64,000 bases of DNA from Tridacna crocea (lineage: Eukaryota > Mollusca > Bivalvia > Cardiida > Cardiidae), in assembly GCA_943736015.1 (NCBI GenBank), contig OX031069.1, positions 43,186,728-43,250,727 on the forward strand, read 5' to 3'. Below the pieces are notes generated by a model. That model had not been told where the DNA came from. It made no database searches and saw only the letters and a program-made list of their open reading frames with translations. The translations under genes and the position numbers were made by a program. Shown here piece by piece: positions 1-64,000 of the stretch (position 1 is the stretch's first letter; each line of letters begins with the position of its first letter).

Positions 1-244
1 ATATCCGAAAATGGCCGACAATATGGCCTGGAAAACGTTCAACAAAAGCAATGTTTTGTTACGTTGCTTATCTCTTATTGTCGGTTAATATGGTATTATT
101 CACCATTTCCCATAATGGTCGTAGAGCCTAGGATATGTTCGTATTTAATCTAAATATAAAATTCCTAACACATAAATGTTCATCTAAATGTCAAATATGA
201 TTGCCAGGTAGAAAACGGCATCCACTTTCGAACAGGGCAATTCT

Positions 245-450
245 TTAACCCTATACCTATCTACATTGAAAGCATTTGCAAACAACAGTTTCATCGTTGT
301 TCAAATGGTGCGATATTTCTTTGACGGGGTAGAAAACTTTGTGAGAAAAGAAAATGCTGGTTACCAGCATTTTCTTCTTTTCCCACAATGTTTTCAAAAG
401 GTTTCTTCCTAAGGGTCGTTAAAAGACACCATTGTGTGGTAATGGGTTAA
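245..450 (+). repeat. TTAA MITE (family 1), copy
   Basis: Bounded by TTAACCCTATACC and GGTAATGGGTTAA. The core is a near-perfect hairpin: AAATGCTGGTTACCAGCATT within ACATTGTGGGAAAAGG-type arms. The same family is repeated more than 30 times in the window. Confidence 0.8.
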
Positions 451-539
451 ATGAATTCTATTGCTATAGATTTCTATGTGCGAGTGATTTTATCATAAAG
501 CTTTGTCAAATCATTTTAACGACTTAAAATAGGTTTTCC

Positions 540-1066
540 AAAACATAGTGGATAAAGGAGAAAATGCATGGAACCAGGATTTTCTCCTTTTCCCACAAGG
601 ATTTCTATCATTTGGAGTTATTCTTTCAAATGGCCGTTTGAAATTATAAAAATTCGTATTTTGGAACACTTATTATTTTCACAACGTTTAAGAACTGTTG
701 CGTATTTTAACGACTCTTAAAAACGAAAAAGACCTTTCAAACATTATAGGAGAGGAGGAAATGCTGGTAACCAGCATTTTCCTCTTTCCGCCCCCCCCCC
801 CCCACAATGTTTTCTGCCGTCTCGAGTGATTCTTTATCAAATCTCTGTCAAGTTATCAAATTCAAATTCAAGTTCTAAAACACCTATTTATTTGTTTCAA
901 GCATTTACAGAACCATAACGTATTTTGATAACTCTGAAAAACAAACAACTTTTGACAATATTGTGGTAAAAGGAAAAGGGGAAAATGCTGATAAGCAGCA
1001 TTTTTCCCCTTTTCCAACAATACTTACTGCTGTTTGAAAGATGAACTCCATCATTTCGGCGGCATT
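540..1066. repeat. Cluster of partial family 1 MITE copies
   Basis: Hairpin cores at about 543-607, 745-815 (with a run of 14 C) and 955-1020, each with TGCTGGTAACCAGCA-type centres but with degraded ends. Together with neighbours at 245-450, 1067-1294 and 1383-1606, the first 1.6 kb is almost wholly made of this family. Confidence 0.7.
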
Positions 1067-1294
1067 TTAACCCTTTGCGAGATAACAAAATTTTAGCCCG
1101 TCCAAATTAAGAGGATTTGCAGACAACCATAATACTGTAGCTGAAATGGTGCAAATTTTCTTTGATAGAGTAGAAAACATTGTGGGAAAAGGAAAATATG
1201 CTGGTTTCCAGCATTTTCTCCTTTTCCCACAATGTTTTCAAAAGGCTTCTTTCCCAGAATCGTTAAAAGTCAGTTTTTTGTGGTAATGGGTTAT
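1067..1294 (+). repeat. TTAA MITE (family 1), full-length copy
   Basis: TTAACCCTTTGCGAGATAAC at the left and GTGGTAATGGGTTA at the right, with the hairpin core at about 1175-1240. Confidence 0.8.
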
Positions 1295-1382
1295 TTAGTT
1301 GTCGTTTACAATGTTTCCAAATTGGACATTACGATCATTTTCTCGTCTGATGAGTGATTGAATGAGTGATCATTTTATCTGT

Positions 1383-1606
1383 AACCCTTTACCACAACAT
1401 GGCGACTTTTGAGGATCTTGAGAAACACGACTTTTGAAAACACTGAGGGAAAAGGAGAAAATGCTGGTAACCAGCATTTTCTCCTTTTCCCACAATGTTT
1501 TCTACCCTTTTCTACAACTTCCAAAATTTTATCAATATCAGATTGTGTGTCTGCGTATGCTTTGGATTTAAACGGGTCTAAAATTTGTCATGAGGTAAAG
1601 CGTTAA
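1383..1606 (-). repeat. TTAA MITE (family 1), reverse copy
   Basis: TAACCCTTTACCACAACATG at the left and ATGAGGTAAAGCGTTAA at the right; core AAATGCTGGTAACCAGCATT. Confidence 0.8.
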
Positions 1607-2164
1607 GTGCTTATTATGTTGACTCAACTGCTCAGATCTTGTACTCAAATTTATTGAAAGCCTTTGCAGGCCACATATATTAAATGACACGTTGCCAGAT
1701 TTTCGGTTTAATCATGTAAATGAATAGCCGAATTATGGGAGAACTCTAAACGATTCTGGTACAGCCCTCAGACATATAACGTTACTACAAAAGTTCCTTG
1801 AATTTCTTTCCATTTTTTTTTTATTTATTTGATGTCCGATTGTTGTCATCTTTTTACGTATAGTCGTTTTACTTTAAAAACCTCATAACCTGTTAGAAAC
1901 TGTAGTTAAGAGGTTTTTTAAGTAAACAGACGTTATGATTTTATAACGTTATCAATTTTCAGGTAAAAGAAAAGATCCTTTCTTATTTTACGTTATTTTC
2001 ATCTTTAAAAACGCAAGGTTTGCTACTCCTGAGCACGCCGTAAAATCACTGCTGTCGTGCTTTTAAAAAATAATCATTTTTTCAAAATCGTCTTATTCAA
2101 ATTTTATGAAATTACGTGAACGTAAGGCATGTAGTCATTGAAAATCCTGTGCGAAATTTCCGTC

Positions 2165-2540
2165 CTCAATATATGCGTTGTCTGCGCATGTCATATTCTT
2201 CTAAGATTCGATCTGTCTTATATGACGTATCACTTCCCCAATATTTGTGGGATTGTAGTGATACATGATATATGGTAGCAATGCAGAAAATGGCTTTTTA
2301 TCAATACTTTTGAGGAGAAATCAGGCCTATTTTAGCTCCAGATTTCTCTAAACTACTGATCATAGCTGAATGAATCGCACCAGGTAGCGTTTTATTGAGT
2401 AAACGTTTATTTTAGTTTGAAATTCAAAGTAATGGTTATCGCGTAGAAAAATAGTCCGGTTCTGTACCCAGGATGCCCAAATTAGATAGATATGTATTTG
2501 TAGAATGCCATCTAGCGGGAAATGATGTCATTATATGTAT
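2165..2540 (+). repeat. Family I MITE
   Basis: Shares CTCCAGATTTCTCTAAACT, GATCATAGCTGAATGAATCG and ACCCAGGATGCCCAAATTAG with the 20385 copy. Its left TIR is missing. Confidence 0.7.
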
Positions 2541-2807
2541 TCCCATGAATGTATAACAGTGAAATATGTTTGTATGGTAGAATCATGAAAAGAAGATCAT
2601 CATGTGTGAAGTTTCTGTTACACCAACTTGTCTGTTCTTACAATAATACACAGTAATGGTTGATAATTTAGTTTTCTTGTAAAATGATAATCAACTCCCA
2701 GGCATAAGAACTCGAGCCAACTTTGTATGCAAAGACACGGCTTTCCGTAATCATATCAACATATACGTCCCTTGATTCTTTTCTTATACCAATAGCAACA
2801 AAGACAG

Positions 2808-2884
2808 CATTTTCAGACGGCGTAGAATCAAGATCAGACTGCACAGAATGTGCAGTCTGATCTTGAATCTACACCGTCTGTAAC
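2808..2884. repeat. Family C hairpin (about 70 bp)
   Basis: ATCAGACTGCAC-N-GTGCAGTCTGAT centre with GTGTAGATC-like outer arms. Copies: 5913-5982, 9311-9369, 18819-18888, 27984-28032 (partial), 31271-31341, 41090-41153, 43987-44055, 48997-49062. Confidence 0.8.
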
Positions 2885-3535
2885 CAGATAGTAAAGTCTC
2901 GCCAAAGCTGTTCAAGCATTGTGAAGCAATGACCTGGCTAATGGTATTGTGCGTGTACTCTTTACCAAACTGTCTAGTCAACGCTAGTGAAGAGGTATTT
3001 TGACAACATTAATGAAAACGGAGAACATATTTGTAAACAGCATTTCTTCCATTTCCAACTATGTTTTCTAGCATTTCGAAGACAGATCCCTTCAGTAGGG
3101 TCACGTTGAATTTGTCGTCTGCAAAAACTTTCATTTTTGTTAATTGTAAATTGTGTCTTTTGGTAAAGAGCTAGATCTTCTTCTACATTGCTTTTACAAT
3201 CAATGAATTATATAGGCTAAACTGTTTATTGATTGATTCAGTGTTTTGACGGTCCTAAAAAATAGGCTTTTGAAGAAAATTGTCGGAAATGGAGTAAATG
3301 TCGGTAATAGGTTTTTTTATCCATTTCCCACAATGCTAATACCTTGTAAAAACAGAGTTTTACTTGTTGAGCCATCTATGGCTTGCAACACGCAAGAAGG
3401 GACATCCGCACATTTGCGAAAGATGTCGTCTGGGATCAGCCTGCAGAGTCCGCGCAGGCTTATCGGAGGCGACACTTTACGACACTTTTTACAGATTTTG
3501 TTCTAAAGTAGACTCAAGCAAAACAGAAAATTACA

Positions 3536-3764
3536 TTAACCCTTTACCCCATAAGGCATTTCTATGGTATCTCTAATTGACCCTAAATAACAACAAGGAA
3601 TAAGTCGTTTCTTATGTGTATATGACACCTTTTGATAGCATAGAAAACATTGTGACAAAAGGTGAAATTGCTTGTCACGAGCAATTTCACCTTTTGCCAC
3701 AATGTTTTCCAAAGGCTCCTACAAGCAGTGCGTAGAAATGAGAATCTATGGAGTAAAGGGTTAA
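3536..3764 (+). repeat. TTAA MITE, subfamily 1b
   Basis: TTAACCCTTTACCCCATAAG to GGAGTAAAGGGTTAA, 229 bp. The core arms read GACAAAAGGTGAAATTGCT, different from the main family but with the same ends. Two further copies of the same 229 bp length lie at 29586 and 63248. Confidence 0.85.
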
Positions 3765-4434
3765 AACGGAAAGTGTCGTTTCGGATTAGCGTGCGCGGAC
3801 TGCGCAGGCTGGTTCGAGACGACTCTTTACACAAATGTCCGAACGCTCGTTTTCGTATATGTGTTGCAGACCATATGATTTATTGTGAGTAAATACTTTC
3901 AATACAAGAAAATATTGATGCATAACATCAATGGCGCCGCAAATCAGTTGTTTCCGAAATAAGGCACATTACAGTATTTCAAAACTGACCAAAGTAAATT
4001 TATGAGAAGTTAACTGAAAAGCCATAGACAATCTGTAGAATGAAACTTTAAACTTAAGAATGGAAAACCCAATAATGCTAGAATGCAATCATAGCCACTC
4101 TTCGGCGAAATTTGACATAGTTTCAGTTGGAGCTGTGTACAAAAGCGGTTGTCGATCTATGTACAAAATCAGTGATATTCGACAACCAACACAAGAAAAG
4201 AATACTAAAACTAGGTTCTGAATTACTGAATTGATATTGAAAACAGGGTATGAAATGACCAAAGTAGTTACAGAATTGAAGTGAGTACAAAATGGCCAAT
4301 ATAAGAAATAAGGGTGGGTTAAAGGGTGGTACGAAATGGCTTAGGTACGAATGACTTAGTTACAAAATGACTCGAAGCGGAGTAAACAATATGGCTGCCT
4401 CCATAGGTACTTTTCAAAAGCGAATGGAAATATA

Positions 4435-4696
4435 CTCATCCTCGGATACCCCGGGGTCTCCCTATTTGCTACGCTACATCGACCCCTGGGACAATTAATT
4501 GAATTTCCCTCGCTTTACCGCTGGCCGAATGCTGGCTTTTCATTGGTTCCATCATCATTTTGTGATGGGCGAGTGGACTGTACGCTATGACGTTTCGTAT
4601 CGATTTTCGGCGGCTGATTCAAAGTTTTATTAGTCAATTGTCCCAGGGGTCGATGTAGCGTAGCAAATAGGGAGACCCCGGGGTATCCGAGGATGA
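4435..4696. repeat. MITE with about 75 bp terminal inverted repeats (family G)
   Basis: CTCATCCTCGGATACCCCGG at the left returns as CCGGGGTATCCGAGGATGAG at the right; the complementarity runs through TGTAGCG and ends at CAATTAATTG / CAATTG. The centre is unique. Confidence 0.85.
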
Positions 4697-5020
4697 GAAA
4701 TATAGTGCCGCCGCTCATGCGGAGCCACAATGAAAAGAAAAAGTAGATTTATCGTTTGGTAAAGAGTACTACCAGCAGACGATCTTTTTATAGACAATGT
4801 TAAAGCTCAATGTCAGACAAAGACAGTTAGGATGAACAGAAAGATAGATTAGGCCCGGCGCTATTGTCAAACGGGTCTCCTCAAAGTTGTTATTAAGAAT
4901 TATAGCTTTAGGAAAGTCGGAGAAAATAACCCGTATGTAAAATGGCTGGCATATGGTTTCGTAGACTGTACAAAAAAATCGTCAAACTGCATCTACAGAT
5001 GCCTGAACAACTTTATACAT

Positions 5021-5281
5021 GGCTTGCAATACTCGAAAAGGGGCATTCGGACATTTGCGTAAAGTGTCGTCTCGGATCAGTCTGCCCATTGTGCACAGGT
5101 AAATCCGAGAAGACAGTTTGCGGCAACATTAGATTTTGTCTTACAGTAGACGTGCGTGAAACGGAAAATCACACAAGATCGGAAAGTGTCGTCTCTGATC
5201 AGCCTGCGCGAAGTGCGCAGGCTGATCCGAGACGACACTTTCCGCAAATGTCCGAAAGTCCCTTCTCGCGTATTGCAAGCC
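5021..5281. repeat. Palindromic element with two internal hairpins (family B)
   Basis: Outer ends GGCTTGCAATACTCGAAAAG / CGCGTATTGCAAGCC, and inner dyads such as AGTGTCGTCTCTGATCAGCC with its complement. Other copies: 3378-3490 and 3768-3850 (partial), 6084-6343, 24194-24453, 48558-48793. Confidence 0.8.
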
Positions 5282-6083
5282 AAATAATCCCAATTTCGTG
5301 AGACTTTTTAGAATATATTTTTCGAAAGAACAGGGAACATGAGATAAGATACAGAGCTTAGGATCAGAGGTCACCGGTTCAAATCCGTAGCTTTGCCAAT
5401 TTTCTTTCCGGGTATTGATGATGGAGATTGCCACAGGTATCAGTCGTCTCTCACCTATATTTAATTCCCTCATAACTGAATAAATAGATTTTGTTTTTCT
5501 CCATGGCCATAATATTATGTACAGTTACGCTACAAGATCAAGAGACGCTCCATTCACAAAGTAGAATAAAGTCGTGGACAGATCAGACTACATATTTCAT
5601 TCAGCCTGATCTTCATCTACACTCTCCACAAAAGCCTTTAGTGGCGATTATGGCATTGAAAGATTTTTGCCAAACAACCCCGGGTTTTCACCACCCTGAA
5701 AAAGAAACATTCTGATAACATTGTGGGACCTTTGAAAAACATTGTAGATAGAGGAGAAATGTCTCGTAACCAGTATTTTTCTTCTTTCCGCGACCATAAT
5801 TATTTTCTATCCTGTAAGAGACAAAATTGTAACATGATTCTCGTTCAATTTTTTTTTCTTCTGTGGATTTTCATTCCAAAGTCATGATTCTGGGAATGAT
5901 AATCTTCTTATCGGACAGTGAAGATCCAAGATCAGACTGCACGTTCGGTGCAGTCTGATCTTGATCTACACTGTCCGCTAAAGGTCAGCCTGTCCATCTT
6001 AGCTCCGTAAGGGTTAAGGAGTGGTCTCCCGTTACAAGTTATTGTTTATTTCTTGATCGCATTTTCAGGAGAAACAATATATG

Positions 6084-6343
6084 GAGTGCAACACGCGAAA
6101 AGGGTCATTCGGACATTTGCGTAAAATGTTGTCTCTGATCAGCGCGTGCAGTCCGCAAAGGCTAATCCGAAACGACACTTTCCGATTTTATGTGATTTTC
6201 TGTTTTACGCAAGTCTACTGTAGCACAAAATCTAATGTAGTCGTAAAGTGTCGTCTCGGATTAGCCTGCGCGGACTGCGCAGGCTAATCCGGGACGACAC
6301 TTTACGCAAATGTCCGAATGCACCTTTTCGCGTGATGCACTCC
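6084..6343. repeat. Family B palindromic element
   Basis: Ends GAGTGCAACACGCGAAAAGG / CGCGTGATGCACTC. The right internal hairpin is nearly perfect (AGTGTCGTCTCGGATTAGCC ... GGCTAATCCGGGACGACACT). Confidence 0.8.
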
Positions 6344-7454
6344 AATTATTATAGTATCCCGTTAAAAGCTTTGCTGAGAGTAGTGTATTCGACAAGAATC
6401 ATTTCTCTCTCACTGCTTTTCATTGTTTCGAAGATGTCAATGTGAGAAAACAGCCGGTGGCTCGGAAAGAATATTTTGCCGAGTACTTAAAAAAAAAAAA
6501 ACACATACAAACACCAGGAAATCATTTATATGTGCACTGGTCGTCGTGATATTACTGAAATAATGTTGAAAACGGCGTTAAGAATCATACAATCAGTCAA
6601 ACACACATAAATTTGTTTGATAAAGAATTAGTTACGTCAGCAGACAAATTCACGTCGACAACTTCAGTACAAACAATATTAAGCCGCATGAAAGTCAATG
6701 ACAGTTTAGATCCCAAAATAAAATCTATCTATTACCTATAGCAGTTCCACGCAACAAAATTTAGGACCGGTCCAAATGAAAAAAAAAATCTACGAGAATC
6801 ATGTTACGATTTCGTCTCTCACTGGAAAGAAAATATGGTCGCGGAAAGAAGAAAAATGCTGGTTACGAGACATTTCTCCTCTATCCACAATGTTTTTAAA
6901 AGTCTTGTTTCTTTCGAGTCCTAAAAATGAGTACCCACATCATAGGATTTTGAAGAGAAAAAAGGATTTAGAATACCGCCACTCCCTCTTTCCTAGAGCA
7001 CTATCTTATGTCAAAAAGTATTACACCTGTATTTATGAGCTACGTCGTTAAAAATTGACATGTAGACCCGAAAGCCTAGGCTTCAACATCCATCTCTCAA
7101 AGTATGACTTTCAAAGAAAAACAGGGCAAAAAAAAGACCGAAGGCGGGATCATGCTGCCAACTTCTTACGATGGGCTTCATTTTCACTAAATTGCTGGCT
7201 ACGCCCCTGGGGAACTTAATGCATAAGCATAAAAAATAAATTCTCACATCAGCCTGTTCAGTTTGAACCAATCACCCAGTCTGGTGATGACATTAGAAAC
7301 TGATTCTTGGTATGAAAGATATATAGATGCCTGGCATAGGAAGCTACATGTATTAGCCATTGTCCAACGCACATTGTATTTCAAGACATTTGTTGTTTTA
7401 ACTGGTTTATTTGTTGGTCGGGTTTCTAATGCCCAGTTTAACATGTCGGTGGTG

Positions 7455-7907
7455 ATATATATGTCGTAGGCCAGATTGGAATCTAGGCAGATCCGGAATC
7501 TGCCTAGACCAAATTAGGATTCAAATTTTGTGTAGATCAAAATGCATTGCTTTCTAATATTTTTTTGAAACATATTGATTTAATTATGTTTACAATTGAG
7601 AGGTCTTTTCAATTAAAGCATTTTATATGATTTTTCCACAATCGCTCTGTTTTCAAAACATTCAACATTTATATTTATTCTGAATTTCTGACTGAAACTT
7701 CTTTTATTTTGGGGTGTACGTTTAAAAGTAAGATGATTCATATGTAGACGCCCTATATTCAACGAGAAATTATCAAAATTTGGTTTGGGCAAATTGTACA
7801 GCTGCCTAGCTAAACTGGAATCCTGATTTGTTATAGACAAATTCCAGTTTGGTCTAGGCAGATTCCGGATCTGCCTGGATTCCAGTTTGGACTACGACAT
7901 ATATATA
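7455..7907. repeat. MITE with about 65 bp self-complementary TIRs (family F)
   Basis: ATATATATGTCGTAGGCCAG at the left and CTACGACATATATAT at the right. Each TIR holds its own palindrome (GGCAGATCCGGAATCTGCC and GGCAGATTCCGGATCTGCC). The middle, about 330 bases, is AT-rich and non-coding. Confidence 0.8.
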
Positions 7908-8137
7908 GGATCTGACCTGAGTTAGTTTTTGAGATAAAAAATTATTAAACGAGTCTACAATAAATGTTATTAAGTGAGCCTTTGGCGGGCTTGATAAAAT
8001 TTTTGTGGACGAGTTTTTTACCTCAAAAAACCAACGAGTGTCGGATTCTTTTTATCACATTACTGGTTAACAAGAATTATAGTCCATAATGTGTTAAACC
8101 AGAGGCATGGTATACATGTATCATGTGTAGTGAAATT

Positions 8138-8338
8138 TACATGAAGCCTGTGCACTTACTTTGATAGGTACGCTACGAACGAAAATAGTTCCGAAGAAAC
8201 TTGCATAAAACTGATTTTTATTTGAGTCTATCAGTGATTAAATTAACACTTTATCAGGACAAGAACTTTGACCGCTAATTTCCTTCAGAAACCTAGGTCA
8301 GCAATGTTTTAGAAATGACGCGTATAATTTCAGAGTGT
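8138..8338 (+). repeat. Dispersed repeat R
   Basis: Shares ATAGTTCCGAAGAA, GAAACCTAGGTCAGCA (GGAACC in the partner) and GTTTTAGA-ATGA-GCGTATAAT with 33265-33478. It is not palindromic, and the function is unknown. Confidence 0.6.
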
Positions 8339-8435
8339 TGAAAAAACACAGCACTATTTTCTTATCTCACAGATGTGTGAGACAAGAAAATTCGTAATGG
8401 CGGTGTCACATTGAAAACAAGGAGTGTTATGTGAT

Positions 8436-8610
8436 AAAGAGGGATAAATGCTGTTGCAGATACTATCATCAATCCGTGGAGAGATATTGGCAGATCTGGG
8501 GATTTGAATCTGTTACCTTGTGGTTTCAATATCAACTGAGCTACAGGACCCAGCAAAAACCAATGGGCTCTTTCGGGACTGAATTGGAACGAATGCAAGC
8601 TTTTTTACAT
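8436..8610 (-). mobile_element. SINE-like repeat with tRNA-like head, minus
   Basis: On the minus strand: GGGTCCTGTAGCTCAGTTGA (A box), CAGATTCAAATCCCCAGATC (B box), CGGATTGATGATAGTATCTG. Related pieces occur at 5350-5470 (plus) and 18640-18750 (minus). Confidence 0.6.
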
Positions 8611-8912
8611 ATTATGTGACAGATTATAACCTAATTGGTATGTATACTCTAACATGGCGTGTGAACAGGCAGTAGCTTTGGGAATTGGTCCAGACAGGCT
8701 CTCGTGTTATCTCGTTTTGTTTTGCCTTTCAGCCTTTTACCTCACGGTGACGTTTTTAAACGACCCCGAAGAAAAGGTCTTTTGAAAACATCTTGGGAAA
8801 AGAAGAAAATGCTGGTAATCAGCATTTTCTTCTTTTCCCACAATGTTTTCCCCCATTCCGCCTGTGTGAAAGGTGTATCATTTGTGCCACATTTAAATTG
8901 TCGTATACAAAT

Positions 8913-9172
8913 GTGACTCGTCATGCGAAAAGGGACCATCTGGGAATTCCGTACATCAATTACATGACAGCAGACCAAAGATAGTTTAGTGTCAATTTAA
9001 ACTGATAGATAAAAATGATTGTATAACAAGGTACAACGACCACTTTTCCTACTGACAATATTATAAAAGCGAAAAGTGTCAATTCTGGTCAGACCGCGTA
9101 ATTCGCGCCAGGTTTGACACTTTTTGCAGTTCCCAGAAGGTCTCTTTTTTGCGTGACGGATCACAAACGCTT
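8913..9172. repeat. Family D MITE
   Basis: TIRs GTGACTCGTCATGCGAAAAG / TTTTTTGCGTGACGGATCAC, and an internal hairpin around AGACCGCGTAATTCGCGCC. Further copies: 19011-19405 (with a duplicated internal hairpin) and 32812-33073. Confidence 0.78.
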
Positions 9173-10000
9173 TCGAACAAGACAAGTTTGCATTTCTGTC
9201 GTTTTGTAAAAGGCTTAACTCTTATCATACTAAATAAGTGAGATGAAATTTTAGCCGGTAGTAAAACACCAGTATTTTTCCTTTTCAAAGATATCTAAGC
9301 TCTCTCATCAGATAGTATAGATAAAAGATCAGACTGCACGTTCAGTGCAGTCTGATCTTTGATCTACAAAAAAAAAATTGTCTGCTAAAGCTTATTGATT
9401 CGCCCTTGACAGCTTAACTTTTAGCCTATAGTAAAAGACCAAATTTTGCGTTTTTTTTTTTTAATTTTTGTTCCAATCGGACAGTGTAGAAAGACCATAA
9501 CCTTAATATGACTGCAAAAAATGAAACTCTTCTTCGGCAGTGAAGAAATCATTGTGTGAAGAGGACAAAATGTCCCATTATCCTTTTTTTCTGCAATGTT
9601 TTCTAAGGGCCATTTCCCACAGGTTCCTTAAAACTCGGAGGAGCGGTAAATGGTTAAATGGCCTGAATTAAATACACAGAAGTATTTGAGCCAGGCTTTG
9701 GGAAAAGCCATCTCCGCAATCCATGAAACAAGACGGGTCATCGTATACTTCATCTTCGCAAGCCAAGACTGACGATTCACTACGTAAATCTACCCTTGGC
9801 AGATCGAACTTGATTTTTTACATTCACCCGATACGCTTTTTCAACCAGCTCGCGAAGATGCACATACTTATGAATCAACAGTAGCCATATTTTCTTTTAA
9901 CATTTACAACTTAAGGCAGTGGACCCGTAATACCTCTAGTGCAGCATGGCATAAAATTTCCTGACAGTTATGCCCCAGTAACAATTAACGAACTGCCGCC

Positions 10001-10440
10001 GGACGGCGAGCTTTTCAGGAGATTTTGACGCAATCGCTCGGCGACTGTCCGGTGGCCGCTCAATTTGAACGGCAGCAGTTCAATTTTGAGACGCCGTCCG
10101 GCGCCCGTTCGAGTTTTAAAACAAAGTTATAATTTGACGGCGATCGGACGATTTTTTAGCAATCGGAGAGCACAGTCCAGGCGCTGTGTGGTGACCGGAC
10201 GATGCCTTCAGAGATCGGACGGCACCCGGCCGATTTTTATGAAAACTTATATCTTCAAATCGTCCAGCGACCGGACGGTCATCGGGCGGCGACCTGACTG
10301 CCTCTGTCTAGGCGCCGGGCAGAGCCTGGACGGCTACTGCCCGATTATGAAGATTTGTACGGGCACCGTCCGGTGACCGTCAGATCGCCGTGCGGCATTG
10401 ATTTTGTTAAATCTTTCCGGACGGCGATGGGACGGCAAAC
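10001..10440. repeat. GC-rich degenerate repeat (CGGACGGC / GGCGCCCG)
   Basis: An island rich in CpG in an otherwise AT-rich region, made of loosely repeated ACGGCGATCGGACG, CCGGTGACCG and GGCGCCCG motifs at about 20-40 base spacing. Chance ORFs in it look like Arg-rich simple protein and are not called. A related stretch is at 17222-17480. Confidence 0.6.
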
Positions 10441-10724
10441 ATATACTTTGGCGACATGAGAATATTATAAAAGTGTATATTAATGTCTTACCTCATCATA
10501 ATTTATCAGTTCTTAAGTGAAAATGACACTAATACCGCCGCAAAATGTGTTGAACCTTTTTCTTACATTAGTTTAAACATATTTATTTTCCCTCAAATTT
10601 ACATGGAAATGGGGTTGGGTCACAAGTTATAACAACTTAGAAATCGACCCTCCCCCTACAATATAATGAATTTACAAGTGTTCCACAACTAATTATAATA
10701 AACAAGAAAGAGATATAGAGAGAA

Positions 10725-10800
10725 GGAGAGACAGACAGATAGACAGACAGACAGATAGTCAGAACGACAGACAGACAGACATACAAACAAACAGACAAAC
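10725..10800 (+). repeat. CAGA-type microsatellite, imperfect
   Basis: Runs of CAGA with CATA, CAAA and CGA variants at the likely 3' boundary of the non-LTR element. Confidence 0.85.
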
Positions 10801-10867
10801 AGAGATTTTGTCCATTTGCTCACTATAGTCAAAAGGAAAAATCAGAGCATACGACAGTATGCTTATA

Positions 10868-13800
10868 TCAAGTAAATCGGCCAGTTTGTTGAATATACTC
10901 CTGGACTGATACAAATAATTCTGAATTTTCTCGATCTGTTAGGGATGGTTTGCCAAAAAGAAGATCATCTACATTCAATGGATTAAGGTGCTGAATAGAG
11001 TTAAATAAGTGCAGTCTTTGGATAACAAAAAGATTGCATCTGAAAAAATAGTGTTCGGCGTCTTCAGATTCCACCGAGCACGTGCAAAGCTGACTGTTAC
11101 GAAGATAATTATGAAACAAATCACTATTTAGTCCACTGCATTTATTCCTAATCCGGGCATGCATAACTGATAAGAACCGATTGCCTTCAAGGTAATAGGC
11201 GGGGACAGGGGTTATTGGGAACCTACTTGAAATTAATTTTTTAAAAGTCGAAAACGAATAAACATTCTTCTGGTTTTCATTTAAATTGTTCCAAATATAT
11301 ATTGAAGAAGGGATACAAGATTTTTGAGAAATTGTAGTGCGAGTAGATATGTTTCTTAAATCAGTAATGTTTCTAAGAGCATATTGCGTTGTGTCTGCTA
11401 TAAGTGGCGGAATCAAGTCTGCAATGTATTCGGGAACCATCTGATGGGTTGCTTTATACATAAAAAACATTTTTTGGGTTTCCCGCCTATCTTTCAAAGA
11501 TTGCCATCCACATTCTAAGAACAAGTTTTCTAAGGAAACAGAACGGGTGAGACCAGTTACAATTCTGGCAGCTTCGTTTTGAATTTTTTGTAGAGAATTT
11601 GCACAGGAATCAGAACAACCATCCCAAACAATTGACGCGTATTCTAGTAATGGTGCTACATAAGACAAATAAATTTGGTTTAATGATTTCCTATTCAGTG
11701 TAAATTTCAGCTTTCTCATAATTCCAAGTACTTTAGAAGAAGATTTTAAAATAGTATCAATATGTGCGCTCCATTGACCATTTTGGCTAAAAGTTATCCC
11801 TAAGTGCTTATGATTTTCAACAAAGGTAACATTGGTGTTTTGGAATATTAGCTTAGGTAGTTCGTCAACTTTTTTCAAAGAGAAAAGGATAGCTTCGGTC
11901 TTTTGTGGATTAAACGTTACGAGCCATTGTTTTGCCCATGAAGATATTAGATTGAGGTCATGGTTTATTATACCTTCGATATCACTGATGGATGATGCTG
12001 AATAAAAAAAGGAACTATCATCTGCAAATAGCCTAGTTAAGCTTAGTAAGGAATCAGTAATGTCATTAACGTAAACCAGGAAAAGCAGCGGACCTAGAAC
12101 CGAGCCCTGGGGTACTCCAGCCGTTATCTGTTTTGAAGACGAAGTAGCGGATTGTAAAACAACTTTCTGGCTCCTATTTGAGAGGTAATTTGAAAGCCAT
12201 TTTAAAAGAGTTCCTTCGATACCGTTTTGTCGGAGTTTAAAGAGAAGACCTTTATGCCATACTCGGTCAAAGGCTTTTGAAATGTCACAGAAAACCATGC
12301 ATGAAAATTGTTTGTTATCGAACGATTGGCATATGTGGTGATAGATATCAACAAGCTGGAAAGTTGTGGAGTGCTTTGGCAAGAATCCAGATTGATATTT
12401 ATACAGCAAATTGTTCTCAAGAAAGAAGTTATACATGTGTTTAAAGATGATCCTTTCTAATAATTTTCCGCAACAACTTAATAGAGAAACGGGTCTGTAA
12501 TTAGTAACTGATGATTTATCCCCTTTTTTGTAGATAGGAATTACATTAGCCAGTTTCCATAAGTTAGGGAAAACACCTTCAGATATCGATCGATTAAATA
12601 GTATTGCTAGGGGTTTAGACACTTGGTCTGCTACACTTTTTAACATTCTATGATTGATAGAGTCTGGCCCACTTGCCTTATTTGGGTTAAGGCATCGGAT
12701 GAGGTCTTTTATTTCAGATTCAAAAATAGTGATTTGAGAGAGATTATTATTAGTTATTTTAGTAAAGGGAGGGAGAAAGGCGAATTCTTCATTTACAGTC
12801 GATATAGAGGCGAAAAAATTGTTCAAGCACTCAGCTTTTTCCAGATCGGATATGGATGCTGAAGTCTCACCATTTGGAGACATACTAATTAAAGGTGGAA
12901 TGTTCGATGAGCAATCATTGTTTTTAATGAAGTAGCGGATAAGTCGCCAAAAGCCTTTTTTATCGTTCCTTTGCAGATCACATAGGTTAAGCTCAAGTGA
13001 ATTGAAGAAATTTTGCTTTGCATGTTTCTTCATGTTATTAATTCTGTTTCTGATTGTTTTGTACTTATTTAATAAAGAAAGCTTTCCTGTTTTAAAAGCT
13101 AACTGTTTCAAACGGTCTCTTTTCCTACATAACGTTCGTAGTTCGCCATTAAACCATGGCTTATCGTCGGGGCGAATGGTAACTTTTTGTGAAGGGATAC
13201 AAACATCAATAAATGTAAGAAATTGTTTGGTAAAAAAGTCACATGCTTCGTCTATAGTACCATCGAAAAGAACATCCCAGTCAAAAGATGAAATGTTTAT
13301 ACGTAAAAGATCAAAATTAGCTTTACTGTACTGATAGACTTTTCTCTCATAAATCGGTTTTGGGTCGTATGGGAATGCGAGAGTTATATATGTAGCACTA
13401 TGATCAGTCACCTCAGGTGGATTCGGTATTATCCCAGAATCTAAGTATTGCGTATTAGTAGGAACTAATATAGGGTCTAGTAGAGCGTTCAATCTAGTTG
13501 GTCCAGATATCACATTCTGTAATGAATTAATAATAAGAATATCCTTTAGTTTCCTAAAATTAGGGTTAAGCAAGTCTTCATTTAAATCACCTAGAATAAC
13601 AATGTTATGAGTTATTTCATATGCCTTTTCAATATTTTTGTTAAAGTTTACGAAGAAAAGGGAATCGGAAGTTTTTGGACTGTAAAAGGTGCCAATCAAA
13701 AGTTTACTTCGTTTAAATGAAATGGATAGCCAAATACTTTCTTCACAAAACGTTTCTAACTCAAAAACTCGTTGATGTAATAAACTATTAGATAAGTACA

Positions 13801-14266
13801 CAGAGATGCCTCCACCATGATTTGTTCTATCCTTTCTGTATAGTTTATCAAGTGAATTGGACAAATGCAAAAATTCATCAGGGACAGTCATATCCAAATG
13901 CGTTTCGGTAAAACATAATATATCATAATCTAAATAGCTGTCCCTGATGTATTCCAGCTTCTGTCTTAAACTCCTGATATTGCAATGTAATATAGATAAA
14001 CTTGTATAGTTTAGATTACTAACTGGCCCGGGATTTCGTTCAATGTCCCCATATTTCAGTAACAATAACGACATTAGCAGATAGAAAAATACGTTACTAA
14101 AGCCGTCTATTAGTATACTGATACAACCCAGGAGTATCTTCAACAGTGACAACATAAATGAAAAGTGACCAATACTAATTTTCACTTTAGTAGTTTTCTT
14201 ATACGAAAAGCACCGACAGTTGAAAACACCAATAGAGAATCTCCACAGTATTAAATCATTACCCAT
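10868..14266 (-). CDS. Non-LTR retrotransposon ORF: endonuclease plus reverse transcriptase, with 2A-like motif
   Basis: An intact 1132-codon ORF of the CR1/Jockey-type superfamily, which copies itself by target-primed reverse transcription. In order: a hydrophobic N-terminus with KYGDIERNPGP at residues 71-81, a perfect 2A consensus (D-x-E-x-N-P-G-P); an AP-like endonuclease with LHCNIRSL near 93, TETHLD 120-125, GDLNED 226-231 and TDHSAT 287-292; and a reverse transcriptase with RPVSLL near 591, DISKAFD 661-667, GVPQGS 717-722 and the FADD active site 747-750. A C-terminal C-x-C-x(8)-H-x(4)-C motif (CTCSVESEDAEHYFFRC) is a likely nucleic-acid-binding knuckle. All expected catalytic motifs are present without a stop, so it is probably young. 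No convincing ORF1 is seen upstream. Clade assignment is from motif style only. Confidence 0.92.
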   Translation of the reverse strand: MGNDLILWRFSIGVFNCRCFSYKKTTKVKISIGHFSFMLSLLKILLGCISILIDGFSNVFFYLLMSLLLLKYGDIERNPGPVSNLNYTSLSILHCNIRSLRQKLEYIRDSYLDYDILCFTETHLDMTVPDEFLHLSNSLDKLYRKDRTNHGGGISVYLSNSLLHQRVFELETFCEESIWLSISFKRSKLLIGTFYSPKTSDSLFFVNFNKNIEKAYEITHNIVILGDLNEDLLNPNFRKLKDILIINSLQNVISGPTRLNALLDPILVPTNTQYLDSGIIPNPPEVTDHSATYITLAFPYDPKPIYERKVYQYSKANFDLLRINISSFDWDVLFDGTIDEACDFFTKQFLTFIDVCIPSQKVTIRPDDKPWFNGELRTLCRKRDRLKQLAFKTGKLSLLNKYKTIRNRINNMKKHAKQNFFNSLELNLCDLQRNDKKGFWRLIRYFIKNNDCSSNIPPLISMSPNGETSASISDLEKAECLNNFFASISTVNEEFAFLPPFTKITNNNLSQITIFESEIKDLIRCLNPNKASGPDSINHRMLKSVADQVSKPLAILFNRSISEGVFPNLWKLANVIPIYKKGDKSSVTNYRPVSLLSCCGKLLERIIFKHMYNFFLENNLLYKYQSGFLPKHSTTFQLVDIYHHICQSFDNKQFSCMVFCDISKAFDRVWHKGLLFKLRQNGIEGTLLKWLSNYLSNRSQKVVLQSATSSSKQITAGVPQGSVLGPLLFLVYVNDITDSLLSLTRLFADDSSFFYSASSISDIEGIINHDLNLISSWAKQWLVTFNPQKTEAILFSLKKVDELPKLIFQNTNVTFVENHKHLGITFSQNGQWSAHIDTILKSSSKVLGIMRKLKFTLNRKSLNQIYLSYVAPLLEYASIVWDGCSDSCANSLQKIQNEAARIVTGLTRSVSLENLFLECGWQSLKDRRETQKMFFMYKATHQMVPEYIADLIPPLIADTTQYALRNITDLRNISTRTTISQKSCIPSSIYIWNNLNENQKNVYSFSTFKKLISSRFPITPVPAYYLEGNRFLSVMHARIRNKCSGLNSDLFHNYLRNSQLCTCSVESEDAEHYFFRCNLFVIQRLHLFNSIQHLNPLNVDDLLFGKPSLTDRENSELFVSVQEYIQQTGRFT
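14024..14047 (-). other. 2A-like ribosome-skipping motif in the retrotransposon ORF
   Basis: Codons for D-I-E-R-N-P-G-P (residues 74-81 of the ORF). In proven 2A sequences the ribosome fails to form the bond between the final G and P, which releases the upstream peptide and resumes translation at P. Here this would release an 80-residue hydrophobic leader and start the endonuclease/RT protein at proline 81, ten residues before the endonuclease fold. 2A-like motifs are known from other non-LTR retrotransposons. Activity is inferred from the consensus only. Confidence 0.75.
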
Positions 14267-14830
14267 TAGACAACAACATAAACAAAAATAAATAACTTAT
14301 TGAGATTCCCATTGGTTCAATGACTTGATATCGGATTACATACTTGTCACTCTGAGTATAGATAGTCTGGGGAAGAAGAAGAAGACGAAGATGAAGAAGA
14401 AGGATATTTGAGGTATAACAATTATGGGAATATGTACATGTATAACAGTTTACAAAATATTCAGTCAGAATAGCTTGTTGAGGAACACTGTAGTCATAAT
14501 AGGAAAATGGATCAAGTAAATGAAGATTGAAGAAAATGATATTTACAAATGCATATCTCATAACTAATGATGATGATGAAGAAGGAATCATCAGTTTGGG
14601 CACATTTCTTAGTCGAGGTGATAGGGTGAGTTATACAGAGATGAAATAAAGTCGATTAGTCTAAATTTGGTTTATGGTGAATAGTAAAGAGTAAATACGG
14701 TCAAGAGGCAGGCAATAGTATTAAGCCGAAGTTAAGTTTTGACATGTACTTAAAGACATACCATTAACATCGATGACGGTTATATCCTGCTAGAAACATT
14801 ATTTCTTTAGATTAAACCAATAACAAGAAT

Positions 14831-14833
14831 GAA

Positions 14834-14871
<38 letters not shown>
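14831..14871 (+). repeat. CAGA microsatellite
   Basis: About ten perfect CAGA units, at the likely 5' boundary of the non-LTR element. Confidence 0.9.
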
Positions 14872-14872
<1 letters not shown>

Positions 14873-15739
14873 AAGAGGGGAAAAGACAGGGAAAGAAAAC
14901 ATACAAGAATCAGGTCAGATAAATACGGGCATTAGATCAGATAAGAGGCCAGAACATATATGACAATAGCAAATATATCTTATGTAGACTATAGATAATA
15001 CATTAAAAAAAAAATAGACAAGTTCGGTAAAGCCTCGCCAGTTTTGAGGTCAGCATTTCGTAGCCGTAGGGCAGTCCTCAGGCGCCCACTGGCTCGAACA
15101 GTATAAAAGGTAAATAATGACAAACGAGAAAAGTGAATGACAAAATTAAGACTCTTCGTAATGCAATTATCCAAATTTTAACTTCAGTAAGTAATAGAAA
15201 AAACGACTTAAAACAGAAAACAGAGAGGGAAAAGGCGAAACTGCTCGTAATGCGTAATTCCTCCTTTCCCCACAATGTTTTCTAAGAACAAAAACAAAAG
15301 AGATACTTGGTTCGTATCGCTCGTACTACGGAATTCACTTCAGATTAGTAACGGCCCCTTTTACGATTAACTAACGAGGCGCCACCGTATTTATACATTT
15401 ACATACATGTATCTGGTACAAACTATTAGTCCAGGTACAAAACATATAAAGCATAAGTCCATAATAGGGATAATTGAAAATATTGTAACTGGAGTAAGTA
15501 AAAAAAAAAACCCTGGTGGAAAAAGAGGGGGAAAAAAAAAAAACCTGGTTACCAGCATTTCTTCCCCTCCCGCACCGATACCCTGAAAGACCTCTTACCA
15601 GTGGGCGTCAAGTGTTTGGTAAAAGGTTAGGTGAAATTGTATGCATATAACATCAGAGCAAGTAAATTCTTGAAGAATTGGTCCCTGCAAACGCCATTAC
15701 AGAAACATTAGCCTAACCCCTACAACACACTCACACACA

Positions 15740-15946
15740 AAAGTTTAGACTGGTCCAAATTGAAAACATCCTCGGACGACAATTTCAATGTGGCTAGTAT
15801 GGTAAAATTCTCATTGATAAGGTCGAAACAATGTGGAAAAAGAAGAAAACGCCGGTAACGGCATTTTCACCTTTTCCCACAGTGCCTTCAAAAGGCTTCC
15901 CTCCCAGGAGCGCTAAGAGTCGTCATTGTGTGGTAGGGGGTTAAAT
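15740..15946 (+). repeat. TTAA MITE (family 1), copy with degraded left end
   Basis: Contains GACTGGTCCAAATTGAAAAC, a hairpin core at about 15832-15895 and TGTGGTAGGGGGTTAA at the right. Other degraded copies of this family lie at about 2995-3180, 3246-3345, 5690-5830, 6740-6960, 8706-8860, 9480-9655, 15195-15290, 15470-15640, 16736-16905, 26030-26194, 26490-26740, 26870-27030, 31430-31680, 32600-32815, 34412-34570, 35300-35460, 42900-43080, 45010-45270, 54990-55080 and 59790-59945. Confidence 0.75.
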
Positions 15947-16234
15947 ATTGCTTATTTCTTTTTCCTTATTGGATGCAGCAGTTGGCCACCTGAAATGTAT
16001 AGCCAGTTTGCTTGGTTATAGAAATTTTCATACAAAAACAAATATGATAGCAAATTTTAAAATTGATGGTCCCTAACCAATAACTCTTTTGATAATTTGG
16101 CAGCGTGATTTATCAAAAAGTTAAATAAAGGACTACCAGTGGAGAGAATGTCACTGATTTTAGATCTTCGTTGCTTGAAATGATCAACGGCTACCTCTTC
16201 ACCAGTGATCCATTAGTATATATTCACTAGGGAA

Positions 16235-16263
16235 AAAAACAACAACAACAACAACAACAAAAG
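16235..16263 (+). repeat. AAC microsatellite
   Basis: About eight AAC units followed by A-rich sequence. Confidence 0.8.
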
Positions 16264-17221
16264 AAAAAACCGTGGTTTACCAAGTCAGCTTAAATAGTGC
16301 TTTGAAAACATTGTTGTTTAAGTAAAGACTTGATAATTACCAGTATTGGTAAGCAATTACATTGAAAATGAAAAAAAAAACAAAAAACAGAAAAACACTG
16401 TAATAAGACTTGCCATTGTTCGCATCCAACTCTTCCTTGACCTAGAAATAAAAGACAAACAAACAAAAGTAAAGACTGCACATATCGTGCCGTCTAATCT
16501 GTGACCGACAATGTTCACTATGTCCATTATTAACTCAACATTTAAAAGTACAGTTTGTTTGTCTGAACAAATAACGCGTAAGTCTAAATCGTTGTTAACT
16601 TCCAGAAAACTCAAACCCGTCCGTTTCACTTCTTAAGGAATGACGCTATTAGCTTACAGCATACCAGTTTAATCTTGTGAAGGAAAACAAAAAAAAAAAC
16701 ACCAACCCGGACTTATTACCCACAAAATTTTTTTTTAACCCTTTACCACCTCACAACAAATTGGTTTTTTTTGGACTGGTTAGAAAACATTGTGGAAATA
16801 GCAGAAAACACTGATATCCAGCATTTTCTCCCCCTTGCTACAATGCTTCAAAAGCCTTCTATTTAGACAACGTTAAAAGTCGTAATTGTGTGGTAAAGGG
16901 TTATGCAACAATTTAAATCGACATATACACACGGAATGTTCAACAATAGTAGTCACATGATCAATAAATTGCGAGAATAACGTGCACCAAAATTTGGCCG
17001 CGAATTTGTTGACCAATCAAATTACACTATACTTGAGGGTTCCCACGTTACGTCACGGGGTGTTTCTTACATCAAGAGAGATTACAAGCTGCTTGCCGAT
17101 GGCAGATAAATGTAATAGCAGCTGCTGCTGTTTACGATCAGGTGCTGGGCGAGGCCGCAGGGTGAAGACTGTGTGGGTCAAAACGTGTCATCCTCGGACA
17201 ATGTGACACGCCTCTGTAGCT

Positions 17222-17480
17222 AGCCAGACGGCGGCAGAAAGTCCGAAAGATATCCGTCCGATCGCCGATGACCGTCCGGTCGGCGCCCGATGACAGTCCG
17301 GTTGCCGCCCGGTGCCTTTCTGAACTGAGAACTGCACGCACGGCATTTCCAAAGAAACTGCCGTCCGATGCCCGTTTGATTTGTGACTGCTTGAGCAAAA
17401 TGTCTTAAAATCGTACGGCGCCCGGACGATGTCTCAAATTTTTGAATCGGCGAAGTTGGAAGAAATCGTCCGGCGCCCGT
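17222..17480. repeat. GC-rich degenerate repeat, second locus
   Basis: GTCCGATCGCCGATGACCGT, GGTCGGCGCCCGATGACAG, ACGGCGCCCGGACGATG and TCGTCCGGCGCCCGTTTTAT use the same motif vocabulary as 10001-10440. Confidence 0.6.
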
Positions 17481-18205
17481 TTTATTTGTGACCTAGGCAT
17501 TAATAAAGACAGATTTATACAGATATAATATTTCAGCACATTTTTAACCGACCAGAAATTCCAATTCCATCTTGAAATTATTTGTTGATACTTTTGCTAG
17601 TTTTCAGAAAAGGGAGGTAATTATCATATCACCTTATAATGAGAATATAGTGGTTTCAGATTTATAAATGATACTTTTTGGATGGACAGAAGGGAAAAAG
17701 TGGCTCGGTGAAAGTAGTACAATAATACTCATTTTTATTCTTAGCAGATTTTGTAGGATAGTTTTATAGCTGTTTTCTATTACGGGTCACTGCGTTAATC
17801 TTCAGGCAGATTGGTCCTTGGACATACCGAAAATAGACCTATAGCGAAAGGTTTCGATCCAGGTCAGACTGCGCAGGCTGACCTGAATCGAAACTTTTCG
17901 CAAATGCATTAAGCCACTCTTTTTACAGAACACGGTTCATTTATGTTAATTGTATAATTAGTTCACGTTAACCTCAGACGCTAATTCTGGTGCTAAGACC
18001 CAATTCTTTCTCTGTGAATTCAGACAAGGAACTCCCTAGGTATTATCGCTCCTATTAAAAGGTTGTCTAAACGTTGCTGACAAATTGAAGATGTTTGTAA
18101 ATATTGATAGGGCTGGGAAAATAAGATTAGATAGCATATAACACTGTGCGTACATTTCAGCTGTTAAACGGTTTACAGGGATTAAAACAAGATAAGCGAT
18201 ATTTA

Positions 18206-18598
18206 TTTAATCCATCCGCCCATCCATTCTACTATCCTCCAGCCTATTCATAGCTCAAGACATCTATGCGTCCATCCATCTATCCATCTACCTATTTGTC
18301 CGTCCGTCTGTTCTTCTTTTCTTCCTTCCACCCAACCACCCACCCTTTCAATCTTTTACCAATCAATCCATCCAACCACCAACCCTTCCTTCTATCCATC
18401 AAACCACCGACGCTTCTTTCCATCCATCCCTCCATCCATCCATCCATCCCCCTCCATCCATCCCCCTCCATCCATCCCTCCATCCCTCCATCCCTCCCTC
18501 CCTCCATCCATCCATCCCCCTCCATCCATCCCTCCATCCATCCATCCATCCCCCTCCATCCATCCCTCCATCCCTCCATCCATCCATCCATCCATCAT
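18206..18598 (+). repeat. TCCA-rich microsatellite
   Basis: TCCATCCATCCC-type repeats of increasing regularity. Long open frames on both strands come from the repeat, not from a gene. Confidence 0.9.
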
Positions 18599-19010
18599 TA
18601 TTTTCCTTCCTTCACTTCATTTTCTCAACATCTTTCAACATTCACCGTGGAGAGAGATACAAATTCCGTTGCAGTAACCATCATCAATCCGTCATTATAA
18701 CTTGGTCAAGGCTGAACTCGAACTCGATCGTGATATTCGGATTTAAAAGCCTTAAAAGTACATTACCTATTAACCCGTAAGCTACTAACTAACTGCAACC
18801 CATTCGCCTTTTGCGGACTGAATAGATGATGATCAGACTGCACAGCACGTGCGGTCTGATCTTTAGTCCACACCGTCCGTTAAGGACATTTTCTGCCCCC
18901 TCCAAAAATATTACTGAAAAAAGGAAGATTTAGGTCTTTATTTTCGCCTGAAAAGTTTCATTTCAGGTGTTAAGCAGGACAAGGTTTCAACTTCTAGACT
19001 TTGTATATAT

Positions 19011-19405
19011 GACCTGTCACGCGAAAAGGGACCATCTGGGAATTCCGTACATCAGTTAGATGAAAGAAGGCCAAAGATGAGTGCAGGTCAATTTAAGTTG
19101 ACAGTTCAAAAATGATTACAATTAGATCTATAGCAAGGTAGAATGACCACTTTTCGTACAGAAAATATCATACAAGCGAAAAGTGCCAACTCTGAACTGC
19201 CTGCGCAATTCGCGCAGTCTGACCAGTGTTGGCACTTTTCGCTGTTCCTTTTTTGCAAATGATTGTATATTAAGGTAGAATGGCCACTTTTCATACAGAA
19301 AATGTCATACAAGTGAAAAGTGTCAACCATGGTAAGCTTGCGCAATTCGCGCACTCTGATCAGGGTTGACACTTTTCGCAGTTCCTGTTTTGCGTGACAG
19401 GTTAC
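19011..19405. repeat. Family D MITE with duplicated core
   Basis: The segment with GAATGACCACTTTTCGTACA and its hairpin (CTGCGCAATTCGCGCAG) occurs twice, at about 19130-19245 and 19260-19382, between one pair of ends. It is abutted by family E copy E1. Confidence 0.75.
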
Positions 19406-19407
19406 AT

Positions 19408-19890
19408 TATTAGTTGTACGGTCAGGTGGCAGGGGACTTGGAAACTTGTTCACGGCTGTGGTGAATCATGTCGCCCCCTCGCCTTCGGCTCGGGGCGACA
19501 TGATTAACCACAGCCGTGAACAAATTTTCAAGTCCCCTGCCCCCTGACCGTACAACGAATTTATTATACTGCAAAGTTTTACCCTTTCAAAGCGCGTTAA
19601 GCGAAAATTTCCTGATTTATAATTTTACGAATCGAGTATGCTAACGACATAGAAATTCCCTTCTGGGTTCCCCAATTCAAAGAAAACTGACGTCACTAGA
19701 ACCTGACGTCACTAAAACGTGTAGTTTGGTGATTGATCGACGCCGCCATTTTGGATGTTGTGTTGCACGTGTAGTGATGTTTACGGGGCACTCAAAAGGG
19801 AAACTGGTTTTACATGGTTTTTGCCAGGGAACATGATATATGTTCCCGGCATGTCAATCAGATCACGAGAAATTTCTTTGCAGTATAATA
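19408..19890 (+). repeat. Family E fold-back repeat with promoter-like motifs, copy E1
   Basis: Begins TATTAGTTGTACGGTCAGG and ends CTTTGCAGTATAATA. The first 150 bases are a long hairpin (GGCAGGGGACTTGGAAACTT against its complement). The rest is not palindromic and carries two perfect TGACGTCA sites, GCCGCCATTTTGGATG (YY1-like), CACGTG, and the short dyad GGGAACATGATATATGTTCC. Confidence 0.8.
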
Positions 19891-20384
19891 AGGGTGGCTT
19901 GGATGTATACCCGTGATGCGTTATACCAATTTAAGTCATCACATAATTATGGTTCCAGAAAATCTGTTTTGTCTAACGACTGATTGAACCAGTAGGTAGA
20001 CCTATCCTATGACATGCACAAAATACTTTTTTAACTGCAGCATTAAACCTCTTTTCCACAGAGCATGTCTTAAATTTAGATGTCACCGTCAGTTATTATC
20101 ATCGTTAGAAAATGTATAGGATTCGCAAACACGCAAAAAGTAATTTCCTATTTTCCAGCTGCGAGGGATTGGGGTCGTCATCGTATCATTTTGTGTTGAC
20201 CTTTTTTTCTGCTGTTTGCGTGACCATGGGTGTATTTTGCGGGGAGTGCTGATCAAGATCAGCCAGCATGAAAGTGCAGTCTGATGATTGGGAGCGTTCA
20301 TCACTCTTCTGTCAATGGTGCAAGTTGTATAACCACCATTAATACCTCACGAAGCAAAACATTTGTAAACATGTACTTGGGGTA

Positions 20385-20800
20385 TTATCTCCCGCTAGAT
20401 GGCATTCTATAAACACTCATCTATCTAATTTGGGCATCCTCGGTACAGAAACGGACTACTTTTCTTCGCGACAACCGTTCGTTGTCTGCTCATGTCATAT
20501 TCTTCGAAGATTCGACTTACCTTATATGACGCATCACTCTCTCCGATATCGGGGAGACTGTAATAATACGCGCTATAAAGTAGCAATGGAGAAAATGGCT
20601 TTTATCAATGAATTTGAGGAGAAATTAGGCCTGTTTAAGCTCCAGATTTCTCTAAACTGCTGATCATAGCTGAGTGAATCGCATCAGGTAACCCTTTATT
20701 GAGTAAATGGTTGTCGTGTAGAAATGTGGTCCGTCTAGTGTACCCAGGATGCCCAAATTAGATAGATGAGTACTTGTAAAATGCCATAGCGGGAGATAAT
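20385..20800 (+). repeat. Family I MITE, plus inverted partial copy to 20945
   Basis: TIRs: CCCGCTAGATGGCATTCTAT / AAATGCCATAGCGGGAG and CATCTATCTAATTTGGGCAT with its complement. Bases 20800-20945 repeat its interior in inverse order. Other copies: 2165-2540 (same strand) and 35825-36195 (inverted). Confidence 0.75.
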
Positions 20801-21037
20801 GACAACCGTTACATTTGATTTCAAACTAAAATAAACATTTAATTAATAAAACGCTATCTGGTGTGATTTAATTAGCTATGATCAGCAGTTTAGAGAAATC
20901 TGAAGCTAAAACAGGCCTGGTTTCTCCTCAAACGTGTTCTACATCTGTTTGACAGTTAACTATACTAATTCAGCCTGATGAATGCTACACTTTTTTATTA
21001 TTTGACTAACGTTTTTTCGAGGGGAAAAAACATTACT

Positions 21038-21600
21038 GATTTGAAACCGAACTTAAAGGTGGCCCTTCAGATTTTGGGACGAAAATTTTACAAAAGTGCA
21101 AAAAAAACTCATCCTTATACTCCCATAGCCTTTTAATTTGCGTTCATAAAACCCCAGTAGTCGAAAGCCATCCGATAACAATAGAAATTAGAGATTTATT
21201 ACGGCCCAGGTTGACACCAACGGGAGACACGTTCTGTTTATAGATTATCAATTCTCTTATTTAAATACTGGAAAACACAGACGAAGTTTCAAACATCCGT
21301 CCCAAGAAGACATTATGGAAAATAATTATTACATGTTTGTTATGTAATGGAATTTAAGCGTTATTAGTCACGTGCAAGTCATTTGACATTCCCAAAATGC
21401 TTTATTGATTTTTGGCGCGAAATCTAAAAATACCTTAAGAGGCTACGTAGCCTTTTAGGGAAACACCATAAAAAAAAAAAAAGTAACTTTATGGGTCTTA
21501 ATTTTTGATGATTTGTATTATTTTTTCATATAAATTTCAGTGACTCATATAGTTTTTAATTTGGTGAGCTGTAAAAATTCTAAATACCCACCTTTAACCA
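21038..21600. other. Possible long MITE; no gene seen
   Basis: Bounded by TTAAAGGTGGCCCTTCAG and AAATACCCACCTTTAA, which may be short inverted ends. Similar AAATTCTAAATACCNACCTT ends occur at about 37405 and 63915. Interior is AT-rich with stops in all frames. Confidence 0.35.
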
Positions 21601-21945
21601 CAAATACGAATGAACAAAAAAAATAATTCTCCAATGAACGCCCCATAATGCATTGTCTTGCTGTTGTGAGTTCATATCCGGTCAGGCCAAACTAAGCTTC
21701 ACATCCATGTACACAAAGGTCGTAGTATACAATGGGAAAACGTCTGTTTTTGAGGGATAAGCTAGCGGAAATTACTTCCAAAGAAGCGTATATGTAATTT
21801 CCAAGATGGGGGAATCCAAAGCGGGTCACTATTAGTGCTTTGAACTTTGTGCTGGTACGAATCGAAAACACGATTAAAAAAAAAAAACCCGCAATAAACA
21901 AGGTAAAATAACACCCAAACCCTCCAAACAGTTACGCTTATTTGC

Positions 21946-22174
21946 TTAACCCTTTCCCAAACGGCAAATTTTGTACCAGACCAAATTGAAAGCATTTTGC
22001 AGATTTCAAATTAACAGTTGCTAAAAAGATGATTTTTCTACATGATAGGGTAGAAAACATTGTGGGAAAATGAGAAAATGCTTGTTACCAGCATTTTCTC
22101 CTTTTCCCACAATGTTTTCAAAAGGCTTCTATTCCTGACCCGTAAAAACCAGAGATTGTTTGGGAAGGGGTTAA
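21946..22174 (+). repeat. TTAA MITE (family 1), full-length copy
   Basis: TTAACCCTTTCCCAAACGGC to GGGAAGGGGTTAA, 229 bp, with the hairpin core at about 22052-22125. Confidence 0.85.
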
Positions 22175-22293
22175 GAAATACTATGTACATTGATTCACTT
22201 TTCGTCTTGCTTACATATTTCTAAATCTTTTCAGCGCCACTGTCGAAAACAGGGACTTTGGCCCACATAACAGATTAGTAGCTGACTGTACAG

Positions 22294-22779
22294 TATTAGT
22301 TGTATGGTCAGGTGGCAGGGGACTTGGAAACTTGTTCACGGCTGTGGTAAATCATGTCGCCCCGAGCCGAAGGCGAAGTGGCGACATGATTTACCACAGC
22401 CGTGAACAAGTTTCCAAGTCCCCTGCCACCTGACCGTACAACAAATTTATTATACTGCAAATTTTTACCCTTTCAAAGCGCGAAATTTCACGAATCGAGT
22501 ATGCTGACGAAATAAAAATTCCCTTCTGTGTGCCCCAATTCAATGAAAGCTGACGTCATTTGAAATTGTCGTCACTAAAACGTGCAGTTTGGTGTATAAA
22601 TGTGCAGTCTGGTGATCGATCGACGCCGCCATTTTGTATGATGTATTGCACGTGTAGTGATGTTTACGGGGCACTCAAAAGGGAAACTGGTTTTACGTGG
22701 TTTTTGCCAGGGAACATGATATTATGTTCCCGGCATGTTAACCAATCAGATCACGAGAAATTTCTTTGCGGTATAATAA
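22294..22779 (+). repeat. Family E repeat, copy E2 (first unit of a tandem array)
   Basis: Same start and end as E1, with the full terminal hairpin (22296-22445). One perfect TGACGTCA remains, and the GCCGCCATTTTG site is kept. Directly abutted by E3. Confidence 0.82.
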
Positions 22780-23219
22780 TATTAGTTGTACGGTCAGATA
22801 GCAGGGGACTTGGAAACTTGTTCACGGCTGTGATGAATCATGTCGACACCTCGCCGACAACGAATTTATTATACTGCAAAGTTTTACCCTTTCAAAGCGC
22901 GTTAAGCGAATTTTCCTGTTTTTATGATTTCACGAATCGAGTATGCTGACGACATAGAAATTTCCGTCTGAGTGCCCCAATTCAGTGAAAACTGACGTCA
23001 CTGGAAAATGACGTCACTAAAACGTGCAGTTTGGTGCATAAATGTGCAGTCTGGTGATCGATCGACGCCGCCATTTTGGATGTTGTGTTGCACGTGTAGT
23101 GATGTTTACGGGGCACTCAAAAGAGAAACTGGTTTTACGTGTTTTTTGCCAGGGAACATGATATATGTTCCCGGCATGTTAACCAATCAGATCACGAGAA
23201 ATTTCTTTGCAGTGTAATA
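22780..23219 (+). repeat. Family E repeat, copy E3 (second unit)
   Basis: Starts ATTAGTTGTACGGTCAGAT directly after E2. The hairpin is shortened (one arm largely deleted), while the 3' part is almost identical to E1, with two perfect TGACGTCA sites and GCCGCCATTTTGG. Confidence 0.82.
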
Positions 23220-23220
23220 A

Positions 23221-23693
23221 TATTAGTTGTACGGTCAGGTGGCAGGGGATTTGGAAACTTGTAAGGCGAGGTGACAACATGATTCACCACAGCCGCGAAC
23301 AAGTTTCAAAGTTCCCTGCCACCGGACCATACAACGAATTTATTATACTTCAAAGTTTTACCCTCTCGAAGCGTTTTCAGCGAAATTTTCCTGTTTTATA
23401 ATCTCACGAATCAACTATGCTGACGAAATAGAAATTCCCTTCTGATTAAGCAAATTCAATGAAAACTGACTTCACTGTAAAATGATGTCACGTAAACGTG
23501 CAGTTTGGCGCATAAACGTGCAGTCTGGTGATCGATCGACGCCGCCATTTGGATGTTGTGTTGCGCGTGTAGTGATGTCTACGGGGCACTCAAAAGGGAA
23601 ACTGGCTTTACGTGGTTTTTGCCATGGTACATGATGTATGTTCCCGGCATGTTAACCAATCAGATCACGAGAAATTTCATTGCAGTATAATAA
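23221..23693 (+). repeat. Family E repeat, copy E4 (third unit)
   Basis: Starts TATTAGTTGTACGGTCAGGT directly after E3. Hairpin arms are partly deleted, and the TGACGTCA sites have decayed (TGACTTCA, TGATGTCA). The end CATTGCAGTATAATA is kept. Confidence 0.8.
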
Positions 23694-23734
23694 AACGTGC
23701 AATTTGGGTTGACACCGACATTGCTAAAGATAAT

Positions 23735-23810
23735 TTCCAAATTTTACAAGTAACACAACTTCTGATTGGCTGAGCCAAACTGCTTAGCCTATCAGACGTT
23801 TTATTTCTTT
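23735..23810. repeat. Family K MITE fragment
   Basis: Contains ACAAGTAACACAACTTCTGA and an imperfect complement ending GACGTTTTATT. The GTAAC at 23750-23754 is the unoccupied equivalent of the TRIM insertion site at 31991. Confidence 0.6.
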
Positions 23811-24193
23811 CTAAACATAGAATAAGTCAAATTATTGAATTAGAGATGAATGGTGAATAAAGACCCCGACCCTGAATCTAAAACCATGTGCCTGCTTGTT
23901 CAAGCATACAGTACAAACCTGTTTGTATAATGATATATCAGTAAATCATATTTGCAGCTGTCGAAAGTAGTCAAGTTATTTATGTTGTATTGACAGATTG
24001 AAGCCGTTTCGTACGTAGTTTGACACTCTGTAACACTTTTATTGCTTCAATAGTGTCGCACTGCCCTTTGTATGGTGTCCTACGAAGTATACCAATAACT
24101 GTGGAGCATCAACCTGCCCCGATCGATCGCTGTCAGTTTTCAATCAATTCGAAATTTTGAAGTAACCCAACATTAGCATATGAGTGGTATCAT

Positions 24194-24453
24194 AGTATGC
24201 TACTCGTGAAAAGGGATATTCGACATTTGCGTAAAGTGTCGTCTCGGATCAGCCTGCGCAGTTCGCGCAGGCTAATCCGAGACGGCACTTTACGACTGCA
24301 TTAGATTTTGTGCTACAAGAGACTTTTGCTAAATGGAAAAATTACATAACAACGGAAAGTGTCGTTTCGGATTAGCCTGTGCGAACTGCGAAGGCTGATC
24401 CGAGACGACACTTTATGCAAATTTCCGAATACCTCTTTTTGCACGTTGCAGGT
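24194..24453. repeat. Family B palindromic element
   Basis: Two strong dyads: GTCTCGGATCAGCCTGCGCA with its complement, and GTCGTTTCGGATTAGCCTGT with its complement. Confidence 0.78.
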
Positions 24454-24891
24454 ATAATGTTGCAATAATAGCTGTCCTAGCGTTGTCTTTCCCAGTATTG
24501 TCTGAATACGAGATTGCGTCGTGAAGGGTTAAAATACAAAATAAGTCGCTAATTCCTCCTGTTAGCAACATATATTTTTTATGTATCGGATAAGAAACCA
24601 TCTTTCCTCGAAAATTAAGTGTTTTTTATTTTAAGATTTCCTTTATGAAAAACCTGCAAAACGAATCTATATTACTGTCCTTTTAATATGAAGTGGTTTT
24701 GTACGGAGATTTATTTATTCGGCTTCAAGGTCAACAAGAAACAGTAAGGAACAGAAAAATTCAAATTTTGACGAAACAAAAACTGAATATTCCCCCTTTA
24801 GTTATTAATTACACAAAAACCGTTTGTCTATTTAAAGATATGGAGGTTTAGCGCCGTTTTCTGCATGATGCTATTTACTTCGCTATAGCTG

Positions 24892-25067
24892 GTGTAATGC
24901 AGAGAAATGACCATCCCCTACAAAATGACCCGGGTCATTATTCTACGTAGAGAAATGACCCCAAAGAGTCATTTCTGTACGTGGAATAATGACCCGGGTC
25001 ATTCCTCTATGTAGAGAAATGAGCCATGGGTCATTTGTAGGGGAGGGTCATTTCTCTGTATTACACC
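24892..25067. repeat. Short element of nested palindromes
   Basis: GTGTAATGCAGAGAAATGAC / GTCATTTCTCTGTATTACAC at the ends, with the unit AATGACCCGGGTCATT occurring twice inside, separated by GAGAAATGACCCC / AGTCATTTCT. Confidence 0.75.
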
Positions 25068-25069
25068 GG

Positions 25070-26030
25070 TGCGCTTTTCTATGGATTTCAAGAGTTTCTT
25101 CTTCCGGTGCATTGTACATTATTCCCAAGCTACTGGCTGCTTTCCCACGAAATAATTGTCGAAGCAACGATCAGGAGCGAGAGAAATGGATCCCGATGCA
25201 ATGACTATCACAACTTCTAAAGAAGAAATCAGCCGGACAGGGAATTCAAACGAGCGATTCATGGTTTAAGGTCCTTCACGTAACAGACCGAACCACAAGA
25301 ATCGCATAACACGAAAATAGAGTAAATATTTTTTATATCGTCTACTCTCCTTCGCCTATAAGAGATTTCACATACAGTCTCGTTCATTGTATTCTGAAGT
25401 TTCTCATTCGTATTTCGTTACAAAAGCATCTACAAAAAAAAAAATACGACAGGAATGACAAAATAGTTTGTGTCTACGTGGAAATCTGTGCACTTAAATA
25501 TAAACTTCTACAGCATCATGTCGCCGGTCGAACATTATGGCGCCCCCCTGTAAGACTTCGATTGCTAATTATTGTGCTTCACTGGCTCTTGAAAAAGTGG
25601 TCAAGCACTCTTATTGTCCACTACAGTGGTCAACTTGATTGACCCGAACTCCCCCAGGACGTAGATTTTCCTATATCCAAATTTGCACATATCTATCTGT
25701 GTCTTGTCGGTGCTCTACTTTCAGGATTATGCCGGGTAATGTAACTGTAATCAGCCGGAAATGCAGGGCGAATAACCTCCGACAAGAATGTAGTTCCTCG
25801 ATAAATAGTAATACACCAACGTCTTATATTTAATTTGTTGCTTATCCCCCTGTCTCCCAAAGGTTTCTGCGGACGACTTCTAGCGTCTTGCGAAAGACTA
25901 TTTTTGCTTGCTGCATGGTGTAATGTGGCATGGTCAGGCTGAAAAAGAGCACGTGATGATAGACTTGTGCTAAATTGTAAACTTTTTGTAAAATGAAAAG
26001 AAACTGCTCAGAACAACCTGTCTCATAATA
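25070..26030. other. Unassigned stretch
   Basis: No repeat family of this window and no convincing coding exon. A 27-codon open frame beginning ATGGATCCCGATGCAATG at 25186 ends in a stop and has no supporting context. It could hold upstream untranslated exons of the receptor, but nothing shows it. Confidence 0.3.
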
Positions 26031-27694
26031 CTTATGTGGCTAAAATTATGAAATTTCCCTTTGATAAGGTAGAAAACATTGTTGGAAAATGAGAAAATGC
26101 TGGGTTACCAGCATTTTCTCCTTTTCCAATGATGTTTTCAAAAGCCTACATTTTCAGGGTCGTTGAAAAGTGTTATTGTATGGTAAAGGGTTAACACTCT
26201 TTCGTACTGTTTATACTTTGATTATACTGATGTTTTTCCACTGGTGTTTTGAACTTTTAAAGTCTACTGCAAATTTGTTTTAAACTTTATAGGGTTGAAT
26301 TTTTTTAACAGAGAAAATATAATGTTAAAACATTTTTTTTTAACTTATTACCATACAATTAAATTTTGGACAAGTCAAAATGAAATGCATTTGCAGAAGA
26401 TATAATAGAACATGGTCTAAATGATTGGAACTGTCTATAAAAGGATACAAAACGTCGCCAGGAAAAAGAAGAAAATTCATATATAGGGATCTAAACCTTT
26501 ACCATCCAATACCGAATATCAAAGACCTTGAGGATGATAGGTTTTTAGAATGCTGTGGGAAAAGGCAAATTTGCTGGTACGAGTAACAGGCATCATCCCT
26601 TTCTGTACAATATATGGTTTTATACTCGTAAATTACCTTTTAAACACAATTCCATTGTTTGACCCTCTTGTAATTTGTTGTTTGCAAAAGCCGCCAATTT
26701 TGATGAGGCTATTTTTCTTCTTTTGTCTGGTGAAGAGTTAAAAAGACTTTGAAGTTCCATTGGGTTTTAATACAGCAGGGTAAAACGCTCAGTCTATTGA
26801 GAATTAAGAAGAAATATTTGCATTCTTTCATATTAAAACGATTTGAAGACTACAAGCTAAACATCGCTCCAAAATTACCGCATTTGCCTTCGGAATGATA
26901 GAAAACTTTGTGAGAAAAGGAGAAAATGCTGGTTTCCAGCATTTTCTCCTTTTCCCACAATGTTTTCACAAGCCCTTTTTAAAAGTGTCAAAAATACACA
27001 GGACCGTTTGACAAAGGTGTAACGGAGAAATCTTCACAGTGTATCCAAATTGAACAGTCTACATTAAGATATGCCACGTATGATATATTGGTTTCCGGCT
27101 GCTGGTGACAATTCCTGTTTACTCACTTAGAAAACAGACAAACAAACCGATAATAATGATGGCGTCTAGAGATATATTGAGATTTTGTGAGAGATAAATT
27201 ATGAGGTAGGCTATGCAGATTTTTTTTTTATCATTTCGTGCTCTAGATTCGTTTTTTTTTTTTAATCCTTGAAACGTTTCCAAGTTTTTCATTTACAAAA
27301 AATTTTGATCGGTTAAGACACGGTGTCTTTAAATATTCCTCCGCGCACCTTTACCGCTTTTCGGCGATGTTTCTTAACCGTTAAAGAGTCCTTAATATCA
27401 GTAGTTACGTATCAAACCAATATCGTTCATTTAAGTTCAGGCTGCACAAACCTTGCAGTCTTATCTTTGATTTATATTTTCCACTATGCAGAAACGTTCC
27501 GGAGAGCAACTGTATCGAACTGACACTTTTTTGCTTGTTTTACTTTCGCTTGAGATTATATCATAGGTTTATTGTATTTCATATTTTATATAAACTTGAA
27601 TACGATTGCCAGACATCCATAATTATCGCTTTTATTTCTAAAAAAGAAATATTATGTCTATTCATTTTGTCTATGTTAAATACATAGATACCGT

Positions 27695-27922
27695 TTAACC
27701 CATTACCACACAATCCCTACTTTTGACACCCCTGAGAAAGAATCCTTTAGAAAACATTGTGGAAAAGGAGAAAATGCCGGTAACCAGCATTTTCTCCTTT
27801 TCTCACAATGTTTTCTACCCTTCAAAAAACAAATTTCAAATTTTCAGTCACTTTTATTTTGTAGTCTGCAAATGCTTTCAATTTGGACCAGTCTAAAATA
27901 TTGTCGTTTGGTAATGAGTTAA
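27695..27922 (-). repeat. TTAA MITE (family 1), reverse copy
   Basis: TTAACCCATTACCACACAAT to GGTAATGAGTTAA; core AAATGCCGGTAACCAGCATT. Confidence 0.85.
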
Positions 27923-28399
27923 AGAATAAAGAGGTCGAAAGCTTTAGCATTCAGACTGCTAAGCGCGACTCTATCACCTTTTGCGGATAGTGCAGATCAA
28001 GATCAGTCTGATCTTGGATCTATACTGTTCGATTCGGAGAGATCTCTTCTCCCAAAATACATTGGGTTAAAAAGTTTGATTCCATTTATCAAGCAGGATC
28101 ATGAAGGTTTCTCATACACCCTATCACCGAAGAGATACGAGTTTACATGCCAGCATCGGAAAATTGAAAGCATTGCTAAAAGAAGACCAAGTGCTCCTTT
28201 TCCCACTTTTTCCTCTACTTTCGAAAACTCTTCAGTATACAAACTGCCGGGTATATAGGGGAACAGATCAACCAGTCAGTTGAAAGGTCGATGGTCGGTC
28301 AGCTATAAGGCTGGCTTGATAACCAACCGGTTTCTTCGGTCATTCAGTCCATTTTGTCCGTGATACGTCTCTATTGATGAAGTTTAAGTAAGTCGAGTT

Positions 28400-28690
28400 T
28401 GATTACCCTGTCGGGACAGGAATTCAAGCCCAATAGGTCACCGGTTCGGTTAAGAGCTGGGCGGAATTTTTCTCCCCCAAGACACTGGTGATTGTCACTG
28501 CGACATGATACATTATATCTCGCAGTTGAAAATTATCGCGCTGGTGGTAACTATGATGTTGGAAAGCAAATAGATAGTTTGAAAAGAATATTATGCAAAG
28601 TACTGGCATAGAAAATGTACTCTGGCCGCCGCATTTTAGCTGATATGATATGAAAACGGCATTAAACACCAAACAATTAATCAATGATGA
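28400..28690 (+). mobile_element. Diverged SINE
   Basis: The tail GAAAACGGCATTAAACACCA with CAATTAATCAATG matches SINE tails elsewhere in the window. The head (CAATAGGTCACCGGTTCGGT) is degraded. Confidence 0.5.
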
Positions 28691-29585
28691 AGTTAAATGG
28701 TTTTGTTATTGTATACACGTGTTTCTATAGACAAAGTGTGTAAATTACACTATTTTTATAAATGTGAATGCATGGATACGCCTGTAACAATCTGAAAAAA
28801 AAAAGATTTTCAAAAGCTATTGCAAAGACACCCATGTTACGATGTGGTGGCCTGTGGCTTGGTCAGAATGTTGTGCGAAGTACTGATTTCATACATGAAA
28901 ATGCTGCGGCAAAATAACTGTAAAAAAGTTTAAAACACTGTCTAATTCACGTTTCTTTTCATTCCATCAATATGAAATGCTTATCCGATAAAATGAAATA
29001 GTGTTTTGTTATCTTATCACAATTCGAAAAAGCGAAATATTCCATTATCTTGGAAAATTCCATGATCGACAAATCGAAATAGACTTTTTTTTTTCAACGC
29101 AAAAATATTAGTTTAAGAGCAATCTCAGTTCGGTAACAGAAATAATACTCTGTTCACGGACAGACTTTAGCGAGTGGTTTCGAATATACTCTTGTTCGTG
29201 TGTTCGTGTTCTCGAAATAGTGCTTTCGACAAAACTGATAAGTATTTCGTTATATCGAATGAGGATTTTCATTTCAACGATTTATGATATTGTTTTCTCA
29301 AAATACGATTTCGTCATAAAACAATCATAATTTATTTTTATCGAAGAGAAAATCGTTATAAAGAAGTAAAAAAACAATATGGTACATGACACATACAGGA
29401 TCTTGTATGATCATGTAATCGTTTTACTTCGAAAACCTTGTAACTTCAGTTTGTTACAAACTTACGAGGGTTTTAAGTAAACCGACGAGATACATTGTAC
29501 AGTCAACAAGGTACGTTGGGGAATTGATTCTTTCTTTGCTATTCATGCCATTTTCAAAAGTGATTGCCACATCACGAAAACTTAG

Positions 29586-29814
29586 TTAACCCTTTACTCC
29601 ACAGACACTCATTTTGACGCACTGCTTGTAGGAGCCTTTGGAAAACATTGTGACAAAAGGTGAAATTGCTCGTGACGAGCAATTTCACCTTTTGTCACAA
29701 TGTTTTCTATGCTATCAAAAGTTGCCATATACACATAAGAAACAGCTTCATCCTTGCTGTTATTTAGGGTCATTTAGAGATACCATAGAAATGCCTTATG
29801 GGATAAAGGGTTAA
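29586..29814 (-). repeat. TTAA MITE, subfamily 1b
   Basis: 229 bp, bounded by TTAACCCTTTACTCCACAG and GGATAAAGGGTTAA; core GAAATTGCTCGTGACGAGCA. Inverted relative to the 3536 copy. Confidence 0.85.
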
Positions 29815-29815
29815 A

Positions 29816-30070
29816 GTGGGCGTACTCTTTTCGCTACTCCGAACACTCCGAACATGTTCTAGGTCAATGGAATATTTCGGAACACTGTGCCGTGTTCATC
29901 AGAACATGTTCTGACTGTTCTAATCCAATCGAGGTGTAGCACACCTGCTGAACGGTTGCTAGGTGATACAAGATGGCTGAAAGACTGACAATTCTTCATG
30001 ACAAAATTTTCAATTGTCCTTTTTTACGATATGAATGCCATAAATAGGATTAGGGGCATAGTAGACTCTT

Positions 30071-30112
<42 letters not shown>

Positions 30113-30341
30113 GCTATAATCACATTCTCAACTATCACAGCTAAGACAGTAGATCTTGCAACAGTCATCATGTCAATGCACTTTGATTTCGATATTGTTT
30201 CGAATAATGTTCCGAACGTGCTTCATTCAGAACATACTTCCGGAACAGTGTATTATGTTCTGAGTTATTCCTTTCACACATTCCAGAAGAGCATTCAAGA
30301 ACACAGAACATTGTGCCAGAACAGGCGAAAGGAATACGCCC
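29816..30341. repeat. TIR element full of GAACA/TGTTC repeats
   Basis: Ends GGGCGTACTCTTTTCGC and GCGAAAGGAATACGCCC, flanked by AGT on both sides (possible 3 bp duplication). Inside there are many GAACA or TGTTC motifs, including AGAACATGTTCT, and a CT microsatellite at 30078-30112. No ORF. Confidence 0.65.
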
Positions 30342-30630
30342 AGTAACTATAATGTAAACAAAGCGAATGTTTAAATGCATATGAATTTACATCACTACAT
30401 TTAAAAGTATGGCAATTATTGTGAAGATGACAATTTGTCATTGCACGGTCGGTCCAAGTGTTAGTCGCTGACAGAGAAATTAATTTAAAATCTAGGTTGA
30501 AACCTGTCAGTCAGCTGTGTCTTTTGTTTACTTTTTGCCTGATTTTGAAAATTCACTTTTCTGCTAGCGACTAGCATATGGACTTGCCAGACGATATCAG
30601 ACTATCATCTCCATAATGTTTTCCATTCAT

Positions 30631-30858
30631 TTAACCCTTTCCCAAACGACAGAATTTTCGACTGGTCCAAAATAAAAGCACTTGCAGACGACAAAATAAA
30701 CCTAACTCAAAAATTGAAATTTGTTTCCATCAGGGTAGAAAACATTGTGGGAAAAGGTGAAAATGCTGGTTTCCAGCATTTTCTCCTTTTCCCACAATGT
30801 TTTCAAAGGGTTTTATCACAGGGTCGTAAAAACCAGGGATTGTTTGGTAAAGGGTTAA
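30631..30858 (+). repeat. TTAA MITE (family 1), full-length copy
   Basis: TTAACCCTTTCCCAAACGAC to GGTAAAGGGTTAA; long core hairpin at about 30738-30812. Confidence 0.88.
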
Positions 30859-31995
30859 ATAGTATGATTTAAACTTAAATGTATACCAGCTTTGATATTT
30901 TGGCCTTTACTGGGCCTTTAATCATGAGTCAAACCTTTTTGATAGCGCCAATCTCAGACAATGCAGTGTCTTGCCCGAGGACACTCCAATACCAGCTTCC
31001 ATGACGAAAGCGAGTTTCAAATCAGCATTTTCTTGTCACAAACCTGGCATCTGTACCAATGAGCCACAGAACACCACGAACCTTAAAAAAGATAGGCATT
31101 CGGATTCATTCGGCCTTGGTGCTTATTTACGGCAAGTCCAAAATGAGCAGAATAAAACAGTCTATTAAGGCATCAGTTACAGTAATGCAGACGATAATAT
31201 ACGCCGTGTTTGTCGAAATGATGAAAACACCCTTCGCCTTGTAATAGGAGATTGCAACGCTAGTAAGCTTTTGCGGACAGTGTAGATCAAGATCAGACTG
31301 CACAAAGCGTGCAATCTGATCTTGTCCTACGCTGTCCGACATTAGGTAATATCCGATACGTATGTATTTCAGCAAAACAAAACAAGAATTCATTATGCGA
31401 TATGGAATTGTGAAAATCCGTTCTTCCGTTTATAGTGTTAAAAGGAGAACTATTTCACCAGACGAGGAAACTCTAGATTCATCCGCACTGGAACTATTTT
31501 GCAGATGACATTTTAAACGTGGCTCCAAAAATCGAATTGAACTTTTGGAAGGTAGAAAGCACTGTGTGAAATGATAAACGAGATGGTTACCCGCATTTTC
31601 TCCTTCTTCGATGTTGTTTTCTGGGGTTTTCACCCCCCTACAGGGTCGAAAGAATTCGGGGTCGTTTAGGAAGATTTAATGTACGAAGCATTACCCATGT
31701 CATCACGAAATAGACATTTTATGGCGGATCATTCTCGTGACAATTATCTCAACTGGCAAAAGGTCTTCGACATTCGAGAATGTTTCTCTATATCGATATC
31801 GAGATAAAAAACAAAAAGTTTACTACGTTTTTATTCTTTACTCTTTACCTCATAGCAAAATTTTAGCCTTGTCCAAATTGAAAGCATTTGCAGACGACAT
31901 TTTAAATGTTACTCAAACCAGGGCCCATATTCACCAACCATTCTTGAGAATACTCATAGTCCTGTTTTCCAAGGTTTTCTAAATTTGTAAGTAAC

Positions 31996-32523
31996 TGTTA
32001 CGGGAGACCACTCCTTCCTGCATGGCATTCTCCCGAGTTAAATACAATACCTGGCTGCTGCGTCAGAGAGATATCTCTTTGGCTCAGTGGTTAAGGTATT
32101 GGCCTTGCGTCCGGGAGTTCGGGGTTCGAATCCCGCTCGGTACCTTATTTCTGCCATGCATTTATTCATTTGTTTCTTTGTTACGGACTACGTTCGTAAG
32201 ATGGGGGCTCGTCCGGGATTGGCCATTGAGCCATTAATCCCATTTGTTGTCCAAAATTGGACTTCCTGCCTAATAAGGCTTTGAGTCATCAATAAATGAT
32301 GACTTTAAGAGGGGGTGTGTTACGGGAGACCACTCCTTCCTGCATGGCATTCTCCCGATTTAAATACAATACCTGGCTACTGCGTCAGAGAGATATCTCT
32401 TTGGCTCAGTGGTTAAGGCATTGGCCTTGCGTCCGGGAGTTCGGGGTTCGAATCCCGCTCGGTACCTTATTTCTGCCATGCATTTATTCATTTGTTTCTT
32501 TGTTACGGACTTCGTTCGTAAGA
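31996..32523 (+). mobile_element. Miniature LTR retrotransposon (TRIM) with tRNA-derived LTRs
   Basis: A complete 528 bp element. Two 206 bp direct repeats (31996-32201 and 32318-32523), both starting TGTTACGGGAG and ending CGTTCGTAAGA, differ at only four positions. They enclose 116 bases. A primer-binding site (32202-32219, complementary to a tRNA-Pro 3' end) directly follows the left LTR, and a polypurine tract (AAGAGGGGGTG, 32307-32317) directly precedes the right one. GTAAC flanks both sides (31991-31995 and 32524-32528) as a 5 bp target duplication. There is no coding capacity. The internal part resembles the 3' end of a Gypsy-type element, so it is probably mobilised in trans. Near-identical LTRs imply recent insertion. 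Confidence 0.9.
32073..32147 (+). other. tRNA-derived segment inside the left LTR of the TRIM
   Basis: Reads like the body of a tRNA: TGGCTCAGTGG matches the Pol III A box, and GGTTCGAATCC, about 45 bases on, matches the B box, followed by CCGCTCGGTACC. The right LTR carries the same segment at about 32395-32469 with one difference (GGTATT against GGCATT). The acceptor stem does not close convincingly, so I do not call a functional tRNA gene. Confidence 0.75.
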
Positions 32524-32811
32524 GTAACACAACTTCTGATTAGCTAACCCAATCGGTTTAGCCAATCAGAAGTTGTGTTACCTTTCACTTCATATATGTC
32601 TAAGATTTTGTCTTCTAGAAAAGACTTGAGCCCAGTCAAATATTTTTTCCAGAAGAAAAAAATGTAGACCAGTCCAAGTTGAAAACATTTTCAGACGACA
32701 ATTAAAATGTAGGTCAAATGATGGAGTTTGTCTTTGATTCTTTAATAGAGCAGAAAACACTGTGGTTACCAGTAACTTCTCCTTTTGTCTCCGCAGTGTT
32801 TTCAAAAGATT

Positions 32812-33073
32812 TGTAACCCGTCACGCAAAAAGGGGACCATCTGTGAATTCTGTATATCAATTAGATGAAAACAGATCGACGATAATGCAGGTCAGTTTAA
32901 GTTGATTATTCAAAAATGATTGAATAATGAGGCAAAATGACCACTTTTCATACAGAAAATGTCATTAAAGCGAAAACTGTCAACTGTGGTTAGCCTGCGC
33001 AATTGGCGCAGGCTGACCAGGGCTGACACTTGTCGCAGTTTTCAGAAGGTCCCTCTTTGCGTGATGGGTCACA
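32812..33073. repeat. Family D MITE
   Basis: GTAACCCGTCACGCAAAAAG to CTTTGCGTGATGGGTCAC, with a central dyad around GCCTGCGCAATTGGCGCAGG. Confidence 0.78.
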
Positions 33074-33264
33074 TTTCTTTCTTGAGGTCGTTAGAACTCA
33101 GGTTTGTGTGGTAAAGTGTAAAAAAAAAATGCTTCTCAATAGAATTTACAGAATATAGAGCTATAAAAAAAAAAAAATTCAGCCAATCAGAACTCGCCAA
33201 TGTTTGTGAAAACAACTAATATTGAATTATAACGCGTTAAAAGAGAGACATACGCGTTTAATGA

Positions 33265-33478
33265 AGCCTATTACATGAAACCTAGTCACTTCTTTGACAG
33301 GTATATTACGAACGAAAAATAGTTCCGAAGAATTTTGCATATATTGAATTTCGTTTTGAATGTACGTAAGATTGAATAAATCAATAACTTTATCATGATT
33401 GAGAATTTTTAACCATTAAATTCCTTCGGGAACCTAGGTCAGCAGTGTTTTAGAGATGAAGCGTATAATTACAGTGTT
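33265..33478 (+). repeat. Dispersed repeat R, second copy
   Basis: Partner of the repeat at 8138-8338, same orientation, with an extra stretch around GAATTTCGTTTTGAATG. Confidence 0.6.
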
Positions 33479-33890
33479 GACTGCAACCATCACGGTTAAC
33501 AGTTGGTATGAAGATACAAGATTGATTGAAGTTTCATAAAACAAGGACAAAAGGAATTAAAACTTACTGAACTCTGCTTGAAAACGTGAATAATGAATTT
33601 ATCTTTAAGACCTGATCTGTAGTCTGCAAACAAGTCTAGTATCTTGTATTCGGGTAAAAAGTTCAATCACGTCCACATTTCTATGGGTTACCATATTACC
33701 TCAGTTTGTATTGGTGTGTATTGATTTGTGCTGGACATTACGTTGTTGGTCAATATGTTGTGAGGAAGAAACAATGGAAGACTTTACTGACCTCTGTTTA
33801 TATGTACCACAAATCAAACCACCATTTTGTTTTGACAGATATTGAAATAATAAATCTTATAGGTCGAAATGAGGCCCTTGACTGACATGG

Positions 33891-34105
33891 GCCTGTATTC
33901 ACCAACCTTTTCTAAGAACATTCTCAGTCTCATTCGTTAGAATTCTGTCAATGTGAAAGTGACAGAACTTCTGATTGGCTAAACCATTCTGATTGGCTAA
34001 ACCGAATGGTTTAGCCAATCAGAAGTTCTGTTACTTTCACTAACAGGGAAATTTGAAGTATAAGATCAAGAACGTTCTTAAGAATGGTTGGTGAATACAG
34101 ACCCT
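33891..34105. repeat. Palindromic MITE, family K, intact copy
   Basis: Outer inverted ends: GTATTCACCAACC at the left and GGTTGGTGAATAC at the right. Inside is a strong dyad, CAGAACTTCTGATTGGCTAA against TTAGCCAATCAGAAGTTCTG, around a duplicated GGCTAAACC centre. It has no coding capacity. Related copies lie at 23735-23810, 31919-32588 and 44148-44400. Confidence 0.7.
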
Positions 34106-34569
34106 GCAGTAGTGGTAAAATGGGGGATACGGTTAGAATTGTCGGTAATGCAGACGGAAATAGATTAGACCGCCCGATGCAATAATTACAAAGATGGGAT
34201 TTGTAAAATGATAGTGGAAATAAAAACAAACGGAAGTCATCGGTCTTACGTAAGAACAACTTTTATCGTTTTTGTAGACAATCAAGTTCAGGATTGAGTC
34301 ACTTAAAAGTTTTTTTCGGCGACTTTTTTATGTTTTATTTTTGTAGCTTTACTTGCTTTGGCCATCAGAACTTATGTGATGGATTGGTATCCATCGCTTG
34401 TGTCTCCGCCCATTAACCCTTTCCCACTCAAAGACTACTTTTGTCGACTCTTGGAAAGAAGCCTTCTGAAAACATTGTGGCAAAAGGAGAAAATGCTGGT
34501 AACCAGCATTTTCTCCTTTTCCCACAATGTTTTCTAGCCTATCAATAAACAGTTGCACCACTTGAGTCA

Positions 34570-35300
34570 CACACAAGTCTACATGAATGATTTTTGGTCG
34601 GATTTTCTTGAAACTTGAAGAGGTTCATTGTGTGTTCTAAACCTTGAACCATGTTGATTTTGAAAGGAAAGTTGACTACTAGTAAGGAAAAAGTAGCCAT
34701 TTAAAAATCAAATATACTTTTCTTGTTTACACGCCAAAGCCTGCATTCGTGGTCGCATTTCGAGAAACTTACACAGTTTCTTTTATAAAATCAACATCCT
34801 AAATCCTATCGATTCTTCAAAAAAACAAAAACGACAATAACTGAGGTAAAACGAGTACATTTCTTGTTTACACCACCGTCTTTATTTTCTATTCATTTCT
34901 TTTGAAATTTGCACAGATCATTTGTATTGGATTGAAGGAAGAAAATCCAGCGATTACTCAAGCAGAAGCAGCTCATTTGATTACTTTGTCTCCTTTACGT
35001 AACAAACACCAAATTATTATTCTTGTAGGGGTTGCTTAAACACTTGGGTTGATTTGTTTGATTTCCAGATAACTTGTTTTAAGAAATCGTTCTTTTATTA
35101 TCTAACTGTTCGATTCGACATGTGTACTTGTTATGTTAAAGGGTTCAGGCCCAGTTGCAACAACCAAACACCAATTTTCGTTGGTGCGTATGTACTTTTC
35201 ATTTTCAATACATTAATTCATGATCAATGCCATAGAATAAGCAAAATATCTGCAAGTCTAGCAATTACGGTTCTCAAGGACCTCTAATTTTTACGAAAAA
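34570..35300. other. Unassigned stretch
   Basis: AT-rich, with no palindromic family, no gene and no clear repeat. Short open frames only. The same applies to 3850-4420, 17500-18200, 28690-29400, 43300-43980, 45840-46300 and 62900-63240. Confidence 0.3.
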
Positions 35301-35824
35301 GAAGCTCAAATAGTTGAATTTGTCTTGTAAAGATATGAAAGCATTATAGGAAAAGAAAAAAATGGTGGATACCACCATTTTCTTCTTTTCCAACAATGTT
35401 TTCTGCAGGCTCCACTGTGTGGGACATTAAAACATGGGTATTAACGGGTTTGGTAGACGGCAAAGTGCGACAATACACATTGAATAGAACCGTTGGTCAC
35501 CATGAAAGAAAGATGATTTACCGACTGTAGGTTAGCGAGGCCGTACATAACGTGGATCACATATCTATCGCGCGAGGCAATCAAGCATTTTGATGAAAAT
35601 CTTCCCCTCTATAGCCATTTATTATCTATCGTTATCTCCTTCAATTTTCTGTCTAGTTAAGCCAATATAACCAACTAGTAATTCGATATAATAGATCTAT
35701 AAACCGCGCTCAGAGACAGCTGTCGTTGTCTTCGATAGCCATCCTCTGCCGAGAACCTTTATCCCCGGAATCAACGGAACCAGCCGTTGAGTAAACAAAT
35801 CTCAATTCTTAAATCCATAAAGGC

Positions 35825-36195
35825 ATTATCTCCTAGTAGATGGCATTCTACAAATACTCATCTATCTAATTTGGGCATCCTGGGTACAGACCAGAACCAC
35901 TTTTCTACGCGAAAACCGTTACTTTGAATTTCAAACTGAAATAAACGTTCACTCAATAAAATACCACCTGGTGCGATTCATTCAGCTATGATCAGCAGTT
36001 TAGAGAAATCTGGAGCTAAAGCAGGCCTGATTTTTTTTCTAAAACGTATTGATAAAAGCCATTTTCTCCATTGCTACTTTATACCGCGTATTACTAAAGT
36101 CTCCCCGATAGCGAGGAGAATGATGCGTCATATAAGACAGGTCGAATCTTTCAAGAATAAGACATGCACATACAACGCCATAAAGGACAAGTACC
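35825..36195 (-). repeat. Family I MITE
   Basis: Inverse orientation: TAGATGGCATTCTACAAATA, CAGCTATGATCAGCAGTTTA and CTTTATACCGCGTATTA. It directly precedes the large inverted repeat at 36268. Confidence 0.7.
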
Positions 36196-36267
36196 CACCA
36201 GAGGTAAACAGGAGCTGAAATTCCATTTGTATTCAAATCAAACCATTTAAAAGTATAGCACTATTAT

Positions 36268-38838
36268 TCACTGTATGGAAACTCTGTACGGGAAATTTCT
36301 TCGGTGAATTCAAGATGGCGGACACGTGTTATTGACAAAGTAAGTGTCCTTTAATTTTGGTCCAAACTTGTTTCAAATTGCATCCCCTACAACGAGCAAG
36401 GTACCAATCTAAAGAGCTTTGATTGAAAAATCAAGCGATAGTAGCTTATGAGAAAACGGGAGTGCCTCTTGTCCGTAATCCCGTGCTGAACACGATGTTT
36501 TGATGAAGTTGAAAAACTAAGCGGGAGACCGGAAGAAAACTGGCTTTATTTCATGGAATAGAAAGCTAATGATAAAAGAATGTTTCTCGATCGGTGGGGA
36601 AAAGTCATACTCTTACAACTGTACCAAAATACGTTGCTTATATTTACTGATTACTGTTATAAAGTTTTGAAATTTTGCATAGTGTACTCTTCGGTGCAAA
36701 CCGAAACTAAACTACTGTAGGGTTGGGTGATCGGAATTTCTGTAAGCTTAGGTAACAAATATGAAGTCAAAAATCTGTACCCTTCGGTGAAAATGATCAA
36801 GGGAGGAAAAAAGGAAATGTACGAACAACCTACACGGGTCATTTACTTGATATTTTTATGTTGAACTCAAAGAAACGTGATGTATAAACCCAAAAATTCG
36901 TTCACTAAAATGGCTCGTTATTGAGAAGTGCTGAGCAACATGAACAGAAGAATCTTGTATACATGTAAATATATATGTGCCTTTAAGATAAAAATGATAA
37001 ACTTAAGCTTTTTGTCTTGGTCTGACATCAAAAATGTAGAAACCATCCAGAGTATAAACTTCAAAGACGCATTATCTGAAAAGTGAAATATAGAACCGTA
37101 CCTCCTCTATTATCATTTATTGATCAGTGGTCCTCTTTGGTGAAGTAGGTAATGTAGATTTTTTGTAACTTTTTTTGGATGGTGTCGGTTAGAATTCCAC
37201 AAAGGACTCAGTTATGTTTGTATGTCTGTTGGCAATGCATTTTAGAGCCCAAGCCCAGTGCTGGTGAACACATGAAGCACTTTCAGAGCAAACTTTGTGT
37301 TGATCGGACCAGTACCAGTTGGAAAGCCATATAAAGCCCGAATCAAACAATGACACATTTCTGAGCTTTGGCTTAATTTATTAAACACTAAGAACCGGCA
37401 GTGAAATTCTAAATACCAACCTTTAAGAGACCTTTTATAAAGGATAATCGTATGCCTGTTGTTAAATTCACATTTAAGAGTTTTGCTTTAGCATAAATTA
37501 TGCTTTTTTTCATTAATTGAAACCGTCAATTTTCATACATTGATAGAACTGAGAAATTCAGCCTATAAGAACCATGGCTCTCTTTTCATTTATTGAAAAA
37601 AAACTCACTAATTTCGACCTTAATTTTCAAAGTATCAAATCCTTTGACTAGAAACTCTGCATGATTATACAACACACTCCGGCAGCTCTGTCTTCATTAC
37701 CTCGTTTTCTGAGTTACGTCCCCTTTCTATCATCCTTTTGTAAGCATTTTCAAGGGACATTGTCCTTATTCCGTAGCTTTCATTTTAAAGCTTTTATAAA
37801 CTCCCACTTTTATGTTTCAGTTACACGGATGAGGAACTACTTTAGTGATATTCTTTTTTTCTTCTGCTTTCAGTTTTCTATTATAGAATTATACACATGG
37901 AACTTAACTTTTTTTTTGTTACATTCTGTTAATAATATATTTTTACTTTGTTACACTCCGGTATTTAGTTTACCCGAATAAAAGGTCTTGATCGAGGTCA
38001 TCTGAATACGTTGATACATTGTAGTTTTATCTGGGAATAAGTTTTTTTTTTAATTCAAACTAATTTTAAACACTATTTTAAAATGACTCTTACTTTTCCT
38101 TTAGAAAATAGGAATAACAAAGAATTCTCTATCAACTTCTAGCAAAGCCAGGAAACGCTGGCGTGACCCATTTTTTAGGCATTATACGGTTTTAATATAA
38201 CAAACAAGATACAGAGTAAATGGCACAAATTGGTTTCATGTACTTGTATAAGAAAATTTCGCTGTGCGGGAAATACAAGTAGAGTGATCTAGCATTTTTT
38301 CCTTTAATCATTTTCACCGAGGCGTACAGATTCTTGACTTTATATTTGTTACCGAAGCGTACAGAAATTCCGATCAACCAACCCTACAGTAGTTTAGTTT
38401 CGGTTTGCACCGAAGAGTACACCATGCAAAATTTCAAAACTTTATAACAGCTAAATCAGTAAATATAAGCAACGTATTTTGGTACAGTTGTAAGAGTATG
38501 ACATTTCCCCACCGATCGAGGCACATTCTCTTATCATTATCTTTCTATTCCATGAAATAAAGCCAGTTTTCTTCCGGTCTCCCGCTTAGTTTTTCAACTT
38601 CATCAAAACATCGTGTTCAGCGCGGGATTACGGACAAGAAGCACTCCCGTTTTCTCATAAGCTACTATCGCTTGATTTTTCAATCAAAGCTCTTTAAATT
38701 GGTACCTTACTCGTGGTAGGGGATGCAATTTGAAACAAGTTTGGACCAAAATTAAAGGACACTTACTCTGTCAATAACACGTGTCCGCCATCTTGAATTC
38801 ACCGAAGAAATTTCCCGTACAAAGTTTCCATACAGTGT
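36268..38838. repeat. Large inverted repeat: about 540 bp arms around a 1.5 kb centre
   Basis: The left arm (36268-36806) from CACTGTATGGAAACTCTGTA to CTTCGGTGAAAATGATCAAG returns as its complement at 38298-38838. Shared landmarks include TTCTTCGGTGAATTCAAGAT, CATCGTGTTCAG and GGTTTGCACCGAAGAGTACA. The arms are nearly alike with scattered substitutions. The centre (36807-38297) has no convincing ORF. It could be a non-autonomous long-TIR transposon or two opposed insertions. Outer ends carry AAGATGGCGG and ACACGTGT. Confidence 0.75.
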
Positions 38839-39073
38839 TATTGTGAAGATACCACTAGGTCGGTCTAAGTTTTAGTCGAGGCGGTATACAATTGGTACAA
38901 GACAGTAGGGCTAAAAAGAGATACGACAGGGCTAGGTAAAAGGTATACATATTGTGCTACTTACCTCTATTTTAATAAAAAGTTAATAGTGCCAATCATG
39001 TTGCATTTACCTGTGATTTCTCATCAAGAAGGCAAGATTGCTACCCTGTACGACTGAATTCAGACAAAGTAAA

Positions 39074-39302
39074 TTAACCCTTTCCCAAACAATCCGTGGT
39101 TTTTACTACCCTGAGATAGAAGCCTATTGAAAACATTGTGGAAAAAGAAGAAAATGCTGGTAACCATCATTTTCTCCTTTTTGCAGAATGTTTTCTGCAC
39201 TGCTAGAAACAAATTTCAGCTTTTTGAGGAACGCTTATTTTGTCGTTTGCAAGTGCTTTCAATCTGAACCAGCCTAAAACCTTGTCGTTCGGTAAAGGTT
39301 AA
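39074..39302 (-). repeat. TTAA MITE (family 1), reverse copy
   Basis: TTAACCCTTTCCCAAACAAT to CGGTAAAGGTTAA; core with TGCTGGTAACCATCA. Confidence 0.82.
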
Positions 39303-39404
39303 AGCACAATATGAGCCTGAGTTCACTAAAACAGTATAGATGATAAAAGTTGCTCTCTTCTTGTTGTTGGCGGTCCAACTGATACACAGTGGTTGTTGTT
39401 GACG

Positions 39405-40115
39405 TTATTAGATGTATGGTCAGGTGGCAGGGGACTTGGAACCACCATGCCGGCGAGGTGGCGACATGATTCGACACAGCCGTGTACAAGTTTCCAGGTC
39501 CCCTGCCATCTGACTGTACAACGTATTTATTATACTGCTAAGTTATACCCTTTCAAAGCGTATTAACCCTTTCCCAAACGACAGATTTTAGACTCTTCCA
39601 AACTCAAAGAGTTTGCAGACGACAATTTCAAATTTGATAAAAATGGCAGAAAGTTCTCCAAATGGGTATAAAACACTGTGGGAAAAGGAGAAATTGCTCG
39701 TTACGAGCAATTTCTCCTTTTCCCACACTGTTTTCAAAAGACTTGTACTGCAGACACGTAAAAACAAGGGCTCGTTTCGGAAAGGGTTAAGCGAAATTTT
39801 CCTGTTTTGTAGTCTCTCGAATCGAGTATGCGGGCGAAATTAGAAATTCCCTTCTGAGCGCCCCATTTCAGTGAAAACTGACGTAATTGGGAACTGATGT
39901 CACTAAAACGTGCAGTTTGGTGCATAAAGGTGCAGTCTGGTGATCGATTGACGCCTCCATTTTGGATGTTGTGTTGCAAGTGCAATATATACGGGGCACT
40001 CAAAATGGAAATTGGTTTTACGTGGTCTCGTTTTACGTTGCCAGTGTACATGGTACATATGTTCGGGGCATATTATCCTATCAGATCAGGAGCAATTTCT
40101 TTGCAGTAATTATAA
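39405..40115 (+). repeat. Family E repeat, copy E5, interrupted by a TTAA MITE
   Basis: Left part 39405-39566 and right part 39787-40115 together make a family E copy; the TTAA MITE occupies the middle. Motifs are decayed (TGACGTAA, TGATGTCA; CGCCTCCATTTTGG). Confidence 0.75.
39563..39790 (+). repeat. TTAA MITE (family 1) inserted inside a family E repeat
   Basis: TTAACCCTTTCCCAAACGAC to GGAAAGGGTTAA; core AAATTGCTCGTTACGAGCAA. It splits a family E copy at AAAGCG(T/C)(A/G)-TTAA-GCGAAATTTTCC, and the same site is uninterrupted at 19596-19599. Confidence 0.88.
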
Positions 40116-40293
40116 TAACATCAATTGTCTCTAGTTGTTGATTTTAACTCTTTCATTACCGAAAAAAAAACATATTACAGTTTCGCTACAAGATAATACG
40201 GTTAAGTAATAAACCAAAATAAAATATTGGACTCTGTAGAGCTGTGTATATCACATAGGCAGCATATAATTTGTCATCTGCCAATGCTTTCAA

Positions 40294-40523
40294 TTAACTT
40301 ATTACCAAACGGGAATATTTTAGGTTTGTCCAAATCGAAAGCATATGCAGACGACAAAATAAAATGGCTGAAAATTCGAAATTTGTTTTGTGAAGGGTAG
40401 AAAACATTGTGGGGAAAGGAGAAAATGCTGGTTACCAGCATTTTCTCCTTTACACCCACAATGTTTTCTAAAGGCTTCTTTAACATGCTCGTCAAAAGTA
40501 GGGATTGCGTGGTAATTGATTAA
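40294..40523 (+). repeat. TTAA MITE (family 1), full-length copy
   Basis: TTAACTTATTACCAAACGGG to GTGGTAATTGATTAA. It lies about 130 bases upstream of the receptor signal-peptide exon. Confidence 0.82.
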
Positions 40524-40649
40524 GGCGAGTTTTAAATTTTGTCGTCTGGTAAAGACTTAAAACTGGTAAATGATGGATAAATGGGGCCCTTGATGAAATT
40601 GCTACAACATATACTGCAAAATCCCATAATTGTGTTAATATATTTTCAG

Positions 40650-40709
40650 GTAATGATGACGCTGTTCAGCAGATTGTGCATTCATATCGTCTTCATTTTG
40701 ATGTTAAAG
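40650..40709 (+). CDS. Family B GPCR, exon 1: start codon and signal peptide
   Basis: First coding exon of the receptor gene. After a pyrimidine-rich acceptor ending at 40649, two consecutive ATG codons (40653 and 40656) open a 19-codon stretch reading MMTLFSRLCIHIVFILMLK. It is followed by a good donor (AAG then gtaggt). The peptide has a basic residue and a hydrophobic run, as in a secretory signal peptide. It ends in phase 0, which matches the phase-0 start of the cassette exon at 45309 (IVDSSNS...), giving a plausible cleavage region near VDS-S. The acceptor in front of the ATG implies at least one upstream untranslated exon, which I could not locate. The assignment is inferred from splice sites, phase and signal-peptide character; a short exon like this could be coincidence, but all three criteria fit. 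Confidence 0.7.
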
Positions 40710-40747
40710 GTAGGTGAAACAGTTTAGTTTCCTTGCACGCGTTCTTA

Positions 40748-40968
40748 TCTGTTTTACGGGAGACAACTCCTTCATGCATCGCTTCATCCCGGTTTAAATG
40801 CGATACCTAACAACGGCATTAGGGAGAATTCTCTTTAGCTCAGCGGTTTTGGTGATGGCCTTTCGTCCGAGCGTTCTAGGTTCAAATCCTGTTCGGTCCC
40901 TATATTTCTTCTATGTATTTGTTCATCTGTTTCTTTGTTACGGACTTTGTTCGGAAGATCTCCATCAA
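40748..40968 (+). mobile_element. Solo LTR related to the TRIM, with tRNA-like body
   Basis: Same layout as the TRIM LTR: TTTTACGGGAGACAACTCC at the start, then CTTTAGCTCAGCGG (A box), GGTTCAAATCC (B box), CTGTTCGGTCCC, and an end reading TTACGGACTTTGTTCGGAAGA. Only one LTR is present and no clear target duplication was found. It lies just 3' of the receptor signal-peptide exon, in intron 1. Confidence 0.7.
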
Positions 40969-41702
40969 TAGATCTCTTCAAGTAAACCCTTATCCTGCTC
41001 AAAAAGAGAAAAGAAAATTCAAGCCTACAGTATAACCCCAAATTTGTGTATTTCAAAACTATTGGGAGGGGGATATATCTCCTTATCGGACAGTGTAGAT
41101 TCAAGATCAGACTGCACGTTCTGTGCAGTCTGATCTGGATCTACACTGTCCGCAAATGGCCCTTTAGTCGCGCTTAGCAGTCTTAGGGTTAGAGGCGCGA
41201 TTAGACCTACATGTGCTACTGGGACCACGTGTACACGTTCAACCAATGACGTCATATTACGAAATACGATCAAACGCAGACATCCATACTAGACGGGGGA
41301 CACCTCTCATTGTAATGAATTGTCTAATTAGTATTTTAAGGCTATCATTACCCATTTTCTTTTTCCGTACTGGTTAACCCGTTGGCGGCTAAGCCCGACT
41401 CCATTTTTTTTTCAATGAAAATAAAGGATAAATGACCAGCAGACATTATGAGACGGACAGGCAGAAATTAGGTAGCAATTTCTCCTTTTCCCACTATAAA
41501 ATGGAAATAGCTATACTTCCAAAGCTTTAAATTCCAGCTTTTGTAACCTTGCGTCAACAGTTATTTCACGACGATAGTTTACAAACCCACTTTTCTCTTT
41601 ACCAATACTACCCGAAGAAAGTGCTACTTGTTTCAGTGCACGAATATTACCAAATGTGGGAAAGATAGTTAGGTGCACTTTTGATTCACTATCCATGTAA
41701 AA

Positions 41703-42257
41703 AACACTATCTTCGCGAGCCAAGGTTACGATCACTACATGGATATTACCTTGGCGGATCGAGGCCGATTTCGAGATTCCCGCGACACGCCCCCTATTGG
41801 ATGCTGGTTATTATCCCCCTTTACGTCATATTTCTTATAGCCAATGAAATGTCGTTTTACAAACCGCTTATGAATACAATAATTCAACGTGAGGCAATAA
41901 CCACAAACGTACTTCAACATTCCATGGTCAGGTGCTGGGATATAGCCTAAAACATCTGATAATTGACTGGTCACATTGAAACTTTATATAAATATTGTTC
42001 GTCTATGTTTTCTTCGGTAATAAATCATTACAGATCCTGCACACGTCCACGGAGGTGTTTTCATGTTTACCTTCTATTTTTATCGCGACCCCCTTCTATT
42101 TTGATCAAAGATGAAATGCTACGAGCGATTTTATTTGATGCAGTTAGAGCTATCTGCAACCAATGAAAATGCGTATCGGGTGATTGTCCAAATCAGGCTC
42201 AATCCGCCAAGGGTAGAGTAGCGCAGTGGAATGTAACCCTTGGCTTTCAAGATAGAA
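41703..42257. repeat. Element with about 58 bp TIRs (family Q)
   Basis: CTATCTTCGCGAGCCAAGGT ... CTTGGCGGATCGAG at the left, and the complement of CTATCTTGAAAGCCAAGGGT ... CTTGGCGGATTGAG at the right. One end of the same family occurs at 9748-9900. The middle has no supported coding region. Confidence 0.65.
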
Positions 42258-42337
42258 AAAATACATGCACGGCGTGATGTGCTTAAAGATTTATGATATA
42301 CGTCGCTAAAGCCCTTTTTTGCCAGATCATGGCTCAT

Positions 42338-42566
42338 TTAATCCTTTATCAGACAAAAAATTTTTAGCCCCATCCAAACTGAAAGCATTTGCAGACAACA
42401 ATTTCAGTGTGGCTCAAATAGTGCAATTATCTTTTGAAAGGATAGAAAACATTGTGGGAAAAAGAGAAAATGCTGATTACCAGCATTCTATCCTTTTCCC
42501 ACAATTTTTTCAAAAGGCTTCTTTACAAAGGTCGTCAAAAGTCGTCCTTGTGTGGTAAAGGGTTAA
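42338..42566 (+). repeat. TTAA MITE (family 1), full-length copy
   Basis: TTAATCCTTTATCAGAC to GTGGTAAAGGGTTAA, 229 bp, in receptor intron 1. Confidence 0.82.
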
Positions 42567-44147
42567 GATTGTGACCTTAACAAATCTTTGCATGTTTTGC
42601 AGTTGACCTACTTTTTCTCGCAGTGATACAATGATTTTTTTTCTGTGAACAAGCTAAAAGCATTCCGCAGAAGAGCCAATAGACTCCCGGGCGGAGCCAA
42701 CTATCTAACAATTTGTGCACAATGTGCGTGTATCAAAACACCGTGTTTCATTCCAACTCTAATGAAGATAATAAAGGAAGCCGTTTAAATACTTTATGGT
42801 ACAGACCTAATGGATTGAAGGACCTCTCTAATTATCTCTTTGCCATTCAGCAGAGTTTTAGACTTGTCCGTATTGCAAGTGTGTGCAGTAAACAATCAAT
42901 AGAATGCCCCTAAAATTTGAAATAGATGAAAACAAACTGTTAAAAAGGGGGAACATGCTGTGTACCAGTATTTTCTCTTATTTTTTTCTGTGCTGTTTTG
43001 TGAAACTCTCTCTCTCTCTGAGTCGAAAACAAAAACACAGGATTGTTTGGTAAAAGAATATAGAGGTTAAATATTGTATTCTCCTCGGGGCGTCAAAAAG
43101 TAGCGAGTATGTCAAGTCATCAACCCTTTTACCAATGAAAATCAAAGCATTCAAAACGCTGGAGTGGTATTTGTCACGGAAACCATTGTGTGAGATTAAT
43201 AATTTGAAAGAAAAAGAGAAATATTATTCAAATATTTGCTTAGTAGTCAAGCTACTAAGCAAATGAATTTCTCTTTGGTTGAAAGGAGAGTACTCATGGC
43301 AAAATTTGGATTACTAGTATTTGTGGTCATCCTTTGATCATCAGGTGGAGTCAGTAGTAACGTCCTTTGACAGTAGAATGCATGATGTAAATATATCAAA
43401 GTAAATTTAGTTTCACCTGAAAACTATGATTTTGAGATATTTTTGACCGAAAAGATTTAATTTCCATCATTCCAATCAATTATTTAGACCTGTAAATAGT
43501 CTCGCACAAGCAAACGGAGAAGCGCGCAATCATGATACCAACAAGACAAGGTACGAACTGGTTTTGAAACGAGGGAGCCGACGACCAAGCGATTGGTAGA
43601 CAAATTTTGTGTATATCAATGCCCAAATAGAAGGCTATGACCGGGTTAAGCTATTTTCAATTAAAGATTAGTATGTCCTTGATCGATGGCCTCACCCAAT
43701 GTATTTTAACATGCTTTTTTCAGTTACATATCGAAAAACTCATTTGTCCCCCCTCCCCTCCCCCAAAATGTGTTTAATTGGATTTATTTTCTTCAGCTTC
43801 GCACAAAATACCTCTTTCTATGGTACATGGGCTTAAAAATTCAATATTGAACTCATAGTGGTATTGTCTTTGACAAATACCACGAAAATTAGACCCGGTT
43901 TAAACTGAAAACATTTACAGACGACTCGATAGTCAAAAGGCATATCTAACTATTTCAAAAGTATTTTGGGGGACGATGGGTACTCATCGGACAGTATAGA
44001 TTACAAATCAGACTGCACACTCAGTGCATTCTGATCTTGATTTTCACTGCCTGCAAAAGGTTATTTAGCAGCCTAGGGCTTGACTTATCTACATGTTAAT
44101 TTTCTTGTCGAAGCAGTCTTGTAGAATTGAAACTATCCCCGGTTCGT

Positions 44148-44400
44148 TTTCACCAACCACTCTTAATGCCATTCTAGTCTGAATGTGAAGATTTCTCGTA
44201 ATTTCAAAGTAATGCAATATCTGATTGGCTTAACCAAATGGCTTAGCCGCCAATCAGATATTTAGCTACATTCAAAATTAGAAATCAGACCGAGTTCAGT
44301 GCCCCTTCATGTTTGATTAAGTAACTTTACAAACATTCTTAGGAACATGAAAGTTCTTAACAAATGCATAGCTGAAATACAAACCGCCTCTAGCGGGATT
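44148..44400. repeat. Family K MITE, diverged copy
   Basis: Contains TTCACCAACCACTCTTAATG at the left, a central dyad (TATCTGATTGGCTTAACC against GCCGCCAATCAGATA), and a right end with ATTCTTAGGAAC. It is joined at its right side to a tRNA-bearing LTR fragment in minus orientation. Confidence 0.55.
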
Positions 44401-44520
44401 CGAACCCATGACCGGCAAATTTCCTCGTTTTTCGAGGTTTAAAAGACCAATATCATAACCACTGAGCTAAAGAGACATCTCCCTAGCGCAGTTGTTAGGT
44501 ATTTTATTTCATCCTTTCCG
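44380..44520 (-). mobile_element. TRIM-type LTR fragment with well-formed tRNA-like cloverleaf
   Basis: On the minus strand it reads CTAACAACTGCGCTAGGGAG, GTCTCTTTAGCTCAGTGG, a CCTCG-AAAAA-CGAGG hairpin, GGGTTCGAATCCCGC and TAGAGGC. The 5' GTCTCTT pairs with the 3' TAGAGGC at six of seven positions, A and B boxes are present, and the extra hairpin sits near the anticodon/variable region. The flank GGCGGTTTGTATTTCAGC matches the 57612-57844 LTR. It could be read as a tRNA pseudogene, but its flanks match the LTR family. Confidence 0.65.
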
Positions 44521-44805
44521 GTAGGATATCGAAAATAACAGTCAAAATAGTTTTCGACATTACACGGGTACGACCAGAGAATACCGATTTTCATGTTCGT
44601 GTTGCCTAGGTAAATTGCGAGTGCCTCACGACCAGATGGAAATATGCCGTCATTTACCTTACATTTCTCTCGCTTGGCATGATATTGTAATGCTTTGCTA
44701 TGCTGGAGGGGTACGCCACGGCGAAGAACGGAAAAGAACTTTACTTTATTTTAATAAAGCTCCTCCCAGAATGGGTTAAAAGCATGAAATAAATTCAGTG
44801 TTTGT

Positions 44806-44922
44806 TTTTTTTCGGTGAAAGATCGAAATGTTTTTCATCTCGTGAACACCTTCGGTAATATTTTCACAATAGTGTTCACTCGATGAAATACATTTCGATC
44901 TTTCACCGAAAAATACAAAAAA
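44806..44922. repeat. Fold-back repeat O
   Basis: TTTTCGGTGAAAGATCGAAA / TTTCGATCTTTCACCGAAAA arms, an inner dyad TCGTGAACACC / TGTTCACTCGA, and an AT-rich loop. Confidence 0.75.
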
Positions 44923-45308
44923 TATCCTTTATGTATTTAATTCAGGATAAAACTATGCATGAAGGAGTGGTTACCCGTAACAATATCTATAATATGTGAC
45001 ACATAACTTATTTCTAATCTCCATCTTATTGCTCTATAAATCCGACTTTTTACAACAATGTCCCGACTTTCAGAGACCTTGAGGAAGACAAATTTTGAAA
45101 ACATTATTGGAAAATGAGAAAATACTGGTAACCAGCATTTGCACATTTTCCAACATTTTTTTTTCTAAACCTTTTTAAATAAATTTCAAATTGAGAATCA
45201 CGTTTATTTTGTTTTCTGCAAAAACTTCAACAAGGGCAATTCCTAATATATGTCCTTTTATGAAGAGTTAAGCACTAAAAGCCGTTTGGTTTTAATTTTT
45301 GTTTACAG

Positions 45309-45765
45309 ATCGTTGATAGCTCAAACAGTTACAGAGAAAAATGCCGAAGTACTCTCGGGACCTTCGAACCAGTGGAGTTTGAACCCCACGCATGTTCCTG
45401 GTGCTACCTGTATCTATTTCAATCTCATAATAAACCTCTAACCGTAGAATTCTCAGATAGTTATCTAACCGTGAGAGATAACAAAACGGGATATCCAATC
45501 GGGACAAAATTCAAACCGGATATGGACAACAAAACCGTGATAAGCATTATTTGTTCTACACTGACGTCAGACGAGTGTGACATGTGGACGAAGTGCTGTA
45601 TGGACGCCAGGAACTGTTGTGCGCAACAGTTGCAGACTCCAGTATTATCGAATGGGACACACTGTCCTAGCACATGGGACGGGTATAGCTGCTGGACTGA
45701 AGGTGTGCCATCGAAGGAAAGTTACGGTGCATGTCCGAGTTTCCTGAAGAATTCAGTCCCAAAGA
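45309..45765 (+). CDS. Family B GPCR, exon 2a: Cys-rich hormone-binding ectodomain, copy A
   Basis: Encodes most of the extracellular hormone-receptor (HRM) region. The reading frame runs IVDSSNSYREKC at the start, through HACSWCYLYLFQ, TVRDNKTGYPIGTKF, DECDMWTKCC and ARNCCAQQL, to the family hallmark TWDGYSCW followed by CPSFLK. The TWDG-x-x-CW motif is the conserved core of class B1 receptors such as the calcitonin, PTH and PDF receptors. An NGT sequon lies just before it. There are twelve cysteines, more than the six of a minimal HRM, so the domain has an extended N-terminal half. The exon is 457 nt, starts in phase 0 after an acceptor ending at 45308, and ends in phase 1 at a gtaag donor. 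It is the same length as exon 2b and shares about two-thirds of its residues (about 104 of 152 by hand). Confidence 0.9.
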
Positions 45766-46308
45766 GTAAGTTTTTATTATGTATACGTTCTGTTTCTGAA
45801 AGTACATGGGTTAGCAAGCTGTTGCAAAAATCTTAACTTGTAAGACATATCTCGACAATTAGCTACCTTTTCTCGGTGTTGAAGGAGTTTTGAATTTTGA
45901 ACCAAGAAATATTGGCTTCAGTTGTCGCTGAAGAATATAGTTATATAAATTCTGATGGGAGAGACAATTTAGAGGGCTACTCTACAGCTGGTAAACAAAC
46001 ATTTCAAAGAACTAAATAAGTAAGCTAGTGTTGAATTAATGAATTATGACAAACAAGATTTTGATAAATATTAACGATGAACTCTGTGCACTGAAGCAGA
46101 TTTGTTTTTTTTTTTTTTAAACCGATTCTACAATTTGATATTTTACAGTACCTGACAATGTTGCGAGTGTTTTTTTTTTTTTAGAGATAGAATATAAAAT
46201 CGGTATTTTTCACCAGTCGTAACCATGAAATATCGAAAATTATTTCACTGTTATTTCTCGATATACGACTGGAAAGCATGAAATACATCACCGTCTTTCC
46301 ACCCAGTT

Positions 46309-46528
46309 TTAACCCTGTACCAAACGATATTTTTTTTTTATTTTTCGAGTTTGAAAGGTTTTGAAGACAACAGTGTTGCTCAAGCTGTCTAATATGTCTC
46401 TAAAGGGGAGAGAACATAATGAGAAAAGGAGAAAATGCTGATTACCTGCATGTTCTCGTTTACCAACAATGTTTTCAAAATGTTTTTATTCAAGGTCACT
46501 AAAACAAAGGACGGTGGAAAAGGGTTAA
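46309..46528 (+). repeat. TTAA MITE (family 1) between exons 2a and 3a
   Basis: TTAACCCTGTACCAAACG to GTGGAAAAGGGTTAA; core AGAAAATGCTGATTACCTGC. Its right end is about 80 bases before exon 3a. Confidence 0.8.
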
Positions 46529-46607
46529 AAATAGAAATCACTTTTTTGTATTGATCTTAACTACATTATACGTTTGAATTATGTTTTCTTATTTCATGAA
46601 CGATAAG

Positions 46608-46708
46608 GGAAAGCAGTCAAAACGTGCATGGTGGACGGAACCTGGCTAAGAAAATACGATAAAGAATGGACAGATTATACTGCATGTTTCAACAACGAGG
46701 CACTAAAG
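46608..46708 (+). CDS. Family B GPCR, exon 3a: end of ectodomain copy A
   Basis: Completes ectodomain copy A. Reading from the split codon A|GG, it encodes KAVKTC, then DGTWLRKYDKEWTDYTACF and NNEALK. This is the usual end of the HRM fold (G-x-W ... W-x-Y-x-x-C), which supplies the last two disulfide cysteines. The acceptor ends at 46607 and the donor is AAG then gtacat, giving a phase-0 end. Compared with exon 3b it is nine bases longer: the position equivalent to the 3b donor (after GAG) reads gc rather than gt, and the exon runs on for three codons (A-L-K). Because it ends in phase 0 it can splice in frame either to exon 2b or directly to the TM1 exon. Confidence 0.85.
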
Positions 46709-47026
46709 GTACATGAATAGAAAATTAAACTTTTTTTCAGATCCTGATTCAATATTCTCAAGTTTCTAAAAGACGGTTTTTTTTCAAGTGCATGTATACT
46801 TTTATACGGGAGGCCACTCCTTCCATACCTTCAAGCTATCCTTGTGGTCCTAACTTCTCTTTATCTATGTATATTTCATTGGTTCAGGTTGTCTCTTTAA
46901 ATTTGCGATATTAATTTCTCTCTATCAATGTCTGGCTTGTTCGAGCTGCCCTTTTGCCGTTTTGGTACAACTTTTTCTGTGTCCATATTTTTAACTAATA
47001 CAAGTCATGCTTTATATATTCCTGTC

Positions 47027-47265
47027 AAAAGGTCTTGTGTGGCTCAGTGGTGAAGTGCAGGGCTCGTGACCTAGAGGTCTCAGGTTCAAGCCTCACTGGC
47101 TCCACTGTTTTTTTTTTTTTTTTTCAATGGAGTGTTCCTGGGCCAGACACATCGGAGCCTAGCATAGTGCTAATGAAACCCAGGAAACATGAATATGTGA
47201 ACTGTCGCCTTGATACGACTGAAATAATGTTGAAAGTGGCGTAAAACACAATTCAAACAAATATT
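47027..47265 (+). mobile_element. tRNA-headed SINE between exons 3a and 2b
   Basis: TGTGGCTCAGTGGTGAAGTG (A box) and TCAGGTTCAAGCCTCACTGG (B box), a run of T, then a body with GTCGCCTTGATACGACTGAA and ATGTTGAAAGTGGCGTAAAA, a tail shared with other SINE pieces here (6525-6615, 28400-28690). Confidence 0.75.
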
Positions 47266-47866
47266 CCTGTCTGTTGGTCTGTTCTCTCTGTGCATGTTTC
47301 TTGGTTATTCAAACTGTCTGTTTCCCCTTTTTTACTATTATGTATATTTATTCTACGGGATTAGGCTATTTGTTTACATATCTATATACTGCTTATTTCG
47401 CAGTGTATGTACCGTAGCGTTCTTTTTCATTTTTGCACTCCTCAATTTATTCTAATATGTATCACACTGGCTAGCATCTTGCCTTCATAATCCTGGGCTC
47501 TTTCTGTCTATTTCTCACTAGGTTTAGTTTAGGACTGCGGTCGATGTTTTTTAGTAATCTCTTCTTTGTGGCATGTTTGTTATGTTCTCCTAACAGGACT
47601 TCTTCTGTATTGAGCCTATCTGATCTTTATTTCTGTCCATGTCTTTCCTAGTACAAGTGGTAGGAAAGACACAGAGGCAAAAAGTTTGATCTCCAGTCTT
47701 AGTGATCGAAATAACCCATGCAAATATATACATGCATATAGGCGTTGGATTGTGGCCTCTGCCTGTCAGTTTTTATGTCACGCATTTCTCAATCAAAACT
47801 ATACACAATAAATCTTTTCATATTCTATTTATCCTTTTTTTCAAAAGCATGATATTTGTCTTACAG

Positions 47867-48323
47867 GTGTCCAGTAGCCCAAACACTTACAGCAGAACGT
47901 GTCGAAGTAAGATCGGGAAATTCGATCCGGTGGAGTTTGACATTCACGCCTGTTCATGGTGCTACTTCTTCCTGTTTCAAGCTGCAAATAAGCCTCTTAC
48001 CACAACATTTATCGATAATTATCTAACCGTGAGAGATAACAGGACCGGATATCCAGTTGGAACAAAATTCAAACCGGATTTCGATAACAGAATTGTGACT
48101 GATATTATTTGTTCTACGTTGACCTCGGACGAGTGTGAAATGTGGGTGACATGCTGTGCGGACGCCAGAATGTGTTGTGCGCATCAGCTAAGATCTCCAG
48201 TTTTGTCGAATGAGACGGTCTGTGCCAGTACATGGGATGGTTATGGCTGCTGGACGGATGGTGTTCCGTCAAAGAAGAGTTACATTACATGTCCAAGCTT
48301 TCTAAAGTATTCAATGCCGACAC
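47867..48323 (+). CDS. Family B GPCR, exon 2b: Cys-rich hormone-binding ectodomain, copy B
   Basis: Second copy of the ectodomain exon, exactly as long as copy A (457 nt) and in the same phases (0 in, 1 out). It opens VSSSPNTYSRTC, keeps FDPVEFDIHACSWC, LTVRDNRTGYPVGTKF, TSDECEMWVTCC, ARMCCAHQL and the hallmark TWDGYGCW, and ends CPSFLKYSMPT before a gtaagt donor. Cysteine spacing matches copy A throughout, and the NGT sequon of copy A is NET here. There is no stop codon or frameshift, so both copies appear to be kept functional. Differences cluster at the N-terminus and around residues predicted to be surface-exposed, which would allow different ligands or affinities (inference). Confidence 0.9.
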
Positions 48324-48557
48324 GTAAGTATCATCTTTCTTTTGTACTGTCTGAGAATTAAGTGCAGCGCAAAGATTTTATTTCATAATGATATTAAAAC
48401 CAGAAACAAGATTTAGACCAATTCTTCTAAATGATAACATTATGAAATCTGATTACATAAAGATTTTAAATCTCGATGAATTAAAGATTAAGAGACTGAA
48501 TGATGTTTTGTGGTAAACCTGTTACTTTTTTCCCAGCATAATGTAAATTGAAATCAG

Positions 48558-48793
48558 CTTGCAGCACTCCAAAAGGGGCATTCGGACACTTGCGTGTTGT
48601 CTCGGATCAACCTGTACAGTCCGCGAAGGTTTACGACTACATTAGATTGTGTGATACAGCAGAGTCACGCAAAACAGATAATCACATAAAAATGGAACGT
48701 GTTGTTTCGGCTTAGCCTATGCGGACTGCGAAGGCTGATCCGATACGATACTTTACCAAACTGTTCGAATGTCCCTTGTTGAATTTTTCAGGT
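48558..48793. repeat. Family B palindromic element between exons 2b and 3b
   Basis: A decayed copy: CTTGCAGCACTCCAAAAGGG at the left, GAAGGCTGATCCGATACGAT at the right, with one internal arm partly deleted. A family C hairpin follows at 48997-49062. Confidence 0.65.
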
Positions 48794-49143
48794 TGAAATA
48801 GTGGAACTGTAATTGAAATCTATTAATCTGGTGAAGGTAATCAAGATGTCGCTAAAGAGGTAATGAAGATCATCTATACTGATATACTCTACACCTGTAA
48901 CCGTTATCCTGCAAATAAGTGAAATGAATTTTTCGAACAAATAGTAAAAAACGAAATTTTGCTGTTTGTTACGTACTTTTGGAGGACGACATGTCCTTAT
49001 CGGACAGTGTAGATTAAGGTCACGTTCCGTGCAGTCTGATACTAATCTACACTGTCCGCAAAAGGTCAGTGGTTTGCGCTCAGTAACTTTTGCTTTGTTT
49101 ATAAAGCTCCATATAACATTACTTTATTTCATGAACGGTGCAG

Positions 49144-49235
49144 GGAAAGCAGTGAAAACGTGCTTACAGGACGGAACATGGCTGAAGAAGGACAACCGGG
49201 AATGGACAGATTATACGCCTTGTTTGAATTATGAG
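49144..49235 (+). CDS. Family B GPCR, exon 3b: end of ectodomain copy B
   Basis: Completes ectodomain copy B: split codon C|GG, then KAVKTCLQDGTWLKK, REWTDYTPC and LNYE. It has the same final W-T-D-Y-T-x-C motif as exon 3a. The acceptor is tgcag ending at 49143; the donor is GAG then gtaatc, leaving phase 0. The next phase-0 exon begins GAGCTGCGA (ELR), the juxtamembrane stretch leading into TM1. The intron before it (48324-49143) is almost the same length as the one between 2a and 3a (about 820 against 842 bases), as expected if exons 2 and 3 were duplicated together with their intron. Confidence 0.88.
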
Positions 49236-49389
49236 GTAATCCCGTAGATGTACCGAAACTTAGCCTCAATGAGGGCCATTCTTCAGTCATTTTCATTGAT
49301 TCTTTTCTAGCACTGCATTGGTATTTATAAGGGGATTACCTGTTTTTCATCCTTGATTTTCTTGCACTGAACAGCTATGTTTTCGAGAT

Positions 49390-50029
49390 TGTTACGAGCC
49401 AAACGGAACGAGAAAGAAAAACGAGCAACAAGGAATTTACAATATATGCATAATTATATTAATAGATAAAGACGCTGGAGTACAATCAGAGATAAGTTTG
49501 AATGAAATTTAAGAAATTAACAATATATATTAATAAATAAAGACACCGGAGTACAAGAGGTAAGTATGAATGAAATGTTGACAATTTTTGATCTAAGAGC
49601 AAGAAATAGAATAATTCCCTCAAATTTAGGAATTAGTTTTATACTATAAAAAGTATGAAATTTTTCATTCCTAAAACCTAAATTAACAATAGTTTAACTT
49701 GCAAATAGATGTAAGCAACCTGTTTTAAAATAAAGTAATTCCAACTTACAGATCTATATTCCAGATTAAATCCATCATTTTTCACTAATTCTATATCCCC
49801 CAAGCCACAAGATTAAAATCAACATATAAGTCATTCATTTTTATATCAGCCTGGAAAATTCTTCATTAGTCTTTTCTAGAAAGACGACAACATGGATAGG
49901 TAAACATGTTGTTCACTAACAACCTGTTTCTAAAAATAAGCACGATGAAAAAAAAAAAGAAACGATAAATGTTCTTTTTGTTTCTTGAATATTCTGAAAA
50001 CATGTCACTGTACATCTTATTTAATAACA
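49390..50029 (-). repeat. 3' LTR of a decayed Ty3/Gypsy-type retrotransposon
   Basis: A 640 bp LTR in minus orientation: + strand TGTTACGAGCC to AATAACA. The adjacent CTTCCCCTCCT (50030-50040) is the complement of a polypurine tract, which fixes the orientation. Matching LTR sequence occurs at 53829-54351, 56144-56545 and 56588-57159. It lies in the receptor intron between exons 3b and 4. Confidence 0.75.
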
Positions 50030-53000
50030 CTTCCCCTCCTAAAGGAAAAAATGTTTGAAGAGTTAAAACTTTCCTTTATTAGAATATAAAACATATGGTT
50101 ACACTTAAGTGTTCGTGAAAATACATTATACATAAACACAAATGTTAACAATTTATGGTTACACTTAAGTGTTCGTGAAAATACATTATACATAAACACA
50201 AATGTTAACAATTTATGGTTACACTTAAGTGTTCGTGAAAATACATTATACATAAACACAAATGTTAACAATTTATAAGTTCTACTCTAGAAAAAGTATC
50301 GGGGATATTATTATGGCTACCTTTTATCTGTCTAACGTTCATGCTATATTCATTATTCATTATTCCACCGGAGTAAACGTTGGTCCTTGCTTTTTTTCAT
50401 TCACTATATACAATGATGGGTGCAGGAGAAGACGACAAATATTTTTCGAAATGCTGAAGAGACATAAACATTCTTTTTCTTTCGTTGAGTATAGTGTTTC
50501 TTGTGTTTGTTAAACTTTAGAAAAAGATTAAGTAACTGGATGATCCACACCATTATAATCTTCTTGAAGTAAAACACCACCTACACCAGCAAGCTTAAAT
50601 TCTTTTCCAAAATTAGGAACTGAAAGAACTTGTTTTTTACTTTCTGGTATGGCTTTTATTTTATCTAAAGTTTTTTGACTTTCATCATTCCATATATTTT
50701 TGGGGGTTGCTAAGAAGACATGTCAGTGGCTCAGCAATGACAGAAAAAATATCACCGAATTTCCTATGGTAACAAGCCATACCAAGATATCCCATGAGTT
50801 GTCTTTTGCATGCAGGTACAGGAAAATCAGAAATAGCTTTTATCTGTCCGTATCCAACAACATGACCCAAAAATGTTAAACTAGCATGGCAAAATTCACT
50901 TTTCAAAAGAGTAATTGTTAATTCACCTGTACTCAGTCTTTCAAAATTCCCTGATAGTCTTTAGATGTTTATCTCAAGTCTTTAGATGTTCATCTCAATC
51001 ATCGCTGTGAATGATGACATCATAGATTCAGGCTCTACAGTCGTCCAATCCACATAAATTCATGTTGGTAGACGTTGAAATATTGCCGATGAGTTTTTTT
51101 TTCGTCCCAAACGGAATACCTTTGTATTGATATTAAAGTACAATAGAAATAACAAATGCAGATATCTCTTTAGCTCTTTCAGTGAGGGGAATTTGCCAAA
51201 ACCCTTTCAGATGATCAAGTTTGGTAACGTATTTTGCCTGACCAATATTGTCAATGCGGCCGTCTACTCTTTGCACAGGAAATGCATCAGTCTTGGTCAC
51301 AGTAATAATTTTTCAATAGGCAGTGCACATACGAAACGTTCCAGCTGGCTTTGATACCATAATACAGGGAGAACTCCATTCACTTTAACTAGGTTCAATA
51401 AAGTCATTGTCCAATAGATACTTGATTGTTTCTCTTAGATTCTCCTTTTTTTTTTATTCATTCGATATGGATGTTGTTTGACTGGTTTTGAATTTTTAAA
51501 GTCCATATCATGGTACATTGTATTTGTCCGTGTTGGAGTATCAGGGAATAGGTGCTCATATTCAGAAATTAACCTTTTTAATTCATCTTTTTCTTTATTA
51601 CCTAGGTGTGACAGTTTTTTATCTAAATCTTTTAAAATGTCATAATTCTGTAGTTTTTGAACATTGTAGGCTTAGACATATCAAAGTGTTTCATGAGGTA
51701 TACCTAAAGTACTTGACAAAGGTGTTTTATGAGCTAGGCTTAGTATTTCTGATCTGTAAGATTTAGGAACGATTATTCTGATGATTGACAGCCCACCCAT
51801 CATCAGTAGAGACTTCAGAAGGGCACCACTTTTTTTATTAATATTCCATTCTTTATTTAAAAACAGACAGATTCCTATGAAAGATCAGTTTCACTGACAG
51901 CTTTTTGAAGTTAAGGTACAAGTTCTGGATCGTTGTACTGGTTTTGACCTTGACTTTGTATCATGACCTTCATTTACTAAAGGTAAAGACATGTAATCAA
52001 ATTCTGATGAATTATATATTAGAATTTGTCTGACTTTCCAACGAGTTTTGTGAAATAGATACGCAAATTTCAATTTTTCAATAAATGACCAAACAACGAA
52101 ACAGGTAAGTCAATATATTAGTCTGTGTTTCAGTCAAAATATCTTTCTTTACCATGATAGCTCTAGTAACTGCACTGGAAGGATAAAGGGCGGGAATTTC
52201 TTTATCAATTGGATCGGGTGATTGATCCATACAAGCTGCGCCAGTTACAAGTGGATTAACAATTACTTTATCTCCGGCCAAATCATTGCCTAATAACAAA
52301 TAAACACATTCAAAGTGTTATTTTTTCGGACACCAACAGTCACTGGACCATTAATTAAGTGTGACGACTAATCAATGTTATGAAGCGGAACAACAACAAA
52401 TCCATACCCTACACCTTGAATAAGGACACTTGTCCGAAAAGAAGTCTTCTCAGAAAAAAATGAGAATTGAGATCGAGAAACTCCAGTATCACGTAAAATT
52501 TAAATAGGGGTAGACTGGACAAAATCACTTTCTAATGACAGAAGACCATTTGATAAGAATGGTTCATAGATTTCATAAAGGTATCGGTCTCAGGTACTTT
52601 TGCCTGGATAAATGCTTGGTCTTTAAAACATGATTGAGGTGTAGACGTCAATGAAGTAAAGCCTGTAGACATGCAACTTTCTTCTTTTTACCGTTTTCTT
52701 TTTAAAACAGGACATTTAGAAAAAATATGACCTGGTTCTTCACAAGCGGGTCAAGATAAGGGATTTCTACCCTTGTATTCATAAGGGTTTGGAACTATTC
52801 TGACTGGAATTGTCATTATGTTGATTAAAATTTGGTTTAGGACCAGTAGATAAATAAGAAAGTTTTTGATCTATTGCTGAGAGACCTTATGAGTCAAGGC
52901 AAAGTTGTCTGCTATGCCAGCAGGTTCCTCTAAAGTTTCAACCTCTTTCTCGTCTAAGAAGTTTTTATATCTGAATTAATGCACCTTTTAAATTCTTCAA

Positions 53001-53828
53001 CTAACAATAATTGTCTAAATTTTACATGATCTAAATCTATTTGGACACCACCTATTAAATAGTTGTTCTTTAGTCTAGCAAATTCAACATGGGTTTGACC
53101 GTTTTCCTTTCTGCAATTCCTAAATTGTTGTCTATATGCTTCAGGTACCTGTTCATAAGGCTTTAGAATCATTTCCTTAACATTATCGTAAATAAAAGGT
53201 TGTTCATTACTTAAGTGAGAAAAAAGTATCGCGAACCTTTCCAGTAACAACGCTTTGCAAGAATAAGGTCCACTGTTCTTTTGAAATTCGTTTCAAATTT
53301 TCTGTAAAACTTTCAAAATGTGAAAAGTATTTATTAACTTCCTGTTCTTTGAATGCCGGAACATGTCTAAAGTGTTTTGTCACGTCAAAGTCATTAATCA
53401 CATGCAAATATTTTTTTTCTTTATTTTCTATTTCTAATTCTGTCATTCCCAACGGAAACTGTCTTTCCCTCTTTCTTTTTTCTACATATAATTCAGCATG
53501 CATTTTTCTAACTGTAATTTAAACTCATTTTCTTTCATCCTTTCTTTGTGCTCCTTTTTTTTCAATTTCTCTTCGTCTTTTATAATTTGCAGTTTTAATT
53601 TTTCTCAATCAATATTACTTATTATCAGACTTTCTTACCAAATTTAATTGTCCTGCAAAGGTTTGGCAATATGTTTTTCAAGATTAAAAGACATGATTGC
53701 TTTTTTGCTGGTTCACTAGAATAAAAATCAAATTTTATTCTTTCATTATGATTTGACTCCCCAATTTCTGTCAAAAGCCAAGCGTAAAGAGAAAGAACAA
53801 CCAGCCACAAGCCTTTAGCAGTTAGCAA
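50030..53828 (-). pseudogene. Internal region of a decayed Ty3/Gypsy retrotransposon (gag, partial pol)
   Basis: In minus orientation the order is gag then pol. Gag-like frames lie at 52954-53503 in two overlapping registers (a frameshift near 53207-53250), including KEQEVNKYFSHFESF and EAYRQQFRNCRKE. A zinc knuckle near 52730-52765 reads PACEEPGHIFSKC, with its first Cys codon now TGA. The post-protease linker GDKVIVNPLVTGAA lies at 52078-52299. RT start-like KPVKQHPYRMN is near 51450-51490, and SLTFLGHVVGYGQIKAI with LMGYLGMACYHRKFGDIF is at 50685-50906. No integrase is seen. Several stops and frameshifts mean it is inactive. Confidence 0.8.
50095..50276. repeat. Three exact tandem copies of a 60 bp unit
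   Basis: Lines starting at 50101, 50161 and 50221 are the same 60 bases apart from the edges (ACACTTAAGTGTTCGTGAAA ...). Each unit contains the palindrome ACACTTAAGTGT. The array lies inside the decayed Gypsy element next to its 3' LTR. Perfect identity implies recent expansion or an assembly effect. Confidence 0.85.
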
Positions 53829-54351
53829 TATTTATAAATGATTAAAGACACAGGAGTGCAATAAAAGTTAATTTTGAATGGCACTTTTACACATTTTAAT
53901 CTTGAAATGAAAAATGGAATATATCCGTCAAAATTAAGAAATAGGTTTAGACTACAAAAAAGTATGAAATTTCTGGTTCCTAAAAACTAAATTAACAGTA
54001 GTTTTTACCTGCATAATAGATGTGAGCAACCTGCTTAAAGATAAAGTAATTCCAACTTAAAGACTTATATTCCAGATTAAAACCAAAATTTTCACTACTT
54101 CTATATCCTCCAAGGTATAATGTCTAAGTTCAATTCCAAAATCAACAGATAAGTCACTCCTCTTTATATCGGCTTGGAAAATTCTAGATTAGTCATTTCT
54201 AGAAAGATCGCAACATGGGTTAGTAAAAAGCTTTTTTTTTCACTAACAAGCTGTTTCTAAAAACAATCACAAGAGGAAACAAATAGAGGTTTTTTTTTTT
54301 GTTTCTGGTATATTCTGAAAACAGGTCACTGTATATTCTATGTACATAACA
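53829..54351 (-). repeat. 5' LTR of the decayed Gypsy element (truncated)
   Basis: Shares TAAAGTAATTCCAACTTA, TATATCGGCTTGGAAAATTC and CATTTCTAGAAAGA with the LTR at 49390-50029. It lacks the part next to the primer-binding site (the equivalent of 49390-49525), so the junction with gag is deleted. The outer end is GTACATAACA at 54351. Confidence 0.7.
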
Positions 54352-54741
54352 AGGTCATATTTCAAGTCTTGGTTAGATTGTTTCACATATCAGTATACTT
54401 GTATATGCAGTATCTAATGATTAAGAAAAAAAATGACCTCTATTGTACATTTGAACATTACACATATATCATGAATGATAATATATTTATTGCAACATCC
54501 CCGAGAGAATCAAGGATAAAAACAAAGAAATACAGGTAAAAGGACCAATCTGTTTTGTGGTTACCTTTGATAATCTGTCAGTCTTTATCTGACAAGGGTG
54601 ACAATTTAATCAACCGGAATGGTCCCCATTAGAGTTAACGTTTGTTTTTCTCATAGTTGTTTAATCGTTAAGCACAGAGTTTCGAGTTCTAACGACGCCG
54701 AGAAAGAAAGTTTTTGAAAATGCTTGTATTCTCAAAATAGT

Positions 54742-54970
54742 TTAACCGTTTACCAAACGACAAAATCATAGATAAGTCCAGATAGAAAGCATTAATTTTT
54801 CAGACGACAATACACGTGGTACTATTAAATTAAAGTTTGTTTTGGGAAGGGTAGAAAACGTTGTGCGAAAAGGAGAAAATGACGGTTACCAGTATTTTGC
54901 CCTTTTCTCCACGATGTTGTCAAAAAGCTTTTTTTCTTGGGGTCATTAGATTATGTGGTAAAGGGTTTAT
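54742..54970 (+). repeat. TTAA MITE (family 1), slightly degraded
   Basis: TTAACCGTTTACCAAACGAC to GGTAAAGGGTTTAT; core GAAAATGACGGTTACCAGTA. Confidence 0.72.
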
Positions 54971-55501
54971 CGTTAATCACGCAGTGGCGCGTTTTCCGAC
55001 CCTGAGAATGGAAGCCTTTGAAATTGCTTGTAAATAGCATTTTCTCCTTTTCCACAACGTTTTCTTTCCATTTACGGATTAATAACACTGTTTGTACCCG
55101 TTTACTGTGTCAGCTTCAATCTTTTCAATTCAGACATGTCAAACATTTAGTCACATGGCATAGTGCTCAGGATAAAAGCTTTAGCTATAAAACTATCTTA
55201 AACCATTCGCCAAGCAATAACGGGTTTTAAAGACGATGAAAACGATTGAAAATATTATGGGAAAATTCGTTTAATTAAACATTTGAAGTGGTATTTTCTT
55301 TGAGTCCTATCAGTGTCCAAACTTCCAGATACTGTTTCATTCTTTTCGTGTCAAAGAGCGGTTCTGTCTCGTAATTCTAGATTTTGAAAAAAAAAAGATT
55401 ATTATAAATGACGACTTGCTGGGTATAATATTTTACAAAGACTCATCAACCCCTTTTGCTCAAAGAATCATTAAAGCATGTTTCTTTTTTTATGATTACA
55501 G

Positions 55502-55602
55502 GAGCTGCGAACAACAATCTACATAAGTGTTGGGTGTCAGATAGCCAGTCTGATATTGCTTCTACCAGCGTTATTTATTTTCATCTATTACAAGTATGGC
55601 AG
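55502..55602 (+). CDS. Family B GPCR, exon 4: TM1
   Basis: Encodes the first membrane helix: ELRTTIYISVGCQIASLILL, then LPALFIFIYYKYG, ending in phase 2 (AG before gttttt). The long hydrophobic run with aromatic and basic residues on its inner side is typical of TM1 in class B receptors, and the next exon continues the basic first intracellular loop. The acceptor is tgattacag ending at 55501. It lies more than 6 kb after exon 3b, and the intron contains a decayed Gypsy-type retrotransposon. The correct frame is the one matching the flanking phases; the longer open frames here belong to other registers. Confidence 0.85.
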
Positions 55603-56143
55603 GTTTTTTTCAACTTCTCTGTGTTCGCTTTCTCTTCTTTTTGCTTTTCTTCTTGCTGCTCTTTTTCTTCTTGTTCTTCTTGAAAATATTCATCTTTACA
55701 GGTTCTTCTTCTGCTTCTTCTTCTTCTCTAGCCCTGTATGAAACTATGCATATATCGAACCTGAGCAAAAAGATCTTAAACACTCGCTGTTTCACCTAGG
55801 GTCAATATATTCCAAGCCCTTTTAAGCTTTTTGGAACCGAATAGTCTGTCATCGGAAGGAACCAAATTACGATCTAAGTCATATTTGAGAGATTAAATGA
55901 ATTTTTCATTGGCTCATATTTTTAGTTTAACCTTTTAGAAATTATTTAACTTTGACTTATCGAAAATTGTTGGAAATCAGATTATGAATGCTAAAAAAGG
56001 TCACTGGATACTAGTCCTGATTTTACGTTTTATACAGCATCAAATACAACAATGAAATCACCCATAGACTTTTCAAAGATACAACACGAAAAATCTCATT
56101 GAGAAAAAGGTGGGGGATATTATTTTCAAATATATGACATTGT

Positions 56144-56545
56144 TACGAGACAAACGTAACGAGAAAGAAACCCAACAACAAATCCTTAACAATTAAGAAT
56201 ATTTATTAATCAATAAAGACAAAAAAAAAAAAAATACTATAACAGTAAAAATTGAATAAAGTTTGGCAACTTTTAATTTTAGAACAATAAATAGAGTATG
56301 TCCAGTATAATTAAGAATTATGTTAAAACTACAAAAGTACGGAATTTCTGGTTCCTAAAACATTCCGTTCTTTCCTAAAACATAACTTAACACTAGTTTA
56401 ACTTGCAAATAGATATGAGCTGATTGTTTAGAAATAAAAGTAATTCCAACTTACTGATCTATATTCCATTTCAATTCGAACACTTTTCACTTATTCTGTA
56501 TCCTCCAAGACACAAGTCTTATTAACATTCTAAAACGTCTTACTG
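56144..56545 (-). repeat. Gypsy-type LTR fragment, minus orientation
   Basis: Starts TGTTACGAGACAAACGTAAC, like the outer end of the 49390 LTR, and contains TTCTGGTTCCTAAAACAT and TAATTCCAACTTACTGATC. It is incomplete at its right side, where it meets a polypurine tract and an oppositely oriented LTR. Confidence 0.65.
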
Positions 56546-56587
56546 AATTTCAATTCTTAAAAGTTTCATTTGTTTAAGGTGGGGAAG

Positions 56588-57159
56588 TGTTGTGTAAATA
56601 GAATATGCAGTGTTTTAATATTTTAGAATATTCTAGAAACATAAGAAAATTTATTGGTTATTCCCTTGTGGTTATATATGAAAACATGTTGTTAGTAAAT
56701 AAGCTCTTTACCAATCCAAATTGTCATCTTTCTTGAAAAGACTTATCTAGAAATTTCCAAGCCGATATAAATACGAGTGACTTACTTAGTGATTTTGGAC
56801 TTGAACCTAGACCTGTGGCTTGGAGGCTACAGATTTAGCGAAAAGTATTGGATTTAAACTGGAATATCGATCTGTCAGTTGGAATTACTATATTCTTAAA
56901 CAGGTGGCTCAATCTATTTGCAAGTTAAATTATTGTTAATTTAGGTTTTAGAAACCAGAAATTCCATATTTTTGTAGTCTAAACACAATTTTTAATTTTG
57001 AGGCACTTATTCTATTCTTTGTTCTAAGATTTAAACTTGTCAAATTTCATTCAAACTTAACCTTTATTGTATTCTTTTGTCTTTATTCATTAAAAAAATA
57101 TTGTTAATTGTTAAAAGTTTAATGCTGGTTTTCTTTCTCGTTGCGTTTGTCTCGATGCA
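56588..57159 (+). repeat. Gypsy-type LTR, plus orientation, with PPT on one side and PBS on the other
   Basis: Begins TGTTGTGTAAATAG right after a purine tract (AAGGTGGGGAAG) and ends CTCGATGCA. The TGGGGGCTCGTCCGG primer-binding site (tRNA-Pro type) follows at 57165-57179. Its body is the reverse complement of the other Gypsy LTRs in this window (for example GAAATTTCCAAGCCGATATA). Confidence 0.7.
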
Positions 57160-57164
57160 GAAAT

Positions 57165-57611
57165 TGGGGGCTCGTCCGGAAGTTATCATGTATCATTTAG
57201 GGTATACTTTGAAATTATTTTAGATTTGTTACAGTGTTAAAGTTTATTAGATGATAATAGAATAAAATAAAAATATATATATTTTTTATTCTACTAAAAC
57301 TAACAAAAAACAATCACGTCTTTTGATATTTATGAAAACTTAATTGCTGAGCCTTCTCAGGAGTTGGTTATTTTCGCAAAAAAAAAAATCAGATTTATTA
57401 GATCTAGATTCTCAGTATAAAGTGACTGCCATTAAAGGTAATTTGTTAAAGCATGGAAATAAGATTGCTAAGTTTTTTGTTGATAAAGAAATACTTGACT
57501 TACGTAGAATTGGCCATTGGGCCATTAATGCCATTGGTTGTCTAAAAACGGACCATCTGCATAATAAGGCTTTGAGTCATCAATAAATGATGATTTTAAG
57601 AAGGTCTGATG
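57165..57611 (+). pseudogene. Gypsy-type leader, gag start and 3' remnant between two unlike LTRs
   Basis: Primer-binding site (57165-57179), then a leader, then a gag-like start around 57344-57505 with a frameshift at a run of A (57378-57388): AEPSQELVIF, then LDSQYKVTAIKGNLLKHGNK and FFVDKEILDL. This is typical of the N-terminus of Gypsy gag. From about 57511 the sequence jumps to the 3' end of a Gypsy-type element (GHWAINAIGCLK), shared with the TRIM interior. Nearly all of gag-pol is therefore deleted. Confidence 0.6.
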
Positions 57612-57844
57612 TGTTACGGGAGAACACTCCTTCATGCACGACTTCGTCCCGATTTAAATACAGCACCTAACTACTGCGTTAGAGAGATAACTCTTTAGCT
57701 CAGTGATATAATTGTATTGGTCTTTTTAACTTCAAAAAACGAGGATCTTTGCTCGTCACTGTTTCGAACCATGCCAGATGCGGTTTGTATCTCAGCCATG
57801 CATTCGTTCATTTGTTTCTCTATTACACACTTTATTCGTAAAGA
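57612..57844 (+). mobile_element. 3' LTR of the TRIM family (long tRNA-like variant)
   Basis: Starts TGTTACGGGAGAACACTCC, continues CTCTTTAGCTCAGTGATA and TTTCGAACCATGCC, and ends TATTCGTAAAGA. The preceding 100 bases (57511-57611) match the TRIM internal region (TTGGCCATTGGGCCATTAAT ... AATAAATGATGATTTTAAG), so this is a right-hand LTR. The tRNA-like part is close to the 44380 copy rather than to the 31996 copy. Confidence 0.7.
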
Positions 57845-58583
57845 CATGCAAATGTAAATTAACCAATCTTGAAAGATAATGTATGAATGTATGATAATTG
57901 AATGCTGGGAGAGTTATAACTGTCAGCACAACTTTTAATTAATCTGTATTTTCTGTAACGGCATCTGAAACTGCATGTGGTGCTTTCCATCAAATTACAG
58001 AGGTTCTTAAATATAAATAAGAGAAAATTAAGTCAGAAAGAATTACTTTTTAAGGCACATGAAGGTAAAGGATTATTTGTGAATCTTGGTTGTATTAGGA
58101 ATATACACACTCGTACACGTAAATATGACGCCACTGTTCCATGTGACACCTTTTTCAGCAGGTCCTGTTGCTATTCCATGTTGTTACTCCATCTGTAATG
58201 GACTTTTTTGTGAGCGTTGTTGGAAACAAGAATTTGATCATTGTAACAAAATATTCCCATTCTTCGCATATCTGTCTTTGGAATAGTTTTCTGCTGGGCT
58301 GGGAATAGCTTGTTCGATAGAGATTTAACCCTAAGACTTCTAAGGACGACCCGAGGTTCTTGGGAAAGTTTAGATCGAAATTTGACTGTAGAGAACGTAC
58401 AGCCTGATTTTGGATCTACATGTATATTGTTCTATTTCGAGATATTTTACCCAAGTAATCAGCTTGAAATAGCAACAGTTTGGTTTGTACTGTAGGCTTG
58501 AAAGTTTCATTTTACTTATTTTGCAGATTAATGTTTATTTTAAACACATAATTATAACAGTCCTTGAATTATTTTCTTCGCAG

Positions 58584-58737
58584 ATCTCTGAGAAATCAAC
58601 ATAGAATTCGTCTCCATATCAATTTCTTCGTATCTTTCATTCTAAGTGGCAAATTTGTGATATTGTGGAATATGCTCGTAACACACGACAAACTCACAAA
58701 TGTTAACACGACAGAAACTCTCCTCTACAAAAACTCG
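58584..58737 (+). CDS. Family B GPCR, exon 5: intracellular loop 1 and TM2
   Basis: The split codon completes R, then SLRNQHRIRLHINFFVSFI and LSGKFVILWNML, followed by the first extracellular loop (VTHDKLTNVNTTETLLYKNS). The R-x-R-L-H-x-N-x-F segment is the class B hallmark of TM2; its His is part of the polar core. The acceptor is cgcag ending at 58583, and the donor is TCG then gtaagt in phase 0. The 154 nt length fits the upstream phase 2 and the downstream phase 0. Confidence 0.9.
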
Positions 58738-58872
58738 GTAAGTATTGATATTTACCCATTCCATACCTTGGCTGGTAACCCAAATTTCTTGCTGACTCTC
58801 ATAGTTTCAAATGCTTCTTTCTCAGTGTCTTTTACTTCGATACTTTTAATAATGAAAAAATATTCCTAGTCT

Positions 58873-59092
58873 TAGTGGGTTCCTGCTTGGGTCAGTGGTA
58901 ACGTATAGGACACGTGTCGTGGAGGCAATATGTTCGGACCTTGCTGGATCCATTTGGTTTTTCATGGGAATGTCCTTGAAGAGATCATTTTAAGAGCCCT
59001 AGCCTAGCACTGTGAAACCCTTGCAATATATGAATATATCAGCTGTCGCCGTGAGTTCAAAACATTAAAATCATTCAATCAATCAATAGTCC
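58873..59092 (+). mobile_element. tRNA-headed SINE between exons 5 and 6
   Basis: Same body as the 47027 copy: TTGGGTCAGTGGTAACGTAT, GGATCCATTTGGTTTTTCAT, AGCCCTAGCCTAGCACTGTG, CTGTCGCCGTGAGTTC, AATCAATCAAT. More diverged. Confidence 0.65.
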
Positions 59093-59211
59093 TAGTGCTT
59101 TCATTACTCAGATCTTTTTTTCTATTGCACTTGCAGGATTTTTATAAAATCAGTAAAGAGCTATCTTTTACGAAAATGATCTGTAATTTTCCTCTTAAAT
59201 CTATTCCACAG

Positions 59212-59362
59212 GCCACCTGTAAAGTCCTCTCTTTCCTAAAGCTGTACTTTACGAGTACAAACTACGCTTGGATGTTCTGTGAGGGGTTTTATCTCTATAG
59301 ACTTATAGTAAATGCCTTCTCTCCGCCTAAAAAACTGCTTTACATATATATGGCCGGCTGGG
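59212..59362 (+). CDS. Family B GPCR, exon 6: TM3 and intracellular loop 2
   Basis: Begins ATCKVLSFLKLYFTSTNYAW and continues MFCEGFYLYRLIVNAF, then SPPKKLLYIYMAGWG. The Cys in TCK is the TM3 cysteine that pairs with the ECL2 cysteine. The N-Y-x-W-M-x-x-E-G-x-Y-L pattern is one of the strongest class B signatures. GWG at the end begins TM4. The acceptor is ttccacag ending at 59211; the donor follows the first G of the next codon (phase 1). A long CTTT-rich microsatellite starts just after the donor. Confidence 0.92.
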
Positions 59363-59383
59363 GTATGGACATAATATCTCTTT

Positions 59384-59398
59384 CTTTCTTTATTTTTT

Positions 59399-59433
<35 letters not shown>

Positions 59434-59690
59434 CTCTTTGTTTCTTTCCTGCCTTCTGTCTTTCTTTCTTTCTTTCTTCCTTTTTATCTCCATGTAATTC
59501 TTCTTTTTATTCATTCATTCATTCATTCATTCATTCTCTCTTTCTCTTTCGTTCTTTTTCTCTTTTTTACTTTCTTTCTTTCTTTCTTCCTTTCTTTGTT
59601 TCTTTTATTTCTTTCTTTTTGTCTTTCGTTCTCAATTTCTCTTTCCTCTTTCTCTCTCCTTACTTCTCTCCTTTGTTTTTCTCTTAAACA
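59384..59690 (+). repeat. TTTC/ATTC microsatellite in intron 6
   Basis: CTTT repeats with a TTCA block at 59508-59537, starting about 20 bases after the donor of the TM3 exon. The open frame through it is not coding. Confidence 0.9.
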
Positions 59691-60054
59691 TTTTCTGCTT
59701 ATCGTATATCATAAGTTTCACATTGGCGATTTTTTCTATGAAGTGTGAGAGACAAGAAAACTTAAAAATTGATTAAGAGAAAATATTACAGGATTATCAA
59801 GTATAAGTCAATGTTGCTCAAGTGTTACACTTTTTGAAAGAAAAACTTTGTTTGAAAAGAGGAAAATGCTGTTTACCAACATTTTCCTCTTTTCTTACAA
59901 TTTTTTAAAAGGCTCTCTTCCTCAGAGTCGTTAAAATTTTATTTTTTGTAAATTGTTGAAATTATATTACTTTACACGTGCACATTTTTCATCCTTTTGA
60001 TAATTTTTTTTTATGAAAATACATACAGAAATAGAGTTTATGTCATCAGTGCGG

Positions 60055-60180
60055 GGTTAATATGGGGAAATATTTGCCGAAAAAGGGAAAGGTATGCGAA
60101 AATAACGAGTGCCGTAAGGCAAGAGTTATTTTCGCGGACCTTTCCCTTTTGAGGCCAATATTTCCCTTATTAGCCACATT
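60055..60180. repeat. Fold-back repeat M
   Basis: TAATATGGGGAAATATTTGC / CAATATTTCCCTTATTAG and AAAAGGGAAAGGTATGCGAA with its complement TTCGCGGACCTTTCCCTTTT around a CCGTAAGGC loop. Confidence 0.75.
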
Positions 60181-60458
60181 CTGATGAAATAACTTATATG
60201 TTATATTTCCCCCTGATTACTTTGTCAACGAATGTCACTTTTAAAACTAGTGATCTCAAGTAGAACAAAAAAAGTAGTTCCAGATTTTCGGCAGGATGAA
60301 AATATTCACTGTGACGGGGAAATAATTCCTCTCAGCTTAAATTATGACATTTCTTTACCCAAAACATTTCTAAAAATAGACACATGGAATACAATAAAAC
60401 TTCTCTTGAATTATCTAAACAAACCAACACGAATCTTTTTATTTTTCTTTGTTTTAAG

Positions 60459-60519
60459 GTATTCCGTTCGTTTTCTCTCTCACGTACGCCGTAGTGCGGC
60501 TTCTGACAGCAAATGAAAG
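60459..60519 (+). CDS. Family B GPCR, exon 7: TM4 (short exon)
   Basis: A 61-nt exon. The upstream G plus GT gives glycine, completing GWG-I-P, the conserved start of TM4. It continues IPFVFSLTYAVVRLLTANE and ends in phase 2 (AG before gtattg). The G-W-G-x-P motif is spread over this junction and confirms both splice sites. The acceptor is gttttaag ending at 60458. The exon is too short to be seen as an ORF on its own and was found by phase and motif. Confidence 0.85.
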
Positions 60520-60786
60520 GTATTGAACGTTACAGTAGTTTAATTTTTATTTGTTTTCTTCTTATTTTCTTTCACTGTTTGCGAAAGAATTCCGACACTG
60601 TCTCAAACATTTTGGAAGATGAAGGACATTTTGTTTACAAGTGTTCCTCCCTTCACTCACGACGATTTCAACCTTTTTTAAAGACAAAATTTATCATTTA
60701 AAATCGGTTTATTACATGCAATAAGTGTAAATTTGGATAAAGCGTCTAGTTGGATCATTAAAAGCAATCAAAAAGCCTGTCGTCGG

Positions 60787-60856
60787 TTTTTTCAAAAACC
60801 TCGTAACTACAGCTTGAAGCAAGCTATAGTTACGAGGTTTTTTAAGTAAACCGACG
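60787..60856. repeat. Fold-back repeat L
   Basis: GTCGGTTTTTTCAAAAACCTC, CGTAACTACAGCTT / AAGCTATAGTTACG, and GAGGTTTTTTAAGTAAACCG. Related: 1862-1932 and 29402-29490. Confidence 0.7.
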
Positions 60857-60984
60857 CTGTACCATGTGATATTTATAAGCATCAGCTTTTATCGGTACAT
60901 ACGCATCCCGATACTTCAGCTAGCCTAGATACCTTTACGGGCATCCCGATACTTACCTGAGCCTAGCCCCATCGTACATACCTA

Positions 60985-61192
60985 TACAGGCATTCGATAC
61001 TTCGCCGAGCCTAGCCTCGTCTTATTTACCTATACAGGCATTCGATACTTCGCCGAGCCTAGCCTCGTCTTACATACCTATACAGGCTTTCGATACTTCG
61101 CCGAGCCTAGCCTCGTCTTATATACCTATACAGGCATTCGATACTTCGCCGAGCCTAGCCTCGTCTTATATACCTATACAGGTACCTGTCTC
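60985..61192 (+). repeat. 48 bp minisatellite, about four copies
   Basis: Unit contains CATTCGATACTTCGCCGAGC and CTAGCCTCGTCTTA. Copies begin at 60991, 61039, 61087 and 61135, preceded by diverged units from 60890. Confidence 0.85.
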
Positions 61193-61308
61193 ATTTGCAT
61201 TCAATAAAGGGAGTTTATAATTGATAGTTACAACACGCTGTTGTTTCCATCCATTGCTTGTCTCTTTAAAATCAATTGCACTGATTCTTAGAAAGTATCA
61301 AATAAGAC

Positions 61309-61480
61309 CAGCCCGCATAGCTCAGTTGGTAGAGCGTAAGACTCGTGAACAAGAGAATGTGGGTTCGATTCCAACAACTGGCCATAAGAAATACTACTAG
61401 TCGTTCGGATGAGAAATTAAACCGAGGTCCCGTGTTATGGTGCTGTATAACGAGCTCGTTAAAAAAAAAACAAGCGAAAT
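61309..61480 (+). mobile_element. tRNA-headed SINE, different body
   Basis: CCCGCATAGCTCAGTTGGTA (A box) and GTGGGTTCGATTCCAACAAC (B box), then GTCGTTCGGATGAGAAATTA and ACCGAGGTCCCGTGTTATGG, ending in an A run at 61461. The head resembles a tRNA, but the body and A-rich tail mark it as a SINE. Confidence 0.75.
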
Positions 61481-61873
61481 TTAGGATGAATTTAGTCCTG
61501 TATCTGTTCTATTCCCCGTAACAATACTAAGAGCCTTTAGAGTGCGCCACCCATATAAGCAACAGGTGGTGATGATAAATAAACGGAAAACTTAACCAAA
61601 CCAATCAAAGAAGCAATTAAAATGGCTAACGAAGACAAAAGAGCCATGCTTTGTGATAAGAGGGCTTGACACATCTGTTGAAAAGTATGGACCAAGGCCA
61701 GCCTGCGCAGTCCATGCTGGCTGACCTGGGTCAATACTTCTTGTTATCAGTCAATTTTCCGCATGTCAAAAGACCGCTCTACCTCTAGATTAATTTGGTT
61801 GTGAGATAAAACAGCTTTTATGGAACCAGAATTATGCGGTGACTTACTTGGTATCCTTCATCACAGAGGTGTA

Positions 61874-62069
61874 TTAATCCTTTACCACACAATGACGACT
61901 TTTAGCATCATTGAGGAAGAAGCCTGGTAACCAGCATTTTCTCCTTTTCCCATAATGTTTTCAACCCTGACAAGACCAAATTGCATTACTTGAGTAACAA
62001 TTAAATTGTCGTCTGCAAACGCTTTCAATTTAGACAAGGCTAAAATTTTGTCGTCTGGTAAAGGGTTAA
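61874..62069 (-). repeat. TTAA MITE (family 1), internally deleted
   Basis: TTAATCCTTTACCACACAAT to GGTAAAGGGTTAA. It lacks one core arm (about 33 bases shorter than the full length), so it no longer forms the long hairpin. It ends about 90 bases before exon 8. Confidence 0.78.
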
Positions 62070-62156
62070 ACCCTTTTTGCTAGAGCTGGATTTAATGAGA
62101 AGTTATGTCTATTTGATCATCTGTTCCTAATTGACATTTACTATTTTTAATTTAAG

Positions 62157-62223
62157 CTGTTGGGCCATCAGTCTGGGAGCGGAAGAGTGGATTATATACG
62201 CGCCAAACCTCGCCTGTCTGGCG
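62157..62223 (+). CDS. Family B GPCR, exon 8: extracellular loop 2 and start of TM5
   Basis: The split codon gives S, then CWAISLGAEEWIIYAPNLACLA, with a gtaagt donor in phase 0. The C-W pair in extracellular loop 2 is the conserved class B disulfide partner of the TM3 cysteine. The W-I-I-Y-A-P-N segment matches the usual entrance to TM5 (W-x-I-x-x-P). The acceptor is atttaag ending at 62156. Exon length and phases agree with both neighbours. Confidence 0.85.
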
Positions 62224-62816
62224 GTAAGTACGGCTTTTTTATGTTCTGGATTGTTCCAAGATTCCCTTTTTTAGAAGCTCTTAAATCACTTGGACGTGGA
62301 AGAACAATCCTCATGGTAGGAGGTGATGCTTTGGCCGTGTTTTCTGTTACATGGATCTTAATTGTTGGACGACATAATGGGTATACCGCATATCGAAGAC
62401 AGTTGAAGCCCTCTTTTTCTTGCCACTTTATAAATCTTATGTTGTTGTGACTTTTGCAGTGCTTGCATTAGGCTCATAAATATTATTGATAATTCTGCTT
62501 TCAACCGTATGTAAAACAATCATTTCAAAAGAGGCTAACTGTTTTCATCAGTTCTCTTCATATTAAGACTATACAAACAGATTTAAATATTCATATCCCA
62601 GTGCCTCTTACGCCGTCTATCTTTTTAAAAGATAGTTCTTATTTATGCTGCTGTGTGTGATATTTTGACCGCCTCCGATGTCTTTATTTCAGCCGGAAGT
62701 TTTAGGTATATAATTTGTTTTTAGGTACATGTACATGCATATATTCGCCATTTATCAAGTCGCATTTCGTCATCGATAGCACTTATGGTATGTCAACCTT
62801 CACATTTTTTTTTCAG

Positions 62817-62899
62817 GCGAACTTATTCTTCCTTTGTACAATCTTAAAAATTTTACTCACACAAATTCAAGTACATCCGAATGAACCCAGTAACTTCAG
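62817..62899 (+). CDS. Family B GPCR, exon 9: TM5 and intracellular loop 3 (gene continues beyond window)
   Basis: Encodes ANLFFLCTILKILLTQIQ, then VHPNEPSNFR, and ends in phase 2 before gtatgt. N-x-x-F-L-x-x-I-x-x-I-L-x-T is the conserved inner half of TM5 in class B receptors, and the basic third loop follows. The acceptor is tttttcag ending at 62816. No exon for TM6 or TM7 is visible in the remaining 1.1 kb, so the gene is cut by the window edge. Taken together the receptor looks closest to the calcitonin/PDF-type invertebrate group, but I cannot assign the subfamily without alignment. Confidence 0.88.
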
Positions 62900-63090
62900 G
62901 TATGTCCTCTGTTTAAGTTTTCTACTTCATTTTTTTTTCTTTTGTCAAGTTTGAAAGTATTTGCAGACGATAAATCAAGTAATGGGTCTAGTCTCTTAGC
63001 TCTTTATCAAACCACAGTACTTATGAATGGTCCATATTGAAAGCGCGCGCAGAAAACAAATAAGAGTTGAATGCAGATTTTCGTGTTTTC

Positions 63091-63185
63091 ATCGACATAT
63101 AAAATGCAATTGCCTTATTTACATGGCAAATAACGCCCAAAGTGCGCTATGTCAAGCCATGCAATAAGACAATTGCATTTTAAAA
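63091..63185. repeat. Fold-back repeat near the right end
   Basis: AAAATGCAATTGCCTTATTT against GCAATAAGACAATTGCATTTT around about 45 bases. Confidence 0.65.
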
Positions 63186-63247
63186 AGGTCTGTCGGTCGT
63201 GCTTAGGAGCTGAAATATTGAATAAGAAGAAAGAGTAGTTCGCTTTT

Positions 63248-63476
63248 TTAACCCTTTACTCCAAAGATACTCATTTCTACACATTGCTTGTAGGAGCCCT
63301 TGGAAAAAATTGTGGCAAAAGGTGAAATTGCTCGTCACGAGCAATTTCACCTTTTGTCACAATGTTTTCTATGCTATCAAAAGGTGTCATTTACACATAA
63401 GAAACAGATTCATCCTTGCTATTATTTAGGGTCAATTAGAGATGCCATAGGAATGCCTTATGGAGTAAAGGGTTAA
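63248..63476 (-). repeat. TTAA MITE, subfamily 1b
   Basis: 229 bp, bounded by TTAACCCTTTACTCCAAAG and GGAGTAAAGGGTTAA; core GAAATTGCTCGTCACGAGCA. It lies downstream of the last visible receptor exon. Confidence 0.85.
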
Positions 63477-64000
63477 AAGATATGTGAGGTGAACTGTTAA
63501 ACTTTCAATGATTCTAAATTTTCATAATTAACTCAGCTAAGCATGAAAAATGTACCTGCCTTAATTCTTCGCTTTGTCACGTCACGTGACTTCTTTCTGC
63601 TATTGAAATTTGTTGGCTGGTAATCGTGATAGGCTTATTAGGTACCCTCGTTAGCCATAGATTGACTGAAGGCGTACAGAATATTAAAATTGGACATTTG
63701 ATTTACTCCTCTCACTACCGTATGTTAACCCTTAGGGTGCTGAGCGCTATTCACTGACCTTTTACGGACGGTTTAGATCAAAATCAGACTGCGCATGTCA
63801 TAGGGTAGAAATTTATTGAAATAAAATGTACTTTGAAAAGATAGCGAATTTGTTTTATTTCTTTACCAATTATTATGGCCCTTAATGTGCACCGTAGTTA
63901 GTAAGTTGACACTTATGGTCAAAGGTGGGTAATTCTAACATCTTACTAATCTTTGTTTGAATAACCTGGCCTGGATACTCTTCTTCTACACACTGCGACT

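Follow-up and report, generated by a model that had tools for sequence, protein, structure and literature searches.

TRIMs whose LTRs resemble a tRNA have been described under the name Helenus from fish, wasps, bivalves, a brachiopod, nemerteans and a ctenophore (Kojima, 2024; PMC10886601). The reported elements range from 311 to 1263 bp in length, with primer-binding sites (PBS) for tRNA-Pro among the bivalve families, and the animal Helenus have been characterized by 4-bp target duplications, a polypurine tract (PPT) and, in some species, thousands of copies together with tandem arrays (PMC10886601). Gypsy partners have been inferred from similar primer sites, while the way in which a TRIM stays dependent on its partner was stated to be unknown; experimental validation of Pol III transcription is lacking for Helenus according to the same study, in whose main text the word TTTT is absent (PMC10886601). 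Helenus is also mentioned in the accessible part of a 2026 meeting report (PMC12859917), and no further reports were found in a limited literature search. The plant TRIM Cassandra carries 5S RNA in its LTRs, for which Pol III terminators are reported in the portion of the source available (PMC7215508). Among Gypsy retrotransposons, Gmr1 elements have been reported, in excerpts of two studies, to have the integrase placed before the reverse transcriptase (PMC6238403, PMC8220671).

An element comparable to Helenus is present in a stretch of 64,000 nucleotides from the bivalve Tridacna crocea, hereafter the window. An earlier note, made from the sequence of the window, had described it as a miniature LTR retrotransposon and had suggested that it could be an undescribed class of retroelement, no established animal equivalent being known; this part of the suggestion falls to Helenus, which has been described in animals (Kojima, 2024; PMC10886601). 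The element belongs to this known kind, having been assigned by the published description and not by consensus sequences. Taken as a whole, it is read here as a Helenus-type TRIM, that is, a non-coding LTR retrotransposon with a tRNA-derived promoter in its LTRs that would be copied through a Gmr1-like Gypsy partner, with a probability of roughly 0.86. Its features in the window are as follows.

31991..31995, plus strand: left copy of the target-site duplication, GTAAC, read from the sequence
31996..32201, plus strand: left LTR, 206 bp, TGTTACGG...CGTAAGA, 98% identical to the right LTR
32080..32090, plus strand: A box of the left LTR, TGGCTCAGTGG, by box pattern
32123..32133, plus strand: B box of the left LTR, GGTTCGAATCC, 43 bp after the A box, start to start
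32202..32317, plus strand: internal part, 116 bp, non-coding by its sequence
32202..32219, plus strand: PBS, TGGGGGCTCGTCCGGGAT, abutting the left LTR, complementary to the 3' end of tRNA-Pro including CCA
32202..32222, plus strand: first 21 internal bases, PBS plus ATTGG, identical in the Gypsy partner
32307..32317, plus strand: PPT, AAGAGGGGGTG, abutting the right LTR
32318..32523, plus strand: right LTR, 206 bp, by repeat comparison
32402..32412, plus strand: A box of the right LTR, by box pattern
32445..32455, plus strand: B box of the right LTR, by box pattern
32524..32528, plus strand: right copy of the target-site duplication, GTAAC, overlapping the start of a palindromic repeat (32524-32581)

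The element thus measures 528 bp (31996..32523) and has what defines a TRIM, namely two LTRs, an internal part running from PBS to PPT, a length below 1000 bp and no coding capacity. The main structural claims of the earlier note were all recovered: the 206-bp LTRs with four differences, the PBS and PPT abutting them, the lack of coding capacity and the A and B boxes in both LTRs, which occur at their fixed spacing twice in the window against none in 100 shuffles. The reverse complement of the PBS, leaving aside the CCA, equals the 3' end of two tRNA-Pro(AGG) genes in the same genome. The GTAAC duplication stands on both sides as claimed, although its length of 5 bp is atypical of a family in which 4 bp prevail. 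A tRNA SINE would have a single tRNA head, a LINE-type tail and neither LTRs, PBS nor PPT, which does not describe this element, because of its LTR-PBS-PPT-LTR structure and integrase-type duplications. The insertion sits exactly at the edge of one copy (32524-32581) of a MITE-like palindromic repeat starting GTAACACAACTTCTGATT, other copies of which are found at 23749-23808 and 33958-34041. Elsewhere, the window holds a 1142-codon open frame (10868-14296, minus strand) with the endonuclease and reverse transcriptase domains of a non-LTR retrotransposon, as well as two similar exon-like frames (45279-45836 and 47690-48361) whose matches to a hormone-receptor domain, 23.7 and 24.1 bits, are below the cut-off of 26.2.

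A search of the genome (1.05 Gb in 31 contigs) has shown that the window copy is one of a large family. Among the 40 relatives that were scored, out of 2,612 candidates, the full-length ones are 96-98% identical to it, and, with up to 3 mismatches allowed, 3,459 LTR/PBS and 3,201 PPT/LTR junctions were detected, whereas reversed-pattern controls gave 0. These are LTR-type copies rather than the plain tRNA SINEs which the earlier note had considered as a contrary outcome. A pattern covering the A-box region matched 10,160 places (control 3), and set against the junction counts this leaves about 3,500 LTRs without a recognisable junction. The exact LTR pattern had 0 matches in viral contigs. Target duplications were compared in the window copy and in 39 near relatives that were retrieved. 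An exact 4-bp duplication is present in 32 of these 40 copies, and one with a single mismatch in four in five of them; one copy shows 3 bp, one complex locus lacks a duplication, and 5 bp are found in the window copy only. Eight of the 32 exact cases (L009, L010, L016, L019, L023, L031, L039 and L044) have identical flanks and count as one insertion; they occupy the same site within another repeat, which carried the Helenus insertion along. For a second set, 34 loci on contig C1 were drawn from the first 100 listed LTR/PBS places, a choice that guarantees a PBS in each; 28 of them have the simple LTR-internal-LTR build and an exact 4-bp duplication, one is simple with one mismatch, and five are truncated or tandem. 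The 5-bp duplications which the earlier note had expected in genomic copies are accordingly not a family trait; the family shows the 4-bp duplication of animal Helenus, with the window copy alone at 5 bp. Six tandem arrays (L068-L073), chosen from the C1 LTR/PBS list, are each flanked as a whole by exact 4 bp, five having three LTRs and one having four. Some tandem arrays contain units from different subfamilies. In 61 two-LTR copies, counted without seven copies of the carried-along insertion, the paired LTRs differ at a mean of 3.9 positions as opposed to 10.4 between loci, and therefore do not represent two independent SINE landings. Together with the junction counts, this similarity bears out the view that the element is copied by LTR machinery.

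With regard to the tRNA likeness of the LTR, the scan proposed by the earlier note failed to recognise a tRNA fold. ARAGORN detected zero tRNAs in the LTR of the window element or in 39 loci with copies, and the Rfam tRNA model had no match to the young LTR of the window copy; a functional tRNA gene in the LTR was ruled out on these grounds. As far as its sequence can tell, the "tRNA" of this LTR is a promoter remnant. Its descent from a tRNA is read from the boxes, from their spacing and from the older relative at 44359-44982, and near-perfect A and B boxes occur also in two older relatives within the window. By this reading its LTRs contain the tRNA-derived sequence, complete with A and B boxes, that marks Helenus. 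The older relatives are located as follows.

44359..44982, minus strand: older, interrupted relative whose LTR is still tRNA-like, called by ARAGORN as tRNA-Lys at 44384-44477
40754..40959, plus strand: older relative, LTR alone, about 79% identical to the LTR of the window element by sequence comparison

The Rfam tRNA model aligns over its full length with the relative at 44359-44982, scoring 19.2 bits (E 0.087) and thereby falling short of the gathering score of 29; this relative also accounts for the only tRNA call made by ARAGORN in the whole window (44384-44477). Helenus-type LTRs are thus seen once more to confuse tRNA finders.

The transcription signals of the element are distinctive in what they omit. 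There is no TTTT, the Pol III stop signal, in the 528 bp. When the 322-bp unit is shuffled with its dinucleotides preserved, 1.5% of the resulting sequences lack the word, as do 1.3% of the 528-bp stretches of the window (plus strand). The density of TTTT is 0.26/kb in 29 sampled copies compared with 17/kb in their flanks, and the word occurs in 0 of 69 LTRs and one of 36 internal parts, counts that are not independent across copies, which have a common ancestor. The LTR consequently has no internal terminator of the kind reported for Cassandra. AATAAA or ATTAAA is absent from the LTR and occurs once in the internal part. Among young copies, the A and B boxes show no significant excess of conservation over other 11-mers of the LTR, of which 20% and 47%, respectively, vary as little or less. 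The missing TTTT would fit Pol III read-through across the whole element into flanking DNA, Pol III being the polymerase to which these signals point. For the window copy, the probable stop is listed below.

32606..32609, plus strand: first TTTT downstream of the element, a likely Pol III stop

The partner was reached through a pattern for the 3' internal part without a preceding PBS, which matches five places in the genome only. At three of them (L089, L090 and L091) Helenus LTRs enclose a PBS, a leader, a gag-like frame and the Helenus 3' internal part; the other two, L088 and L092, were rejected as further long forms, being older relatives without the gag stretch. Decayed Gypsy copies in the window contain pieces similar to the gag-like stretch of the long forms, and a search with this stretch revealed a young Gypsy family; among the 40 members that were scored, out of 1,038 candidates, several are identical to the L091 stretch. 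Of 30 Gypsy loci fetched, 28 have no Helenus match of at least 50 bp, and 13 of these 28, displayed in forward orientation, show a Gypsy LTR end followed by the same PBS as in Helenus. The first 21 internal bases are identical in the two families, so that Helenus has a tRNA-3'-end PBS in common with an autonomous Gypsy family; beyond these bases, no meaningful similarity was found between the Helenus and Gypsy LTRs or 3' bodies. In one Gypsy copy (L124, in pieces) the domains follow the order H2C2 and rve (pieces 1 and 2), then RVT_1 and RNase H (piece 3). The partner therefore has the integrase upstream of the reverse transcriptase in one open frame, as in Gmr1-type Gypsy elements, with which it is placed by gene order only. 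Its LTR measures 554 bp and is without A or B boxes, while a count over the LTR plus 5 bases beyond its end gave 12 TTTT and one AATAAA/ATTAAA. The LTR ends of both families are alike (TGTTAYG...TCGTAASA), and 4-bp duplications were detected in seven of nine partner copies tested, the other two consisting of one copy without a duplication and one with the right LTR not at the expected place. One Gypsy family, Gmr1-like in its gene order, is strongly indicated as the source of the enzymes for Helenus. The window itself contains a hybrid piece in which the two families meet.

~56577-57164, plus strand: Gypsy LTR preceding the hybrid piece
57165..57841, plus strand: hybrid piece with a tRNA-Pro PBS after the Gypsy LTR, a gag-like stretch, a Helenus-like 3' internal part and a decayed LTR

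A decayed Gypsy element related to the partner family also lies in the window (49395-54351, minus strand), with LTR-like ends and gag-like and pol-like frames; Pfam gave no significant match for four frames of this element.

Recombinant copies tie the two families together. The combination of Helenus LTR, PBS and Gypsy leader has eight exact matches in the genome (control 0), comprising L089-L091, one locus each on contigs C15 and C17, and L134, L135 and L136. In the C15 chimera, the sequence runs through gag and integrase and switches to the Helenus 3' internal part shortly ahead of where the reverse transcriptase domain would begin, continuing with an LTR and one more Helenus unit; the C17 chimera runs from a Gypsy LTR through a Helenus internal part, a Helenus LTR and a Gypsy body to a Gypsy LTR. 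In four of the eight (L089, L090 and the C15 and C17 loci) the entire chimera lies between the two copies of a 4-bp duplication (ACGT, ACTG, CAAC and GAAG). The outer left flank of L091 lies in a tandem; no LTR was found where the right ends of L134 and L136 were expected, and L135 continues on its right into a Gypsy LTR with a second PBS behind it. Short words common to both families are found at the junctions, namely the 8-nt ATTGGCCA in L089-L091 and the 5-nt AAAAT at the C15 locus. When compared with 29 Gypsy loci, the long-form stretch of L091 has 0 mismatches to several, that of L090 has 25 to the nearest, and that of L089 has 4 to the nearest and 17 to L091, which indicates that junctions of this kind formed independently at least twice. 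In addition, the 5-nt spacer seen in the Gypsy element is missing where the Helenus LTR meets the PBS, the outcome expected from transfer of second-strand strong-stop DNA. Since the gag stretch of the long forms continues in the Gypsy family, recombination accounts for these forms better, and the idea that the short form is a deletion product of the long form was dropped in favour of this reading.

Additional evidence concerns the primer. A search of the genome for the 3' end of tRNA-Pro gave six places, three of which were fetched: two are tRNA-Pro(AGG) genes and the third (L147) was not called as a tRNA. At this third place, positions 37-72 of tRNA-Pro (36 of 36 identical) and CCA lie directly before an antisense LTR end (L147/L149), in the following arrangement.

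L149:224-728 (G000:C3:97023-97527): primer fossil in which two antisense Helenus LTRs enclose an inverted LTR piece together with 36 nt of tRNA-Pro and CCA

The PBS explains only 18 of these bases, tRNA genes in this genome are without CCA at that place, and the left flank of the fossil is Gypsy pol sequence. The simplest reading would be a reverse-transcription product that retained part of its tRNA-Pro primer.

Taken together, these features suggest a cycle in five steps. Pol III would start just upstream of the left A box, read through the PBS, the internal part and the right LTR, and end at the first flanking TTTT, in flanking DNA because the element has no TTTT of its own. tRNA-Pro would then prime cDNA at the PBS, as the fossil shows, and the first cDNA would jump to the right LTR, a step that could work even with RNA running beyond the LTR. 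The Gypsy family would supply the enzymes, its RNA and cDNA recombining with those of Helenus, as is strongly indicated. Finally, the product is integrated with the 4-bp duplications seen in the flanks, the same as those of the partner; the 5-bp duplication of the window copy speaks against this reading. A broader proposal, for which the odds appear to be about even, holds that terminator-free TRIM RNA made by Pol III shares particles with the RNA that Pol II makes from one Gmr1-type Gypsy family, that LTRs and bodies are exchanged by template switching at the common PBS, and that freedom from TTTT sets what spreads, so that Gypsy bodies with tRNA-promoter LTRs would arise repeatedly and stay rare. 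The long forms, whose 0.7-0.8 kb Gypsy leader/gag stretch contains 8-10 TTTT, number three only by exact pattern, compared with thousands of copies of the 528-bp form with the same LTRs.

Three other explanations have been weighed against this reading. The A and B boxes are all that would suggest two tRNA SINEs lying side by side by chance, an arrangement already refuted by the junction counts, the common duplications and the pairing of LTRs, and it retains practically no probability. It is also rather improbable that the element is an ordinary Pol II TRIM, its boxes left over from a former SINE insertion into the LTR and its transcription starting in U3. The absence of extra conservation of the boxes in young copies and the loss of the tRNA fold are consistent with such an origin, as is TTTAAATAC, a TATA-like sequence in U3 that precedes the A box by about 40 bp and could act as a promoter. 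Against this stand an A box that is intact in all 34 LTR rows, these having been selected by a pattern including part of the box, the near-perfect boxes of the two older relatives, and the absence of TTTT throughout the element; furthermore, the LTR has no polyadenylation signal, and the one in the internal part would cut a Pol II transcript short.

For the chimeras, an origin by ectopic DNA recombination or gene conversion between high-copy repeats, instead of template switching during reverse transcription, is judged unlikely as a general account. Both families are abundant and have 21 identical bases at the PBS, and tandem copies sometimes mix units of different subfamilies; some chimeras could have been produced in this manner. 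Nonetheless, in half of the eight cases a 4-bp duplication encloses the entire chimera, the spacer-free LTR/PBS join is what plus-strand transfer predicts, and the other junctions need only a match of 5-8 nt, all of which favours template switching.

When compared with other small LTR elements, the TRIMs of bivalves (PMC6934838) are likewise small, non-coding LTR elements of molluscs, whereas the accessible part of that study gives no clear PBS for them and does not mention RNA polymerase III. The analogy with Cassandra drawn by the earlier note was apt: according to the part of the source available (PMC7215508), both are TRIMs with a Pol III promoter inside the LTRs and both form LTR-internal-LTR-internal-LTR arrays, while Cassandra differs in having 5S rRNA instead of tRNA sequence and terminators in its LTRs, where the present element has no TTTT. 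The closest likeness is to Helenus (PMC10886601), which corresponds in TRIM size, tRNA-like LTRs with A and B boxes, a PBS for a tRNA 3' end, a PPT, the 4-bp duplications of the family, high copy number and tandem arrays. Apart from the 5-bp duplication of the window copy, what sets the present case apart from the published Helenus families is also what is new here: recombinant copies, in addition to similarity of the PBS, identify the partner, a CCA-bearing fossil reveals the primer, and the absence of TTTT has been measured, which offers a testable rule for the content of an LTR element transcribed by Pol III.
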